Below are positions 1-64,000 of a stretch of DNA of 64,000 nt, piece after piece. Position numbers and translations under genes: made by a program. The first letter of the stretch is position 1; each line of letters starts with the position of its first letter. Source of the stretch: Bacillus sp. ISL-45 (GTDB taxonomy: Bacteria; Bacillota; Bacilli; Bacillales; Cytobacillaceae); the NCBI RefSeq assembly GCF_018613195.1, contig NZ_JAGGQQ010000005.1, forward strand, positions 91,593 through 155,592, in the 5' to 3' direction. The notes below the pieces were generated by a model that saw only the letters and a list, made by a program, of their open reading frames with translations, had not been told where the DNA came from and made no database searches.

Positions 1-84
1 TGTAATCAGACTCGGTAGGTAAGAAATAAGAAAAGCGTAAACATTAGTACTTGTTAACAGACTAACGTACGCCGTAAAGGGTTA

Positions 85-741
85 TTACCTTCTTCTTTTT
101 TTTCTAAGAGTAGCACTAAAATTCCCTGCTACATTGGTGAATAGATTTAAAGGTATTTCTAAAGGGTACAACCCACCAATAACTATAGATTGATTATTTT
201 TATTATCATTCCTTCTTGCCTTTTCAATAATCTCTTCCAATAATTCTACTTGTTCACTATTCTTAATCTCTTCGTCTAGTGCAGCAAGCTTTTCTTTGTT
301 AAGTTTTATTTCTTCGAGTAAACGAATGATTTCTTTATTCTGATTAATTAAGTTGAGTACTCTGCTCTCATTTCTTTTAATTTGATCCTGTAAAAATAAA
401 CTTGTACTTGCCTTTATTACTAGAATTTCCATTTCCTTTTTTTGTTTATCCAGTTTGCTTAACTCAGTCTCTTTTAAGTTAAGTTCGCTTTTTTTTGAAT
501 TTAAATCCTCAGCAATTTTTGTAACTCTTTCGAGGCTTTGTATTTCTAGTATTTCTAAGTCTTTTGGTGTTAACTTCGGTAAGGCAAATGTTATTAACCC
601 GCATAATGTTGCAACTCCACCAACGATAGTTGCATACGAATTGTAAGTATTACTACTAATCCAATTTAACTTTACAGCAACGAAGCCCCCTATAAAATAT
701 AGAACACCTAATGTAATGATTGCCAACAAAATCTTTCTCAA
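85..741 (-). CDS. Membrane-anchored coiled-coil protein of unknown function (mobile element)
   Basis: The 218-residue protein is not recognised. Two hydrophobic segments near residues 4-24 and 37-55 look like a membrane hairpin. A long charged region rich in Lys, Glu and Leu (about 60-175) follows and should form coiled coil. The tail is basic and ends in KKRRR. The start is a TTG at 739-741 with a GGGGGA ribosome-binding site just upstream. It is transcribed away from the sigma-like gene and lies inside the integrated element that ends at 3720. It could be a superinfection, entry-exclusion or lysis-related protein, but nothing in the sequence decides this. Confidence 0.6.
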   Translation of the reverse strand: MRKILLAIITLGVLYFIGGFVAVKLNWISSNTYNSYATIVGGVATLCGLITFALPKLTPKDLEILEIQSLERVTKIAEDLNSKKSELNLKETELSKLDKQKKEMEILVIKASTSLFLQDQIKRNESRVLNLINQNKEIIRLLEEIKLNKEKLAALDEEIKNSEQVELLEEIIEKARRNDNKNNQSIVIGGLYPLEIPLNLFTNVAGNFSATLRKKRRR

Positions 742-818
742 TTCTATTCCCCCTAAAAATTACCTATTCCAATTATATATGTTTTTAACAATAGAGAATA
801 AGAGATTTTTAATATATT

Positions 819-848
819 TATCCAATAAAGTTTACTATCCGCGCCTAT
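819..848 (+). promoter_or_regulatory. Putative element-specific promoter, site 1
   Basis: CCAA at 822-825 is followed after 15 bp by GCGCCTAT at 841-848, 21 bp before the sigma-like gene. The same pair at the same spacing occurs at 1716/1735 and 2668/2687. It does not resemble a sigma-A promoter. That it is read by the element's own sigma-like protein is inference. Confidence 0.5.
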
Positions 849-869
849 CTTTTTAAAGGGGGTAGACGC

Positions 870-1586
870 ATGACAAAAATATTTAGTCCAGTCAATATTA
901 ACGAGAAAGAAAATACCAAGTCGAAAACTGAAACAAAGCTAGAGGGGCTAAGGCGGCGATACAAAAATCGTCCCTCTATAGATTACATTCTACAAATCGA
1001 AAAGTTATGGGAGCGTTATGCCTTAGAGCTAGATACTGCGAAAAAAGAACAACGCTTAGAAACGCTCTTAAAGCAGCTAAGTCATTCGATTAAGTGGCGG
1101 GCGAAAGAAGCGGGCAAACAATGGAACAATAGCCGCCTAAGCGCAGCAGACTTCGAGAGTATCTTTTTTGAGGAAGCATGGAAGCTATGCGATAACTATA
1201 ATCACTTCGGCGAGTTCTACTTCTACGAGACGCTATTACTCGTAATTAAGCGAAGAGGAATCGACCTAACAAGGAATCGGACAAGGACGCAGCAAGGCGC
1301 TTTCGAGCTTAAAGTTCGGCGATTAAAAGAAGAAGCTGCCGATTATATTCCAGACACGCAGACGGACGTAGAGGGCAGTTCTGTTAATAGCTTACTAGTT
1401 GCTCAGATTCTAGCCGTACCGACTTTAACGGAGCAGGAGCGCAAACTATTGCGAACTAAGTACGATAATCCCGACTTATCTAAAGTGGAACTTTCCAGTG
1501 CGTTAGGGCTCAAACATCATCAGGAAGTAACGAGGTTATTTAAAAGGCTTAAGATTAAATTAGCTGCATTCGATAATAAAAATTAA
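870..1586 (+). CDS. Sigma-70-like RNA polymerase sigma factor (phage/element type)
   Basis: The 238-residue protein looks like a small phage-type sigma factor. Residues about 85-150 (SAADFESIFFEEAW onward, ending in RRGIDLTR) resemble sigma region 2. The C-terminal part, about 185-235 (LTEQERKLL, then SALGLKHHQEVTRLFKRL), resembles the helix-turn-helix of region 4. Start ATG 870 follows AAAGGGGG at 855-862. It is the first plus-strand gene of the element's right end and is preceded by its own copy of a CCAA-N15-GCGCCTAT motif. The expected role is to direct RNA polymerase to element promoters, possibly including its own. A transcription-regulating homologue without core binding cannot be excluded. 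Confidence 0.65.
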   Translation: MTKIFSPVNINEKENTKSKTETKLEGLRRRYKNRPSIDYILQIEKLWERYALELDTAKKEQRLETLLKQLSHSIKWRAKEAGKQWNNSRLSAADFESIFFEEAWKLCDNYNHFGEFYFYETLLLVIKRRGIDLTRNRTRTQQGAFELKVRRLKEEAADYIPDTQTDVEGSSVNSLLVAQILAVPTLTEQERKLLRTKYDNPDLSKVELSSALGLKHHQEVTRLFKRLKIKLAAFDNKN

Positions 1587-1712
1587 TCGACTATCATAAC
1601 CTTTCCTTTTACTTCTACGCCTTCTCTTAGAGCTTTTTTCCCGTTCCAATACGTTATTTAATTCGTTAGCTCAGATAGACTTCGCACAAATTTTTTAAAA
1701 AATAATCTTTTA

Positions 1713-1742
1713 ATACCAAAGCTTAAAAGTAACAGCGCCTAT
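1713..1742 (+). promoter_or_regulatory. Putative element-specific promoter, site 2
   Basis: ATACCAAA at 1713-1720 and GCGCCTAT at 1735-1742 lie 49 bp upstream of the next start codon. CCAA to GCGCCTAT spacing is 15 bp, as in the other two sites. The rest of the gap 1587-1791 is AT-rich with no gene visible. Confidence 0.55.
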
Positions 1743-1791
1743 GGTTGTGTAAGGTGAGAACGCCTTAACAAAATAAAAGGGGCTAAGAGAA

Positions 1792-2418
1792 ATGACAAAC
1801 AAACTACCAAGATACGAACTATTCGAGAAGTACAACGAAGAGAAGCAGCAGGGCTTACAAGTGCAGCAGGAATATGCGGAGATGGTTACCGTAGCAGAGT
1901 TAGAAGTTAAGGGGCTAGAATACCGCTACAACGAGGCAATTAAGAAAGCTGTAGCAGAAGGCGCAGACAATCGAAAGGAGCTAGCTAAGATTAGGAAAGA
2001 GCAATCGGCAGCTATTGCCAATTTAGAACACGCTCGAGAAATGCAAAAAGCAGCACGGGCGATTAATAGCGGCTCGATCAGGCTAGAAGACTTAGAGAAC
2101 GGGTTAAAGGAGTATCAAACGAAGTTTCAGAATGAACACATCAATCCAGAAGTCAAGAAGCTCGAAAAGCTTAAAATCGAGTATCTTGTGCAGTTTATCG
2201 AAATTCAGCGTCGTATTAAGTTTTTCGAAGACGAAGCAAGGAAAGCTTTTAATACAATCAATCCCCGTTATGGCGGTTACACTATCCCTTACAGTGTAGG
2301 ATTCCAGACACAGCAGGCAATCGATAAAGTTTGCGTAACGAGCTACGACATACAGACGCTACAACGTGGAGAAGTGCCGAACAGCGTAAAGGAGCGATTA
2401 ACTAATGAGCGGATATAA
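1792..2418 (+). CDS. Coiled-coil hypothetical protein (mobile element)
   Basis: A 208-residue protein that I do not recognise. It is very rich in Glu, Lys, Gln and Ala up to about residue 155, which suggests a largely helical, coiled-coil structure. A short Tyr/Gly/Pro-containing C-terminal part (NPRYGGYTIPYSVGF) follows. There is no signal peptide or membrane segment. Start ATG 1792 has AAAAGGGG at 1775-1782 upstream. Its end overlaps the next gene by 14 bp, which suggests translational coupling. The codon choice (many CTA and TTA leucines, GCG and CGA) matches the neighbouring element genes and differs from the host genes after 4000. Confidence 0.6.
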   Translation: MTNKLPRYELFEKYNEEKQQGLQVQQEYAEMVTVAELEVKGLEYRYNEAIKKAVAEGADNRKELAKIRKEQSAAIANLEHAREMQKAARAINSGSIRLEDLENGLKEYQTKFQNEHINPEVKKLEKLKIEYLVQFIEIQRRIKFFEDEARKAFNTINPRYGGYTIPYSVGFQTQQAIDKVCVTSYDIQTLQRGEVPNSVKERLTNERI

Positions 2419-2626
2419 GAAACTACGGCTACAAGTCGAAGGAATCAAGAAAAAGCTACGGAGCGGCGAAAGTATTACGGCTAGCGAACTAGAAGCGATT
2501 AAGCAACAGGCTGCGATGAACTCTAGCACAGATAACTTAACGCTATACGCAGTAGCGAAGAAGCACGTAGAAGTAGCTAAGCTAGAAGAGAACGAACAGG
2601 ACACCGAAGAGCAACACGAAGAGTAA
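2405..2626 (+). CDS. Small acidic hypothetical protein (mobile element)
   Basis: A 73-residue charged protein without recognisable domain. The N-terminal third is basic (GYKKLRLQVEGIKKKLR), and the C-terminus is strongly acidic (EENEQDTEEQHEE), a polarity seen in small DNA- or protein-binding phage proteins. It overlaps the preceding gene by 14 bp and is followed directly by an intrinsic terminator, so the two genes form one transcription unit. Function unknown. Confidence 0.5.
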   Translation: MSGYKKLRLQVEGIKKKLRSGESITASELEAIKQQAAMNSSTDNLTLYAVAKKHVEVAKLEENEQDTEEQHEE

Positions 2627-2632
2627 GACCTA

Positions 2633-2663
2633 GAGTAGCGCTTAACGGCGTTACTCTTTTTTT
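2633..2663 (+). terminator. Intrinsic terminator
   Basis: The arms GAGTAGCGC (2633-2641) and GCGTTACTC (2648-2656) pair with one G-T wobble around a six-base loop and run into a T tract. It ends the 1792-2626 unit. The next putative promoter starts two bases later. Confidence 0.8.
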
Positions 2664-2664
2664 G

Positions 2665-2694
2665 ATACCAAAAGTGCTCGTAGCCTGCGCCTAT
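2665..2694 (+). promoter_or_regulatory. Putative element-specific promoter, site 3
   Basis: ATACCAAA at 2665-2672 and GCGCCTAT at 2687-2694 have exactly the same spacing as site 2. The site lies directly behind a terminator and 44 bp before the HNH gene, the position expected of a promoter. Confidence 0.55.
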
Positions 2695-2738
2695 AGGAAC
2701 GTCGGGAGACAAAAAAAATCAACGGGGGATCGTTAGAC

Positions 2739-3245
2739 ATGAACGCAAGGAGATATTTACGATTACTGGAACTAGTAGACAATGCGCAATACAAGGTAGA
2801 CGTAGAAGCAGGGACGATAATCGGGGTTAGGAATAAGCCACTTAAGCCGATTCTTGTAACAAACGGATATCACTACGTAAATTTGCACCACAACGGGAAA
2901 CATGGATTTTACACTGTTCACGAGCTAGTAGCTTTTTTCGCAGGGCTAGAAATTATCAACAAGCAAGTGAATCACATAAACGGTAACAAGACCGACAATA
3001 GGCTCGTAAACATAGAAACCGTAACAGCAGCCGAAAACCTACGGCACGCAAGGGAAACGGGCTTATGGAAGCCGAGCAAAGGCGCAAGAAGCGAAGTTAT
3101 CGTAAGGGAAATTAGAGCCAAATATTCGAAAGGTGACGTAACACAGGCAGAACTAGCGAAAGAGTACGGAATCCAACAAACGACAGTAAATAGAATCGTA
3201 AATCATAAATCATGGACGAAAGTAAACGAAGGGGAAAAACGATAA
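2739..3245 (+). CDS. HNH endonuclease with C-terminal helix-turn-helix
   Basis: The 168-residue protein belongs to the HNH homing-endonuclease-like family common in Bacillus phages. Residues about 45-110 carry the nuclease core: YHYVNLHHNGKHGFYTVHELVA, then NHINGNKTDNRLVNIE, with the histidines and asparagines of the beta-beta-alpha metal fold. Residues about 118-162 (REIRAKYSKGDVTQAELAKEYG, then QTTVNRIVNHKSW) form a DNA-binding helix-turn-helix. Start ATG 2739 follows ACGGGGGAT at 2722-2730. Its stop TAA shares one base with the ATG of the next gene (TAATG). Such enzymes are usually free-standing homing nucleases or help in phage DNA packaging. Which applies here is not visible. Confidence 0.8.
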   Translation: MNARRYLRLLELVDNAQYKVDVEAGTIIGVRNKPLKPILVTNGYHYVNLHHNGKHGFYTVHELVAFFAGLEIINKQVNHINGNKTDNRLVNIETVTAAENLRHARETGLWKPSKGARSEVIVREIRAKYSKGDVTQAELAKEYGIQQTTVNRIVNHKSWTKVNEGEKR

Positions 3246-3451
3246 TGAATCCTAAAGAACTAACATTCGAAGAGCTACAGATACAGGCAGAAGCAATCAG
3301 GCATAGAATCTACAAGACCATCAATAAACGCACGACTAAAGAAGAATTTACGATTCTCGAAGATTACGCAGAAAGAACGAACACAGACCGTAATTGGCGT
3401 GGAGTAGCGGTTGCCAGGCGTGAAAATGCCTACAGATATCGACCTAGATAA
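3245..3451 (+). CDS. Small hypothetical protein (mobile element)
   Basis: A 68-residue charged protein of unknown function, beginning MNPKELTFEELQIQAEAI. It is mainly helical, without membrane segment or recognisable motif. I chose ATG 3245 rather than the earlier in-frame 3212 because AAGGGG at 3230-3235 is well placed for it and the start overlaps the HNH stop as TAATG. It is the last gene of the element before the attachment site. Confidence 0.5.
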   Translation: MNPKELTFEELQIQAEAIRHRIYKTINKRTTKEEFTILEDYAERTNTDRNWRGVAVARRENAYRYRPR

Positions 3452-3596
3452 CAATGAGAAGACGTAGGCCAAAAGCTTACGTTTCTTTATTATCTTGTAG
3501 CAAAATTTAGGACTAAATGCGGCTATATGCTTGATAAAATAACACTTTCTTCATCTGAATAAGCGTGCTATAATGAAATTGGTCGAAAGTTCGGCA

Positions 3597-3646
3597 AATG
3601 ACCGTTACATATTGACGATTTAAATGCCGTTCAATGACCGTTGCAT
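3597..3646 (+). repeat. Pair of direct repeats near the element end
   Basis: AATGACCGTTACAT (3597-3610) and AATGACCGTTGCAT (3633-3646) match at 13 of 14 positions with starts 36 bp apart. They lie just inside the presumed attachment site, where recombinase arm or excisionase sites are often found. That function is inference. Otherwise the gap 3452-3670 shows only a possible -10 TATAAT at 3569-3574 without a clear -35. Confidence 0.45.
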
Positions 3647-3670
3647 CAGCGTTTATAGGAAGCGTTAGTT

Positions 3671-3720
3671 TACGCCTTCTAAGCGTACGGTCGGGAGTTC
3701 GAATCTCTCCTGGGACGCCA
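3671..3720 (+). other. Right attachment site: 3' half of tRNA-Arg(UCU)
   Basis: This stretch folds as the 3' half of a tRNA. Anticodon stem TACGC/GCGTA (3671-3675, 3683-3687) encloses the loop CTTCTAA with anticodon TCT at 3678-3680. A five-base variable loop, T arm GGGAG-TTCGAAT-CTCTC (3693-3709), acceptor strand CTGGGAC, discriminator G and CCA (3718-3720) follow. Upstream there is no D arm and no GTCCCAG acceptor strand, so it is not a full gene. Such a fragment is what a tRNA-targeting integrase leaves at the distal element end. The intact tRNA-Arg should lie to the left of the window. Confidence 0.8.
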
Positions 3721-3737
3721 TTTAAACTACATACCTT

Positions 3738-3768
3738 AACTCACCTTATTGAAGGTGAGTTTTTTTTT
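3738..3768 (+). terminator. Terminator behind the tRNA fragment
   Basis: Perfect arms AACTCACCTT (3738-3747) and AAGGTGAGTT (3752-3761) with a four-base loop run into eight or more T. It lies 17 bp after the CCA, so it was probably the terminator of the tRNA-Arg gene before the element inserted. Confidence 0.9.
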
Positions 3769-3862
3769 ATGTCCTATAGTTCTTACTAGCTCTCCAAAAC
3801 TGAAGTCCATAAGGGGTCAGTAAAAAAAAAATTAATTTTATTTAAATGTGAATATATCAACA

Positions 3863-3878
3863 ATGTAAGCGTATACAA
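3863..3878 (+). promoter_or_regulatory. cre site (CcpA binding)
   Basis: ATGTAAGCGTATACAA matches the cre consensus WTGNAARCGNWWWCAW at every position. Its centre is about 90 bp upstream of the start site expected from the promoter at 3924-3952. In B. subtilis CcpA activates ilv-leu from a site at a similar distance, so activation is the likely role. Confidence 0.8.
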
Positions 3879-3895
3879 ATAAACTAATTAATCTA

Positions 3896-3910
3896 AATTA
3901 TCAAATAATT
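3896..3910 (+). promoter_or_regulatory. CodY-like box
   Basis: AATTATCAAATAATT matches the CodY consensus AATTTTCWGAAAATT at 12 of 15 positions. It lies at the centre of a perfect 10-bp inverted repeat (TCTAAATTAT at 3892-3901, ATAATTTAGA at 3905-3914), just upstream of the -35 box. CodY represses ilv-leu in B. subtilis when branched-chain amino acids are plentiful. The assignment is inferred. Confidence 0.6.
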
Positions 3911-3923
3911 TAGAATAAGGGTG

Positions 3924-3952
3924 TTGACGAGTGTGGAAATTGGGCGTAAGAT
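3924..3952 (+). promoter_or_regulatory. Sigma-A promoter of ilvE
   Basis: TTGACG (3924-3929), a 17-bp spacer and TAAGAT (3947-3952) give a reasonable vegetative promoter. It is followed by about 130 bp of AT-rich leader with no obvious riboswitch. Confidence 0.6.
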
Positions 3953-4093
3953 AATCCTCAAATAAAAAAACAAGTTGATTGCAACCAAAGCGAGTCATAG
4001 TTTTAAATTAATTTTAGAATAATGTAAAACTGTATTTTTTTAACCTGTAAATTTAATAATTTAAAGCGTCTATTTGTTAAAGGAGTGTTTATT

Positions 4094-4996
4094 GTGCCCG
4101 ATCAGTGGATCTACTTAAACGGTGAATTTGTCACCAAGGAAAATGCTAAGATTTCGGTATATGATCATGGATTTCTATACGGAGATGGTATTTTTGAAGG
4201 GATACGGGTATACAGCGGCAATATTTTCAGGATGGAAGAACATATGGACCGGCTTTATCGGTCAGCGAAGTCCATTATGCTGAACATGCCACACTCTAAG
4301 GAGGAGTTCACCGGCCTGGTGGTTGAAACGGTCGAACGGAATCAATTGAGAGATGCTTATATCCGCATTGTCGTTTCCAGAGGTGTCGGGGACCTTGGGT
4401 TGGACCCCTATAAGTGCCCGAAAGCGAATGTCGTCATCATTGTTGAGCCCCTGGCTATTTTTCCAAAGGAATTGTATGAACGGGGACTGGAGATTGTCAC
4501 AGTCGCGACAAGGAGAAATCGTCCTGATGTGTTAAGTCCTAAAGTGAAATCACTGAATTATTTGAATAATGTCCTTGTAAAAATTGAAGCGCATCTGGCA
4601 AATGTAAGTGAAGCACTTATGCTGAATGACCAGGGCTATGTTGCCGAAGGATCCGCGGATAATATTTTTATCGTGAGAGGCAGCACTTTCCTAACACCGC
4701 CAGGGTATGTAGGAGCACTAGAAGGAATCACCAGGAATGCCGTCATTGAAATCGCCAAAAAACTGGGGTATGAGGTCAAGGAGGAACCATTTACCCGCCA
4801 TGATGTATACACAGCTGACGAAGTATTCCTTACAGGGACTGCAGCAGAAGTAATCGCAGTCGTAAAAGTAGATGGAAGAGTCATTGGCGATGGAGTGCCA
4901 GGAGAGCATACACAAAACATCCTGGATGAGTTCCGGGCAAGAGTAGTTGCGGATGGGATCCAGGTCTATCCAGAAAAAGCCCATCAAGTCAGTTGA
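4094..4996 (+). CDS. ilvE: Branched-chain amino acid aminotransferase
   Basis: This class IV PLP aminotransferase makes leucine, isoleucine and valine from their 2-oxo acids and glutamate in the cytoplasm. The family signature is clear: DQWIYLNGEFV at the N-terminus, YDHGFLYGDGIFEGIRVY, the lysine in SPKVKSLNYLNN that should bind PLP, and a substrate/cofactor loop near EGSADNIF and EVFLTGTAAEV. I prefer GTG 4094 (300 residues) to GTG 4085 because AAAGGAG at 4079-4085 then has normal spacing. It lies upstream of the leucine T-box, behind a cre site and a CodY-like box, so it can be transcribed even when the T-box stops ilvB. B. subtilis has no aminotransferase gene at this place. Confidence 0.95.
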   Translation: MPDQWIYLNGEFVTKENAKISVYDHGFLYGDGIFEGIRVYSGNIFRMEEHMDRLYRSAKSIMLNMPHSKEEFTGLVVETVERNQLRDAYIRIVVSRGVGDLGLDPYKCPKANVVIIVEPLAIFPKELYERGLEIVTVATRRNRPDVLSPKVKSLNYLNNVLVKIEAHLANVSEALMLNDQGYVAEGSADNIFIVRGSTFLTPPGYVGALEGITRNAVIEIAKKLGYEVKEEPFTRHDVYTADEVFLTGTAAEVIAVVKVDGRVIGDGVPGEHTQNILDEFRARVVADGIQVYPEKAHQVS

Positions 4997-5022
4997 TATG
5001 AAAAGTATAATTAAATATAGAT

Positions 5023-5317
5023 AAAGCGAAGACAGGGACAAGTAATTTATTGCGATGAGCATGCACAGAGAGCCGGAGTTGCTGGGAACCGGCGATGCCG
5101 CGATAAGTGAACTCACCCTGGAGCGCCAGTTTGAAAGGAAACCTAGTAAAACTGGTCGAGTGTCCTGCACTTGTTATCAAAACCGGCAGCTGAAGCTGTC
5201 ACGAGTGCACGCATCATGCGTGAATAAGGGTGGTACCGTGGAACAAGGAGATAAAGCCTATTCCATCCCTTTGCCTGGGCAACCTTAGGCATATGGAGAT
5301 GGAGTGGGCTTTTTTAT
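5023..5317 (+). promoter_or_regulatory. T-box leader, leucine specific (ilv-leu)
   Basis: Between ilvE and ilvB lies a T-box riboswitch that senses uncharged tRNA-Leu. The base of stem I pairs ACAGGGA (5' side) with CACCCTG (3' side). In the internal loop next to it the specifier CTC (5112-5114) is followed by A, opposite an AAGTA loop-E motif. The AG-box-like GAGAGCC is near 5068. The T-box AAGGGTGGTACCGTGG at 5226-5241 pairs with the tRNA acceptor end. Uncharged tRNA should stabilise the antiterminator and let transcription enter ilvB. The CUC specifier agrees with the B. subtilis ilv-leu leader. Confidence 0.95.
5256..5316 (+). terminator. T-box attenuator terminator
   Basis: GCCTATTCCATC (5256-5267) pairs with GATGGAGTGGGC (5298-5309), with two G-T pairs, followed by a run of T. 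It is mutually exclusive with the T-box antiterminator. Confidence 0.9.
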
Positions 5318-5357
5318 TTTGAAAAAAACACTGAATACACAATGGGAGGTTCGATAA

Positions 5358-7067
5358 ATGGAAGCTGCCTTGAAGGAAACAAAGGCTAAAACGAGTAAAG
5401 TAAGCGGTGCTGATTTGCTGCTTAAGGCCCTGGAAAAGGAAAACGTCGAAGTCATTTTCGGCTACCCGGGAGGGGCTGTCCTTCCGATTTACGACAAACT
5501 CTATGATTCTAACATTCTTCATGTTCTGCCAAGGCATGAACAGGGAGGGATCCACGCGGCAGAAGGATACGCGAGAATCAGCGGGAAACCTGGAGTAGTG
5601 ATCGCGACTTCTGGCCCCGGAGCGACCAATATTATCACCGGCATTGCTGATGCGATGATGGACTCATTGCCGCTGGTCGTCTTCACGGGCCAGGTTGCCA
5701 CAGGGGTGATCGGTACAGACGCCTTCCAGGAAGCCGACATCCTTGGTATCACGACTCCTATTACCAAATACAATTATCAGATTCGGGATATCAAAGACAT
5801 CCCCAGAATCATCAAGGAAGCATTTTATATAGCGACAAGCGGAAGGCCCGGACCAGTCGTCATAGATTTCCCTAAGGACATGGCAGCAGGTGTATCGACG
5901 GTACCAGCTGAGGAGGAAATCCATCTTCCAGGCTATCAGCCGACAGTGGAGCCGAATTTCCTTCAAGTAAGAAAACTGTCAGAAGCTGTCAGCAAGGCGA
6001 AACGTCCGGTGATTCTTGCCGGTGCTGGTGTCCTTCATGCGAAGGCTTCTAATCTTTTAAAAGAATACGCAGAACAGCAGAAGCTTCATGTTGTCCACAC
6101 ATTATTGGGCTTGGGGGGCTTTCCGGCGGGACATGAACTATTCCTTGGAATGGCCGGGATGCATGGCTGCTATACAGCAAATATGGCGCTGTATAATTGT
6201 GACCTGCTCATCAATATTGGAGCAAGATTCGATGACCGGCTGACCGGAAATTTGAAGCATTTCGCTCCGAAAGCAACTGTTGCCCATATCGATATCGACC
6301 CGGCTGAAATCGGCAAAAATGTGCCGACGCATATCCCGGTTGTCGGTGATGCAGGAGAGGCGTTAAGACAGTTGTTAAAGCTGGAAGGCAGTCCGCCTCT
6401 CCAGGAAGAATGGACAGAAACGCTTGCAGTCTGGAAGGAGGATCATCCTTATCATTACGAAAACAGTGAAGTGCTAAAACCGCAAAAGGTTATGGAACTC
6501 CTATATGAAAAAACGGCAGGTGAAGCGATTGTCGTCACCGATGTCGGCCAGCATCAAATGTGGGCAGCACAATATTATCAGCTCCAGCAAGCAGATCGAT
6601 GGGTGACCTCCGGAGGACTCGGGACAATGGGATTTGGCCTTCCTGCAAGCATTGGAGCACAGCTGGCAGACCCATCTGCCTGTGTTGTGGCCGTTCTCGG
6701 AGATGGCGGCTTCCAGATGTCAACGCAGGAGTTGGCGGTCATCGCTGAATTTCAGCTGCCGATCAAAATAGCGATTTTCAATAACAAGGCGCTTGGGATG
6801 GTCAGACAATGGCAGGAAATTTTCTATAAAGAAAGGTATTCCCACAGTAAAAATCCGGTACAGCCTTCTTTTGTAAAACTGGCAGAGGCCTATGGCATCA
6901 AAGGGTTTGAAATCCACTCAGAGGAAGAAGCACATTTAATTCTGGATCAGGTCCTGCACGACAAAGAGCCGGTATTGCTCGATTTCAGGGTCGATGGAGC
7001 CGAAAATGTCTACCCGATGATTGCGCCCGGGAAAGGAATCCACGAAATGGTGGGAGTGAAGAAATGA
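5358..7067 (+). CDS. ilvB: Acetolactate synthase, large (catalytic) subunit
   Basis: The 569-residue ThDP- and FAD-dependent enzyme condenses two pyruvates, or pyruvate and 2-oxobutyrate, in the first common step of valine, leucine and isoleucine synthesis. The N-terminal PYR domain has the catalytic glutamate in [15 protein letters not shown] and the [13 protein letters not shown] entry. The middle FAD domain runs about 195-335. The C-terminal domain has the ThDP motif [15 protein letters not shown] with NN 28 residues later. Start ATG 5358 follows GGGAGG at 5344-5349. It overlaps ilvN by 4 bp (ATGA), so the subunits are coupled. Expression depends on read-through of the leucine T-box. Confidence 0.98.
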
Positions 7068-7579
7068 AAAGGATCATAACGATGACGGTTTTGAACCGGC
7101 CAGGAGTACTGAACAGGATCACGAATTTATTCTCGAAGAGGAACTACAATATTGAAAGCATTTCAGTAGGCCTTACCGAGCAAGAGGGAGTTTCGCGGAT
7201 TACCTGTGTTGTCCATGTGGAGAATGACGGGATGGTCGAACAAATCACGAAACAGCTCAATAAACAGATTGATGTCCTTAAGGTGGCAGATATAAGTGAC
7301 CAGGCGATTGTCGCCCGAGAGCTCATTCTCATGAAGGTGCCCGTCCTTCCGCACAACCGGGCAGAAATCTACTCGATCATTGAACCATTCCGGGCCTCGG
7401 TGATTGACGTCAGCAAGGATAGCATCATCATCCAGCTGACAGGTGAAACGGAAAAAATCGAGGCGTTTATCGATTTGATTAAACCATATGGAATCAGAGA
7501 ATTGGCCCGTACCGGAACAACAGCATTCCCAAGGGGGAACCAGCGGACCGGGCAGCAAAAAACATTTTCATTTGTTTGA
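7064..7579 (+). CDS. ilvN: Acetolactate synthase, small (regulatory) subunit
   Basis: The 171-residue regulatory subunit binds valine and activates IlvB. An N-terminal ACT domain ([21 protein letters not shown]) is followed by the C-terminal ALS small-subunit domain, with [16 protein letters not shown] near residue 95. The length is normal for Bacillus (about 174). In B. subtilis the gene is called ilvH. The start overlaps the ilvB stop. The last 14 residues are polar and presumably disordered. Confidence 0.97.
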
Positions 7580-7580
7580 T

Positions 7581-7650
7581 AAGGCTCTTTTCATAAACTT
7601 TGTTTTTCCCAATCATAAACGTATGGAGAAGTTAACTCGGATAGAGCCTT
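7581..7650 (+). repeat. MITE-like inverted-repeat element (short copy)
   Basis: AAGGCTCT at 7581-7588 and AGAGCCTT at 7643-7650 form a perfect 8-bp terminal inverted repeat around 54 bp. The left part (GGCTCTTTTCATAAACTTTG) resembles the right end, read in reverse, of the element at 20219-20316. It fills most of the ilvN-ilvC gap. The rest of the gap (7651-7753) shows no gene. Confidence 0.5.
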
Positions 7651-7687
7651 GATACCTTTAATATTGCGGATGCAATAACTGATATGA

Positions 7688-10301
<2,614 letters not shown>

Positions 10302-10334
10302 AAAAATATACTTAAGAAATCGGAGGCGAATGTA

Positions 10335-11447
10335 ATGGAAAAAAGGATCGCAATCCTGCCAGGAGATGGCGTAGGCAAAGAAGTAAGCAGGGGGGCGGTT
10401 ACAATCCTCCAGGCAGTTGCTGAGCTTTTTAACCATAAGTTCCATTTTACTTATGGAGAAATCGGCGGAACAGCAATCGATGAATTTGGAACGCCGCTGC
10501 CGGAGCACACACTCGACCTCTGCAAGGGCAGTGATGCTGTCCTGTTAGGCGCAGTGGGCGGCCCTAAATGGGATCGAATGCCTGGTCATATTCGCCCTGA
10601 AAAAGGACTGCTGAAAATCCGGAAAGAGCTCGGGCTTTATGCGAATGTCCGTCCGGTTCAATACTACTCCAGCATTTCCGGGATCTCGCCACTGCGCAAA
10701 GATGTCGTTGAAGGGGTTGACATGGTAGTGGTCAGGGAGTTGACGGGCGGGCTCTATTTTGGAAAACCAAGTGAGAGAACTGTCCAGAAAGGCGAGGCTT
10801 CTGTAGTCGATACATTGTTTTACCAGAAAAACGAGATGGAGAGAGTCATCCGCTATGCATTTGAACTGGCTGCCATGAGAAAAGGCAAGGTCACTTCTGT
10901 GGATAAAGCGAATGTTCTGGAATCTAGCCGAATGTGGCGGGAAACAGCGGAAGAGGTGGCCAGGGATTTTCCAGATGTCCAGCTTGACCATATGCTGGTC
11001 GATAATGCGGCGATGCAGCTGATCAAGAATCCGCGCCAGTTTGATGTACTGGTCACAGAGAATATGTTTGGAGATATTTTAAGCGATGAAGCGTCCGTAC
11101 TGACCGGATCGCTTGGCATGCTGCCGTCAGCAAGTGTTTCGGCTGCAGGGCCATATCTATATGAGCCAATCCACGGTTCTGCCCCGGATATCGCTGGCAT
11201 GAACGCGGCCAATCCGATCGCGATGATCCTGTCAGCCGCAATGTTGCTGCGCCTGTCCTTCGGTCTTGAAGAAGAAGCCGAGGCAATCGAGAATGCGGTA
11301 GAGCAGGTGCTTGACGCTGGCAGCAGAACCCGCGACATTGCCGTATTTGGCACACCATTTTTAACAACTGAAGGGATGGTTGAAGAAATCAAAGCCGCAC
11401 TGCTGGACAATGAAGCAATCCTCAATATCATGGGTGCTTACGCATAA
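10335..11447 (+). CDS. leuB: 3-isopropylmalate dehydrogenase
   Basis: The 370-residue NAD-dependent beta-decarboxylating dehydrogenase oxidises 3-isopropylmalate to 2-oxoisocaproate. Visible landmarks are the N-terminal AILPGDGVGKEV, the substrate arginines near LRKDVVEGVDMVVVRELTGGLYFG, the lysine of SVDKANVLE and the Mg/NAD region FGDILSDEASVLTGSLGMLPSAS with EPIHGSAPDIAG. Start ATG 10335 has CGGAGG at 10320-10325. It lies 33 bp after leuA in the same operon. Length is normal for the family. Confidence 0.97.
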   Translation: MEKRIAILPGDGVGKEVSRGAVTILQAVAELFNHKFHFTYGEIGGTAIDEFGTPLPEHTLDLCKGSDAVLLGAVGGPKWDRMPGHIRPEKGLLKIRKELGLYANVRPVQYYSSISGISPLRKDVVEGVDMVVVRELTGGLYFGKPSERTVQKGEASVVDTLFYQKNEMERVIRYAFELAAMRKGKVTSVDKANVLESSRMWRETAEEVARDFPDVQLDHMLVDNAAMQLIKNPRQFDVLVTENMFGDILSDEASVLTGSLGMLPSASVSAAGPYLYEPIHGSAPDIAGMNAANPIAMILSAAMLLRLSFGLEEEAEAIENAVEQVLDAGSRTRDIAVFGTPFLTTEGMVEEIKAALLDNEAILNIMGAYA

Positions 11448-11520
11448 AGCAGGAATTTAAACTATCAGGCAGTTTGCAAATAAATAGATGAAAAATGATT
11501 TGAAAAAGGGGAGGGTATTT

Positions 11521-12930
11521 TTGGGGAAAACGATCATCGAAAAAATTTGGGAGAAGCATATAGTTAGTACGGAGGAAGGCAAACCAGACCTTATGTATAT
11601 TGACCTCCATCTTGTTCACGAGGTAACCTCCCCGCAGGCTTTTTCGGGACTAAGGCAGAAAAAACGGTCTGTCCGACGCCCGGATTTGACGTTTGCGACG
11701 ATGGACCACAATGTACCAACAGTTAACCGGCGTGAGATCACTGATGCTGTTGCGAAAATCCAGATGGATACCTTAAGGAATAATTGTCTTGAATTCGGCA
11801 TTGCACTGGCGGACCTAGACAGTCCTGAACAGGGCATCGTCCATGTCATCGGACCTGAATTGGGATTGACACAGCCGGGAATGACGATTGTTTGCGGGGA
11901 CAGCCATACGTCTACGCATGGTGCGTTCGGAGCGCTCGCATTCGGAATTGGCACCAGCGAGGTTGAACATGTGCTGGCAACTCAAACACTCTGGCAGACA
12001 AAGCCAAAGACACTGAAAGTTGAGGTTTCTGGTTCTCTTGCACCGGGGGTGAGTGCAAAGGATCTCATCCTATCCATTATCAGTAAATATGGAGTCAATT
12101 TCGGTACTGGTTACGTGATTGAATTTTGCGGCGAGGCGATCAGGAAGATGTCGATGGAGGAAAGGATGACCATCTGCAATATGTCTATTGAAGGAGGAGC
12201 CAAGGCTTCCCTCGTTGCCCCTGATGACAAAACCTTCGCTTATCTGAATGGAAGAAAATATGTTGCACAGGGAGATGCCTACCTCGATAAGATCCTTGAA
12301 TGGCAGCAGCTCAGCTCTGATGATGATGCGGAGTATGACCATACCATCACGGTAGATGGCGACTCCATTTCACCGATGGTCAGCTGGGGTACGAACCCTT
12401 CGATGACTGCTCCAGTAACAGAGAGAGTCCCTTATCTGGCAGAATGTGAGACTGAGGCAGAAAGGAAGTCCGTTCAAAGAGCGTTTGATTACATGGGCCT
12501 GGCAGAAGGCCAGCTGATTACAGATATTAATGTAACTAAAGTCTTTATCGGTTCCTGCACAAATTCAAGACTGGAGGATCTCAGGGCAGCGGCCGACGTC
12601 GTCAAAGGTAAAAAAGTGGCCACAGGAGTCGATGCGATTGTCGTACCTGGCTCCCAGCAGGTCAAGAAGGCGGCAGAAGCAGAAGGTATCGCCAAAATTT
12701 TTATTGAAGCAGGATTTGAATGGCGGGAATCCGGCTGCAGCATGTGCCTGAGTATGAACGCAGACATTGTACCAGCTGGCGAGCACTGTGCTTCCACTTC
12801 AAACCGGAATTTTGAGGGCAGACAGGGAGCCGGAGCGCGCACCCATTTAGTCAGTCCCGCCATGGCAGCAGCTGCCGCACTTCATGGGCATTTTGTCGAT
12901 GTCAGGTCGGTGGCTGGCATTACCGTTTAA
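11521..12930 (+). CDS. leuC: 3-isopropylmalate dehydratase, large subunit
   Basis: The [4Fe-4S] subunit of isopropylmalate isomerase works with LeuD to turn 2- into 3-isopropylmalate. Cluster cysteines are visible in IGSCTNSR (about 344) and in [10 protein letters not shown] (about 404-407). The aconitase N-terminus [13 protein letters not shown] and [25 protein letters not shown] are also clear. I chose TTG 11521 (469 residues) over the upstream ATG 11488. AAAGGGGAGG at 11505-11514 is then properly spaced and the protein begins as in B. subtilis. Unlike in B. subtilis, a 271-bp gap with tandem repeats separates it from leuD. Confidence 0.96.
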
Positions 12931-12958
12931 CTTCCTTTTTTACCATAATAAGGACGAA

Positions 12959-13043
12959 GGGGCAATTAATCGTATTGAATGGGCAATTAATGTGATTTTT
13001 GGATTAATTAATCGCTCGAATGGGGCAATTATCAGTTTTCATC
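12959..13043 (+). repeat. Tandem array of 20-22-bp units between leuC and leuD
   Basis: Four imperfect units begin at 12959, 12981, 13001 and 13022, with lengths 22, 20, 21 and 22. The shared part is GGGGCAATTAATCG near the start and GAAT near the end of most units. The period of about 21 bp equals two helical turns. The array lies inside the operon, in a 271-bp gap that has no other feature and no clear terminator. Confidence 0.6.
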
Positions 13044-13201
13044 AGGCGAATATCTTCGTTGATTAAGAGAATAATTTTTCCAGCTAAAAATACAGACGCA
13101 ATAATGACCCGAAAACGTAAATTTGAAAAAACATATATTTAACTACGAATTTGATGAATTTAGTTTTACAAAAAGATATTTTTCGATGGAAGGAGCTTGA
13201 A

Positions 13202-13798
13202 ATGACCAGATTTACAGAAATGAAGGGGAAAGTCGCTGCGATGGACCGGACAAATGTTGATACTGACCAGATCATTCCAAAGCAATTCCTTAAGAAAATC
13301 GAAAAGACGGGGTTTGGCCAGTATCTGTTTTACGATTGGCGCTATAAAACAAACGGTGAGCTCAATGAAGACTTTGAGCTCAATCATCCAGATAACGAAG
13401 GTACATCCATTTTAATAGCGAATGAGAATTTCGGCTGCGGTTCATCCAGGGAACATGCACCTTGGGCATTGCTGGATTACGGATTCAAGGTTTTGGTCGC
13501 TCCATCATTTGCGGATATTTTTAAACAAAATTGCCTGAAAAACGGAATTCTCCCGATCGTACTGCAAGAGGAAGACGTTACCTATTTGCTTACTAAAGCA
13601 AGCGGGCAGCAATATGAACTGAATGTATCTCTGGAACAGAAGGTGGTTTATGACAACGGGGGCTTCAAGGCAGAGTTTGATATCTCTCCATATTGGTATA
13701 ACATGCTCCTTAATGGCTGGGATGAAATTGAATTAACGCTCCAGCTTGAAGACAGTATCAGAGAATATGAGAATAAGCATATAGAAAAAGCAATCTAA
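13202..13798 (+). CDS. leuD: 3-isopropylmalate dehydratase, small subunit
   Basis: The 198-residue swivel-domain subunit of isopropylmalate isomerase. Landmarks are KVAAMDRTNVDTDQIIPKQFL at the N-terminus and the substrate loop NFGCGSSREHAPWAL near residue 75. I start at ATG 13202, not the upstream 13151, because GGAAGGAG at 13189-13196 precedes it and the result has the family length (199 in B. subtilis). It is the last gene of the leucine operon and is followed by a terminator. Confidence 0.97.
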   Translation: MTRFTEMKGKVAAMDRTNVDTDQIIPKQFLKKIEKTGFGQYLFYDWRYKTNGELNEDFELNHPDNEGTSILIANENFGCGSSREHAPWALLDYGFKVLVAPSFADIFKQNCLKNGILPIVLQEEDVTYLLTKASGQQYELNVSLEQKVVYDNGGFKAEFDISPYWYNMLLNGWDEIELTLQLEDSIREYENKHIEKAI

Positions 13799-13815
13799 CT
13801 AATAAAAAAACGATT

Positions 13816-13850
13816 GATTCACAGGCATAGCTTGTGAATCTTTTTGTTTT
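13816..13850 (+). terminator. Terminator of the ilv-leu operon
   Basis: GATTCACA (13816-13823) and TGTGAATC (13833-13840) form a perfect stem followed by TTTTTGTTTTTT. Confidence 0.9.
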
Positions 13851-13947
13851 TTCAGGGATTCGTGCTAAACTTTCTAAAAAAGCTGAACTCAAAGAAAAAT
13901 TTTTTGGGATTAATAGGGTGAACTATTAAAAGTAAGGCGGTATGTAT

Positions 13948-14967
13948 ATGAAAAAACGGGAATCAAACAAGGATAATGTGATCCTGTTTCCCGGTCTGGA
14001 AAAGCGTCTGTTGGAAAAGGGTCTGGATTATTTAAAACAGCAAAAGTACAGGGATGCGATTCAGTTTCTTGAGCAGGCTTTAGAGCATGACCCTGAGAAC
14101 AGTGATGTCTACGTTGGCCTCGCGCTTGCTAATTATGAAGCAGGCAATACCCATCAGGCCAAGGAAATCGTGGCGGAGATGCTGCGGTGCGGACTGGGTG
14201 ATTACTTACAAGTGATTGACATGTATCTAATGATCCTTGTCCAGTTGAATGAATACAAAGAAGTTGTTGCGACCATAGAAGCTCTTCTGGAGGAACGGGA
14301 AATCCCAGCGGACAAGCATGAGCATTTCATCACCATGCTTGAATTTGGCAAGCGTATGCTGAATGGCGAAACAGAAATGGAGCCCATTGAGAGTTTTGAA
14401 GAGCCTGAAGAGGAAGAGCTTAATCTGTTTGACTATAAGAGTCCGAACGATCAGGTAATGGTTGCTGCTGAACTCGCGAAGGTAAACATACGTCCCTATA
14501 TTGAAAAAATCAAGGAATATGTCGTATCAGGAGAAGGCCATCCGTTTTTAAAAACCATGCTGCTTAATATATTGAAAGAACAAGAGTATGCAGAAGAAAC
14601 ACAGGTGCGTAAATTCGATTGGGAAGAATCGTTCAATCCAGCAGATATACCCGAACTGAAGGATTATATCGAGAACAGCGGTGTCATCAAGCTATTAAGC
14701 CGGGAGATTGAAAGTGATGATCCTGTTTTATTTGAAAATGTACAAAGACTGGTCGAAAGGTACTTCTTTTTGGTTTATCCTTTCGAATTGCCAGTCGGGG
14801 ATGCTTCAGCCTGGGCTTCTGCCTGCCATTTCATCGCCAATGAGTACTATGGATTTGAAGATCCGCTTGAGTCATTTGCTGAAATATACCATAGCGAGGC
14901 CGAGGCGGCAGAACAGGTTTTGGACTTTATCCGGAAGCTAGAAGAAATTTCTTACCCGATAATATAG
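13948..14967 (+). CDS. ysoA: Tetratricopeptide-repeat protein YsoA
   Basis: A 339-residue soluble TPR protein of unknown function, conserved in B. subtilis between leuD and tig, as here. Residues about 20-130 contain TPR helices (LEKGLDYLKQQKYRDAIQFLEQALEHDPENSDVY). The remainder is acidic and helical, with a stretch EEPEEEELNLFD near 155. ATG 13948 is chosen over ATG 13942 because AAGGCGG at 13934-13940 lies only one base from the earlier codon. The resulting length equals that of B. subtilis YsoA. No regulatory site is visible in the 98-bp gap before it. Confidence 0.9.
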   Translation: MKKRESNKDNVILFPGLEKRLLEKGLDYLKQQKYRDAIQFLEQALEHDPENSDVYVGLALANYEAGNTHQAKEIVAEMLRCGLGDYLQVIDMYLMILVQLNEYKEVVATIEALLEEREIPADKHEHFITMLEFGKRMLNGETEMEPIESFEEPEEEELNLFDYKSPNDQVMVAAELAKVNIRPYIEKIKEYVVSGEGHPFLKTMLLNILKEQEYAEETQVRKFDWEESFNPADIPELKDYIENSGVIKLLSREIESDDPVLFENVQRLVERYFFLVYPFELPVGDASAWASACHFIANEYYGFEDPLESFAEIYHSEAEAAEQVLDFIRKLEEISYPII

Positions 14968-14976
14968 TCCTGGCTG

Positions 14977-15004
14977 TTGAAACGAAATAATCCTGTGTTA
15001 TAAT
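14977..15004 (+). promoter_or_regulatory. Sigma-A promoter of tig
   Basis: TTGAAA (14977-14982), a 16-bp spacer and a perfect TATAAT (14999-15004) lie about 120 bp before the tig start codon. Confidence 0.75.
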
Positions 15005-15124
15005 GTAGTGGTTGTATTATGTAAAAATCATTCTATTTTACATTTAATCTGGAATATTGCTTGGTTAACAAGAGTATTCATCGTCGAATGAAAATGACAA
15101 TAGATTATTGTTGGAGGGAACTGT

Positions 15125-16414
15125 ATGTCTGCAAAGGTAGAAAAAAGAGAAGGGAACCAAACGGTTCTAACAATTGAAGTAGATGCAGAAAAGGTCAACC
15201 AAGGTCTTGACGCTGCATTCAAGAAAGTCGTTAAGCAAATTAACGTACCAGGATTCCGTAAAGGAAAAATGCCTCGCCAAATGTTCGAAAAGCGTTTCGG
15301 CGTAGAGTCTTTATATCAGGATGCAATTGATATCCTTCTTCCAGAAGCATATGCAAATGCAATCGATGAAACTGGTATCGAGCCAGTTGACCGCCCGGAA
15401 ATCGATGTAGAACAAATCGAAAAGGGCAAGAGCTTGATCATCAAGGCAACTGTAACAGTTAAGCCTGAAGTTAAGCTTGGCGAGTACAAAGGACTTGAAG
15501 TAGAAGCATTCGACACAAACGTAACAGATGAAGAAGTTGAAAATGAATTGAAAGCAATGCAGGAAAAGCAGGCTGAGCTTGTTGTTAAAGAAGAAGGCAC
15601 AGCTGAAAATGGCGACAGTGTTGTCATCGATTTCGAAGGATTCGTTGATGGCGAAGCTTTCGAAGGCGGAAAAGCTGAAAACTATGCACTTGAACTTGGA
15701 TCAGGTTCATTCATCCCTGGCTTCGAAGAGCAGCTAGTTGGAACAGCTACTGGCGAAGAAAAAGATGTAGAGGTTACTTTCCCAGAAGAGTACCATGCAG
15801 CTGAACTTGCTGGTAAGCCTGCAACTTTCAAAGTGAAAATTCACGAAATCAAAGGAAAAGAACTTCCAGCTCTAGATGATGAGTTCGCTAAAGATGCTGA
15901 TGAAGAAGTTGAAACTTTAGATGAGCTTAAGACAAAGATCAAAGATCGTCTTGCTCATGACAAAGCTCACCAAAAAGAACATTTCGAACGTGACACTGTT
16001 GTAGAAAAAGCAGCAGCTAACGCTGAAATCGATGTTCCTGAATCAATGATCGATACTGAAATCGACCGCATGGTAAATGAGTTCGAACAACGCTTGCAAA
16101 TGCAAGGCATGAACCTTGACCTGTACTACCAGTTCTCTGGACAGGACGAAGCTGCTCTTCGCGAACAAATGAAAGAAGAGGCTGCTACACGCGTGCGTGT
16201 GAACCTTACTCTTGAAGCAATCGCAAAAGCTGAAAACATCGAAGTTACAGATGAAGAAGTAAGTGCAGAACTTCAAAAGATGTCTGAAATGTACAATATG
16301 ACTGCTGATCAAATCCAGGCAGCACTAGGAGGAAGCCTTGACGGAATCAAAGGCGACCTTCAATTGAAAAAAGCGGTTGATTTCCTTGTAGAAAACAGCA
16401 AAACTGTTGCATAA
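15125..16414 (+). CDS. tig: Trigger factor (ribosome-associated chaperone)
   Basis: The 429-residue chaperone and peptidyl-prolyl isomerase binds nascent chains at the ribosome exit. The ribosome-binding signature [19 protein letters not shown] is at about residues 40-58. The FKBP domain (about 160-245) has [20 protein letters not shown]. The helical C-terminal chaperone domain follows. Start ATG 15125 follows TTGGAGGGA at 15111-15119. Codon use looks strongly biased (GAA, AAA, CTT, GCA), as in highly expressed genes. It has its own promoter and terminator. Confidence 0.98.
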
Positions 16415-16435
16415 TAGAATCAGGATATAATATAG

Positions 16436-16466
16436 AAACAAGGCGCGAGTAAATCGTGCCTTGTTT
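16436..16466 (+). terminator. Terminator of tig
   Basis: AAACAAGGCGCGA (16436-16448) and TCGTGCCTTGTTT (16454-16466) pair with one G-T wobble around GTAAA and end in T-rich sequence. Confidence 0.85.
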
Positions 16467-16632
16467 TCTACAATTAGCACCAATATACATACATAATTTT
16501 TTTAAGCAATTTGCTTTAAGTCGATTTAATGGCTTGATTTATGGTTAAGATGTGTTAGTACATATTTTTTTCGATTCATAAGCGCGAAACTGAATAGCCG
16601 AGGGTTATTATTTCCTGTACCCTGGCAAAATG

Positions 16633-16644
16633 TGATACAATGCA
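16633..16644 (+). promoter_or_regulatory. Extended -10 promoter upstream of clpX
   Basis: TGATACAATGCA contains a TGN-TACAAT extended -10 box about 105 bp upstream of clpX, with no good -35. The identical 12 bases occur before lonA at 20728-20739. The preceding 16467-16632 stretch is AT-rich without visible genes. Confidence 0.45.
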
Positions 16645-16748
16645 ATACATACCTGCTCAACAGCAGCAGAAAAACTGTTACTTACCTGATCGTTTGCTTA
16701 TGAATCGCAGCTTTATATATGTTTAGAAGTTCTCAAGGGGTGAAGGCA

Positions 16749-18011
16749 TTGTTCAAATTTAATGATGAAAAAGGACAGCTCAAATGTTCTTTCTGCGGCA
16801 AGACGCAGGATCAAGTCCGCAAATTGGTAGCAGGGCCAGGCGTCTATATCTGTGACGAGTGTATTGAATTATGCACAGAAATCGTTGAAGAAGAACTTGG
16901 CACTGAAGAAGAAGTTGAGTTTAAGGATGTTCCAAAACCACAGGAAATCCGCGATATTCTTAATGAGTATGTAATTGGGCAGGACCAGGCGAAGAAGAAT
17001 TTATCTGTAGCCGTTTACAATCACTATAAGCGTATCAACTCAAACAGCAAGATTGATGATGTTGAACTTTCGAAGAGTAATATTGCGATGATCGGACCTA
17101 CAGGCAGCGGTAAAACGTTGCTGGCACAAACTTTGGCCCGTATTCTCAATGTACCATTCGCAATCGCGGATGCAACATCGCTGACTGAAGCAGGTTATGT
17201 GGGTGAAGACGTTGAAAACATCCTGCTAAAATTGATCCAATCAGCTGATTACGATGTGGAAAAGGCTGAAAAAGGAATCATTTATATCGATGAAATCGAT
17301 AAAATCGCCAGAAAATCCGAAAACCCATCTATTACTAGAGATGTTTCCGGTGAAGGTGTACAGCAGGCGCTTCTGAAAATTCTTGAAGGAACAGTTGCAA
17401 GCGTACCGCCACAAGGTGGACGAAAGCACCCTCATCAGGAGTTCATCCAGATCGATACGACGAATATCCTGTTCATTTGCGGCGGAGCATTTGACGGTAT
17501 CGAACAAATCATCAAGCGACGCCTTGGCCAGAAAGTAATTGGCTTTGGCTCTGAAAAGAAAGAGGAAGATCTAGACAAGAAGGAACTGCTTTCAAAAGTG
17601 CTTCCTGAAGACTTGCTGAAATTCGGGTTGATCCCTGAATTCATCGGTCGTCTTCCGGTAATTGCCAGCCTGACTCCGCTTGATGAAGAAGCGCTAGTCG
17701 AAATCCTGACAAAACCGAAGAACGCTCTTGTAAAACAGTATCAAAAAATGCTTGAGCTGGATGATGTCGAGCTTGAATTTGAAGACGACGCACTGATTGA
17801 AATTGCCAAAAAAGCAATTGAGCGCAAGACAGGTGCCCGCGGACTTCGTTCAATCATCGAAGGCATCATGCTGGATGTAATGTTCGACCTTCCTTCCCGT
17901 GAAGATATTGTTAAATGTATCATCACAAAGGAAACAGTCGAAAACAACATGCCGCCAAAGCTCGTGTTAGAGGACGGTACAGTCCTTAAAGACGAAAGAA
18001 ATTCAGCTTAA
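16749..18011 (+). CDS. clpX: ClpXP protease ATP-binding subunit ClpX
   Basis: The AAA+ unfoldase recognises substrates and feeds them to ClpP. An N-terminal zinc-binding domain has CSFCGK and CDECIELC (four cysteines within the first 45 residues). Walker A GPTGSGKT is near residue 117 and Walker B is [11 protein letters not shown]. The IGF-type ClpP-binding loop is IGFGSEKK, and sensor residues lie in the C-terminal domain ([20 protein letters not shown]). TTG 16749 gives 420 residues, the B. subtilis length, with AAGGGGTG at 16735-16742 at normal spacing. The upstream ATG 16719 lacks such a site. Confidence 0.97.
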
Positions 18012-18018
18012 TACACAT

Positions 18019-18049
18019 AAATCCCGGTGAATATTCACCGGGATTTTTT
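18019..18049 (+). terminator. Terminator of clpX
   Basis: A 14-bp perfect inverted repeat, AAATCCCGGTGAAT (18019-18032) and its complement (18033-18046), ends in a run of T. Confidence 0.92.
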
Positions 18050-18099
18050 CTTTGTGGGCCGTCTCTGAAATTGAGATTGATATGGCAAACCAAAGTTCT

Positions 18100-18306
18100 G
18101 ACAGGTTTGGTGGTGAAAGGGGCAAAGTTGTCAGAAGTAGGGGCAACTTCAGACAAGTTTGGTGATAAAAGAGAAAAGCTGTCAGAAGTAAGAGTAACTT
18201 CAGACAGGTTTGGTGGAGAAAGAGAAAAAGGTGTCAGAACTAGTACCAACTTCGGACAGGGTCAGCGGAAAAAGAAGAAAAGCTGTCAAAACCAGAAAAA
18301 CCTTCG
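18100..18306 (+). repeat. 52-bp tandem array, type B (clpX-lonB gap)
   Basis: Four units start with GACAGG-like sequence at 18100, 18152, 18203 and 18255 (periods 52, 51, 52). Each contains a dyad of which TGTCAGAAGT and ACTTCAGACA are the arms in the best copy, spanning 27 bp, and a purine-rich spacer. The fourth unit is degenerate. It starts about 50 bp after the clpX terminator. The remaining 18307-18453 before lonB shows no gene. A promoter for lonB is not obvious. Confidence 0.75.
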
Positions 18307-18453
18307 ATTATCTTGGCAGAAATTCAATAATTTCCAATCAGATTAAGGTCTCAGCTGGCGGGAAAATTCACTTGAAAATATTGTTTATTCCAACACTGTC
18401 AGGGAGATACTAGGTTAAAGCCAATAGTATCAACTTTACGGGAGGGAATATAA

Positions 18454-20121
18454 TTGAGTTGGACCGGAATCGCCTTGTTCATACAGCTGTTTTTCGGAAT
18501 CATCATCGGGCTGTATTTCTGGAATTTACTTAAGAATCAGCGGACTCAAAAAGTGTCAATTGATAGGGAATCCCGAAAGGAAATGGAACAGTTAAGGAAG
18601 ATGAGATCGGTCTCCCTGAGTGAACCGCTAGCTGAAAAAGTCAGACCATCAAGCTTCAAGGACATTGTCGGACAGGAAGATGGAATCAAGGCACTAAAAG
18701 CTGCCTTATGTGGACCTAATCCGCAGCATGTCATCATCTATGGTCCGCCGGGAGTCGGGAAAACCGCTGCGGCCAGGCTCGTGTTGGAGGAAGCAAAGCA
18801 AAACCAAAAATCCCCCTTCAAAAAATCATCAGTATTCGTTGAGCTGGATGCTACGACAGCCAGGTTTGATGAGAGAGGAATCGCTGACCCACTGATTGGT
18901 TCTGTTCATGATCCGATTTATCAAGGGGCCGGAGCGATGGGACAGGCAGGAATTCCTCAGCCGAAACAGGGGGCTGTTACCAATGCTCACGGCGGAGTAT
19001 TATTCATTGATGAAATTGGAGAGTTGCATTCGATCCAAATGAACAAGCTGTTGAAAGTACTGGAAGACAGGAAAGTGTTCTTAGAGAGTGCGTATTATAA
19101 TGAAGAAAACACGCAAATCCCGAGCCATATCCACGACATCTTCAAAAATGGGCTCCCGGCAGACTTCCGCCTTGTAGGAGCGACGACAAGAACTCCAAGC
19201 GAAATCCCTCCGGCAATCAGGTCGAGATGCATGGAAGTATTTTTCCGTGAGTTAACCCAAGAGGAAATTTCTGAAGTAGCCAGGAATGCTGCTGAAAAAG
19301 TACAACTGACTATGAGTGATAAAGCGATTGAAATCCTGTCAAACTATGCACGAAATGGGCGCGAAGCCGTTAATATGGTACAGATTGCCGCAGGATTGGC
19401 CATAACAGATGAACGTACCTACATTAAAGAAGAGGAAATCGAATGGGTGGTGCATTCAAGTCAGCTGACACCAAGGATGGAAAGAAGGATTAATGAAAAG
19501 TCGGCAGTCGGTCTTGTCAATGGGCTGGCTGTGTATGGCCCAAATACAGGCGCGCTTCTTGAAATCGAAGTGACGGTCATTAAAGCAAAGGAAAAAGGCT
19601 CAATCAATATCACGGGCATCGTCGATGAAGAGAGCATCGGCGGACAGGGGAAATCTATACGCAGAAAGAGTATGGCGCGGGGGTCAATTGAAAATGTCAT
19701 CACAGTTCTCCGGTCGATGGGTGTTCCAGCTGATGAATTCGACATCCATGTCAACTTCCCTGGCGGTACACCAATCGACGGCCCATCTGCCGGGATTGCG
19801 ATGGCGACGGGAATTTATTCAGCCATCTATAAAATCCCGATGGACAATACTGTCGCGATGACAGGAGAAATCAGCATTCACGGTAATGTGAAGCCAATTG
19901 GCGGTGTTTATCCAAAAGTGAAAGCAGCGAAAAAAGCAGGTGCCAAGACGGTCATCATTCCAAAGGAAAATGTGCAGACCATCCTGAATGAAATCACAGG
20001 AATCGAAATCATTCCAGTTACCCACCTGGATGAAGTTTTTGAAATTGCTCTTGTGAAAGATCATCCGAGAGAGCAGATTATCAAGGCAGCCGATGAATTG
20101 ACTCAAAAAGAGACGAGCTAA
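18454..20121 (+). CDS. lonB: Membrane-anchored ATP-dependent protease LonB
   Basis: The 555-residue Lon-type AAA+ protease lacks the large Lon N-domain. Residues 4-24 form one membrane segment (GIALFIQLFFGIIIGLYFW). The AAA+ part has Walker [12 protein letters not shown] near residue 100 and a Walker B in GGVLFIDEIGELHSI. The C-terminal protease domain has the catalytic serine in IDGPSAGIAMATG and the downstream lysine. In B. subtilis LonB acts in the forespore under sigma F. No sigma-F promoter was identified here. Start TTG 18454 follows GGGAGGG at 18440-18446. Confidence 0.95.
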   Translation: MSWTGIALFIQLFFGIIIGLYFWNLLKNQRTQKVSIDRESRKEMEQLRKMRSVSLSEPLAEKVRPSSFKDIVGQEDGIKALKAALCGPNPQHVIIYGPPGVGKTAAARLVLEEAKQNQKSPFKKSSVFVELDATTARFDERGIADPLIGSVHDPIYQGAGAMGQAGIPQPKQGAVTNAHGGVLFIDEIGELHSIQMNKLLKVLEDRKVFLESAYYNEENTQIPSHIHDIFKNGLPADFRLVGATTRTPSEIPPAIRSRCMEVFFRELTQEEISEVARNAAEKVQLTMSDKAIEILSNYARNGREAVNMVQIAAGLAITDERTYIKEEEIEWVVHSSQLTPRMERRINEKSAVGLVNGLAVYGPNTGALLEIEVTVIKAKEKGSINITGIVDEESIGGQGKSIRRKSMARGSIENVITVLRSMGVPADEFDIHVNFPGGTPIDGPSAGIAMATGIYSAIYKIPMDNTVAMTGEISIHGNVKPIGGVYPKVKAAKKAGAKTVIIPKENVQTILNEITGIEIIPVTHLDEVFEIALVKDHPREQIIKAADELTQKETS

Positions 20122-20218
20122 TATCGTTAGGCTGTTTTTGTAAAGGTTTTTGTTAAAATCCTAAAGCCGATTTTAACGTGATAAAAAGCCATTTTGTAGT
20201 TCGGTATTTAGAGTGCAA

Positions 20219-20316
20219 GCTCTTTTCTCATAATAAGCCTTAATTTTTGTGAAGAAACAGAGGTCATTGAATCCTATTTTGTAGTCAATAGCAACAAAGT
20301 ATGAGAGAAAAGAGCC
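20219..20316 (+). repeat. MITE-like inverted-repeat element (long copy)
   Basis: Ends AGCTCTTTTCTCATA (20219-20233) and TATGAGAGAAAAGAGCC (20300-20316) are near-perfect inverted repeats differing by a two-base indel. No coding capacity lies inside the 98 bp. ATTTTGTAGT occurs twice, just outside the left end (20192-20201) and inside (20277-20286). The right end read in reverse resembles the element at 7581-7650. Confidence 0.5.
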
Positions 20317-20323
20317 TATCGTT

Positions 20324-20352
20324 AAAAAGAACGCTTGCAGGCGTTCTTTTTT
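20324..20352 (+). terminator. Terminator downstream of lonB
   Basis: AAAAAGAACGC (20324-20334) and GCGTTCTTTTT (20341-20351) form a perfect stem with loop TTGCAG and a T tract. It lies about 200 bp after the lonB stop, behind the MITE-like element. Confidence 0.85.
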
Positions 20353-20727
20353 TAGGTTTTTTTACGAAGCAGTGTTTACCTGCCTCAATGAGCCTTCGTG
20401 GATTGCTCTGGAAGCTATCAATCATTTAGGCAAAAAAACTCAAATAACGTCCAACAATACATCACCTAGCAACTTACGAAGAAAAGCGGGTTTATTTTTC
20501 CCTGAAAAAGGAAAGAGGGTGTAATAGAGGTTGCCATATTGAAGTTGGAACTTGCAAAAAATAAGATGCCGTTTTCTTTTGAAAGTAACTTCAGATGTGG
20601 ACATATTTTCGCATAAATATCAGGATACTAATCAATGAGTCAAAACGATGCTAAATGCTCTTGTTATTAGACACTTGAAAATAAATACGATAGAATTGAA
20701 CAACAAAGTATTATTATACTTATGGTT
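20353..20727. other. Long gap before lonA, nothing recognised
   Basis: About 375 bp without a credible gene, RNA fold or repeat. I looked for CtsR heptad repeats, since lonA is CtsR-controlled in B. subtilis, and found no convincing pair. Confidence 0.4.
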
Positions 20728-20739
20728 TGATACAATGCA
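20728..20739 (+). promoter_or_regulatory. Extended -10 promoter upstream of lonA
   Basis: TGATACAATGCA is identical to the 12 bases before clpX. Here it lies only 18 bp from the lonA start codon, so the transcript would have a very short leader. A good -35 is absent. Confidence 0.4.
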
Positions 20740-20757
20740 TGTTGGAGGTGCAATGTC

Positions 20758-23085
20758 ATGGCGAATAAGAATGAGCACACTGTCCCACTCCTGCCGCTGC
20801 GCGGTTTGCTTGTGTACCCGACGATGGTTCTGCATTTGGACGTAGGACGAGAAAAATCGGTACAGGCATTGGAAAAGGCAATGGTGGATGACCATTTAAT
20901 CTATCTTACAACCCAAAAGGATATATCCATAGATGAACCAGGCGAGGAGGATATGTACCAAATGGGTACATTGACTCGAGTGAAACAAATGCTGAAGCTC
21001 CCGAACGGAACGATCCGCGTGTTGGTTGAAGGGTTGTCCAGAGCTGAAATCACTGAACTTTTTGATGAGAATGACCATTTTTCCTGCAAAGTAAGAACCT
21101 TCGAGGATGATGAATCAAAAGATGTCGAAGATGAAGCATTGATGAGGACAATGCTTGAGTATTTCGAACAATACATAAAGATGTCCAAGAAGATTTCTGC
21201 GGAAACGTATGCATCTGTTTCTGATATTGAGGAGCCTGGAAGGATGGCGGACATCATTGCCTCCCATCTGCCTCTTAAGCTCAAAGAGAAGCAGGAAATC
21301 CTCGAGACGATTGACATCAAGGAACGGATGAATCGTGTCATCGAAATCATCCATAATGAAAAAGAAGTGCTGGGTCTCGAGAAAAAGATTGGCCAGCGTG
21401 TAAAGCGTTCGATGGAACGTACCCAAAAGGAATATTATTTGCGTGAGCAGATGAAGGCCATCCAGAAGGAACTTGGTGAAAAGGAAGGAAAGACAGGTGA
21501 AATTGCTGAGCTTACCGAAAAAATCGAGCTTGCCGGGATGCCTGAAAATGTGAAGGAAACTGCTTTGAAGGAACTCGACCGTTACGAGAAAGTCCCGACG
21601 ACTTCTGCTGAAAGCGCAGTAATCCGGAATTATATTGAATGGCTTGTTGCTTTGCCGTGGTCAAAGTCGACAGAGGATGACCTGGATATAAGCAAGGCAG
21701 AAAAAATCCTTGATAAGGACCATTACGGACTGGAAAAGGTAAAGGAAAGGGTACTTGAGTATCTAGCTGTCCAGAAGCTTACAAACTCATTAAAAGGACC
21801 AATTCTTTGTTTGGCTGGACCTCCGGGAGTCGGTAAAACGAGCTTGGCCAGGTCGATCGCTAAATCCCTGAACCGCAACTTTGTAAGGGTGTCTTTAGGC
21901 GGTGTCCGGGATGAGTCAGAAATTCGCGGCCACAGAAGGACTTATGTCGGCGCTATGCCAGGACGAGTCATTCAGGGAATGAAAAAGGCAGGAACGATTA
22001 ATCCTGTGTTCCTTCTTGATGAAATCGATAAAATGTCCAATGATTTCCGTGGTGATCCTTCTTCTGCAATGCTCGAGGTACTGGATCCGGAACAAAACCA
22101 TAATTTCAGCGATCATTACATTGAAGAGGCATATGACCTTTCAAAAGTAATGTTCATCGCTACTGCCAATAATCTTTCTACTGTCCCCGGACCATTGCTG
22201 GACAGGATGGAGATTATCAATATCGCAGGTTACACAGAGCAGGAAAAACTTCATATCGCCAAAGACCATCTTCTCCCTAGACAAATCAAGGACCATGGTT
22301 TATCCAAGTCCCAGCTTCAAATGAAGGATGAAGCATTGACGAAGGTAATTCGATATTACACACGCGAATCTGGTGTCCGTTCACTTGAAAGACAGCTTGC
22401 AGCAGTGTGCAGGAAAACAGCGAAAATCGTTGTTTCAGGTGATAAAAAGCGCGTAATCGTAAATGCGAAAAATGTTGAAGAATTCCTTGGCAAGACCAAG
22501 TTCAGGTATGGGCAGGCAGAGCTCGAAGACCAGGTGGGAGTAGCCACGGGCCTTGCATATACAACAGTCGGCGGCGACACACTTCAGATTGAAGTCTCCC
22601 TGTCACCAGGAAAAGGCAAACTAGTCCTCACTGGTAAGCTCGGGGATGTCATGAAGGAATCTGCGCAGGCTGCATTCAGCTATGTGCGTTCTAAAGCGAA
22701 GGATCTGGACATTGATCCGGATTTCCATGAAAAAAATGATATTCACATCCACGTTCCAGAAGGCGCTGTCCCGAAAGATGGACCTTCAGCCGGGATTACG
22801 ATTGCTACTGCTCTCGTTTCAGCTTTATCAGGAAAGCCGATTCGCAGGGAAGTAGGAATGACTGGAGAAATAACGCTCAGAGGTCGTGTATTGCCAATTG
22901 GCGGGCTCAAGGAAAAGTCGTTGAGTGCCCACAGGGCAGGCCTTACCAAGGTTATTTGTCCAAAAGATAATGAAAAAGATATTGACGATATTCCTGAAAG
23001 TGTACGTAAGGAGCTTGAATTTGTGTTAGTTTCCCATGTAGATGAAGTATTGAAGCACGCTCTTGCCAGCGGTGATTCTCAATGA
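20758..23085 (+). CDS. lonA: ATP-dependent Lon protease LonA
   Basis: The 775-residue cytoplasmic AAA+ protease degrades damaged and regulatory proteins. The N-terminal substrate domain begins [20 protein letters not shown] and runs to about residue 200, followed by a helical linker. Walker [16 protein letters not shown] is near residue 355 and Walker B in FLLDEIDKM. The protease domain has the catalytic serine of [14 protein letters not shown] near 677 and the lysine of [14 protein letters not shown] about 43 residues later. Start ATG 20758 follows TTGGAGGTG. The end overlaps ysxC by 4 bp. Confidence 0.98.
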
Positions 23086-23666
23086 AAGTAAATAGTGCAG
23101 AAATCGTGATCAGTGCTGTAAGGCCGAATCAATATCCGGAAGGAAATCTTCCGGAGTTCGCCCTTGCAGGCCGGTCAAATGTTGGCAAGTCTTCTTTTAT
23201 CAATAAAATGCTTAATAGAAAAGCGCTGGCGAGGACTTCGTCAAAGCCAGGGAAAACTCAAACGCTGAATTTTTATTTAATCAATGAAATGATTCATTTT
23301 GTTGATGTACCAGGATACGGGTACGCTAAAGTATCCAAGTCCGAACGTGAAGCATGGGGAAAAATGATTGAGACATACATTACTTCCCGAGAACAGTTAA
23401 GAGCAATGCTGCTGATCGTGGACCTTAGGCATCCGCCTTCAAAGGATGACGTGATGATGTATGATTTCCTCAAGCACTATGATATCCCAGTCATTATCAT
23501 CGCGACAAAAGCCGATAAAATCCCAAAATCAAAGTGGCAAAAGCACTTGAAGATTACAAAAGAAACTCTTGATTTAGACCCGGATGATACAATCATTCTT
23601 TTCTCTTCAGAAACAGGGGAAGGGAAAGACAAAGCCTGGTCAGTATTAGGGAGTTTCATGAAATAG
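23082..23666 (+). CDS. ysxC: Ribosome-biogenesis GTPase YsxC/EngB
   Basis: The 194-residue essential GTPase acts late in 50S subunit assembly. GTPase motifs are G1 [16 protein letters not shown]3 [12 protein letters not shown] and G4 [11 protein letters not shown], with a G5-like FSSETGEG near the end. The ATG overlaps the lonA stop (ATGA), so the two are cotranscribed and probably translationally coupled, as in B. subtilis. A strong terminator follows. Confidence 0.97.
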
Positions 23667-23683
23667 TCCACGACCAATAAGAA

Positions 23684-23720
23684 ACCCGCACCGAGATCGA
23701 TCACGGTGCGGGTCTTTTTA
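23684..23720 (+). terminator. Terminator of lonA-ysxC
   Basis: ACCCGCACCG (23684-23693) and CGGTGCGGGT (23704-23713) pair perfectly, followed by CTTTTT. It faces a minus-strand gene and may serve both directions. Confidence 0.88.
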
Positions 23721-23772
23721 TCATATTGAAAATAATCTTTTAACTAGATTAGGTCTAGCTTCGGTGCTTTTC

Positions 23773-24258
23773 TTACTTCCTTTTAATAAACAACAGGTAA
23801 ACACCAATGAGTACCAAAGCTGCCGGCCAAAATCTCCATGCTGTCGAAACGCCATTTTCCAATAAACCAAGCCATCCGCTGACTCTGTCATAAAACAGCA
23901 GCAGTCCTGCTAGAATGAGAAAGAGGACACCGTGGAACAAGCCGTTGCCTGTTTTCTGATATCGCAGCAAAAAGCCAAGGGCGATAATTAAAATGAAAGC
24001 TCCAAGGTGATCTGGCCAGAGTGTGAATTGGTTGACCACATGAAAGTGAACACCGAAGCCAACGAGTATCACGCCCGGAAAGATCGCTTCAAAATCCCTG
24101 CCCCAATAACCCTGAACTAAAAAGGCGGCTCCGACGATGATCAAAAGTGTCGGCCAAGTATAAAATTCATTGAACAATGAAACATTTTCCTGCTGAAGAT
24201 AAAAATAGATTCCAAAACCGATTAATATCATTCCTGGTATAATTCTCTGATTTTTCAT
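23773..24258 (-). CDS. LiaI/LiaF-like multi-spanning membrane protein
   Basis: A 161-residue protein made mostly of short membrane segments joined by tight turns. The repeated pattern of small hairpins (PGMILIGFGIYFYLQ, then WPTLLIIVGAAFLVQGYWG, PGVILVGFGVHFHV) is typical of the LiaI-LiaF-like/DUF5668 transmembrane region. I start at ATG 24258 rather than the upstream in-frame codon because GGTGAAAG precedes it and the protein then begins MKNQRIIPGM. The family often accompanies envelope-stress systems, but no regulator is adjacent. It separates ysxC from hemA and points against them. Confidence 0.75.
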   Translation of the reverse strand: MKNQRIIPGMILIGFGIYFYLQQENVSLFNEFYTWPTLLIIVGAAFLVQGYWGRDFEAIFPGVILVGFGVHFHVVNQFTLWPDHLGAFILIIALGFLLRYQKTGNGLFHGVLFLILAGLLLFYDRVSGWLGLLENGVSTAWRFWPAALVLIGVYLLFIKRK

Positions 24259-24514
24259 TCTTTCACCACTTCCAGAAAGGCTCACTTGAATTAAAGGACA
24301 AACTTTGATAAGGTACATTAGGGAGTATGTTTATTTGCTTTTGATATAGTATAAAAGTATAACAAACAGACTGAAGAGATCGTTCAATTTAATCAAAGCT
24401 ATTATATATATTTTTTCAATAGTTGTTCACATTTACAACGTTAAAAGGGAAAAAACGTCATGTATAATTGCCTTAGCCAATTATGCAATTTCTATGTGGG
24501 GGTGTCAATTCATA

Positions 24515-25861
24515 ATGCATATTATCGTTGTCGGTCTTAACTATAAAACTGCCCCTGTCGAAATCCGTGAAAGATTGACATTCAACGAAGCAAACCTTGG
24601 TGAAGCAATGGGTGCACTTCAGGAAAAGAAGAGCATCCTGGAAAATGTCATCGTATCAACTTGCAACCGTACAGAAATATATGCTGTCGTGGATCAGCTT
24701 CATACAGGCAGATATTATATCAAGGAGTTTTTATCTGAATGGTTCGGGATTCCTCAGACAGAATTTACGCCCTTCCTGTTCATCTATGAACAAGACGGGG
24801 CTATTGAGCATTTATTCAAGGTTTCATGCGGTTTGAATTCCATGGTACTGGGTGAAACCCAGATCCTTGGGCAGGTGCGTTCAAGTTTCATGCTAGGACT
24901 TGAAAGGAACACGACTGGAACAGTCTTCAACCAGCTGTTCAAACAGGCAGTCACTATTGCCAAGCGCGGCCATTCTGAAACAGATATCGGTGCGAATGCT
25001 GTTTCTGTAAGCTACGCGGCTGTTGAGCTTGCCAAGAAGATTTTCGGCACTCTTGACCAGAAGCATGTCCTGATTCTTGGTGCTGGGAAAATGGGTGAGC
25101 TTGCGATCCAGAACCTTCATGCAAATGGTGCCAAGAAGGTGACAGTCATCAACCGTACTTACCAGAAAGCTGAGGATTTGGCGAACCGTTTCTCAGGCAA
25201 GGCGAAAACACTGGATGAACTTCAAACTGCGCTTGTGGATGCGGATATCCTAATCAGTTCAACAGGTGCGAAGAACTTTGTTGTCACGAAGGATATGATG
25301 GCAAAGGTCGAGCAAAAGCGAAAAGGAAAACCATTATTCATGGTGGATATTGCGGTGCCGCGTGATCTTGATCCGGAAATCGCGACGCTTGAAAATGTCT
25401 TCCTTTATGATATCGATGATCTAGAGGGCATCGTGGAAGCGAATCTGCAGGAACGTCAGAAGGCAGCAGAGAAAATTCTGATCATGATTGAAAGTGAGAT
25501 CGTCCAATTCAAACAGTGGCTCAATACACTTGGTGTCGTGCCGGTCATTTCTGCGTTGAGGGTCAAAGCCCTTTCAATCCAGCAAGAAACAATGGACAGC
25601 ATCGAACGCAAACTGCCTCATCTATCTGATCGTGATATTAAAGTCCTTAACAAGCATACAAAAAGCATCATTAATCAGCTCCTTAAGGACCCAATCCTGC
25701 AGGCGAAAGAGCTTGCGGCTGGTCCGGCTGCTGAGGAAGCACTCGATTTATTCGTGAAGATTTTCAATATTGAACAGCTCGTCGCTGAACAAGAAGGAAT
25801 GAAAACAGCTGAAACCAAGCAGGTAAAAGTTCCTTCGCCTCAGGCTTCTTTTCAGCCGTAG
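24515..25861 (+). CDS. hemA: Glutamyl-tRNA reductase
   Basis: The first enzyme of the C5 haem pathway reduces glutamyl-tRNA to glutamate-1-semialdehyde with NADPH. The catalytic cysteine is in [11 protein letters not shown] near residue 50. The conserved [14 protein letters not shown], the NADPH motif [10 protein letters not shown] near 190 and the C-terminal dimerisation helices are all present (448 residues, family about 455). I chose ATG 24515 ([14 protein letters not shown]) over 24494. GGGGGTG lies 10 bp upstream. A TATAAT at 24464-24469 may be its -10 box. It heads a six-gene haem operon. Confidence 0.97.
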
Positions 25862-25872
25862 AGGTGGTGCCC

Positions 25873-26706
25873 ATGGGTGATCTTTATATTACACGTCTCC
25901 ATGAAATAACCATTGTGATTTATGCGGCCAGCGTGCTCTTATACTTTATCGATTTTCTTAACAGTAACCGGAGGGCAAACCAAATTGCCTTCTGGTTACT
26001 TGCATTTGTTTGGGGTTTCCAGACGATTTTCCTGTTGTATTACATGATTGACCAAGGCCGGTTCCCAGTTCTGACCCTTTTTGAGGGGCTTTACTTTTAT
26101 GCATGGGTGCTGGTCACGCTGTCGCTGGCAATCAATAAGCTTTTAAAAGTAGATTTCATTGTCTTTTTTACAAATATCCTTGGATTCATCATCATGGCGA
26201 TCCATACATTCGCACCAGTCCAATATGATTCAAATGTTATGTCCGAACAGCTTGTATCGGAACTTTTGCTCATCCATATCACGATGGCGATCTTGTCATA
26301 TGGGGCATTTTCGATCTCAGTGGTCTTTTCGCTGCTATATCTCATTCAATATGACCTTTTAAAGCGAAAAAAGTGGGGGAAGCTGTTATGGAGGATAACA
26401 GATTTAACGAAATTGGATTATTGGTCATACATATTGAATGTCATCGGAGTGCCGATGCTGATCCTGAGCCTGATTCTCGGGCTCCAATGGGCATGGATCA
26501 AGGTACCTGACCTTGCCTGGTATGATGCCAAGCTGATAGGCTCGTTCATCGTACTCGCTGTCTATAGCATCTACCTGTATTTAAGGGTTGGCAAAGAAAT
26601 GTATGGGAAATCGCTTGCCCTTTGGAATGTCGCATCGTTCCTGATTGTATTAATCAACTTTTTCCTTTTCGGAAAATTATCATCTTTCCATTTTTGGTAC
26701 CAATAA
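25873..26706 (+). CDS. hemX: HemX, membrane protein controlling HemA level
   Basis: A 277-residue integral membrane protein of the CcsA/HemX family with about eight membrane segments. It contains WGFQTIFLLYYMI and the conserved histidine-containing LLIHITMAILSYGAF. In B. subtilis HemX lowers the cellular amount of HemA. Start ATG 25873 is preceded by GAGGTGGT at 25861-25868. Upstream in-frame GTG codons overlap that site. It lies 11 bp after hemA and 12 bp before hemC. A role in cytochrome c assembly, as for the related CcsA, is less likely here. Confidence 0.92.
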   Translation: MGDLYITRLHEITIVIYAASVLLYFIDFLNSNRRANQIAFWLLAFVWGFQTIFLLYYMIDQGRFPVLTLFEGLYFYAWVLVTLSLAINKLLKVDFIVFFTNILGFIIMAIHTFAPVQYDSNVMSEQLVSELLLIHITMAILSYGAFSISVVFSLLYLIQYDLLKRKKWGKLLWRITDLTKLDYWSYILNVIGVPMLILSLILGLQWAWIKVPDLAWYDAKLIGSFIVLAVYSIYLYLRVGKEMYGKSLALWNVASFLIVLINFFLFGKLSSFHFWYQ

Positions 26707-26718
26707 TAGGAGGCTGTC

Positions 26719-27654
26719 ATGAGAAAAATTATCGTTGGCTCCAGACGGAGTAAGCTAGCATTGACACAAACAAACTGGGTAATAGAGCAGCTGAAAAAAC
26801 TAGGTGCGCCTTTTGAGTTCGAAGTGAAAGAAATTGTCACAAAAGGAGACAAAATTCTTGATGTAACTTTATCAAAGGTTGGCGGAAAAGGCCTTTTCGT
26901 AAAAGAAATCGAACAGGCTATGCTTGATAAAGAAATAGATATGGCTGTCCACAGCATGAAGGATATGCCTGCCGTACTTCCTGATGGACTTGTCATCGGA
27001 TCAATTCCAGAGAGGGAAGACCACCGTGATGTCCTGATTTCAAACGGCCATGTTGCTTTTAACGATCTGAAACCAGGTTCTGTCATCGGAACAAGCAGCC
27101 TGCGCAGGAGTGCCCAGCTGCTGGCTCAGCGGCCTGATCTTGAAATGAAGTGGATTCGCGGAAATATCGATACAAGGATCGCTAAGCTTGAAACAGAAGA
27201 CTATGATGGCATTATCCTTGCTGCTGCCGGTTTGAAGCGCATGGGATGGGCCAGTGATACAGTAACTGAGTTCATCAATGAGGATATTTGTGTACCAGCT
27301 GTCGGCCAGGGCGCGCTTTCAATCGAGTGCCGCGGCGATGATGAAGAGCTTCTTCAATTGCTCCAAAAATTCACTTCTGCTGAAACAAGTGCGACTGTCA
27401 GGGCCGAAAGAGCATTCCTTCACAAGATGGAGGGCGGATGCCAGGTACCGATTGCAGGATATGCATATCTTAATGACAAGGAAGAAATCGTCCTGACAGC
27501 ACTTGTTGGTTCTCCAGATGGAAAGACCATTTTCAAGGAACAGGTAACAGGAACAAACCCTGAGGAGCTAGGCGAGCTTGCAGCTGACAAGCTGATCAGC
27601 CAGGGAGCGAAAGACCTGATCGACCAGGTAAAACAGGAGCTTGATAGTGAATGA
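26719..27654 (+). CDS. hemC: Porphobilinogen deaminase (hydroxymethylbilane synthase)
   Basis: The 311-residue enzyme polymerises four porphobilinogens into hydroxymethylbilane. The N-terminus [17 protein letters not shown], the active-site aspartate region [25 protein letters not shown] and the cysteine carrying the dipyrromethane cofactor in [12 protein letters not shown] are all intact. Start ATG 26719 follows AGGAGG at 26709-26714. The stop overlaps the hemD start by 4 bp. Confidence 0.98.
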
Positions 27655-28427
27655 TTCCAGCGCATTCGCTGCAAAATAAAACGGTCATGATTCCAAGGGG
27701 AAAGGCTCACGCGAAGTCTTTCTCCGAATTGGTTGCTAGAAATGGAGGGATTCCGGTGGAGATCCCTCTTATTGCCTTTCAGCCGGTTGCAGCATCTGAA
27801 AAACTACTTAAAACACTTGCTAATTTACATACCTACGATTGGATTATTTTTACGAGTAATGTTACGGTGGAAACCTTTTATACCTTTTTGAAAAAGGGAC
27901 AGGCTCTTCCGCCAAAAATAGCCGTGATCGGCGAAAAAACGAAAAAAGTCCTCTTGGACATGGGTGAAACGGTCGACTTTGTTCCAGAAGAATATGTTGC
28001 CGAAGGATTTATCGATGAGTTTTTACCACATGTCAATCAGGGTGAGAGAGTCCTGATTCCAAAAGGGAACCTGGCCAGGGATTATATCTCTGCTGCATTG
28101 AAAGAAAAGGGCGCAATTGTTGATGAAATCATCATCTATGAAACATTCATGCCTGATGAAAGCAGAAGCAAGCTCGTTAAGATGCTATCTGAAGAAAGTC
28201 TTGATATACTTACATTTACAAGCCCTTCTACGATTGACCACTTTATGAAAATCGTTGAGGAAAATCAATTAAGAGACAAGCTGGAGCACCGCATCGTTGC
28301 CTGCATCGGCCCTGTATCCAAAAGGAAGGCAGAGCAGCGGGGATTGAAAGTGCATGCCATGCCGGAAAAATACACCGTTGAAGAGATGCTGAAAAGCGTT
28401 GCCAAGTTTATAAATATTGGAGGGTAA
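27651..28427 (+). CDS. hemD: Uroporphyrinogen-III synthase
   Basis: A 258-residue protein that closes and inverts ring D of hydroxymethylbilane. Sequence conservation in this family is low. The assignment rests on the two-domain pattern ([20 protein letters not shown] at the N-terminus, [41 protein letters not shown]) and on its place between hemC and hemB. The ATG overlaps the hemC stop. Length agrees with B. subtilis (262). Confidence 0.94.
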
Positions 28428-28430
28428 TCC

Positions 28431-29411
28431 ATGAAACACCTTGAATTCAGCCGACACCGCCGTCTTCGCCAATCAGCGAATATGCGCGCTCTAGTACGTG
28501 AAAACTATCTTCGCACTGAAGACCTGATCTACCCGCTTTTTGTCGTTGAAGGAGAAAATGTGAAAAAAGAAGTTTCTTCAATGCCCGGAGTCTATCAACT
28601 ATCCCTTGATAACCTAAAAGAAGAAATCAATGAAGTGGATTCTTTGGGCATTAAATCCGTGCTGCTTTTCGGTGTTCCGAATGAAAAAGATGAAGTAGGC
28701 TGTCAGGCGTATCATGATCACGGAATTTTGCAGGAAGCGATTCGAGTCATTAAAAAGGATTTTCCTGATATGGTTGTCATCGCCGATACATGTCTGTGTG
28801 AATACACTAGCCATGGCCATTGCGGCGTCATCGAGGATGGCAAGGTTCTCAATGATCCATCCCTTGAACTGCTCGGAAAGACAGCTGTCAGTCAGGCTAA
28901 AGCTGGAGCGGACATCATCGCACCATCGAATATGATGGACGGTTTTGTTACAGCGATTCGTTTTGCTTTGGATGAAGCAGGATTCCAGGATGTGCCGATC
29001 ATGTCTTACGCTGTTAAATATTCTTCTGCATTTTACGGTCCATTCCGTGAAGCGGCAGAAAGCACGCCACAGTTCGGTGACCGTAAATCCTACCAGATGG
29101 ATCCGGCAAACCGGATCGAAGCGATGCGTGAAGCTGAATCAGATGTCATGGAAGGAGCTGACTTCCTGATCGTCAAGCCAGGCATGCCTTACCTTGATAT
29201 CGTCCGTGACGTGAAAAACAACTTCAACCTGCCAGTTGTCATTTATAATGTCAGCGGTGAATATTCAATGGTCAAAGCAGCAGCTCAGAACGGCTGGGTC
29301 GACGAAAAGAGCATCGTCATGGAAATGCTGACAGGTATGAAACGCGCAGGGTCAGACCTGATCATCACCTATCACGCGAAGGATGCAGCACGCTGGCTGA
29401 AGGAACAATAA
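28431..29411 (+). CDS. hemB: Delta-aminolevulinic acid dehydratase (porphobilinogen synthase)
   Basis: The 326-residue enzyme condenses two aminolevulinates. The metal-binding cysteine cluster [14 protein letters not shown] is near residue 120, so it is a Zn-type enzyme. The two active-site lysines are in [17 protein letters not shown] (about 195) and [11 protein letters not shown] (about 248). Start ATG 28431 follows GGAGGGTAA at 28419-28427, three bases after hemD. A gap of 84 bp precedes hemL. Confidence 0.98.
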
Positions 29412-29495
29412 AGATAAATGCTTTGACGATGTCTCTGGCAGTCATAATGGCTGGAACTGAATCTCTGGAGTCAATTAATAGAAATGAGGGATAAT

Positions 29496-30788
29496 ATGCG
29501 CTCATATGATAAATCGATAGAAGCTTTCAAGGAAGCGACAGAACTTTTGCCGGGAGGAGTTAACAGTCCCGTCCGCGCATTCAAGTCTGTCGATATGGAT
29601 CCTATCTTCATGGAAAAAGGAAAAGGTTCTAAAATCTATGACATCGATGGCAACGAGTATATAGACTATGTATTGTCATGGGGACCACTGATTCTTGGAC
29701 ACACGAACGAGAAGGTCGTAGAGGGAATCAAGAAAGTGGCGGAGCTTGGGACAAGCTTCGGCGCACCGACAGTTGTCGAGAATGAGCTTGCACAATTAGT
29801 CATTGACCGTGTGCCATCAATCGAAATGGTGAGGATGGTATCTTCGGGAACTGAGGCAACGATGAGTGCATTGCGCCTGGCGCGTGGGTATACAGGCCGG
29901 AATAAAATCCTGAAGTTTGAAGGCTGCTACCATGGACATGGCGACTCATTGCTGATTAAAGCAGGCTCAGGCGTCGCTACACTAGGCTTGCCAGACAGCC
30001 CGGGTGTTCCAGAGGGAGTTGCCAAAAACACGATTACAGTACCTTACAATGACCTTGAAAGCGTCCGTTACGCATTCGAGCAGTTTGGTGATGATATTGC
30101 TGGTGTAATCGTTGAACCAGTGGCCGGGAACATGGGTGTTGTTCCTCCAGTTGAAGGCTTCCTGGAAGGTTTGCGCGAAATCACGACCCAGTATGGCACG
30201 GTATTGATTTTTGATGAGGTCATGACAGGCTTCCGTGTAGGCTATAACTGTGCGCAGGGCTTTTACAATGTAACGCCAGACCTGACATGCCTCGGAAAAG
30301 TAATCGGCGGCGGACTTCCGGTAGGCGCATACGGCGGTAAGAGGGAGATCATGGAGCAAATCGCTCCAAGCGGTCCTATTTACCAGGCGGGAACGCTATC
30401 AGGCAACCCGCTGGCGATGACAGCTGGCCTCGAGACATTGAAGCAGCTGACACCGGAATCGTACAAAGAATTTGAACGCAAAGCCGTTATTCTTGAAAAC
30501 GGTTTGAAAGCTTCGGCTGAGAAATACGGGATCCCGCACACAATCAACCGTGCAGGATCAATGATCGGCATCTTCTTCACAAATGAAAATGTCATCAACT
30601 ATGAATTGGCCAGACAATCGAATCTGGAATTCTTTGCAGCATACTATCGTGAAATGGCGAATGAAGGAGTCTTCCTGCCGCCATCACAGTTCGAAGGATT
30701 ATTCCTTTCAACAGCACACACTGACGAAGACCTGCAGAAAACAATCGAAGCAGCTGAGAAGGCATTTGCGAAGCTTCAGGAAAAATAA
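29496..30788 (+). CDS. hemL: Glutamate-1-semialdehyde 2,1-aminomutase
   Basis: The PLP enzyme converts glutamate-1-semialdehyde to aminolevulinate. The PLP lysine is in [17 protein letters not shown] near residue 268. [12 protein letters not shown] and the class III aminotransferase N-terminus [15 protein letters not shown] are clear. ATG 29496 is preferred to ATG 29484. It has GAGGGA directly upstream and gives 430 residues, equal to B. subtilis HemL. Last gene of the haem operon. Confidence 0.97.
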
Positions 30789-30796
30789 TTAGGATG

Positions 30797-30825
30797 ACAC
30801 TCTCCATTTTTGGGGAGTGTTTTTT
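30797..30825 (+). terminator. Terminator of the haem operon
   Basis: ACACTCTCC (30797-30805) and GGGGAGTGT (30812-30820) pair with one G-T and are followed by TTTTTT. Confidence 0.92.
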
Positions 30826-30891
30826 ATTGGTCTATGCTGTATTTTGATCAGACAAAATTGAGAGATCTCAACTGGATTTTAGTAGTCCAGG

Positions 30892-31266
30892 TTCGGACAA
30901 AAGGCGGTTGGTTTCACTTAACTTTGTCCGAAGTAGCCCCATGTTCGGACAAAACACGGTCGTATTCTTTTGATTTTGTCCGAAGTAGTCCCAGGTTCGG
31001 ACAAAAGATGGTCGTATTCTTGTAACTTTGTCTGAAGTAGCCCCAGGTTCGGACAAAAGATGGTCGTATTCTTGTAACTTTGTCCGAAGTAGTCCCATGT
31101 TCGGACAAAAGGCGGTTGGTTTCACTTAACTTTGTCCGAAGTAGTCCCAGGTTCGGACAAAAGATGGTCGTATTCTTGTAACTTTGTCTGAAGTAGCCCC
31201 AGGTTCGGACAAAAGGCGGTTGGTTTCACTAAGCTTTGTCCGAAGTAGCTCCAGGTTCGGACAAAA
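30892..31266 (+). repeat. 52-bp tandem array, type A (hemL-spoVID gap)
   Basis: TTCGGACAAA begins at 30892, 30944, 30996, 31048, 31100, 31152, 31204 and 31256, an exact 52-bp period over eight copies. Each period holds TGTCCGAA (TGTCTGAA in two) and TTCGGACA as arms of a 27-bp dyad. The spacer after each copy is mainly of two kinds, GGCGGTTGGTTTCACTTAAC (copies 1, 5, 7) or GATGGTCGTATTCTTGTAAC (3, 4, 6), with copy 2 a variant. No promoter or gene is visible in the rest of the gap (31267-31459) apart from the spoVID ribosome-binding site. Confidence 0.9.
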
Positions 31267-31459
31267 CCCCGTCATTTTCCACGTGAATATCTCCCTGGCT
31301 TTAATTTTGCTCAAGCATTTTCCTTAAGTAGGAATCCGCTTCAAACAATCCCTTTCCAACTCCTTTTTATGTTCTAAATTATCATAAAAGTAAATACAGA
31401 CTCATAAAGTGTTAATGACATAGTGATTTTACGTTTAAGGAATGAAAGGAGGAGTCGCT

Positions 31460-32641
31460 TTGTCTCAGGGGAATCAATCGTGCCTGCGATTTTCATTAGA
31501 AGAGTCTGTGTGGTTTCAAAGAGGACAGGAAGTCGCGGAGCTAGTCTCGATTTCACTCGATCCGAATATAACCATCCAGGAAAATGAACAATACGTATCC
31601 ATTCGCGGATCGCTGGAGTTGACTGGGGAATATACATGCCATGAACAGCAGCAAGAGGATGATAGTCAAATCGCAGCTCTTAAGTACGTGCATTCTGTCA
31701 TGGAAAGGGAAGAAGGGGTCTATGAATTCCTTCATCGTTTCCCGGTAGATATCACAATTCCTAAAAACCGGATCGAAAGCATCTATGACATTGACATTCA
31801 GGTGGAAGGTTTCGATTATGTTTTTCCAGAAAAAGACCGCCTGAAGCTGAATGCTGACCTTGCCATCACTGGCCTGTACGGCGAACAGCAGCATGAAGCC
31901 GATCAGGATGCTGACCGTGAAGAGGCGGAGGAACTGGAAGTCAGCTACCGCGAGGAGGCTACTGCAGAGGTTGAGGATGACTTTGCAGCGGAAGCTGAAG
32001 CAGATTCAGAGACCGATAACCAGGAAGAGAGAGAGGAACAAGAGTTCCCGGAAGCTCCTGCCTATTCCTTCGTCCAGCAAAATGAAACATTAAATGAACA
32101 GGAAGAGCAGGACTCCTACGAAGAAGAACTGTATGCGCCATTCAGGGCAGAAGCAAAGAAATCGCTAGATGCAGAAGAAGCATCTGAACCTGAATTGCAA
32201 GAGCAAAGAGAGCAACAACAAGTTCCTGAGTATGCTTTAAATGACTTCAGAGGTGAGCCGGAGCCGGTTGCGGAGGTCGAAATAGAGCAAGAGGAAGCGG
32301 AAGTCGAACTGGAGGCAGAGGACCAGCCAGAAGCAGAAAATCAGCCTGCTGAAATGGAAGAGTCTCCTGAAAGCTCATCCTCCCCAATATTGAAAAAGAA
32401 GAAGCCGAATATGAAACAAGGCATTTCGATTGCTGAATTCTTAGCTCGTAAGGAAGAAGGAACTGAGGTTGCAAAAATAAGAGTGTGTATTGTCCAGCAA
32501 GGCGATTCACTTCAATCGATTTCCGAACGATATGATGTGCCAGTCCAGCAGCTTCTGCGGGTGAATCATCTGAGCATCGACCATGAGGTACATGAAGGCC
32601 AGGTACTATATGTCCCGGGCGTAGCCGTTCACAATAGCTAA
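31460..32641 (+). CDS. spoVID: Spore coat morphogenetic protein SpoVID
   Basis: SpoVID drives encasement of the forespore by the coat and is made in the mother cell under sigma E. Residues 1-130 form the conserved N-terminal domain (LRFSLEESVWFQRGQEVAEL, then VSIRGSLELTGEY). The middle (about 140-310) is low-complexity, extremely rich in Glu, Gln and Ala. The C-terminus (about 340-388) is a LysM domain (VQQGDSLQSISERYDVPVQQ). At 393 residues it is shorter than B. subtilis SpoVID (575), mainly in the acidic middle. TTG 31460 is preferred to ATG 31442 because AAAGGAGGA lies between the two. Confidence 0.92.
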   Translation: MSQGNQSCLRFSLEESVWFQRGQEVAELVSISLDPNITIQENEQYVSIRGSLELTGEYTCHEQQQEDDSQIAALKYVHSVMEREEGVYEFLHRFPVDITIPKNRIESIYDIDIQVEGFDYVFPEKDRLKLNADLAITGLYGEQQHEADQDADREEAEELEVSYREEATAEVEDDFAAEAEADSETDNQEEREEQEFPEAPAYSFVQQNETLNEQEEQDSYEEELYAPFRAEAKKSLDAEEASEPELQEQREQQQVPEYALNDFRGEPEPVAEVEIEQEEAEVELEAEDQPEAENQPAEMEESPESSSSPILKKKKPNMKQGISIAEFLARKEEGTEVAKIRVCIVQQGDSLQSISERYDVPVQQLLRVNHLSIDHEVHEGQVLYVPGVAVHNS

Positions 32642-32680
32642 CATTTTTCACTTTATAAGTATAAAAATTTTGCACTACGA

Positions 32681-32856
32681 TTAGTGTCCAGCTCTTGCGC
32701 CTAGCCCTTCGAGTCGCTTCGGCCGTCCCATGAAGTCAAAGAACGACTTCAGCGGTCGGCCCTCTATGCACAGGACGTGCAGACCCGCCAGCAACACGAT
32801 ATGGCGTTTTTAGGCGGGCAGCGCTTGGCGGGGCTGACCAAGGCGCTTGCGCTTTT
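32681..32856 (+). repeat. Dispersed structured repeat, copy 1
   Basis: It runs from TTAGTGTCCAGCTC to GGCGCTTGCGCTTTT. The outer arms GCGCCTAGCCC and GGGGCTGACCAAGGCGC can pair, and an inner hairpin TGAAGTC-loop-GACTTCA is extended by GGCCG/CGGCC. Compared with copy 2 it has about 50 bp more before the 3' arm. It lies between spoVID and ysxE, where no credible gene is present. Confidence 0.75.
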
Positions 32857-32940
32857 ATTTGTAGCAACGCCTTGTCCAAAAGGAGGCTGGTTGTCAGGGC
32901 TGGCTTGGCTGCTGGCTGGGATTGCTATAGCTTTTAGTAT

Positions 32941-32963
32941 GGGCAGGTGTCTAACACCTGCCC
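32941..32963 (+). terminator. Perfect hairpin, possible terminator
   Basis: GGGCAGGTGT (32941-32950) and ACACCTGCCC (32954-32963) pair perfectly around CTA and are followed by AGATTTATTTATT. The T tract is interrupted, so termination is plausible but not certain. Confidence 0.5.
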
Positions 32964-33010
32964 AGATTTATTTATTCAAGAATAAATAGGTCTAATGCTC
33001 AATTCGAGAA

Positions 33011-33059
33011 TTGTCCAGCTTCTTCGCTTGTTGGGGCTGACCAAGGCGCTTAGGCTTTT
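33011..33059 (+). repeat. Dispersed structured repeat, truncated copy 3
   Basis: TTGTCCAGCTTC joined almost directly to GGGGCTGACCAAGGCGCTT and GGCTTTT. The inner hairpin is missing. It lies 33 bp before ysxE. Confidence 0.6.
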
Positions 33060-33092
33060 CTAAATATATGTCCAGAAAGTAGGCGAGATTCG

Positions 33093-34130
33093 ATGGATGA
33101 TCGCAATTTTTTAAAAGAAGAGTCTGCAGTATTAAAGCAATATCCTATCGATCCTTATTTTGCAGAGGATTTTGGCAAAGTGAAAAAAGTTTATACAAAA
33201 TCGGGGACTTTCGCTTTGAAAAAAATCCACCCGTATGAGGGGACAGATTTTATCAAACATATCCAGCACCTTTATCAAAAAGGCTATAACAGGATTGTCC
33301 CAGTCTATCCGGCAAATGACGGAAGATATGCAGTGTTGCATAATAAGTCCCTGTATTATTTAATGCCGTGGATGCCGAATGAGACAAGAGAGGAACAGTC
33401 TCAAAGACACCAGCAGCTGTTCAGGGAATTGGCGAGGATGCATACATTGTCCGTCAAGGAACTTGAAATAAGTGCAGAAGTGAAGCAGGAGCATTATGAA
33501 AGGACATTGAAAGAATGGGAAAAGGAAGAAGAATTCATTAATGGTTTTCTTGAAAGCTGTGAGAACAGGGTATATATGTCCCCGTTTGAACTGACATTCT
33601 GCCTGTATTATATCCAGATTCGCCAGGCAATCCAGTTCGCCAAGCAAAAGCTGGAGACATGGAGTGAAAAAACGAAGGAGCAAAAGAAAACGAGGACAGT
33701 CACGCTTCACGGTAAGGTCTCTCCTGAACACTTCCTGTTTGATGAAAGAGGGTACGGGTATTTCATCAATTTCGAGAAGGCGAGGCAAGGGTCCCCAATC
33801 CAGGATATGCTCCCATTCCTGGCAAGGTCTCTGAAAACCCAGCCCAAGTATGGAGATGAAATTATCGACTGGATTTATGTATATCTGAAATACTTTCCTT
33901 TCCGAGAGGACGAAATGCAGCTATTTATGAGTTATCTTGCTTTTCCGTCAGGCATTATCCGGGTTGCGGAGATGTACCATCAGCGCAGGACAGAAGTGGA
34001 TGAAAGGAAGTTTGTCCAAAAGCTGCAGCGACAATACTGGCTCTTGAGCAATACGGGTTACGTAGTGACCAAGATTGACGAAATGGAAAAACAAAAGGAG
34101 CAGGCAAAACAAGAAGGAGCCCAGAGCTAA
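33093..34130 (+). CDS. ysxE: CotS-family spore coat protein YsxE (kinase-like)
   Basis: A 345-residue protein of the CotS/YsxE family, which has an aminoglycoside-phosphotransferase-like kinase fold and is found in spore coats. A lysine in SGTFALKKIHPYEG may be the ATP lysine. The catalytic-loop region reads LHGKVSPEHFLFDERG and the metal-binding DFG-like place reads YFINFEKA, so the usual catalytic aspartates are replaced by V/S and N/E. It may be a pseudokinase. Start ATG 33093 with a weak GGCGAG site. It is spoVID's neighbour in B. subtilis as well. Confidence 0.9.
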   Translation: MDDRNFLKEESAVLKQYPIDPYFAEDFGKVKKVYTKSGTFALKKIHPYEGTDFIKHIQHLYQKGYNRIVPVYPANDGRYAVLHNKSLYYLMPWMPNETREEQSQRHQQLFRELARMHTLSVKELEISAEVKQEHYERTLKEWEKEEEFINGFLESCENRVYMSPFELTFCLYYIQIRQAIQFAKQKLETWSEKTKEQKKTRTVTLHGKVSPEHFLFDERGYGYFINFEKARQGSPIQDMLPFLARSLKTQPKYGDEIIDWIYVYLKYFPFREDEMQLFMSYLAFPSGIIRVAEMYHQRRTEVDERKFVQKLQRQYWLLSNTGYVVTKIDEMEKQKEQAKQEGAQS

Positions 34131-34150
34131 AAGATGCTCTCAGGCTCCTT
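34114..34150. terminator. Bidirectional terminator hairpin
   Basis: AAGGAGCC (34114-34121) pairs with GGCTCCTT (34143-34150) and AGAGC with GCTCT inside. It overlaps the ends of ysxE and of the minus-strand gene that converges on it. Confidence 0.65.
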
Positions 34151-34343
34151 AAATTATTTCGAATTTTATCGCAAGGGCAATAAGGATGAATATCGTTAAC
34201 AGGAAGACATCAAATGTCGTCGGAAAAAACAGGGTTCGGATTCCCTGGAAAACGCAAAAAGGAATAATGAGCTGAGCGCATACTGCCCGCGCCGTCCTTG
34301 CCCACTTTGGGAGTGTATAAGGATTATACCTTCGTCTCTTCAT
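34149..34343 (-). CDS. Small membrane protein of unknown function
   Basis: A 64-residue protein with a basic N-terminus (MKRRRYNPYTLPKWARTARAV) followed by two hydrophobic segments, about 23-38 and 43-62. ATG 34343 is chosen because GGAGGG precedes it by six bases. The in-frame TTG 34361 lies upstream of that site. No family recognised. It lies alone on the minus strand between ysxE and the valS leader. Confidence 0.65.
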   Translation of the reverse strand: MKRRRYNPYTLPKWARTARAVCAQLIIPFCVFQGIRTLFFPTTFDVFLLTIFILIALAIKFEII

Positions 34344-34467
34344 CGCCATCCCTCCAAACAATCAGGTATCCCTTTTTTTATTCTATGAGTGAGAGGCCGA
34401 AAAAGTGCTTATTGTTCGCACATCAAGGAGCAAAAAGTATAAAATAATAAAAAAAAGGAAATGATGA

Positions 34468-34497
34468 TTGACGTCAATCCACTTTTTTGGGTAGTAT
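34468..34497 (+). promoter_or_regulatory. Sigma-A promoter of valS
   Basis: TTGACG (34468-34473), an 18-bp spacer and TAGTAT (34492-34497) lie about 35 bp before the T-box leader. Confidence 0.6.
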
Positions 34498-34530
34498 ATC
34501 TAATATACAAAACACATAATAAAGCAAAGC

Positions 34531-34786
34531 TTTGACAGGGAAGAGTACATGAGCAGCCAGCTTAAAGAGAGGGAGTCCATTAGCTGCGAGGACTTCTAAG
34601 CGGAACCATGGAAGGTCGCCCTTGAGCATCGCCTGGGAACGGAATGACTCCCAGTAACAGGCGACGGTGAAGAACCGTTATCCATATTTGAGCCAGCAAC
34701 AAAACTGTTTTTACCGTTGCTGGGAAAAAAGGTGGTACCGCGAACAAACTCCATTCGTCCTTTTATGGCGAATGGAGTTTTTTATT
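34531..34786 (+). promoter_or_regulatory. T-box leader, valine specific (valS)
   Basis: A T-box riboswitch responding to uncharged tRNA-Val. Stem I opens with GACAGGGAAGAGTA (loop-E motif AGAGTA) and returns through CATGGAAGGTCGCCC, placing the specifier GTC at 34615-34617, followed by G. Stem II with CGCCTG/CAGGCG and stem III ACGGT/ACCGT follow. The T-box AAGGTGGTACCGCG is at 34729-34742. Read-through into valS is expected when valyl-tRNA is short. Confidence 0.95.
34746..34784 (+). terminator. valS attenuator terminator
   Basis: AAACTCCATTCG (34746-34757) and CGAATGGAGTTT (34769-34780) pair perfectly and run into TTTTT. Confidence 0.93.
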
Positions 34787-34817
34787 TTTGAAATGCATTT
34801 GAATGGAGGAAAAACTG

Positions 34818-37457
34818 ATGGAAGAGAATTTGTCTATGCCGACTAAATACGATCCGTCTTCAATTGAGCAAGGACGTTATGAATGGTGGATCAAGGGTAA
34901 GTTTTTCGAAGCAAAGGATGACGAAACGAAAAAGCCTTATACAATCGTGATCCCCCCGCCAAACGTAACTGGAAAGCTTCACCTTGGCCATGCATGGGAT
35001 ACAGCGCTTCAGGATATCCTGACGCGAATGAAGCGCATGCAGGGCTATGATGTACTTTGGCTCCCGGGGATGGACCATGCAGGCATCGCGACACAGGCGA
35101 AGGTCGACGAGAAACTTCGCAGCCAGGGCATCAACCGATACGAGCTTGGCCGTGAAAAGTTTTTGGAAGAATCGTGGAAGTGGAAAGAGGAATATGCTCA
35201 GCATATCCGGAAGCAGTGGTCAAAGCTTGGGCTGGGACTGGATTACAGCCGCGAGCGCTTCACATTGGATGAAGGTCTATCCAAGGCGGTAAAAGAAGTA
35301 TTCGTTTCTTTATACCGCAAAGGCCTTATCTACCGCGGCGAATACATCATCAACTGGGACCCTGCAGCGAAAACGGCTTTATCTGACATTGAGGTTATCC
35401 ATAAAGATGTCCAGGGTGCTTTCTACCATATAAGATATCCTCTGGCAGATGGCAGCGGCCATATCGAAATCGCGACGACAAGACCGGAAACCATGCTTGG
35501 CGATACTGCGGTTGCGGTTCATCCGGAAGATGACCGCTACAAGCATTTAATCGGCAAAACGGTTATTCTGCCAATCGTTGGCCGTGAAATCCCGATTGTC
35601 GGCGACGATTATGTTGATATGGAGTTTGGTTCAGGCGCAGTTAAAATCACTCCTGCACATGACCCTAACGACTTTGAAATTGGCAACCGCCATAACCTTG
35701 AAAGAGTCCTAGTCATGAACGAAGACGGCTCAATGAACGCAAAAGCCGGCAAATATCAGGGTATGGACCGCTTCGAGTGCCGCAAGCAAATCGTCAAGGA
35801 TCTTCAGGATGAAGGCGTACTGTTCAAGATTGAAGAGCACATGCACTCGGTAGGACACTCTGAGCGAAGCGGAGCAGTAGTAGAGCCTTATCTTTCAACT
35901 CAATGGTTCGTTAAAATGCAGCCGCTTGCTGATGAAGCAATCGCACTTCAAGGCAAAGATGAGAAGGTTAACTTCGTTCCTGATCGCTTTGAAAACACTT
36001 ATATGCGCTGGATGGAAAACATCCGCGACTGGTGTATTTCCCGTCAGCTTTGGTGGGGCCACCGAATTCCTGCCTGGTACCATAAAGAAACAGGCGAGGT
36101 ATACGTTGACCATGAGCCTCCAGCAGACCCTGAGAACTGGGAACAGGACAATGATGTTCTAGACACTTGGTTCAGCTCGGCGTTATGGCCGTTCTCAACA
36201 ATGGGCTGGCCGGATGAAGATGCAGCGGATTATAAACGACACTATCCAACTGATGCCCTCGTAACGGGTTATGACATCATCTTCTTCTGGGTATCACGGA
36301 TGATTTTCCAGGGACTTGAGTTCACTGGACAGAGACCATTCAAAGATGTACTGATCCACGGACTCGTTCGTGCAGAAGATGGCCGCAAGATGAGTAAGTC
36401 ACTTGGAAATGGTGTTGACCCGATGGATGTCATCGACGAGTACGGCGCCGACTCACTCCGCTACTTCCTGACAACAGGAAGCTCACCGGGCCAGGACCTG
36501 CGCTACAGCACTGAAAAGGTTGAAGCGACCTGGAATTTTGCCAATAAAATTTGGAATGCATCACGTTTTGCCTTGATGAACATGAATGGCCTGAAATATG
36601 AAGAAATCGATTTGAGCGGGGAGAAATCCGTTGCCGACAAGTGGATTTTGACTAGGCTGAATGAAACGATTGAAACAGTGACAAGGCTGTCAGACCGCTA
36701 TGAGTTCGGCGAAGTCGGCAGGGCTCTATACAACTTCATCTGGGATGATTTCTGTGACTGGTATATCGAAATGGCAAAGCTTCCGCTCTACGGCGAAGAT
36801 GAAGCAGCCAAGAAGACGACAAGATCGATTCTTGCATACGTTCTTGATAACACAATGCGTCTGCTTCACCCATTCATGCCATTCATTACAGAAGAAATCT
36901 GGCAGAACCTTCCGCATGAAGGGGAGTCCATCACGGTTGCAAGCTGGCCGAAGGTTGATCCTGCTCTGACTGATAAAGATGCAGCAGACGATATGAAGCT
37001 GCTGGTTGAAGTCATCCGCGCAGTGAGGAACATCCGCTCGGAGGTAAATACTCCGCTCAGCAAGAAGGTTGATATGTTCCTGAAGGCAAAGGATGAAAAG
37101 ACATTAAGCATGCTTGAGAATAACCGCGGCTATATCGTCCGTTTCTGTAATCCAGAGAACCTGGAAATCGGGCTTCAAGTCAACGCTCCTGAAAAAGCGA
37201 TGACAGCTGTCGCTACTGGACTTGAAATCATCATGCCGCTTGAAGGCCTGATCAACATCGATGAAGAAATTGCCCGCCTTCAAAAGGAAAAAGAGAAGCT
37301 CGATAAAGAAGTAGAACGTGTACAGAAGAAGCTTGCTAACGAAGGCTTCGTTAAAAAAGCTCCGGAGAAAGTCATCGAAGAAGAGCGCGCAAAAGAAAAA
37401 GACTATCTGGAAAAACGTGCAGCAGTCGAAGCGCGTATCAGTGAATTAAGAAACTAA
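34818..37457 (+). CDS. valS: Valyl-tRNA synthetase
   Basis: The 879-residue class I synthetase charges tRNA-Val. The HIGH signature is in [16 protein letters not shown] (about residue 53). The CP1 editing domain contains [19 protein letters not shown]. The KMSKS loop is [15 protein letters not shown] near 523. The anticodon-binding domain and a C-terminal coiled-coil arm ([19 protein letters not shown]) follow. ATG 34818 is preferred to ATG 34803 because the GGAGG site lies just after the earlier codon. The length equals the B. subtilis enzyme within a residue. Confidence 0.98.
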
Positions 37458-37474
37458 TTTTAGATAAAAAATTT

Positions 37475-37502
37475 GAAGGCGAACCAGTATTGGTTCGTCT
37501 TC
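37475..37502 (+). other. Hairpin between valS and folC
   Basis: GAAGGCGAACCA (37475-37486) and TGGTTCGTCTTC (37491-37502) pair with one G-T wobble. No T tract follows, so it is more likely a processing or pausing hairpin than a terminator. folC is probably cotranscribed with valS. Confidence 0.5.
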
Positions 37503-37524
37503 ATCTTGAATTGAGGTGTGTTTG

Positions 37525-38838
37525 ATGTTTAATACATATGAACAGGCAATTGATTGGATCCATGCAAGGCTGCGGCTGGGTATGAAGCCAGGACTTTCAA
37601 GGATGGAATGGATGCTTGAAAGAATGGACCATCCAGAAAGATGGATCAAAACCATCCATGTCGGCGGCACGAACGGGAAAGGTTCAACAGTCACGTTCCT
37701 GCGTTCCATCCTGCAGACAGCAGGATACAGGGTCGGTACGTTTACTTCGCCATATTTTGAACAATTCAATGAGCGGATTAGCATCAATGGCCAGCCAATC
37801 AGTGATCAAGAATTGCTTGAACTGACGAATGCAATCAAGCCGCTTGCTGACGAACTGGATCATACGGAGTTGGGCGGACCGACTGAATTCGAAGTGATTA
37901 CTGCGATGTCACTCTATTACTTTGCAAAGATGTCACCTGTAGACGTTGTCATTTATGAGGTTGGGCTTGGCGGCCGCTTCGATTCGACCAATGTCATTCA
38001 CCCGCTGCTATCCATCATCACTAGTATCGGTCTCGATCACACCGCGATCCTGGGGGATACATATGAACAAATAGCTTTTGAAAAAGCGGGAATCATCAAG
38101 AATGGTGTAAGTACCATTACGGGAGTTGAGCAGCCCGAAGCACTGGATGTAATCAGAAGAAAAGCCCTTGAAAGCAAGTCCCCTATGTACCATCTTGGAG
38201 ATGAATTCACAACTGGTTCAAGAGAGTCCCTGGAGCGTGGAGAAAAATTTTCGTTTTCCAGCATGTTCGGCCAGCTCAAGAATCTGAAAACTTCAATGAT
38301 CGGTTCTTATCAGGCAGACAATGCCGCCTGTGCTGTAATGGCCAGCCAGGTCCTTGCAAACTACTATTCGTTTATGATTGAGGAAGAGCATATCAGAGAA
38401 GGGCTGATTGAAGCCTATTGGCCTGGACGGCTTGAGATAGTCAGTGAAACTCCTTTAGTCCTGATTGATGGTGCTCATAATGAAGAAGGAATTAATGCGC
38501 TGGCAAGTGAAATAAATTCCCGATTTGCCGATAAAAGGATTAGTATTCTTTTTGCGGCACTTAAGGATAAGAAGTTAGACAAGATGATCGCGACTCTTGA
38601 AGAAGCTGCCGACCAGCTGACTTTCACAACATTCGACTTTCCAAGGGCAGCTTCTGCGGAAGAACTAATGGAAGTTGGAAGCAATAAGGTAAATAACAAT
38701 CTCGCAGTCGATTATCAAGACTTTCTCTCTGTGAAAATAAATGAATTAAATGAAGATGAAATTCTAATTGTCACGGGCTCTCTTTACTTTCTATCAGAAG
38801 CAAAGCCTTTTATTGTGAACGTGTTGAAAAATAAATAA
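37525..38838 (+). CDS. folC: Folylpolyglutamate/dihydrofolate synthase
   Basis: The 437-residue ATP-dependent ligase adds glutamates to folates and may make dihydrofolate. The P-loop is VGGTNGKGSTVTFLRSIL near residue 46. The omega-type TSPYFEQFNERISINGQPI loop, the metal/ATP motif EVGLGGRFDSTNV and the C-terminal PGRLEIV and LIDGAHNEEG are typical. ATG 37525 follows GAGGTG at 37513-37518. The in-frame codon 37516 is inside that site. In B. subtilis comC follows directly. Here the diguanylate cyclase and pilus cluster intervene. Confidence 0.97.
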   Translation: MFNTYEQAIDWIHARLRLGMKPGLSRMEWMLERMDHPERWIKTIHVGGTNGKGSTVTFLRSILQTAGYRVGTFTSPYFEQFNERISINGQPISDQELLELTNAIKPLADELDHTELGGPTEFEVITAMSLYYFAKMSPVDVVIYEVGLGGRFDSTNVIHPLLSIITSIGLDHTAILGDTYEQIAFEKAGIIKNGVSTITGVEQPEALDVIRRKALESKSPMYHLGDEFTTGSRESLERGEKFSFSSMFGQLKNLKTSMIGSYQADNAACAVMASQVLANYYSFMIEEEHIREGLIEAYWPGRLEIVSETPLVLIDGAHNEEGINALASEINSRFADKRISILFAALKDKKLDKMIATLEEAADQLTFTTFDFPRAASAEELMEVGSNKVNNNLAVDYQDFLSVKINELNEDEILIVTGSLYFLSEAKPFIVNVLKNK

Positions 38839-38923
38839 GAAAATTATGACATTCGACAAAAAATTTGCTAAACTATTAACAAAAGTGTGACTTTTTACCT
38901 AGAAAGGAGGTGGATAGATAAAG

Positions 38924-40639
38924 ATGACTCCAATGATCAAAAAATCAATATGGTTCAGCTGGCTCCTGATCGTTCCGGTTGGGCTCTGGCTGACCTATCA
39001 AGTCTATCCGCCTCCTGATAATATTTCTGTATTGGATTTACTCACCTTTCTGGTGTTAATGTCTATTGTGGCTTCCATGCCGATGGTCGTCAATAATACG
39101 CCGATATTCCTGATCCAGTGGGTTTCGCTCGCTGTATTCCTGACATACGGTATTTTTGTGGAAATGGTTTTGATGCAAATTTCGGTGCTGATCCTTTTAA
39201 TGAGGCTCCGGGTACAAAAATCTGATATATACAGGTTTCCTCTGAATTCATTGATGTTCTTTATCGTTTCATTAGTGAGCGGATTGATATTTTATGCACT
39301 GGGCGGAATACATGGCGCTCATTTGGCCGACGATGCATCTACTTATATCTTGGGAACGGTATATGGCATTAGCAATTATAGTGTGAATACTTTATTCCTG
39401 ATATTCCTGCAAGCAGTCGTCCTAAAACTGAAGGGACCTTATTTCGGAAAAGATTTCATCTGGGAAACCGTTACGACATTGATTACATTTCCTATAGGCT
39501 TCATACTATATGAACTGTACCATAGTGAGATGGGGCTCTATTCCTTATTGTTTGTCGGGATTCCTTTCGCGAGTCTGTCTATCATTCTCAGTCTCTATTA
39601 TTCGAGCGGAAAGGTGAACCATTTTTTACAGAGTGCCGCTGAGATTGGCCACCAGCTGGCTGAAAGACTGAAGTCCAATGAAGTTGTTGATCTCTTTGTT
39701 CAAAAAGTGATTGAGATGCTTCCCGTTGACTATGCCTACATTTTGGATGTGGTGGATGACAGGGAACTGAAACTGATTCACAAGGTGGAATTTGGGGAAG
39801 TAATGGATCCTATAGCCGAGCCGCTTGGAAAAGGTAAAGGAATTAGCGGCCTTGTATGGGCTGAGAGAAAGCCTGTACTTTATCATTCAAAAAAACAATG
39901 GAAGCATATAAATTCAGGCTATATTCCAGCAAGTGCCGAAAGTATTCTCGGTGTGCCGATTGTCAGGAACAACCAGGTTATCGGTGTTCTTGTCCTGGTC
40001 GCAAACAAAAAGAGGGCATTCGAAAAATCTCAGCTGATGATCATCGATATCCTATGTTCTCACTTTGCGATTGCTGTGGAGAATGCGAGGCACCATGAAA
40101 AGACAAAGGAATACAGTGAACGCTGCGCATTGACCGGACTGTATAATTATCGCTACTTTGAAAACATGCTGTCTTCAGAATTCGGAAAATTACAAAAAGG
40201 CGAAAGACACCTTCTCTCCCTGATCCTGCTCGATATCGACCACTTCAAATCCGTCAACGACACATATGGACACCAAAGCGGAAATGAAATATTAATCGAG
40301 CTTGCTGAGCGGCTGAGGGAAAGAATCGGCCATATTGGCACAGTTGCCAGGTACGGCGGGGAAGAGTTTGTGATCCTGCTGCCTGACATGATGAAAGGCG
40401 ATGCCCTTAAACTGGCAGAACAAATCAGGCTGTTGATCGCCGAAAATCCCTTCACACTGCTGCAATCAATGGATGCAGAAGGAAAGCAGCTCTTAGTCCA
40501 TATCACTGCGTCAATCGGTGTGGCAACCGCCCCGCAGGACGCCGATGACTCACTGGCATTGATTAGGCATTCCGACCGTGCATTGTATGTTGGTGCAAAA
40601 AGGTCCGGACGGAATCGGGTTGCGGAGTATGTGAAATAA
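38924..40639 (+). CDS. Membrane GAF-GGDEF diguanylate cyclase
   Basis: A 571-residue protein that should make cyclic di-GMP. Residues 1-225 contain about seven membrane segments. A GAF domain (about 235-385; LFVQKVIEMLPVDYAYILDV, then GVPIVRNNQVIGVLVLV) and a GGDEF domain (about 400-570) follow. The catalytic motif is RYGGEEFVIL near residue 477 and the metal site is LLDIDHFKSVNDTYGH, so it appears active. The usual inhibitory RxxD upstream of GGEEF is replaced by GHIG, so product feedback at that site is unlikely. The domain order recalls B. subtilis DgcP (YtrP). A strong GGAGG at 38906-38910 precedes ATG 38924. Adjacency to a pilus cluster suggests a link to motility or biofilm, which is inference. 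Confidence 0.92.
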   Translation: MTPMIKKSIWFSWLLIVPVGLWLTYQVYPPPDNISVLDLLTFLVLMSIVASMPMVVNNTPIFLIQWVSLAVFLTYGIFVEMVLMQISVLILLMRLRVQKSDIYRFPLNSLMFFIVSLVSGLIFYALGGIHGAHLADDASTYILGTVYGISNYSVNTLFLIFLQAVVLKLKGPYFGKDFIWETVTTLITFPIGFILYELYHSEMGLYSLLFVGIPFASLSIILSLYYSSGKVNHFLQSAAEIGHQLAERLKSNEVVDLFVQKVIEMLPVDYAYILDVVDDRELKLIHKVEFGEVMDPIAEPLGKGKGISGLVWAERKPVLYHSKKQWKHINSGYIPASAESILGVPIVRNNQVIGVLVLVANKKRAFEKSQLMIIDILCSHFAIAVENARHHEKTKEYSERCALTGLYNYRYFENMLSSEFGKLQKGERHLLSLILLDIDHFKSVNDTYGHQSGNEILIELAERLRERIGHIGTVARYGGEEFVILLPDMMKGDALKLAEQIRLLIAENPFTLLQSMDAEGKQLLVHITASIGVATAPQDADDSLALIRHSDRALYVGAKRSGRNRVAEYVK

Positions 40640-40671
40640 ACAAGGCTGACCCCGTGTGGGTCAGCCTTGTT
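40639..40671. terminator. Bidirectional terminator
   Basis: A 14-bp perfect stem, AACAAGGCTGACCC (40639-40652) and GGGTCAGCCTTGTT (40658-40671), lies between the convergent cyclase and minor-pilin genes. Confidence 0.8.
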
Positions 40672-40673
40672 GT

Positions 40674-41591
40674 CTAATATGTAACTTCCATACCATTGTC
40701 AGGGTCAATTGACCACTCATTATTTAGAACTGCCTGCGGGCAACTATCGATATCTCCTCCATCGAAGGGAGTGTATTCAACTAGTTTTTGGTTTTCTATT
40801 CTATAAGGGGTTCCTAGTACACAGACACTGGAATTTCCGTTTGTGTCTGGAGATAAAGGCTCGTTGAAGATTGCATCACCATGAACGATAATGGTATCTC
40901 CGCCTTTTAGTATAACGTGAGAATTAAAAAAGGTATCTCCTTTAATGAATAGCCCTGTATTACCTCTTAAGGTTACGGTTTTATTGAAAAAGGTATTACC
41001 GCTATATGTCTCCTCCTGTTTTCCACCTTTTAATTCAAAGTCTTCCAACTCAATATTAACGTAGGTGGTCTTTTCTGGGACCGATTCTCCGGCTCGTGAT
41101 CCAGTACTCTTTTTTATAGTAAGTTTGCCTTTTAAAACCATTTCCTCTTTAACTGTTTTTCCCTTGCTATCGAAAGTGATTAAAATATAACTAGCTTGCC
41201 TGTTAATAACCGGATTCGAGATTTGATAGGAGTTGTCTTCATTAACATCCAGTGGCAAGTAGGCATTCTTATTAACTTCCCTCGCCAATGCCGCATTGAA
41301 CTCCTGGTCATAATCCGGGACAGGATAATTTGGGTTCTCACTCAATAGATCAAGAGCATTTTGCACAGCTTGTCCCGCTTCGGCATTTGCATTTTCTACG
41401 ATTCTTGTCAATAGCGCTTCATAATGGGCCACTCCCATTTCTGCAAGATCTGTGGCTCTATTGATTTCATCTGTCTTGTTGAACTGCTTTCGGGCAGAAA
41501 GCGCCATTCCACTCAAGGATAGGGCGAAGGTGAAGGTGATGGTGATAATCAGCAAAACCAGGACAAGCGCATAGCCTTTTTCGTTTTTCAT
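40674..41591 (-). CDS. Minor pilin-like (PilX-like) protein with bactofilin-like repeats
   Basis: A 305-residue protein with a hydrophobic N-terminal helix after KNEKG (YALVLVLLIITITFTFALSL). This resembles PilX-type minor pilins that lack the usual glutamate at position 5. About residues 195-250 contain short strand repeats around GNTFFNKTVTLRGN, GDTFFNSHVILKGG and GDAIFNEPL, a bactofilin or beta-solenoid pattern. ATG 41591 follows GGGAGGG by six bases and is preferred to GTG 41594. It is the last of three minus-strand minor pilin genes, divergent from the main pilus operon. Confidence 0.75.
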   Translation of the reverse strand: MKNEKGYALVLVLLIITITFTFALSLSGMALSARKQFNKTDEINRATDLAEMGVAHYEALLTRIVENANAEAGQAVQNALDLLSENPNYPVPDYDQEFNAALAREVNKNAYLPLDVNEDNSYQISNPVINRQASYILITFDSKGKTVKEEMVLKGKLTIKKSTGSRAGESVPEKTTYVNIELEDFELKGGKQEETYSGNTFFNKTVTLRGNTGLFIKGDTFFNSHVILKGGDTIIVHGDAIFNEPLSPDTNGNSSVCVLGTPYRIENQKLVEYTPFDGGDIDSCPQAVLNNEWSIDPDNGMEVTY

Positions 41592-41603
41592 CACATTCCC
41601 TCC

Positions 41604-42035
41604 CTAATATCTTTTAATCATTGTTTCTATTTCATAGGTTTGTCCGGTGTTGTCTTTGAGAATTAACTGGATCGATAAAGGACTGTTTGAATAGATTACT
41701 TTTTCACCTGTAAAAGGCTCAGGGTCTGGAGAACCTGCCATGATTTCTAGGGAATATCTGTCATCGCCCAAAATTTGCTCACTGGCATTTACCCGGATTT
41801 TCGCAGTTTGTTCCGCTGCATTGTAGTCGATCATATACTCATCGTACTTCAAATGATATTGCTTGATAGTGGAAATAATCAGGTTTGCTGACTGGTCCAT
41901 ATTATTTTTTTCCGAGATCAGATTATAGTTTTTATTGAATCCGAAGAACACTCCGTAAATAAGAGCAGAAGCGATAAAAAGGATCGAAATCGCAGCAAGC
42001 AGTTCATATAATGTAAATCCGCGTTCGTCTTTCAA
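41604..42035 (-). CDS. Minor pilin (PilW-like, type III signal)
   Basis: A 143-residue prepilin-like protein. The type III signal is KDERG|FTLYELLAAISILFI, with cleavage expected after Gly and a glutamate at position 5 of the mature protein. The rest is a globular domain rich in beta strands, without cysteines. The start is TTG at 2033-2035 of this 42 kb region (42033-42035), with AAGGTGAT upstream. It lies 9 bp from the next gene and 4 bp from the preceding one. Presumably part of the pilus tip or priming complex. Confidence 0.8.
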   Translation of the reverse strand: MKDERGFTLYELLAAISILFIASALIYGVFFGFNKNYNLISEKNNMDQSANLIISTIKQYHLKYDEYMIDYNAAEQTAKIRVNASEQILGDDRYSLEIMAGSPDPEPFTGEKVIYSNSPLSIQLILKDNTGQTYEIETMIKRY

Positions 42036-42039
42036 GATA

Positions 42040-42456
42040 TCACCTTCTTATATAAGTAAAAGTCCTTGATGTACTATCTGGGTTGTTTCGATCTTGAACA
42101 GACACTTCCACGCGAATTAACCCTTCTTCACCATTACTGAAACTGACGGAAATCTTATGTGTACTATTGAATGAACGATCCAATAGTCCCGCCAAGCTAT
42201 CCTCACTGAGGGTGCATGGAAGACTTGGACATTCAGTGCTGGTGCTCAGTGTATCCTTGGTCAGCTTCACTTCTATTAAATTCACTATTTGCTGGACTGT
42301 CTGGGTTGTACTGATCTTGTCCTCATTTTTTTTTACGAACATTGCTGATTGTGTAAAGAAGCCAGCAAAAGATGTAAGAACAATCACAAGGAGTACAATT
42401 GACAACAAAACTTCCAGCAAGGTGATTCCGCTTTGGTCGTACAACTTTTTGCCCAA
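42040..42456 (-). CDS. Minor pilin (PilV-like, type III signal)
   Basis: A 138-residue prepilin-like protein. After KKLYDQSG the mature part begins ITLLEVLLSIVLLVIVLTS, with the expected glutamate at position 5. Two cysteines (TECPSLPC) may form a disulfide. TTG 42456 is selected because GGAGGAG at 42464-42470 (reverse strand) precedes it at normal distance. The in-frame ATG at 42501 adds 15 residues without a ribosome-binding site. First gene of the minus-strand trio. Confidence 0.8.
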   Translation of the reverse strand: MGKKLYDQSGITLLEVLLSIVLLVIVLTSFAGFFTQSAMFVKKNEDKISTTQTVQQIVNLIEVKLTKDTLSTSTECPSLPCTLSEDSLAGLLDRSFNSTHKISVSFSNGEEGLIRVEVSVQDRNNPDSTSRTFTYIRR

Positions 42457-42600
42457 GTCATTGCTCCTCCGTCTATTAAATCTATTGGTTTTATTATACA
42501 ATATAAGAGTGTGAAATTTGTCATAATATAAGATGATAGACTGATATATTGCGGAATTTTGTAAAAAAGCAACAAATACAACATAGCGTGGAGTGAGACA

Positions 42601-43131
42601 ATGGTAATCCTGATTCTTTTAATCCTGTCCTCAGTTTTGAGTGTTATTCTCATTCACTTCATTCCATTTGGCTTAGAAATCAGACAGAAAAAGTTAATTT
42701 CTGTCGCCGCGCCTGTTATTGGCTCTCTTGGAATCGCTTTTAGTTTCATTGCCACTCCATGGCAATCTATGCTGGTCATCATATTGTTGGCTGCCTCAGC
42801 TGGTTATGGAATGATTACAAGGGTAACTGAAACTGGAATTGAAGAAGGCAGACCAAGGGTGGCGGAAACGGGTGATCTATCAAAATTAGATGTTGATAAT
42901 CATCTGCAAAAAACGGTTAACCAGGGCGAAAACATTGACTTGAATGAAATACCCGTCTCAAATACTCTCAACTCAAAACAGGAAGAAATACATCTAGCTG
43001 AGGATATCTCATTTTTGGAAGTCAGAAACAATCAAACATTTGAATTGAGTGACTTAGAGGTAATTCCTGTCCTGAATTTCGAAGATTCAAAAGACGAAGA
43101 AATAATTGCCTACGATAGCAAGACTTCTTAA
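42601..43131 (+). CDS. Membrane protein of unknown function in pilus cluster
   Basis: A 176-residue protein with three hydrophobic segments (about 1-21, 32-51, 55-73). A hydrophilic acidic tail of about 100 residues with no recognisable domain follows. The tail repeats short motifs around glutamate, leucine and asparagine. Start ATG 42601 follows GGAGTGAG. It is the first plus-strand gene of the pilus cluster and divergent from the minor pilins. The 144-bp gap between the two directions must hold both promoters, but none is clear. Function unknown, perhaps assembly. Confidence 0.6.
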   Translation: MVILILLILSSVLSVILIHFIPFGLEIRQKKLISVAAPVIGSLGIAFSFIATPWQSMLVIILLAASAGYGMITRVTETGIEEGRPRVAETGDLSKLDVDNHLQKTVNQGENIDLNEIPVSNTLNSKQEEIHLAEDISFLEVRNNQTFELSDLEVIPVLNFEDSKDEEIIAYDSKTS

Positions 43132-43161
43132 ATACAATCTTTTTACCAGAGGGGAATATAT

Positions 43162-44478
43162 GTGAATTTACGCCAAATAGTAAAAGTCTCTTTGATCATC
43201 ATTGTTTTTTCACTATTTACCTACAGTTTCACTTATTTTGGTGCTTCAGCTATAAGCTCCCCAAAAAATGTGGAACCGTTATACTCTGAACATACTTTCA
43301 TCGGGTCGATCGATGTATCGAACAAAACAAAAGATGAAGCGAAGGTTTTATTGGAAGCAAACTGGTCTGAATGGGCTCCTAATGCAAAAGTGGCACTGCT
43401 GTATAAAGAGCATTCTTATCCGCTTATGGCAGAAGATTTAACCCTTTTAGCAGATCAGTCAATTAGCTCTGCTAGTGATGGGCAGCAGAATGACATTCTC
43501 ATTCAGCTGGAACCTTTAAATGGAGGATTACCTGACCAAATCCATAAACAATTGAATCATAAAATGCTGGAAAACGATTTAACAAATGCTATTCAAAGTT
43601 TCAATGAGAATATTGTTATTGAGTTGGCGAGGTATCTCCCTCCCGAAGAACCAATCGAAGTTTCGGCGGTTTCTTACCAATTGAAGGATGAATATGAAGA
43701 AGTTTTAATTTTTATTGACTCCTTTCCATCTATTGAGCTGGGAGCCGAGTCACAGTTCTCGCTGGCCTCTTTCGTAAGGGACAGTGGAATGCCAGAGCTG
43801 ACGGACCAAACATACAGCCAGATTGCGACTGCCATTTATCAGGCTGTCTTGCCAACGAACTTTCTCATATCGGAAAGGCATATAAGCAGGCAGCTTCCAG
43901 ATAGTAGTGAACCGGGTTTTGAAGCAAAAGTCCAATTTGAGAGAAAAATGGATTTTATTATTTATAACCCCAACGCCTCGACTTATACAATTGAATTCGA
44001 CTGGAAAAGTCCTAATCTGGAAGTGTCGGTTAAGGGAGCACCATTCTTATACAATTACAGTATTCACACTTTGGACAAGCAGGAATTTCAACCGAGGATG
44101 ATCAAGCAATTTTCGCCTCTTTTAAGTGCCGGCCAAAAGTCTGTAAAAGTGGAGGGAAGTCCTGGTCTGTTCGTGAAGGTCGTTCGTGAAACCCATTCTG
44201 AAAAGGGTGAACTGATGAAAACAGAGGTACTGTCTGAAGATTTTTATCCTCCAGTCCACCGAATAGAAGTCCATCCATTAGGAATAGCTGCCAACGAAAC
44301 TGGATCTGGAACTGCTGATGGGGAGGATTCAATCGTTTTACCTGGTGATGGTACTACTGACGTGCAGCCAGACCAATCCGCAGGAGAAACGCAACCTGTT
44401 GAAGATGAAAGGGACGATGAAGAAGCTGATACCGAAAACGATGGGCTATTCGGAAATCCGAATGAAGAACCAAAGTAA
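43162..44478 (+). CDS. VanW/G5-like surface protein in pilus cluster
   Basis: A 438-residue protein with one N-terminal membrane segment (VSLIIIVFSLFTYSFTYF), so probably anchored with an extracellular body. The region around VLIFIDSFPSIELGAESQFSLASF resembles VanW-type domains. About residues 330-372 (VKVEGSPGLFVKVVRETH, then SEDFYPPVHRIEVHPLG) resemble a G5 domain, a fold linked to peptidoglycan or glycan binding. The C-terminal 60 residues are acidic and low-complexity. Start GTG 43162 with AGGGGAA upstream. It lies 23 bp before pilB. The domain calls are by eye. Confidence 0.6.
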   Translation: MNLRQIVKVSLIIIVFSLFTYSFTYFGASAISSPKNVEPLYSEHTFIGSIDVSNKTKDEAKVLLEANWSEWAPNAKVALLYKEHSYPLMAEDLTLLADQSISSASDGQQNDILIQLEPLNGGLPDQIHKQLNHKMLENDLTNAIQSFNENIVIELARYLPPEEPIEVSAVSYQLKDEYEEVLIFIDSFPSIELGAESQFSLASFVRDSGMPELTDQTYSQIATAIYQAVLPTNFLISERHISRQLPDSSEPGFEAKVQFERKMDFIIYNPNASTYTIEFDWKSPNLEVSVKGAPFLYNYSIHTLDKQEFQPRMIKQFSPLLSAGQKSVKVEGSPGLFVKVVRETHSEKGELMKTEVLSEDFYPPVHRIEVHPLGIAANETGSGTADGEDSIVLPGDGTTDVQPDQSAGETQPVEDERDDEEADTENDGLFGNPNEEPK

Positions 44479-44501
44479 GCCAAAACACAGGAGTGATCAA
44501 T

Positions 44502-46166
44502 GTGAGGCAAATGAGAAAACGGCTTGGCGACTTATTAGTCGAAACAGGGCTGGTTTCAGAAGCTCAGCTGCAAGCAACCCTTGCTGATAAAGCAGCAGGT
44601 CAAAAATTGGGAGATGCACTCCTGCAAAGAGGGCTGATAACAGAACAGCAGCTGATTGAAGTTCTCGAGTTCCAGCTGGGTATTCCACATATCAGTTTAT
44701 ACCGCTATCCATTTGATACAAAGCTTTTCACGTTGATCCCTAAAGAGATGGCAAAGCGTAATTTAGTGATTCCTCTGAAAAAAGAAGGGGAAAAGCTTTT
44801 CGTTGCGATGGCGGATCCAATGGATTTTTTTACGGTCGATGATCTCAGGCTGTCAACGGGCTTCCATATTGAAACCGCGATAGCAACCAAGGACGATATC
44901 ATCCGTGCAATTAATAAATACTACGATAACAACGATGGACTTGATGATTTGATTGGCATCAGCAGCCCGGCAATGGAAACTGATCAGGAAGAGAATCTGA
45001 CAGAAGCCGATTCCCCGGTCATCAGGCTGGTGAATCAACTGCTGTCAAATGCGTCTGCCAACAAGGCCAGTGATATCCATATAGACCCACAGGAAACGAA
45101 GGTTGTCATCCGCTATCGTATTGACGGAATTCTTAGAGTGGAACGTGTGCTGCCGAAGCATATGCAAAACGTGCTGATCGCAAGGATTAAGATTATGTCG
45201 AATCTCGATATCACCGAGAACAGGACTCCTCAGGATGGAAGAATCAAAGTCAATCTTGATTTTCATCCGATTGATCTTCGTGTTTCCACTTTGCCAACCG
45301 TTTTTGGCGAAAAGGTGGTCATGCGGATTCTTGATATGGGCAGCACATTGAATGACATTGAGAAGCTGGGGTTCAACACGCATAATCTCAACCGGTTTAC
45401 GAAGATGATCTCGAAACCGAATGGAATTGTCCTGATTACTGGTCCTACTGGTTCCGGGAAATCTTCTACCCTGTATGCCGCTTTGAACAAGCTGAATAGT
45501 GAAGAGGTCAACATCATTACGATAGAGGATCCGGTAGAATACCAGATTGAGGGCATTAATCAAATTCAGGTCAACCCGAATGTTGGCATGACCTTCGGGG
45601 CCGGTCTGAGGTCCATCCTCCGCCAGGATCCGAACATCATCATGGTAGGTGAAATACGGGATAAAGAGACAGTGGAAGTGGCAGTAAGGGCCTCTTTGAC
45701 CGGACATCTGGTACTGAGCACAATGCATACGAATGATGCGCTTAGTTCGGTTACGAGGATGCTGGATATGGGAGTAGAGCCTTTCCTTGTCGCATCTTCT
45801 TTAAGTGGAGTTGTCGCCCAGCGGCTTGTTCGGAGGGTGTGCCGCGATTGTGCAGAAGCTCAGGAGCCGACAAAGCGTGAAATAGACATTTTTTCTAAAA
45901 GAGGGATGTCGATTGAGACTGTGTGGAAGGGAAGGGGATGTTCTTCCTGTAATATGACCGGTTATCGAGGCCGGCTGGCAATCCATGAGGTGCTGTCAGT
46001 GGATGACGAACTTCGCAGAGCGATCATGAATGAAGAGCCTGTTACAGCTCTAAGGGAAATAGCAGTAAGGAATAAAACAATCTTCCTGATCGACGATGGA
46101 CTGCTGAAAATTAAACAGGGACTCACCACGACCGAAGAAGTTTTAAGGGTAGCCATAACAGAATAA
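44502..46166 (+). CDS. pilB: Type IV pilus extension ATPase PilB
   Basis: The 554-residue GspE-family hexameric ATPase powers pilus extension. The N-terminal MshEN-like domain (LGDLLVETGLVSEAQL, LGDALLQRGLITEQQL) resembles c-di-GMP-binding MshEN motifs. Walker A GPTGSGKSSTL is near residue 314, the Asp box and Walker B VGEIRDKETVEVAVRASLTGHL follow. Tetracysteine zinc motif VCRDC (about 446) and CSSC (about 480) marks an extension ATPase. GTG 44502 is favoured because AGGAG at 44489-44493 is well spaced. ATG 44511 is possible. Confidence 0.93.
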   Translation: MRQMRKRLGDLLVETGLVSEAQLQATLADKAAGQKLGDALLQRGLITEQQLIEVLEFQLGIPHISLYRYPFDTKLFTLIPKEMAKRNLVIPLKKEGEKLFVAMADPMDFFTVDDLRLSTGFHIETAIATKDDIIRAINKYYDNNDGLDDLIGISSPAMETDQEENLTEADSPVIRLVNQLLSNASANKASDIHIDPQETKVVIRYRIDGILRVERVLPKHMQNVLIARIKIMSNLDITENRTPQDGRIKVNLDFHPIDLRVSTLPTVFGEKVVMRILDMGSTLNDIEKLGFNTHNLNRFTKMISKPNGIVLITGPTGSGKSSTLYAALNKLNSEEVNIITIEDPVEYQIEGINQIQVNPNVGMTFGAGLRSILRQDPNIIMVGEIRDKETVEVAVRASLTGHLVLSTMHTNDALSSVTRMLDMGVEPFLVASSLSGVVAQRLVRRVCRDCAEAQEPTKREIDIFSKRGMSIETVWKGRGCSSCNMTGYRGRLAIHEVLSVDDELRRAIMNEEPVTALREIAVRNKTIFLIDDGLLKIKQGLTTTEEVLRVAITE

Positions 46167-46179
46167 GCGGGGAGTTAGC

Positions 46180-47220
46180 ATGAAGGAAAAAATTGAGCAT
46201 TTGCTGAGGTCTGGTTTCGAACTTAAGGCATCAGATATTCACATAACTGTCGGCATTCCTCCAGTAATGAGAATTAACGGGGATTTAAGAAGATATGGAA
46301 CGGATACGATTACTCCAGATGAAGTTGAAGAAATGGCCAAAGCCATCATCCCGGAAAATTCCTGGAATGTATTCAAATCAAAAGGTGAACTAGACTTTTC
46401 ATACGGGATACCTGGCATCTCCAGGTTCAGGGTGAATGCTTATCATCAAAGGGGCTGCGTTTCGCTGGCAGTAAGGATTGTTCCTACAAGAATTCCGACA
46501 TTGGAGGAGCTGGAACTGCCAGATATCCTTAAAAGAATTGCCGAAAAACCACAGGGGCTGGTGCTCGTGACAGGACCAACCGGAAGCGGCAAATCTACGA
46601 CGCTGGCATCACTGATCCAGTATATGAACATGACTATGCGGAAGCATATCGTCACATTAGAGGATCCGATTGAATATTTGCACAAGCATGGCAACAGCAT
46701 TATCGACCAGCGTGAAATTGGTCTGGATACCAATAATTTCGCCAACGGACTGCGCGCAGCACTCCGCCAGGATCCAGATGTCATCCTGGTAGGGGAAATG
46801 CGGGACCTGGATACAATACAGACTGCGATTACCGCTGCTGAAACCGGGCATCTTGTACTTGGCACTCTCCATACTTCAAGTGCCCCAGCCACGATCAATA
46901 GAATAATAGATGTTTTTCCGCCGGGACAGCAGGCGCAGATACGGATTCAGCTCGCTTCGGTCCTTGTTTCAGTCATTTCCCAGCGGTTATTTCCTACTGT
47001 CGATAAAAAGGGACGCAGGAGCGCAACGGAGATCCTGATCAATAATGCGGCCGTAGCGAATTTAATCAGGAACGAGAAAATCCATCAAATCATCAGTATC
47101 ATGCAGACCTCCAGAATTCATGGAATGCATACCCTTGAGATGGATATCAAGGAGCTTGTCCAGAGAGGGATTGTCTCCAAGGAAATTGCTGAACCATACT
47201 TATTGGAGAAGATGATTTAA
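46180..47220 (+). CDS. pilT: Type IV pilus retraction ATPase PilT
   Basis: The 346-residue retraction ATPase has the PilT N-terminus (ASDIHITVGIPPVMRINGDL), Walker A GPTGSGKSTTLASL near residue 131, Walker B ILVGEMRDLDTIQ, and the HLVLGTLHTSSA histidine box. The C-terminal region NLIRNEKIHQIISIMQT is typical of PilT and absent from PilB. There is no zinc motif. It lies 13 bp after pilB. Its presence implies retractile pili, hence twitching or surface sensing rather than only competence. Confidence 0.94.
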   Translation: MKEKIEHLLRSGFELKASDIHITVGIPPVMRINGDLRRYGTDTITPDEVEEMAKAIIPENSWNVFKSKGELDFSYGIPGISRFRVNAYHQRGCVSLAVRIVPTRIPTLEELELPDILKRIAEKPQGLVLVTGPTGSGKSTTLASLIQYMNMTMRKHIVTLEDPIEYLHKHGNSIIDQREIGLDTNNFANGLRAALRQDPDVILVGEMRDLDTIQTAITAAETGHLVLGTLHTSSAPATINRIIDVFPPGQQAQIRIQLASVLVSVISQRLFPTVDKKGRRSATEILINNAAVANLIRNEKIHQIISIMQTSRIHGMHTLEMDIKELVQRGIVSKEIAEPYLLEKMI

Positions 47221-47221
47221 T

Positions 47222-48427
47222 ATGGCTCGCTTTAAATATTCCGGACGCGACCGGACAAAAAAACGCTCTGGCACGGTTACGGCTGGTTCCAAACGTGAAG
47301 CATTGGAGAAGCTTCGCGAGGACGGAATCAGGACTACCGAGATTATCGAAGTGCCTGAAACTTGGCTTACAAAAGATATCACGATCGGAAATCCTGTTAA
47401 GCTACAGCATCTGGTCATCTATTTACGCCAGTTTGCTACTTTGTTAAAAGCTGGAGTCTCGGTTGTGGATTCCACTAAGATTTTAGCGAAACAAACGGAC
47501 AGTAAAGCATTGAAGAAGGCACTGATGGACATCGAAGCAAATCTGCGGGAAGGGGTCCAGCTATCAGAAGCAACCTCCAAGCACAGTAAAATCTTTTCAT
47601 CCATGTATATTAATATGGTGAAGGCAGGAGAAGCTGGCGGTAATATGGATGAGACGCTGGAACGGCTCGCTGAACACTATGAAAAGCAACATAACACCCG
47701 GCAGAAGGTAATCGCCGCAGTCAGCTATCCAGCCGTCATTGCGATACTGGCGATACTGGTAGTCATCTTCTTGCTGGTTTCAATAGTCCCTACATTCGTT
47801 GGCATGTTCGAGGATTTTGGCGGTGAATTGCCGGCCATCACCAAATTTGTTCTTGCGGCAAGCGAATTTATGCAATCCTTTTGGTGGCTGATCATGTTAT
47901 TGCTTATAGGAGTTGTTGCGGGACTGTCGGCAATGAAGAAAAATAAGCAGACAAAATATTATCTTGATGTTGCCATTTTACGGATGCCGATTTTCGGAAA
48001 AATGATGCAAAAAGCAGTCCTGGCCAGAATGACAAGGACCCTTAGTTCACTATTTTCGAGTTCAGTCCCGATTCTGCAGGCGTTATCGATTGTCGAAAAT
48101 GTGGTGGAGAATGAAGTGGTCGGAAGAGTCGTCCGGGAGTCACGTGACGCTCTCGAAATCGGACAATCGATGACCGGCCCCATGAAAAAACACTGGGCAT
48201 TCCCACCATTAGTCACACAGATGATCGCAATCGGCGAAGAAACAGGGTCACTGGACGCCATGCTGGGAAAAGTAGCCGACTTCTACGAAAAAGAAGTAGA
48301 GACAAGTACGGACCAGTTAAAATCATTGATCGAACCAATCATGATTGTCATTCTTGCCGGACTCGTCGGAACAATCGTTACTTCCATCATGATTCCAATG
48401 TTCGACATATTCAATCACGTAAATTGA
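47222..48427 (+). CDS. pilC: Type IV pilus platform protein PilC
   Basis: The 401-residue inner membrane platform protein of the GspF/PilC family. Two homologous cytoplasmic GspF domains (about 65-190 and 270-395) are followed by membrane segments near 165-190, 215-235 and 370-395. FATLLKAGVSVVDSTKIL, MVKAGEAGGNMDETLERLAEHYEK and MIAIGEETGSLDAMLGKVADFYE are the family signatures. ATG 47222 lies one base after the pilT stop. The ribosome-binding site GGAGAAG lies inside pilT. Confidence 0.93.
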   Translation: MARFKYSGRDRTKKRSGTVTAGSKREALEKLREDGIRTTEIIEVPETWLTKDITIGNPVKLQHLVIYLRQFATLLKAGVSVVDSTKILAKQTDSKALKKALMDIEANLREGVQLSEATSKHSKIFSSMYINMVKAGEAGGNMDETLERLAEHYEKQHNTRQKVIAAVSYPAVIAILAILVVIFLLVSIVPTFVGMFEDFGGELPAITKFVLAASEFMQSFWWLIMLLLIGVVAGLSAMKKNKQTKYYLDVAILRMPIFGKMMQKAVLARMTRTLSSLFSSSVPILQALSIVENVVENEVVGRVVRESRDALEIGQSMTGPMKKHWAFPPLVTQMIAIGEETGSLDAMLGKVADFYEKEVETSTDQLKSLIEPIMIVILAGLVGTIVTSIMIPMFDIFNHVN

Positions 48428-48553
48428 TGTTAACCATAAAGAGACAATTATCTACACATTCTTTATAGGAAATTCATAATCTATCATTTATAATATGATT
48501 AGATATATATTCCAATAGTCATAGGTAAAATTAACTAAAAGGAGAAGATGAAT

Positions 48554-49012
48554 ATGTTGAAAGCAATCAAGAAAAAAATGAAAGATCAAAGAGGTTTGAC
48601 TCTGGTTGAACTTTTGGCTGTAGTTGTCATTTTGGGGATTATTAGTGCGATTGCCGTGCCGAGTATTGGAAATATTATTGAAAAATCAAAAGAAGACGCT
48701 CATAAAAGTACGGCAATACAGATGTTAAATGCTGCTAGACTAGCGGTTACAAATAATGAGCCAGAAATAACATTTAGTGACGTAACAGAGTCAACCGACA
48801 AAAAAGCTACAGTAAAACTTAGTACTTTGGAATCTAAGGGTTATATAGAAAATGTTGTGAATCCTAGCGATAAAACAGGTGGGTATGATAAAGAAACTAG
48901 TATTGTAGTAATTACAAAAAGTACAAATGGCAAGTTCACCTATTCTGTTACGCTAAAATCGGGCGTTGGTTCAAAAACTTATATAGATAACAAAACACAA
49001 GAGCAACTTTAA
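48554..49012 (+). CDS. Major type IV pilin
   Basis: A 152-residue prepilin. The type III signal is KKKMKDQRG|LTLVELLAVVVILGIISAI, cleaved after Gly, with glutamate at position 5 and a long N-terminal helix. The globular part has no cysteines and ends in a short polar tail. ATG 48554 is chosen over 48548, which lies too close to AAAAGGAG at 48537-48544. The gene looks more AT-rich than its neighbours. A TATAAT at 48489-48494 in the 126-bp upstream gap may mark a separate promoter for this abundant subunit. Confidence 0.9.
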   Translation: MLKAIKKKMKDQRGLTLVELLAVVVILGIISAIAVPSIGNIIEKSKEDAHKSTAIQMLNAARLAVTNNEPEITFSDVTESTDKKATVKLSTLESKGYIENVVNPSDKTGGYDKETSIVVITKSTNGKFTYSVTLKSGVGSKTYIDNKTQEQL

Positions 49013-49027
49013 AAGGAGGAAGGGAAT

Positions 49028-49792
49028 ATCGACAGCATTTATACTTTGGTATTCTTGTTTTACGGCCTAATCCTAGGCTCCTTCTACAACGTAGTAGGCC
49101 TCCGGGTCCCAGAAGGAAAATCAATCGTGTCACCGCGTTCTTCTTGCCCCACCTGCGGGCATCAGCTGCGTGCGATTGAATTGATTCCGGTAGTTTCATA
49201 TTTACTTCAAAGGGGGAAGTGCCGCCAGTGCAAGGTCGGCATTTCGCCCGTTTATCCTTTTTTTGAGCTTTTGACAGGTCTGATGTTTGCGGGTGCCTAT
49301 CTTTTGCTTGGCTGGAGCGGTGAATTGGTCATCGCACTGACTTTGATTTCATTATTCATCATCATTACGGTGTCCGACCTTGCGTACATGATGATCCCTG
49401 ATAAGGTGCTGCTTGTATTTGCGGGTATTTTTATTATCGAGCGTATAATTATTCCTCTATCACCCTGGTGGGACTCATTCGCTGGGGCAGTTGCGGGATT
49501 CATGATCCTCTTGTTTATTGCCCTCATCAGCAAAGGGGGAATGGGTGGCGGCGATATCAAGCTTTTTGCGTTGATTGGGTTCGTGGTTGGTTTTAAGACC
49601 ATGCTTCTATCCTTCTTCTTTGCTACCTTTTATGGCGCTTTCTTTGGCATTGCTGCCATGCTGCTTGGATATGTAAAAAGAAAGCAAGCAATTCCATTCG
49701 GCCCGTTCATTGCCCTTGGTACTCTAACAGCCTATTTCTATGGTGCAGAAATCTTAGGATGGTATCTTCAACTTTTCGTGATTGCCTTGTAA
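49028..49792 (+). CDS. Prepilin peptidase (PilD/ComC)
   Basis: An aspartic membrane protease that cleaves and N-methylates prepilins. GLILGSFYNVVGLRVP begins the N-terminal domain, and CPTCGH with CRQC gives the four zinc cysteines. Catalytic aspartates lie in VSDLAYMMIPD and in GGGDIKLFAL. About six membrane segments follow. No ATG or GTG fits: a strong AAGGAGG at 49013-49019 is 8 bases from an ATC at 49028, giving IDSIYTLVFLF. The only usual start, TTG 49046, is 26 bases away. I place the start at 49028, with uncertainty. It is at the comC position of B. subtilis. Confidence 0.88.
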   Translation: MDSIYTLVFLFYGLILGSFYNVVGLRVPEGKSIVSPRSSCPTCGHQLRAIELIPVVSYLLQRGKCRQCKVGISPVYPFFELLTGLMFAGAYLLLGWSGELVIALTLISLFIIITVSDLAYMMIPDKVLLVFAGIFIIERIIIPLSPWWDSFAGAVAGFMILLFIALISKGGMGGGDIKLFALIGFVVGFKTMLLSFFFATFYGAFFGIAAMLLGYVKRKQAIPFGPFIALGTLTAYFYGAEILGWYLQLFVIAL

Positions 49793-49861
49793 ATAAGCAA
49801 TTAATTTAAGTCCAAGATCTTCACCATTAAAAGTACAGTCATACATTAAGGAGTTTCAATC

Positions 49862-50854
49862 ATGGCATTTTCCTTATTTTCCAGCAGAAACAAGATTGTC
49901 AATATCGTGCTCAATGACCATTCAATTCGTTTTGTGGAGCTAAAACAGAAGAACCCGGTCATAGTGAATCATTATGGACAGAGGTACTTACCGCCAGGAA
50001 TTATTTCAGATGGGAAAATCCTTGATTTTGCCACCTTATCCAATATAGTGGATGAATGCATAGCTGAATGGAAAATAGCCAAAAGGGAGATTCGCTTCAT
50101 CGTACCAGATTCCCTTGTCATTATCAGGAAGGTAAGTATTCCTGGGGATGTCAAAGATGATGAAATTGATGGCTACTTATATTTGGAACTCGGTTCAACC
50201 ATCCATTTGCCTTTTGAAGATCCCGTATTTGATACAATTAAACTAGGTACAGATAATAATAAACAAGAGATTCTCTTATTCGCTGCCCCGGAAAAATACA
50301 TACTTGAGTTTGAGGACTTATTTAAAAATGTCAAACTTAAGCCGGTGGCAGCTGATATTTCACCGCTGGCTATCTACCGACTCTATCATCAACAAGACAT
50401 GGCGGTGAGAAATGAGGTATTGCTTACTGTTCAATTCGACCTAGACGTTGTCAGTTTGTGTATATTTGAAGAGCAAATCCCAGTTTTTATGCGTCATATC
50501 CCAGGTGATTTAAAGGATAGCTGGAAGCTATCACTTCGGAGAGAGGGTCATTCGAATCCAGAACTCGTTTATGATGGTGAAGTATCCGATATTATATTCC
50601 AGCTTGAGGAAATCTATCGGGATATTGCGAAACTAATGGATTTTTATCGGTTTTCCCTGACACAGGGAAAAAAAGAGGTAACAAAACTTTTAGTAAATGG
50701 TGACCATCCGATGCTGGACCGGGCTATTGCCGATATGACCGATCGGTTTGGAATGTCTGTATCAACAATCAATCTGAAAGCAACTGGCTCGAAATCAGAA
50801 GAATTGCCAGTTGCGTTTAATCTTGCTCTTGGGCTTGGCTTGAAAGAGGTGTAA
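49862..50854 (+). CDS. pilM: Type IV pilus assembly protein PilM
   Basis: A 330-residue actin-like cytoplasmic protein that links PilN/PilO to the motor. The N-terminal strand pattern SSRNKIVNIVLNDHSIRFVELKQ and the EIRFIVPDSLVIIRKVSIP segment are typical of PilM. The ATPase loops (VQFDLDVVSLCIF, then KLLVNGDHPMLDRAI) are weakly conserved. ATG 49862 follows AAGGAG at 49849-49854. It lies 2 bp before pilN. Confidence 0.88.
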   Translation: MAFSLFSSRNKIVNIVLNDHSIRFVELKQKNPVIVNHYGQRYLPPGIISDGKILDFATLSNIVDECIAEWKIAKREIRFIVPDSLVIIRKVSIPGDVKDDEIDGYLYLELGSTIHLPFEDPVFDTIKLGTDNNKQEILLFAAPEKYILEFEDLFKNVKLKPVAADISPLAIYRLYHQQDMAVRNEVLLTVQFDLDVVSLCIFEEQIPVFMRHIPGDLKDSWKLSLRREGHSNPELVYDGEVSDIIFQLEEIYRDIAKLMDFYRFSLTQGKKEVTKLLVNGDHPMLDRAIADMTDRFGMSVSTINLKATGSKSEELPVAFNLALGLGLKEV

Positions 50855-50856
50855 TA

Positions 50857-51465
50857 ATGCTGGTTGAGATTAATCTTTTACCAAAAAAAGAGCATAGAAA
50901 GTCATCACAGCTTATTATTGCCGCGGTTCCCCTTTTGTTCATAGCGATAACTATTTCTATTATTTATCTTCAGGGAAGCAGCTATGAATATGAAATGAAA
51001 CAAGTCGATCAGAAAATCTCTAGTCTGCAAAAATTGAATAATCTCCAGCAGGAAAAATTGGCTGAAGAAAATGCCGGAAATTCATTAGTCAAACTTCAGG
51101 AAGCGGTCCAATGGGCAGAGAAATACCCGGTGCAAACAGTACCTATTGTGCGGAACATCATTTCCTTGCTGCCTGAACGCGGATTTATCCAGAACTTTGA
51201 ATATAGCAACATGGATTCTATTCTTGTCACGATTCAATATGATGCTTCAAGGGACGCTGCCTTTTACCTGAGCTCCTTGAAACAATCGGAATGGGTCAGA
51301 CAAGCTGAATTGCTGAATGTGGTAGCACTTGAGCTTTCAGATGGTGCTGAAGAAAACAATTCTTCTGATGGTACAACACTTCCGCGCTATAGTGCGGATT
51401 ATAAAATTGTATATCGGCCGGAATTTTTCAAACCGGAAGCGGGCGAAGGAGGAGATGGCTCATGA
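50857..51465 (+). CDS. pilN: Type IV pilus assembly protein PilN
   Basis: A 202-residue bitopic protein. The cytoplasmic N-terminus EINLLPKKE is the PilM-binding motif. One membrane segment (about 19-40) and a coiled coil (about 45-80) precede a small extracellular domain. It overlaps pilO by 4 bp. Confidence 0.88.
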   Translation: MLVEINLLPKKEHRKSSQLIIAAVPLLFIAITISIIYLQGSSYEYEMKQVDQKISSLQKLNNLQQEKLAEENAGNSLVKLQEAVQWAEKYPVQTVPIVRNIISLLPERGFIQNFEYSNMDSILVTIQYDASRDAAFYLSSLKQSEWVRQAELLNVVALELSDGAEENNSSDGTTLPRYSADYKIVYRPEFFKPEAGEGGDGS

Positions 51466-52292
51466 ACCTTCGGCTGGAAAAAAAACATTATATGATCCTT
51501 TTTGCAGCAGCAGTCGTCTCTATTTTTGTTTATCTAATTGCTTTTTATTTATATTTGAATCCCTTGAATACTAGCTTGGCGTTAAAGGAAAGCCAGTTGA
51601 AAATGGAGCAAGAGCTGAATGCAACATTGGAAGCAAGACTTGCTACAGTAAATGAAACAGACTTTAGCAGTACAGCTGAGTTGCAAAAAAGGCTCCCGGT
51701 TGACCCAATGGTAGAGCAGTTAGTTCTTGACATAGAGAAAGCAGAAGTGATTTCCAACAGCTTTGTCTCTTCGATCGAATTCAATGCTGAGCAACAGGCG
51801 GGAGTTCCATTGGAGCAGGAAACAACATCTGAAGAAAAGGTTGAGCAACTAAATAATGACTCTGAGGATCAGGTTGAAAGCACTATAGCAGAGGTGCCAG
51901 TATCGAATTCGCAAACAATGGTTCCCGATGGCCTGTTAAAAACATCTGTCGAAATCAATGTTAAAGCAGAGAATTACTTTAGCCTCGAGAAATTCATAGA
52001 AACGTTAGAATCCTTAATGCGCATTGTGGTCGTAGAATCTATTTCTTTTAGTGGGCCGCAAGAAAGTTTCGTAGTATCAGATGAAGAAGTGCCGATTGAA
52101 ATGTCGTTATCGATCAACTCGTTTTATTTTCCGGAACTTGCAGACTTGATGGACTACAACCCAAAAATCCAGGCACCCGAACCTGCCAACAAACGCAACC
52201 CATTCCCGACTTTCGGCGATTATTCAGAGGATAATCTTATCGAACAAGAGCAGTCCGACGAGGATGAAACCGAGGAAACAGGCGAAAACTAA
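51462..52292 (+). CDS. pilO: Type IV pilus assembly protein PilO
   Basis: A 276-residue bitopic protein with one membrane segment (about 12-32), a coiled coil (about 35-75) and an extracellular domain that should pair with PilN. An acidic linker (about 110-150) and a very acidic C-terminus are unusual additions. It is assigned by topology and by its place after pilM and pilN. The last gene of the pilus operon, followed by a terminator. No pilP or pilQ is seen, as expected without an outer membrane. Confidence 0.82.
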   Translation: MNLRLEKKHYMILFAAAVVSIFVYLIAFYLYLNPLNTSLALKESQLKMEQELNATLEARLATVNETDFSSTAELQKRLPVDPMVEQLVLDIEKAEVISNSFVSSIEFNAEQQAGVPLEQETTSEEKVEQLNNDSEDQVESTIAEVPVSNSQTMVPDGLLKTSVEINVKAENYFSLEKFIETLESLMRIVVVESISFSGPQESFVVSDEEVPIEMSLSINSFYFPELADLMDYNPKIQAPEPANKRNPFPTFGDYSEDNLIEQEQSDEDETEETGEN

Positions 52293-52321
52293 TCTAGTAA
52301 AAAAATTGACGAAAGCATTCT

Positions 52322-52356
52322 ATAACAAGACGACAAAAGTCTTGTTATTTTTTTTT
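52322..52356 (+). terminator. Terminator of the pilus operon
   Basis: ATAACAAGAC (52322-52331) and GTCTTGTTAT (52339-52348) form a perfect stem followed by at least eight T. Confidence 0.93.
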
Positions 52357-52408
52357 GCCATTATGATAGGATGAAGCAAACACGAACGGGCAGGGGGAGG
52401 TACAAGCA

Positions 52409-53533
52409 TTGGACAAGCAAGGAAAGTCTATTACAATCAAGATTAATGGCAAGGACCGTCCGATTCAGGCAGACAAAAGGATGCAGGATAATGGAGTCAG
52501 AAGGAAACATAAACAAGAAGGACCCAATGAGAGTAATCCATATGATCAAAAAAAGAGCAGCAACTACCAAATCAATGACCTTCGCGGAGACCGAAACAAG
52601 GTCTATCCGCTGGAAAAAGAAGCAGCGCTGAATGAAAGTGCAGCTGCCCAGGAACAAACTGAGGAAAGCTTTGATTGGATTTTGCCTGATCCCGTAGACG
52701 AGGAAATCATAAAGGAATACAAAATCGCTCCGAAACAGGAAAAAAAGCAAAAAAAGAAGGGCATCGGCATTTCGGTTTGGAATACTAAATCAAAACGCAG
52801 CAATCGCCTTTATACGACAATCATCATGAATGTCGTTTTTGCCGTGTTGCTTGGGACAGCGTTTGGAGTGACATTCCTTAAATTCCTCCCATCAGAACCA
52901 GATACGGCTGCACCAGCAGCGACGCAGCCAAAAGCAGGGCAAACAGCAGAGAAACCGGCAGGAGGGAAGGAGTCGATTGAGTTAGAATCGATCCAGACCT
53001 TTATCGTCCAGAATGGTATTTTCACAACAGAGACTGCTGCGAAGGAAAGGGTGGACCTCCTTGCCGGCCAGGGAGTAACAGCTGAGTTATTTCCAGTGAA
53101 TGGCCAATTCGCCGTCTATTTATCAACAGCGGGAAGCATTGAGGCCGCCAAACAACAGGCGGAGTCACTCAAGGCTAAGGGGGTTGATGAGGTGTACGCT
53201 AAACCATTTGAAATTGCAGGGAGCACGGCAGCAGGATTAACAGCAGCTGAATCCGAATTACTCCAGCAGGCACCGAAAATCTATACGATCCTGATGAACG
53301 GATCGGCAGCTGCAGCGGAAGAAGTTCAGAAAGTGGAAAAATACCAGGCGATGCTAAGCAAAATTGAAGATAACAGTGTTAAAGATCAAACCGTCCTGAA
53401 GGCGAAGGTAAGCCTAGAGAGGGCGGGAGCTGCGTTTATAAGCTACCAGAAAACGAAGGATACCAATCAGCTTGCGGAAATGGAAAAAAGCCTTCTCGCA
53501 TTCCTTTCTGCATACCAGACTATAGGAAAGTAA
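52409..53533 (+). CDS. spoIIB: Stage II sporulation protein B (SPOR domain)
   Basis: SpoIIB localises to the sporulation septum and helps start engulfment. The 374-residue protein starts DKQGKSITIKINGKDRPI, as in B. subtilis SpoIIB. A charged cytoplasmic part (about 1-130), one membrane segment (about 138-157; TTIIMNVVFAVLLGTAFGV), an Ala/Pro-rich linker and a SPOR-like peptidoglycan-binding domain (about 190-265; IQTFIVQNGIFTTETAAKE) follow. Start TTG 52409 has GGGGGAGG upstream. Its place between the pilus operon and maf matches comC-spoIIB-maf in B. subtilis. Confidence 0.88.
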   Translation: MDKQGKSITIKINGKDRPIQADKRMQDNGVRRKHKQEGPNESNPYDQKKSSNYQINDLRGDRNKVYPLEKEAALNESAAAQEQTEESFDWILPDPVDEEIIKEYKIAPKQEKKQKKKGIGISVWNTKSKRSNRLYTTIIMNVVFAVLLGTAFGVTFLKFLPSEPDTAAPAATQPKAGQTAEKPAGGKESIELESIQTFIVQNGIFTTETAAKERVDLLAGQGVTAELFPVNGQFAVYLSTAGSIEAAKQQAESLKAKGVDEVYAKPFEIAGSTAAGLTAAESELLQQAPKIYTILMNGSAAAAEEVQKVEKYQAMLSKIEDNSVKDQTVLKAKVSLERAGAAFISYQKTKDTNQLAEMEKSLLAFLSAYQTIGK

Positions 53534-53570
53534 TATACCAGAATATTTTCCGGGAAATCGTACAAATTAA

Positions 53571-53610
53571 CAGAGCCTTCGGCAAAATGCGCCAGGCTCT
53601 GATTTTTTTT
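53571..53610 (+). terminator. Terminator of spoIIB
   Basis: CAGAGCCT (53571-53578) and AGGCTCTG (53594-53601) pair, with a smaller GGC/GCC pairing inside, followed by eight T. Confidence 0.88.
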
Positions 53611-53705
53611 GCCAAACCGACGACTAAAGATTGTTACGAAAGGTGAACTTTGATAGTATTAGTTTGTATCTCCCTTTGATGCAAAAAGAAAAGAAAGGTG
53701 ATTTT

Positions 53706-54278
53706 ATGCAACGCCTCATTTTAGCCTCTTCTTCTCCACGGCGAAAAGAACTTCTTGAAAACCTCCGCTTGAATTTTGAAATCTCGAGCAGTGATGCAGA
53801 CGAAAGTTTCAGTGAGACACTCAGCCCTGCTGACGTAGTTATGGAGCTTGCTTCCAGAAAGTCGGGAACTGTGGCTAAGGATTATCCTGATTGCTTCGTG
53901 ATTGGTTCGGATACTGTCGTAGTGCATGATGGAACGATCCTTGGGAAGCCAGAAAGCGGACAAGAAGCCTTGAAGATGCTCAAGAAGCTGTCTGGGGACA
54001 CCCATTCAGTCTACACAGGAGTATCAATAATCTCCCCTGAGAAGGAAACGCGTTTCTATGAAAAAACAGATGTGACGTTCTGGGAATTGTCAGATGAAGA
54101 AATCGACACCTATATAAAGAGCGGTGAACCATTCGATAAGGCGGGCGGCTATGGAATCCAGGGATTCGGCAGTATGCTTGTCAAAGAAATCAGTGGGGAT
54201 TATTACACAGTTGTTGGACTGCCTGTATCCAGGATGATCAGGGAGTTAAGAAAAATCGGATACAACCTTCCTTATTAA
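53706..54278 (+). CDS. maf: Maf nucleotide pyrophosphatase / septum inhibitor
   Basis: The 190-residue Maf protein hydrolyses dTTP, UTP or modified nucleotides and inhibits septation when overproduced in B. subtilis. The N-terminus LILASSSPRRKELL, the catalytic SDTVVVHDGTILGKP and DKAGGYGIQGFGSMLV are conserved. ATG 53706 is chosen over the far upstream 53631 because AAAGGTGA precedes it and the length then equals the family (189). Confidence 0.96.
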   Translation: MQRLILASSSPRRKELLENLRLNFEISSSDADESFSETLSPADVVMELASRKSGTVAKDYPDCFVIGSDTVVVHDGTILGKPESGQEALKMLKKLSGDTHSVYTGVSIISPEKETRFYEKTDVTFWELSDEEIDTYIKSGEPFDKAGGYGIQGFGSMLVKEISGDYYTVVGLPVSRMIRELRKIGYNLPY

Positions 54279-54343
54279 AAGAAAACCACAGAAACTTCTT
54301 CTACACTTCCCTCGTCATAATCAATGACTGGGAGGAAAATCTA

Positions 54344-55033
54344 TTGTCTACACATTCATTAATGATCAGAGATTATCCGCAAAATGAGCGGCCGCGGGAG
54401 CGATTTGTCCAAAATGGCCCCCAGAGCCTTTCCAATCATGAATTGCTTGCCCTGCTGTTAGGCACGGGATCGCGGGAGGAATCAGTCCTTCAGCTTGCGA
54501 ACAGAATGCTTTCCCAGTTTGAGGGCCTCCGGCTTCTTAAAGATGCAACACTGGAAGAGCTGACACAAATTAAAGGAATCGGGACAGCAAAAGCGATCCA
54601 TGTCCTTGCGGCTGTGGAAATCGGCAGGCGCATCGCCAACCATACCCTTGATGAACGCTATGTGATCCGCTCACCGGAAGACGGTGCGAAATATTTAATG
54701 AACGATATGCGCTTCCTGACCCAGGAGCATTTTGTCTGCCTGTACTTGAATACGAAAAATCAGGTGATCCACAAGCAGACGATTTTCATCGGCAGCCTTA
54801 ACGCTTCGATTGTCCATCCGCGAGAGGTCTTCAAAGAAGCGGTCCGCAGATCAGCAGCATCCGTCATTTGCGTCCACAATCATCCCTCGGGTGACCCGAC
54901 TCCGAGCAGGGAGGATATCGAAGTCACCAAGCGGCTTGCCGAGTCCGGGAAAATTGTCGGAATTGAATTGTTAGATCATTTGATCATTGGGGAAAATAAA
55001 TATGTTAGTTTGAAGGAAAAAGGGTATGTATGA
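54344..55033 (+). CDS. radC: RadC family JAMM protein
   Basis: A 229-residue protein with an N-terminal helix-hairpin-helix region (LTQIKGIGTAKAIHVLAAVEIGRR is its core, given in part) and a JAMM metalloprotease-like domain. The metal motif reads VHNHPSGDPTPSREDI near residue 180, with an upstream glutamate in FKEAVRRSAAS. The biological role is unsettled, and DNA repair is not well supported. TTG 54344 follows GGGAGGAAA at 54330-54338. Equivalent to B. subtilis ysxA. Confidence 0.93.
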   Translation: MSTHSLMIRDYPQNERPRERFVQNGPQSLSNHELLALLLGTGSREESVLQLANRMLSQFEGLRLLKDATLEELTQIKGIGTAKAIHVLAAVEIGRRIANHTLDERYVIRSPEDGAKYLMNDMRFLTQEHFVCLYLNTKNQVIHKQTIFIGSLNASIVHPREVFKEAVRRSAASVICVHNHPSGDPTPSREDIEVTKRLAESGKIVGIELLDHLIIGENKYVSLKEKGYV

Positions 55034-55132
55034 TACTAGGATTTTGATTGACGTTGCGATATAATATAATTTATGATTTTTGCGGACAAGTTAAAAATTT
55101 GTCAGGAAATCTGCCTATGAACATTCAACTAA

Positions 55133-56215
<1,083 letters not shown>

Positions 56216-56217
56216 TA

Positions 56218-56254
56218 GGGAAGGGAAGCGGGGATTATCCACTTCCCTCCCTTT
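56218..56254 (+). other. Hairpin between mreB and mreC
   Basis: GGGAAGGGAAG (56218-56228) pairs with CTTCCCTCCC (56242-56251) with one bulged base, followed by only three T. It may partly attenuate transcription and lower mreCD relative to mreB. Confidence 0.45.
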
Positions 56255-56289
56255 CTGTCATCCATTTTTATAGATTAGAGGTGTAAATC

Positions 56290-57180
56290 ATGCCACAGTT
56301 CTTTTTTAATAAACGCCTGATAATGCTGCTTGTGAGCATTATTGTCCTCGTGGCATTGATTGGATTTTCTTTAAGGGAAAGAGAAGAATTGACGTGGCCC
56401 GAGCAGTTTATCAAAGACTCGACCAGCTGGGTGCAATCCGTTGTTTCCAGGCCGGCCAATTATATCGCTGGTTTAATTGAGAACCTTCAAGACTTGCAAA
56501 ATACATATCAGGAAAACAAAGAGTTGAAGAAACGCGTAGATGATATGGCCCGCCTTGAAGCGAAAGTATACTCCCTTGAAAAAGAAAACGAGGAGCTTCA
56601 GGAAATTTTAGATAAGAAAGAATCACTAGCAGACTATGAGCCAATCCAGGCTATCAGGATTGCCAGAAGTCCTGAACGATGGAATGAACTGATCATCATC
56701 AATAAAGGCGCTTCCAACGGAATTGAAAAAAATATGGCCGTTATCACATCAAAAGGCTTAATTGGCAAAGTCAAAAGCACAACACCATTTTCGGCAACCG
56801 TGCAGCTAATCAGCTCAATTGACCCGACTAACAGGATTTCTGCAATCCTGCAGGCTGACAAGCCGCTTTATGGCACGATCGAAGGATATGACAAGAAAAA
56901 TGAGCTTCTTTTATTAAAAGGACTTCCATATAATGCGGAAATTGAAAAAGGACAAAATGTCGTCACCACTGGTATGGGCGGCATCTTTCCGAAAGATCTT
57001 CCAATTGGCAAGGTTGTCAAAGTTGTCCCTGATCAATTTGGCTTAAATCAAACAGCATATATTAAGCCCGAAGCAAATCTCTATGACCTGGAACATGTCA
57101 TGGTTGTTAAAAAATCAATGATATCAGTAGACATAGAAGAAAGCTTGGAAGATAGTGAAGGCGAGGAGGAAGGCAATTGA
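56290..57180 (+). CDS. mreC: Rod-shape determining protein MreC
   Basis: A 296-residue bitopic protein of the elongation machinery. One membrane segment (about 8-25), a coiled coil (about 65-112; ELKKRVDDMARLEAKVYSLE) and a pair of extracellular beta domains follow (NELIIINKGASNGIEKNMAVIT, then GLIGKVKSTTPFSATVQLI). The C-terminal 15 residues are acidic. ATG 56290 follows AGAGGTG. It overlaps mreD by 4 bp. Confidence 0.95.
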   Translation: MPQFFFNKRLIMLLVSIIVLVALIGFSLREREELTWPEQFIKDSTSWVQSVVSRPANYIAGLIENLQDLQNTYQENKELKKRVDDMARLEAKVYSLEKENEELQEILDKKESLADYEPIQAIRIARSPERWNELIIINKGASNGIEKNMAVITSKGLIGKVKSTTPFSATVQLISSIDPTNRISAILQADKPLYGTIEGYDKKNELLLLKGLPYNAEIEKGQNVVTTGMGGIFPKDLPIGKVVKVVPDQFGLNQTAYIKPEANLYDLEHVMVVKKSMISVDIEESLEDSEGEEEGN

Positions 57181-57695
57181 TCCGTTTCTTGCTCCCTGCT
57201 CTTTTCGCTTTTTTATTCATTCTGGAAAGTTTGTTTGTTGAATTGCTGCCTGCCGAGTTATTCAACAGTGACCGGATTCTTGTACCGCATTTCCTCATGG
57301 CAGGGATTTTATTTTTGACGGCGTACCTGAGCCCAAAACATGGAATCCTTTATGGGCTAATTTTTGGACTCCTTTTTGATATCGTCTACACGGAAATCAT
57401 CGGGATCTATCTATTCATGTTCCCGTTCATTGCTTATTTGGCCGCAAACATGATGAGGATCCTGCAGACCAATATTTTAATTGTATCCATACTATCCCTG
57501 CTTGGCATTGTGCTTCTGGAGGTAGGAGTCTACGAGTTGATGCTGCTGATAAAAATTACTGACCTGGACTTTTCGACCTATGTTAAAATAAGACTAGTCC
57601 CAACATTGATTCTAAACCTTGCCTTTATCATATTGGCTGCCTATCCATTTAAAAAACAGTTCGAGAATGCTGCAGACTGGCTTAGAAACGAATAA
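57177..57695 (+). CDS. mreD: Rod-shape determining protein MreD
   Basis: A 172-residue integral membrane protein with about five membrane segments, partner of MreC. The LILPALFAFLFILES-type N-terminus, GILYGLIFGLLFDIVYTEIIG and the aspartate between segments agree with the family. Start TTG 57177 overlaps the mreC stop, with GAGGAGGAAGG at 57164-57174. The last gene of the unit. No terminator is obvious before minC. Confidence 0.93.
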   Translation: MIRFLLPALFAFLFILESLFVELLPAELFNSDRILVPHFLMAGILFLTAYLSPKHGILYGLIFGLLFDIVYTEIIGIYLFMFPFIAYLAANMMRILQTNILIVSILSLLGIVLLEVGVYELMLLIKITDLDFSTYVKIRLVPTLILNLAFIILAAYPFKKQFENAADWLRNE

Positions 57696-57905
57696 TAGTG
57701 GTTGTCTGTACTTTTTTAAGGAAAAGTATTTTTACTCATATAAGCAGGCTGGATTTTAGAAAGCAGTGAGCACGGTTTTTCAAATAAAGGAGTTTGGCGG
57801 ATACTTGTCGAATTTCTTTCAGTAATATTAGAAATTACTTTTTATAGCAGACAATTGTCTTGCGCTTTTTGTTCTGAGGTAGAAAGTTTAACTTTTACAC
57901 TTAGA
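57696..57905. other. Gap after mreD
   Basis: About 210 AT-rich bases without gene, terminator or clear promoter. The structured repeat follows directly. Confidence 0.4.
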
Positions 57906-58028
57906 TTAGTGTCTAGCTCCAGCGCCTAGCCCCTCGAGACGTTTCGGTCCGGCCAATGAAGTCAAAGAACGACTTCACTGGTTGGCCCTCCAATGCTGAT
58001 CGGGGCTGACCAAGGCGCTTGCGCTTTT
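57906..58028 (+). repeat. Dispersed structured repeat, copy 2
   Basis: It runs from TTAGTGTCTAGCTC to GGCGCTTGCGCTTTT, 123 bp. AGCGCCTAGCCCC pairs with GGGGCTGACCAAGGCGCT through two blocks. Inside, GGCCAA and TTGGCC enclose the hairpin TGAAGTC-loop-GACTTCA. Copy 1 has GGCCG and CGGCC at the same place, a paired change. It ends 21 bp before minC. Confidence 0.8.
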
Positions 58029-58049
58029 CGTATGAGGTGAACATCCAGT

Positions 58050-58730
58050 ATGAAGAAAACACAAAATGTGACAATAAAAGGAACAAAAGATGGACTTACG
58101 CTCCATTTGGATGATACTTGCTCCTACGATGAACTGAAGAAGGAGCTCGACAGGAAGCTTTCCAATTCTTCACGTGTCCAGGAAGAGCAGCAGCTGCTTT
58201 CAGTTAAGGTGAAAGTAGGAAATAGATATCTTTCAAAAGCTCAGGAAGAAGAGCTGAAAGACCTGATCCGGCAGAAGAGGAACTTAATCGTCGAGGATCT
58301 GGAGACGAATGTGATCACAAGGGAGGAGGCCGACAAGCTTCGTCAGGAAACAGAAATCGTGTCTGTTGCCAAAGTGATCCGTTCAGGACAGGTTCTTGAG
58401 ATAACTGGTGACTTGCTGCTCATTGGAGATGTCAATCCCGGAGGAACAGTGAAAGCGACAGGAAATATATTTATCATGGGTGCTTTAAGAGGGGTTGCAC
58501 ATGCAGGTTCGGAAGGCAATAACGAAGCAGTCATTGCTGCTTCTGTCATGAAGCCATCACAACTTAGGATCAGTGATTGTATCAACCGGGCTCCGGACCA
58601 TGTTCCCGATGAAGAAAACCGTGTGATGGAATGTGCTTACATATCGGACAGTCAACAGATTGTAGTTGATAGATTGCAAGTTTTAATGAAAAAAAGACCT
58701 AATTTAACTAGATTTGAAGGAGGCCTTTAA
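58050..58730 (+). CDS. minC: Septum-site determining protein MinC
   Basis: The 226-residue FtsZ inhibitor blocks division near the poles. The N-terminal FtsZ-acting domain (about 1-95; [23 protein letters not shown]) and the C-terminal beta-helix that binds MinD (about 110-215; [25 protein letters not shown] in part) are intact. ATG 58050 follows GAGGTGAAC at 58034-58042. The length equals B. subtilis MinC. It lies one base before minD. Confidence 0.96.
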
Positions 58731-58731
58731 A

Positions 58732-59535
58732 TTGGGAGAAGCGATAGTAGTTACATCCGGAAAAGGCGGAGTTGGCAAAACAACAACTTCTGCTAATATA
58801 GGTACAGCTTTGGCCCTTCAAGGCAAAAGAGTCTGCCTTGTCGATACAGATATCGGCTTGCGCAACCTGGACGTTGTCATGGGGCTTGAAAACCGCATCA
58901 TATATGATCTCGTCGATGTAATAGAAGGAAGATGCAAGATCCATCAGGCCCTTGTAAAAGATAAGCGCTTCGATGACCACCTATATTTGCTTCCAGCGGC
59001 ACAGACAAGCGATAAAACGGCGGTCCAGCCAGAACAAATGAGAAAATTAGTGAATGAACTAAAGCAGGATTATGATTATATCATCATAGATTGCCCGGCA
59101 GGAATCGAGCAGGGCTATAAAAACGCTGTTGCTGGTGCTGACAAGGCTATTGTTGTTACTACCCCTGAGGTTTCAGCGGTCAGGGATGCAGACAGGATTA
59201 TCGGCCTGCTTGAAAAAGAGGAAAATGTTGAATCACCAAAGCTTGTCATCAACCGGATCCGCACCCATATGATGAAAAATGGCGACATGCTGGATGTGGA
59301 TGAAATCACGACACATCTCTCTATCGATTTAATCGGGATTGTGGCCGATGATGATGAGGTCATCAAAGCATCAAACCACGGAGAGCCAATCGCTTTGAAT
59401 CCAAATAGCAAAGCATCCATTGCGTACAGGAACATTGCCAGGAGAATTCTTGGTGAGTCTGTTCCATTGCAGCAGTTGGATAATGATAATAAAGGCGTAT
59501 TTTCGAAGATTAAAAAGTTCTTCGGTGTCCGCTGA
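58732..59535 (+). CDS. minD: Septum-site determining ATPase MinD
   Basis: The membrane-binding ATPase recruits MinC. The deviant Walker A GKGGVGKTTTSANIG is at residues 10-24, DTDIGLRNLDVVMGLENR and IIIDCPAGIEQGY follow, and the C-terminal membrane helix reads FSKIKKFFGVR. TTG 58732 (267 residues) has AAGGAGG at 58717-58723 and lies one base after minC. The upstream in-frame 58714 would precede that site. No minE is present, as usual for Bacillus, where DivIVA and MinJ place the system. Confidence 0.97.
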   Translation: MGEAIVVTSGKGGVGKTTTSANIGTALALQGKRVCLVDTDIGLRNLDVVMGLENRIIYDLVDVIEGRCKIHQALVKDKRFDDHLYLLPAAQTSDKTAVQPEQMRKLVNELKQDYDYIIIDCPAGIEQGYKNAVAGADKAIVVTTPEVSAVRDADRIIGLLEKEENVESPKLVINRIRTHMMKNGDMLDVDEITTHLSIDLIGIVADDDEVIKASNHGEPIALNPNSKASIAYRNIARRILGESVPLQQLDNDNKGVFSKIKKFFGVR

Positions 59536-59537
59536 TC

Positions 59538-59580
59538 AAAAGGCATCTGAACTCGCTTGACCGAGGGCAGATGCTTTTTT
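59538..59580 (+). terminator. Terminator of minCD
   Basis: AAAAGGCATCTG (59538-59549) and CAGATGCTTTTTT (59568-59580) pair, with an inner CTCG/CGAG stem, ending in eight T. Confidence 0.9.
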
Positions 59581-59668
59581 TTATGTATGTATCACCTTAA
59601 GGTCCTCCGCATTATTAAGCCGTTGGCTGCCCACTTAGAAATAATTCTGGGTACGAAAAAACGGTAAA

Positions 59669-59850
59669 GACCATGAAGAGCGGAAAAAGAGATTGTGCTG
59701 GTCATAAGAAGGTTTCTAAAGACCATCCAGAGGCGGAAAAAGAGAGTGTCATGGTCGTAAGAAGGTTTCTAAAGAACATGGAGATCGGAAAAAGGGGTGT
59801 CATGGTCATAAGAAGAGTTCTAAAGACCATCCAGAGCTGAAAAATTGAGG
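59669..59850 (+). repeat. 52-bp tandem array, type C (minD-spoIVFA gap)
   Basis: GACCAT-like unit starts lie at 59669, 59721, 59774 and 59825 (periods 52, 53, 51). Each junction holds a dyad with arms TGGTCATAAGAA and TTTCTAAAGACCA in the best copy, 27 bp in all, and a spacer containing CGGAAAAAGAG. The last unit is partial. It begins about 90 bp after the minD terminator. The rest of the 460-bp gap has only the sigma-E-like promoter. Confidence 0.75.
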
Positions 59851-59927
59851 ACACAAGATAATCCTGCCCCAAAAACTGGAGATTACAACAAAAAACTCAC
59901 CTAGGTCAGTCCCATTATACGAATTTG

Positions 59928-59957
59928 TCATACTCTTGTTGGACAGGTCATAGACTT
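59928..59957 (+). promoter_or_regulatory. Sigma-E-like promoter of spoIVF operon
   Basis: TCATACT (59928-59934), a 14-bp gap and CATAGACTT (59949-59957) resemble mother-cell sigma-E promoters. It lies about 40 bp before spoIVFA, a known sigma-E target in B. subtilis. Confidence 0.5.
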
Positions 59958-59995
59958 GTACTAACTTAGAGTACAAGGGGAATGGTGGGGATTGG

Positions 59996-60775
59996 ATGAA
60001 CTCGAGAGCTGATGATATACGCAGAAGGATGATGAAGAGGAAAAGAGAGCGGGAAAGAATGGAGAAAATGAGCCATAACCGCTTATTTTCAACCGAGGAA
60101 GAACGGCATGGTTTTGACAGGATTCCATCTTATGACATAGGGCCGGGGGAAGGGGGGCATCCTCTATTCAAGAAGGAAGTTTTTTTATTCAAAGTGCTCG
60201 CTTCGGCATGCCTCGTTTTGATCATTGCGATTATTTTCCGGAGTCCATCAGAAAAAGCAGAAACCATCCAGCAATATGTGAAGCATACGATGGACCAGGA
60301 ATTTCAGTTTGCTGCCGTTTCAAACTGGTATGAAGACCAATTTGGCAAGCCTCTAGCTTTGCTTCCGGCACAAAAAAGTGAAGATGAAGAAACCAATCAG
60401 GAACTGAACCCAGGCGCTCAATATGCACTCCCTGCTTCCGGGAAAATCCTTGAGGATTTTGGGGACAATGGCCAGAGAATTCAGATTGAGACCGGCAAGG
60501 GTGCCAGCGTGGAAGCGATGGATGAAGGGCTTGTCCACTTTGTAGGCATGAAGGAAGGTTTCGGTAAAACGGTCATTGTGCAGCATGCAGACAAGAGTGA
60601 AACATGGTACGGAAACCTCGATAAAATCGATGTCAGCCTCTACGAGTATATCTCTAAAGGAGCGAAGGTAGGTACGGCAATGGACAGTACGGATGGAATA
60701 AAGGGTTCATTTTATTTCGCCATTAAAAAAGGGGATGACTTCATAGATCCCGTCCAGGTGATCAAGTTTGAATAA
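59996..60775 (+). CDS. spoIVFA: Stage IV sporulation protein FA
   Basis: SpoIVFA anchors and regulates the SpoIVFB protease in the outer forespore membrane. The 259-residue protein has a very basic N-terminus (RRRMMKRKRERERM), one membrane segment (about 64-81; VLASACLVLIIAIIF) and an extracellular M23-like domain (about 140-258) that lacks the complete zinc ligand set. FQFAAVSNWYEDQFGKPLALL matches the B. subtilis protein. ATG 59996 follows GGTGGGGA. It overlaps spoIVFB by 8 bp. Confidence 0.93.
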   Translation: MNSRADDIRRRMMKRKRERERMEKMSHNRLFSTEEERHGFDRIPSYDIGPGEGGHPLFKKEVFLFKVLASACLVLIIAIIFRSPSEKAETIQQYVKHTMDQEFQFAAVSNWYEDQFGKPLALLPAQKSEDEETNQELNPGAQYALPASGKILEDFGDNGQRIQIETGKGASVEAMDEGLVHFVGMKEGFGKTVIVQHADKSETWYGNLDKIDVSLYEYISKGAKVGTAMDSTDGIKGSFYFAIKKGDDFIDPVQVIKFE

Positions 60776-61634
60776 AGCCATTGCGTTATTGCGAAAAATA
60801 CACATCCATCCTTTGTTGTGGGTGATCATCGCCCTTGCGGTTGTGACCGCGCATTTTATAGAGTTGATGATGGTGCTGCTGATTATTTTTGTTCATGAAA
60901 TGGGACATGGTGCTGCAGCTTCTTTTTTTTCGTGGAGAATCAAGAAGATCGCTCTGCTTCCATTTGGCGGGGTAGCTGAAATGGATGAGCACGGGAACAG
61001 GCCGTTAAAAGAGGAATTGATTGTTGTTCTGGCAGGACCCCTGCAGCATGTTTGGATGATGGCACTCTCCTATTTGCTGTTAATTGCAGGGATTCTTCCG
61101 GAAAAATGGCATCTGCTGTTCATCGAATATAATATGATGATTCTGCTGTTCAACCTTATCCCAATCTGGCCATTGGATGGCGGCAAGCTGGTGTTCATTT
61201 TATTATCAATGAATAAATCCTTTCAGGAAGCCCATTTGCGTACATTGTTTGTTTCAGCAGGATCACTCGTTATCTTTTCGGTGATTCTAAGCGTTATCGC
61301 ACCTTTGACATTGAATGTCTGGGTCATCATCGGTTTCCTGGCCTTTTCTATTTATTATGAATGGAAGCAGCGGCGTTTTATCTTCATGCGTTTTTTGATG
61401 GAGCGGCATTATGGAAAGCAGTTGGACTTGAGAGAGCTAAAGCCGATCAACGCAACAGAGAATGAAATGGTCGGCCATGTATTGGAAAAGTTCCAGCGCG
61501 GCTGCAAGCATCCCATTATCGTCAAGCAGCAGGACGGCAAGGAAATGGTCATGGACGAGAATGAATTGCTCCATGCTTTTTTCAGTGAGAAGTTATTATC
61601 AGCGAAAATAGGAGATTTGCTTTACACCTTCTAA
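60768..61634 (+). CDS. spoIVFB: Intramembrane metalloprotease SpoIVFB
   Basis: The site-2-type protease cleaves pro-sigma-K in the outer forespore membrane. The zinc motif HEMGH is near residues 43-47, and the third ligand aspartate lies in NLIPIWPLDGGK near 136. Six membrane segments and a C-terminal CBS-like domain (about 215-288) that senses ATP in B. subtilis complete it. Start TTG 60768 overlaps spoIVFA by 8 bp, with GTCCAGGTG as a weak site, so translation is coupled. Confidence 0.95.
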   Translation: MNKAIALLRKIHIHPLLWVIIALAVVTAHFIELMMVLLIIFVHEMGHGAAASFFSWRIKKIALLPFGGVAEMDEHGNRPLKEELIVVLAGPLQHVWMMALSYLLLIAGILPEKWHLLFIEYNMMILLFNLIPIWPLDGGKLVFILLSMNKSFQEAHLRTLFVSAGSLVIFSVILSVIAPLTLNVWVIIGFLAFSIYYEWKQRRFIFMRFLMERHYGKQLDLRELKPINATENEMVGHVLEKFQRGCKHPIIVKQQDGKEMVMDENELLHAFFSEKLLSAKIGDLLYTF

Positions 61635-61646
61635 AATAGGATAATG

Positions 61647-61682
61647 AATGCAGCGCAGACACCTTTTGCGCTGCATTTTTTT
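61647..61682 (+). terminator. Terminator of spoIVF operon
   Basis: AATGCAGCGCA (61647-61657) and TGCGCTGCATT (61667-61677) form a perfect stem followed by T. Confidence 0.92.
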
Positions 61683-61699
61683 GCGAGTAGGGAGAATCA

Positions 61700-63154
61700 A
61701 TGAACCAATTAATTATCAATGCAAATTCGAGAGAAAAGCGCTTCGCTATGGTCAAGAATGGCGAAGTCGAAAAAATATATATTGAACAGCCGGGCCAGGA
61801 ATCGCTGGTCGGGAATGTCTACCTTGGCATTGTCGAAAAAGTTATTCCAGGGATGAATGCGGCATTCGTCAATTTTGGCGAAGAAATAAGCGGCTTCCTG
61901 CAGAAAGATAAGCTCCCATCCTATGTACTTTCAGATGACGAAAATAAAGCGAATCGTTCAATCTCTTCCTATGTCCACCAAGGAGAAAAGCTGCTGGTAC
62001 AGGTTGAAAAAGATGCGGCCGGGACAAAAGGGGCAAGGCTGACAGGAATCATCGAATTACAGGGTGATAACCTTGTCTATATGCCTCACGGAAAATACAT
62101 AGCTGTATCTAAAAAGGCAGAATCACCAGAAACAAGGGATAAATGGAGAGAATTCGCCAGCCAGGTTAAAACGCCTGAAGAAGGCCTCATTTTCAGGACT
62201 GAAAGCCTGAGTCAGACAGAGCAAGTCATCTTGCGTGAGCTGGAACAGCAGCGGGATCAATACGCTCAAATGGTAAAGTCCATTTCAGCCATGAAGAAGC
62301 CGGGGATCGTTCACAGCCGTGACTACTTTTTTGAGCAGGCGATGGCGGCACTTCTATCTGTTGAAAATGTGGAAGTGATCACAGATTGTCTCGATATGAA
62401 AAAAAGAATTCAGCAGAATCATCCAGAAGGTATAGAGTCAGAGTTTTATAATGGCAAAGAAAATATTTTCTCCTTTTATAAAATCGAGCAAGAAATCGAG
62501 CGGCTGCTAAAAAAGATGGTCTGGCTGGATAAAGGAGCCTACATGGTCATTGACCAGGGTGAGGCACTTACAATGATCGATGTGAACACAGGAAAGTTTT
62601 CCGGCAAAACGGATCTTCGTGACACTGTCACGAAAACGAATCTGAATGCTGCAGTCGAAGCGGCAAGGCAAATCAGGCTCAGAGATCTTGCAGGCATCAT
62701 TCTGATTGATTTTATTGATATGAAGAATGATAGTGAACGGAACAAGGTGCAGAAACTCATTCAAAAAGAGCTGCTCCAGGATGAGCGGCGGACAAGGATC
62801 ATCGGCTTTACCGAGCTGGGAATCCTTCAGCTGACGAGAAAGAAAACGAAGCAGTCGCTGGCCGAGACGCTGACTGAAAAATGCTGGACATGCGGAGGTA
62901 CGGGGCAGGTGCTGAGCTCGGAAACCGTTGCATACAGACTTGAGCGCTCGTTGTGGGAATACAAAAATTCTGAATATGAAGTAGTTCTCATAGCAGCGAC
63001 GAATGAGGTCATCAAGCATTTTTCCGGTGAGGCCGATATCCATAAACTGAGGCTTGAAAAAGCACTGGGCCTTAAGATAAAATTCTCGTTGTCAGATGCG
63101 GCGAAACCTTTTTATGAAATCCTTAAGGTTGGTGCTTTGACAGAATCAGGTTGA
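61700..63154 (+). CDS. rng: Ribonuclease E/G family protein
   Basis: A 484-residue endoribonuclease for rRNA and mRNA processing. The S1 domain (about 35-125; GNVYLGIVEKVIPGMNAAFVNFG in part), the RNase H-like and 5'-sensor region and the DNase I-like core with catalytic aspartates in MIDVNTGKFSG and ILIDFIDMKND are present. The zinc-link is CWTCGGTG near 395. Start ATG 61700 follows AGGGAG at 61688-61693. B. subtilis lacks this family and relies on RNase Y and J. Other Bacillaceae carry rng before rplU, as here. Confidence 0.93.
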   Translation: MNQLIINANSREKRFAMVKNGEVEKIYIEQPGQESLVGNVYLGIVEKVIPGMNAAFVNFGEEISGFLQKDKLPSYVLSDDENKANRSISSYVHQGEKLLVQVEKDAAGTKGARLTGIIELQGDNLVYMPHGKYIAVSKKAESPETRDKWREFASQVKTPEEGLIFRTESLSQTEQVILRELEQQRDQYAQMVKSISAMKKPGIVHSRDYFFEQAMAALLSVENVEVITDCLDMKKRIQQNHPEGIESEFYNGKENIFSFYKIEQEIERLLKKMVWLDKGAYMVIDQGEALTMIDVNTGKFSGKTDLRDTVTKTNLNAAVEAARQIRLRDLAGIILIDFIDMKNDSERNKVQKLIQKELLQDERRTRIIGFTELGILQLTRKKTKQSLAETLTEKCWTCGGTGQVLSSETVAYRLERSLWEYKNSEYEVVLIAATNEVIKHFSGEADIHKLRLEKALGLKIKFSLSDAAKPFYEILKVGALTESG

Positions 63155-63177
63155 GCCAAAGAACATGTATTATTATG

Positions 63178-63205
63178 TTGACACTTTCGCTAAACATATG
63201 ATAAT
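63178..63205 (+). promoter_or_regulatory. Sigma-A promoter of rplU
   Basis: A perfect TTGACA (63178-63183), a 16-bp spacer and GATAAT (63200-63205) precede the L21 leader by about 18 bp. Confidence 0.75.
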
Positions 63206-63223
63206 ATTTTAATGTTATTGTTT

Positions 63224-63300
63224 GTAGCACCCGTGCTACAACCGCACACTTCAGGTATTTAAGCTTTGCAAATTCGCAAACGCCTGCGGTTGGCGAGTCT
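63224..63300 (+). promoter_or_regulatory. Ribosomal protein L21 leader RNA
   Basis: GTAGCAC/GTGCTAC (63224-63230, 63233-63239) forms one hairpin. AACCGCA/TGCGGTT (63240-63246, 63285-63291) encloses a second hairpin TTTGC/GCAAA (63274-63288 region). The place, order and sequence agree with the L21 leader of Firmicutes, thought to mediate feedback by L21. Confidence 0.8.
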
Positions 63301-63325
63301 GAGTCTAATGAGGAGGTGCAATGGA

Positions 63326-63634
63326 ATGTACGCAATTATCGAAACTGGCGGCAAGCAAGTAAAGGTAGAAGAAGGACAAGCAATCTACATTGAAAAGCTG
63401 AACGCTACTGAAGGCGAAACTGTAACTTTTGACAAGGTTCTTTTTGTAGGTGGCGATAACGTTAAAGTTGGTAGCCCAGTAGTTGAAGGCGCAACTGTAA
63501 CTGCTAAAGTTGAAAAGAACGGCCGTCAAAAGAAAATCATCGTTTTCAAGTACAAAGCGAAAAAGAACAATCGTAAGAAGCAAGGTCATCGTCAGCCTTA
63601 CACTAAAGTTGTTATTGAAAAGATCAACGCTTAA
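63326..63634 (+). CDS. rplU: 50S ribosomal protein L21
   Basis: The 102-residue protein binds 23S rRNA domain [21 protein letters not shown] at the N-terminus and [22 protein letters not shown] at the basic C-terminus (partly quoted) are typical. ATG 63326 follows GGAGGTG at 63311-63317. The longer frame from 63266 covers the leader RNA and is not used. First gene of the L21-Prp-L27 operon. Confidence 0.98.
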
Positions 63635-63649
63635 TTAAGGCAGATTACC

Positions 63650-63982
63650 ATGATTCGTGCAACGATTAATCGTACAAAATCCGGAAGCATCCAATCGTTT
63701 ACGATTAGCGGCCACGCTGGATTCGCTGCCCATGGCAGTGACATTGTCTGTGCAGGTGTTTCGACCATCTCGATCGGGACTGTCAATTCCATCATTGGTT
63801 TGACAGGTATCACCCCTGACATTGAACAAGGCGCCGACGGTTTTCTCCGCTGTGAAATCCCCGACAATTTGCCGGCGGATACACAGGAGAAAATCCAACT
63901 GCTCCTCGAAAGCATGGTCATTACATTGCAATCGATGGAAAAAGAGTACGGAAAGCATATAAAATTAACCTTCAAACAGTAG
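63650..63982 (+). CDS. ysxB: Ribosomal-processing cysteine protease Prp
   Basis: The 110-residue protease removes the N-terminal extension of L27 in Firmicutes. The active-site signature SGHAGFAAHGSDIVCAGVS holds the catalytic His and Cys near residues 22 and 34. It is encoded between rplU and rpmA, as in all known cases. ATG 63650 lies 15 bp after rplU. Confidence 0.96.
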   Translation: MIRATINRTKSGSIQSFTISGHAGFAAHGSDIVCAGVSTISIGTVNSIIGLTGITPDIEQGADGFLRCEIPDNLPADTQEKIQLLLESMVITLQSMEKEYGKHIKLTFKQ

Positions 63983-63994
63983 GAGGTGGAACAA

Positions 63995-64000
63995 ATGTTA
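63995..64000 (+). CDS. rpmA: 50S ribosomal protein L27 (first two codons)
   Basis: The window ends at ATG TTA, the first two codons of rpmA. AGGAGGTGG at 63981-63989 is its ribosome-binding site. The identification rests on the operon order and on the ML start of the cleavable L27 extension in Bacillus. Confidence 0.75.

Follow-up and report, generated by a model that had tools for sequence, protein, structure and literature searches.

Does a small chromosomal island carry both a sigma factor of its own and the promoters that this factor reads? The question arises in the right half of an integrated element, which is the part covered by the window (the whole 64-kb stretch of DNA that was analysed). 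A gene for a sigma-70-like protein lies there, and three short bipartite sites of the same sequence stand before it and before two further transcription units. The answer favoured here, and held to be probable from the sequence comparisons below, is that a SigN-like sigma factor of the island reads these three promoters, that of its own gene included.

The Island and Its Promoter-Like Sites

The first-pass annotation had called the region a mobile element, and this is borne out by the att repeats in a tRNA-Arg gene, a tyrosine integrase and a serine recombinase. The island is 8.19 kb long (8191 bp from repeat start to repeat start), is inserted in tRNA-Arg(TCT) and is bounded by identical 48-bp att repeats. 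It runs leftward beyond the window, with attL at contig position 87072, and an intact tRNA-Arg(TCT) is found at L004:15046-15120. The host genome is assigned to the genus of Mesobacillus selenatarsenatis. Among 12 island ORFs, no capsid or tail family of Pfam gave a significant score. The integrase, the tRNA att site and the absence of structural genes among these ORFs are traits of PICIs, but neither a replication module (primase/rep) nor packaging-interference genes of PICI type were recognised in the island scans, and the island is not classed as a PICI. The features of its right half are collected in Table 1.

Table 1. Features of the island within the window (coordinates in the window).
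Feature	Position	Strand	Basis and remarks
218-aa protein	85..741	-	ORF; divergent from sigma gene; N-terminus hydrophobic by eye; no accepted family
Promoter-like site 1	822..848	+	CCAA-N15-GCGCCTAT; 21 bp to sigma gene
Divergent sigma-70-like protein, 238 aa, putative island sigma factor	870..1586	+	TIGR02937; family profile
Promoter-like site 2	1713..1742	+	ATACCAAA...GCGCCTAT; core from 1716; core exact in L006 and L007
208-aa protein	1792..2418	+	First gene behind site 2; coiled-coil-like by eye; no accepted family; homologue in L007 76% identical
73-aa protein	2405..2626	+	Second gene behind site 2; no accepted family; homologue in L007
Intrinsic terminator of site-2 unit	2631..2663	+	Hairpin -15.6 kcal/mol, then T run
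Promoter-like site 3	2665..2694	+	ATACCAAA...GCGCCTAT; core from 2668; core exact in L006 and L007
HNH endonuclease with C-terminal HTH	2739..3245	+	HNH_3 E=3e-8; phrog_59 E=5e-32
69-aa protein behind HNH gene	3242..3451	+	ORF; no accepted family; homologue in L006
attR, 48-bp copy of tRNA-Arg(TCT) 3' part	3671..3718	+	Identical repeat

The three copies of CCAA-N15-GCGCCTAT are present as first described (822-848, 1716-1742 and 2668-2694), with a spacer of exactly 15 bp in each, the longer upstream block ATACCAAA in two of them (from 1713 and 2665), 21 bp between the end of site 1 and the ATG of the sigma gene, and one separate transcription unit behind each. A terminator had also been placed two bases before site 3; its hairpin is real, but the gap from the T run to ATACCAAA is one base.

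Exact matches to the motif number three in the 4.6-Mb genome, all inside the island and on the same strand, and none was found across 2000 dinucleotide shuffles of the island. When two mismatches are allowed, the 64-kb window yields six matches against a shuffle mean of 3.6, and therefore the exact matches alone stand out. A family-wide search of 193 genomes found the motif at 34 places in 29 genomes. Nine of these places lie in island-type regions (three each in G000 and G367, two in G511 and one in G485) and 25 are singletons; since the reversed control pattern gives 19, the background is about 0.1 per genome. When a blind search accepted any bipartite 4+8-mer present in three copies, 19 of 150 island shuffles contained one. 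Repetition alone is insufficient, and the case is made by the placement of the sites upstream of genes together with their conservation in relatives. Among the matches listed in searches of the open PMC literature there was no record of the motif, and none of the titles listed for GCGCCTAT within words concerned such a promoter.

A Probable Divergent Sigma Factor and the SigN Precedent

The 870-1586 protein matches TIGR02937 (NCBIfam sigma70-ECF) at E=9.2e-7 over positions 3-161 of the 165 in the model, with a score of 28.6 bits that falls below the curated cut-off of 42.9; in Pfam it has no match. Six of the seven island-type proteins submitted match sigma70-ECF in NCBIfam at E<=0.0022. A profile built from 11 island and plasmid sigmas reaches SigN of plasmid pBS32 with 24.3 bits (E=2e-6), while the best of 2000 shuffled decoys scores 8.2. 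This profile alone links the two proteins, as phmmer with SigN did not separate the 870-1586 protein from decoys. On the sub-cut-off match and the profile link, it very probably belongs to the sigma-70 family as a divergent member, in line with the first-pass annotation. A PDB sequence search with A1 returned no sigma factor (of five matches, four were HTH regions from other regulators and the fifth a siderophore enzyme), and tblastn with the 870-1586 protein gave no match in phages and no relative in viral contigs. When the profile was run across the whole class, 13 of 398 genomes, the host of the island among them, matched at E<=1e-5. The weak matches (E 1e-5 to 1e-8) were not counted as relatives and may be ordinary host sigma factors; one of them, L230, is SigH-like by eye. 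The stronger matches are L226-L229, which were inspected for motifs by eye.

SigN (ZpdN) is described, in passages of two papers, as the sigma factor of the phage-like plasmid pBS32 of Bacillus subtilis (PMC6751061, PMC10601692), and passages of the former give in vitro and Rend-seq proof that it is a plasmid sigma with promoters of its own. As a positive control, the blind motif method was applied to pBS32 and recovered the SigN promoters as TTAC-N15-GATATA in 18 copies. Both pBS32 and the island encode a small divergent sigma (putative in the island), the former on a phage-like replicon and the latter on a mobile element of 8.19 kb. In both, and for the island at the level of sequence, the sigma gene has its own promoter, the blocks are separated by N15 and the regulon is largely confined to the element; all three genomic motif matches lie in the island, one of them before the sigma gene. 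The differences lie in the code (TTAC-N15-GATATA in pBS32, CCAA-N15-GCGCCTAT here), in the scale (an 84-kb plasmid with 19 promoters listed, against an 8-kb island with three) and in the proteins, which have no pairwise similarity. In pBS32 the loop is started from a sigma-A promoter that LexA represses; no LexA-like box GAACN4GTTC was found in the island, where the sigma-A-like matches, at 671 and 785, are weak, and a trigger of the pBS32 type is therefore not seen. SigN is the precedent for the island system.

From the island, its sites and the sigma-like sequence, we infer the following course of events. The putative sigma would bind the host core RNA polymerase and read the CCAA(A)-N15-GCGCCTAT promoters of its own gene, of the 208/73-aa operon and of the HNH/69-aa operon. 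By analogy with pBS32, a low-level or inducible signal may come first, and positive feedback through the site before the sigma gene could then commit the island to its programme. Autoregulation had been proposed from the start, and it stands as the best reading. The purpose is perhaps excision or mobilisation, which is proposed because the gene of an HNH nuclease is among the targets.

Conservation in Related Islands and Phages

The motif is conserved beside homologous sigma genes, so that one refutation named by the first-pass annotation, a lack of such conservation, does not apply. Site 1 is exact at the matching place in L006 and L008 and degenerate in L007 (CCAT-N15-GCGCCCAT), and the homologues of the 870-1586 protein beside it are 77% (degenerate copy) and 68% identical. 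The core of site 3 is exact upstream of the homologous HNH gene in L055, where a HTH_36 protein also lies behind a site. In L020, another mobile region, the sigma is 46-48% identical and the GCGCC motif is missing; TTGTCTTT-N13-TTGCAAGTNCTTCT occurs there twice, upstream of the sigma gene and of the next unit, though with its two copies this motif does not reach significance in the blind statistic (10^-4.2, rank 158). At the other seven A1 sigma loci (L018, L019, L021-L025), no GCGCC-type site or enriched motif was found before the sigma gene, and the strongly repeated DNA of L019 nowhere precedes its sigma gene. An ungapped self-comparison of the DNA before 11 sigma genes proved too insensitive and was discarded.

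The same promoter type occurs in phages. Two phage contigs, G580 and G576 (62 and 64 kb), have 16 copies each on one strand, and in each contig one copy lies before a sigma-candidate gene (that of G576 is at 63103-63723); two of the G576 matches are a single site repeated at the contig ends. The candidates belong to PHROG 27067, labelled 'unknown function', and they match no sigma model in Pfam or NCBIfam. The island sigma profile does not separate these candidates from decoys, a point that weighs against the favoured reading. Their own profile matches gp51 of phage KLEB27-1 at E=1e-9, a protein annotated 'RNA polymerase sigma factor' whose family, PHROG 24888, is 'unknown function', and a phage sigma factor function is suggested for both families. 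In KLEB27-1 itself no motif was found. A third phage contig, G588, encodes an island-type sigma (E=4.9e-9) and has a related motif of equal spacing, CGCG-N15-GCGACAT, seven times on the strand of the sigma gene, one copy directly upstream of that gene and at most 40 bp from its ATG, and once on the opposite strand.

In viral contigs, ATACCAA-N15-GCGCCTAT was matched exactly in 26 stretches. One of them, L066, has two sites, before a HTH gene and before a replication operon. The other 25 were dropped on inspection of the sites, and tblastn with island proteins gave one integrase match, L058. A stricter pattern found 95 stretches, and among the best 80 of these only G576 had several matches per contig. 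Of 17 loci with a DnaC relative, one being on the contig of L066, at least two good same-strand sites occurred, within the stretches covered, only at that locus, L088 and L092. In phage phi18-2, GTCC-N16-ACGCAT is present four times, once before an annotated-type sigma gene, but it was not counted because its score of -6.9 equals those of two shuffled controls (-6.7 and -6.8).

These phages bear on the strongest alternative, in which an incoming phage like G576 or G580 supplies the sigma that does most of the reading. The island would then keep phage-type promoters in order to be switched on by infection, and its own sigma would be a reserve or a starter, or would have been acquired later. In favour of this are the 16 promoter copies in each of the two phages, one copy in each lying before the sigma candidate. 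The G511 region is also in keeping with it, as it keeps sites with no detectable sigma gene of island or phage kind, which at the same time counts against the favoured reading, and its recombinase is 48% and 44% identical to those of the two phages. Phage satellites often carry defence genes, and a type IIG RM system and AbiJ are present in the G511 and L020 regions. However, three of the four CCAA/GCGCCTAT regions (near-identical G000 and L006 counted once, and the L007 site being degenerate) retain a sigma gene behind a site, a search of five host genomes gave no convincing phage-type sigma (best E 0.06), and PICI-type replication and packaging-interference genes were not recognised. We therefore consider it unlikely that a phage sigma is the chief reader. 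The first-pass description of the system as self-contained is nevertheless not supported, since the phages share its promoter type, with candidate sigmas not detectably related to that of the island, and the G511 region keeps the sites with no detectable sigma gene.

With reading by the island sigma preferred, a wider suggestion can be made tentatively, as a possibility that we rate well short of even. CCNR-N15-GCGCCTA may be a promoter language common to a phage lineage and chromosomal islands, some with diverged sigmas of their own and others, such as the G511 region, with promoters only, awaiting the sigma of another element. If so, the exchange of sigmas would give mobile elements a route of communication and parasitism that does not pass through the host. 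G588, and with less certainty L020, suggests that a sigma and its promoters diverge in step and that the layout of two blocks is preserved. SigN had stood alone as a well-studied example of a mobile element whose sigma and promoters are private to it. Its logic now appears in an 8-kb island, where the promoter code differs and is met again in two phage contigs. The co-evolution of sigmas with their promoters, and the cross-talk of islands with phages, thereby become directly testable. Such elements may switch genes on separately from the host, because they apparently carry a promoter-recognising protein and matching promoters, of a type also found in some phages.

Other Possible Readers of the Sites

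The motif could instead be an operator to which a repressor or activator binds, transcription being left to host sigma-A. Its short and fixed blocks, and the HTH_36 protein of L055, would fit such a role. But the motif is non-palindromic and constant in orientation relative to the genes, 31 of 33 phage matches lie 15-56 nt before a ribosome-binding-site-like start, and a good sigma-A -10 element is absent. An operator is accordingly improbable.

The sites had also been said to resemble no familiar consensus of sigma-A, ECF, sigma-B or sigma-F. As a denial of any known likeness this would go too far, for in its C-rich and A-rich -35 block and in its spacing the motif is reminiscent of sigma-I promoters and also of those of sigma-28 (TAAA-N15-GCCGATAA), but the -10 block is different. 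The two-region layout of the island sigma is that of ECF (group IV) factors, and sigma70-ECF is its best named model; its score lies below the cut-off, however, and no anti-sigma gene was recognised in the scans made. ECF promoters are of the GGAAC/CGTC type and differ from those of the island.

That an alternative sigma of the host, for instance SigI, reads the sites deserves little credence. The best match of the island sigma profile in G511 is a presumed SigI (E=0.0018, 18.9 bits), taken as such by eye because an RsgI-like gene comes after it, and the similarity is a weak one in region 2. Bacillales sigma-I promoters, given as ACCCCC--AA N15 CGAA in the part of the source consulted (PMC4711584), share with the island sites a C-rich and A-rich -35 block and a similar spacing. 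Their -10 element is CGWA, in contrast to the GCGCCTAT block of the island, which does not contain it, and the motif has no further copies in the 4.6-Mb host genome. SigI differs further in having an RsgI partner and, according to a passage in PMC10575876, a C-terminal domain that is no sigma4.

Chance repetition without function, for which the blind shuffles could be cited, is scarcely credible, as it is contradicted by the conservation of the motif before genes in L006, L007, L008, L055, L066, G576 and G580.

Three promoter-like sites in an integrated island

The first-pass annotation placed three copies of CCAA-N15-GCGCCTAT at the left end of the window, and their positions proved exactly right. 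In the whole genome (4,596,485 bases, 27 contigs) this motif occurs three times, each time in the island and on a single strand, and it was absent from all 2000 dinucleotide shuffles of the island. Across 193 genomes of the family, 34 occurrences were found in 29 genomes. Nine of these lie in island-like regions (three in G000, three in G367 of the window's genus, one in G485 and two in G511), while the remaining 25 each stand alone, a number near the 19 given by a reversed control pattern. Blind searching found some three-copy bipartite motif in 19 of 150 island shuffles; therefore, the case depends on placement and conservation. A weak fourth site-like match, GCAAAATTTAGGACTAAATGCGGCTAT, lies near the right end of the island with no obvious gene downstream and is kept in a sister island (L006:10630).

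Features of the island and its surroundings (L004, own contig left of the window)
Feature	Position	Remark
tRNA-Arg(TCT)	L004:15046-15120	
Tyrosine integrase	between tRNA and 48-bp repeat	PF00589, E=3e-31
Three genes, SHOCT and SEC-C proteins among them	between integrase and serine recombinase	
Serine recombinase	after the three-gene stretch	PF00239, E=9e-41
Small ORF, divergent 218-aa gene, sigma gene, 208/73-aa pair, HNH/69-aa pair	in this order after serine recombinase	
Site before sigma gene	window 822-848 (+)	
Sigma-gene leader GGGGGTAGACGCAT	window 856-871	second copy in L004 near 18408
Sigma gene	window 870-1586 (+)	238 aa
Site before 208/73-aa pair	window 1716-1742 (+)	
Site before HNH/69-aa pair	window 2668-2694 (+)	
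Fourth site-like match	window 3500-3526	
48-bp repeat of tRNA-Arg(TCT) 3' part	window 3671-3718	8191 bp from tRNA copy
T-box-like leader	window 5040-5310	host DNA, outside the island

Among 12 island ORFs searched with Pfam, none was recognized as a phage structural gene, a relaxase or a replication gene. The stretch between the integrase and the serine recombinase looks like a cargo slot, because its gene content varies among the sister islands L006 (from Mesobacillus selenatarsenatis) and L007, which adjoin the same tRNA, and because two less closely related regions, L055 (in G511) and L020, encode a type IIG restriction enzyme and AbiJ, respectively. The sigma-gene leader recurs about 200 bp upstream of the serine recombinase gene. 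By eye, the T-box-like leader (GGTGGTACCGTGG plus terminator) precedes a branched-chain amino-acid operon.

The putative sigma factor and its relatives

The putative island sigma matches NCBIfam sigma70-ECF over model positions 3-161 of 165 (E=9.2e-7), with a score that falls short of the curated cut-off, and six of seven island-type proteins tested match the same model (E<=0.0022), the exception being that of L020. Pfam and PHROG searches with the window protein gave nothing useful. By eye, a region 2.2-like ADFESIFFEEAWKL, a 2.4-like RRGIDLTR and a C-terminal HTH can be recognized; the linker between region 2 and the HTH is short, as in ECF sigmas, and there seems to be no space for region 3.

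Relatives were found at three loci by a pattern scan of an 84,980-species collection, which reaches close relatives only, in eight of 397 genomes of the order (own genome counted), and on five Paenibacillus polymyxa plasmids, where four of the five records name a sigma-70 family factor. A1, a profile of 11 relatives, scored SigN of pBS32 at 24.3 bits against 8.2 for the best of 2000 decoys, and, among 13 viral records, matched one protein only, in phage contig G588 (E=4.9e-9). It also matched one G511 protein, taken for SigI because an RsgI-like gene comes next.

The motif had been predicted to accompany homologous sigma genes, and it does so in exact form in L006 and L008 and in degenerate form in L007. 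All three sites are kept in L006; L007 has two exact sites and CCAT-N15-GCGCCCAT at the corresponding place upstream of its sigma gene, and L008 keeps the sigma site, with a weaker GCGACTAT downstream of a 236-aa gene. In L020, whose sigma is 46-48% identical, the GCGCC motif is absent, and TTGTCTTT-N13-TTGCAAGTNCTTCT precedes both the sigma gene and the following unit; with two copies only, it is not prominent in the blind statistic. The remaining seven sigma-bearing loci that belong to A1 have neither motif. Three of the distant sigma homologues, in different genomes (L021 10382 (-), L022 9475 (+), L024 10538 (-)), are preceded by TGACAAA-N12 to 16-CGAATATA and then a GGTG-NNN-CACC-type palindrome, a stretch that looks like a putative common promoter and operator.

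Similar sites in phage contigs

Scanning with ATACCAA-N15-GCGCCTAT led to L066, a phage-like contig with one site upstream of an HTH gene and another upstream of a replication operon; relatives of its DnaC-like protein mark 17 viral loci (own contig counted), the phage contigs G576 and G580 among them. CCNR-N15-GCGCCNA has 17 matches on one strand of G576 (64,305 bp) and 16 on one strand of G580 (62,106 bp), with none on either opposite strand. The first and last matches in G576 represent a single site, present at both ends of the contig, thus each phage has 16 sites. A ribosome-binding-site-like start (lenient pattern) lies 15-56 nt downstream of 31 of the 33 matches, and one of the other two is at a contig end; five of the 33 fall within a mechanically called ORF >100 aa. 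A looser matrix from eight island sites gave one opposite-strand match in G580. In the blind statistic, CCAA-N15-GCGCCT was observed 11 times in G576 against 0.069 expected.

In both phages, the gene of a 206- or 242-aa protein has one site upstream of it. In the gene order as read, this gene occupies a position like that of the sigma factors annotated in Bacillus phages 268TH002 and KLEB27-1. A profile of these sigma candidates finds KLEB27-1 gp51 (E=1.4e-9) and does not find the island sigma; Pfam and NCBIfam sigma models do not match the candidate. L066 (-) also has similar TTGACAG...TATAGGTATA sigma-A-like promoters, seen by eye upstream of several genes and separate from its two GCGCC sites.

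In G588 (70,125 bp), which encodes the island-type sigma, the gene strand has seven copies of CGCG-N15-GCGACAT and the opposite strand has one; with the longer TGCGCGA block, the counts are seven and zero. One copy ends immediately upstream of the sigma ATG at 12596, and GCGACATA of G588 is similar to GCGCCTAT of the island, at identical spacing. One of the seven copies (L117 11717, same contig) falls within the gene of a 427-aa protein, upstream of the sigma gene. Six records were tested: in G576, G580 and G588 a motif is strongly enriched and occurs <=130 bp from the sigma gene; phi18-2 has a motif at control level and KLEB27-1 has none; for the stretch of pBS32, the SigN promoters already known rank top, the copy at sigN itself being degenerate. 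A common TATATGGACATGRAAGAAAA, possibly a regulator site, precedes the sigma gene, annotated or assigned by synteny, in phi18-2 and KLEB27-1 (L104, L106), where this gene comes after an AimR-type or other regulator gene.

Proposed working of the island

Most likely, the island sigma would vie for core polymerase and read all three sites, the one at its own gene boosting its own synthesis. No LexA-type box was found in the island, and the sigma-A-like candidates upstream of the sigma gene are weak ones only. The predicted targets include the HNH nuclease and proteins without an assigned role; excision or transfer as the purpose is a guess. This logic has already been proven for SigN of pBS32 (PMC6751061), and therefore the kind of system is known. 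In the open PMC literature searched, there was no record of the GCGCC-type promoter sequence, the 8-kb island format or promoter sharing between island and phage.

The first-pass annotation had called the system self-contained, a claim that L055 speaks against. This region has three sites (9689, a degenerate one at 9920, and 12619), the last preceding an HNH gene with 48% identity to that of the window. It has no island-type sigma; in the G511 genome A1 matches nothing beyond two HTH proteins and the SigI-like protein, and no phage-type sigma was found there. Either L055 has undergone decay or an outside factor reads its promoters. Mainly because these sites lack a sigma gene, two other readings are kept beside that of an island sigma serving its own promoters: the sites may be read mainly by the sigma of an incoming phage, which the L055 sites without a sigma of either type favor, or one promoter type may be common to phages and islands. 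Between the first L055 site and the next terminator-like run, about 120 bp (9716-9850) hold no evident gene by eye, and this stretch may give rise to a short RNA instead of the missing sigma gene.
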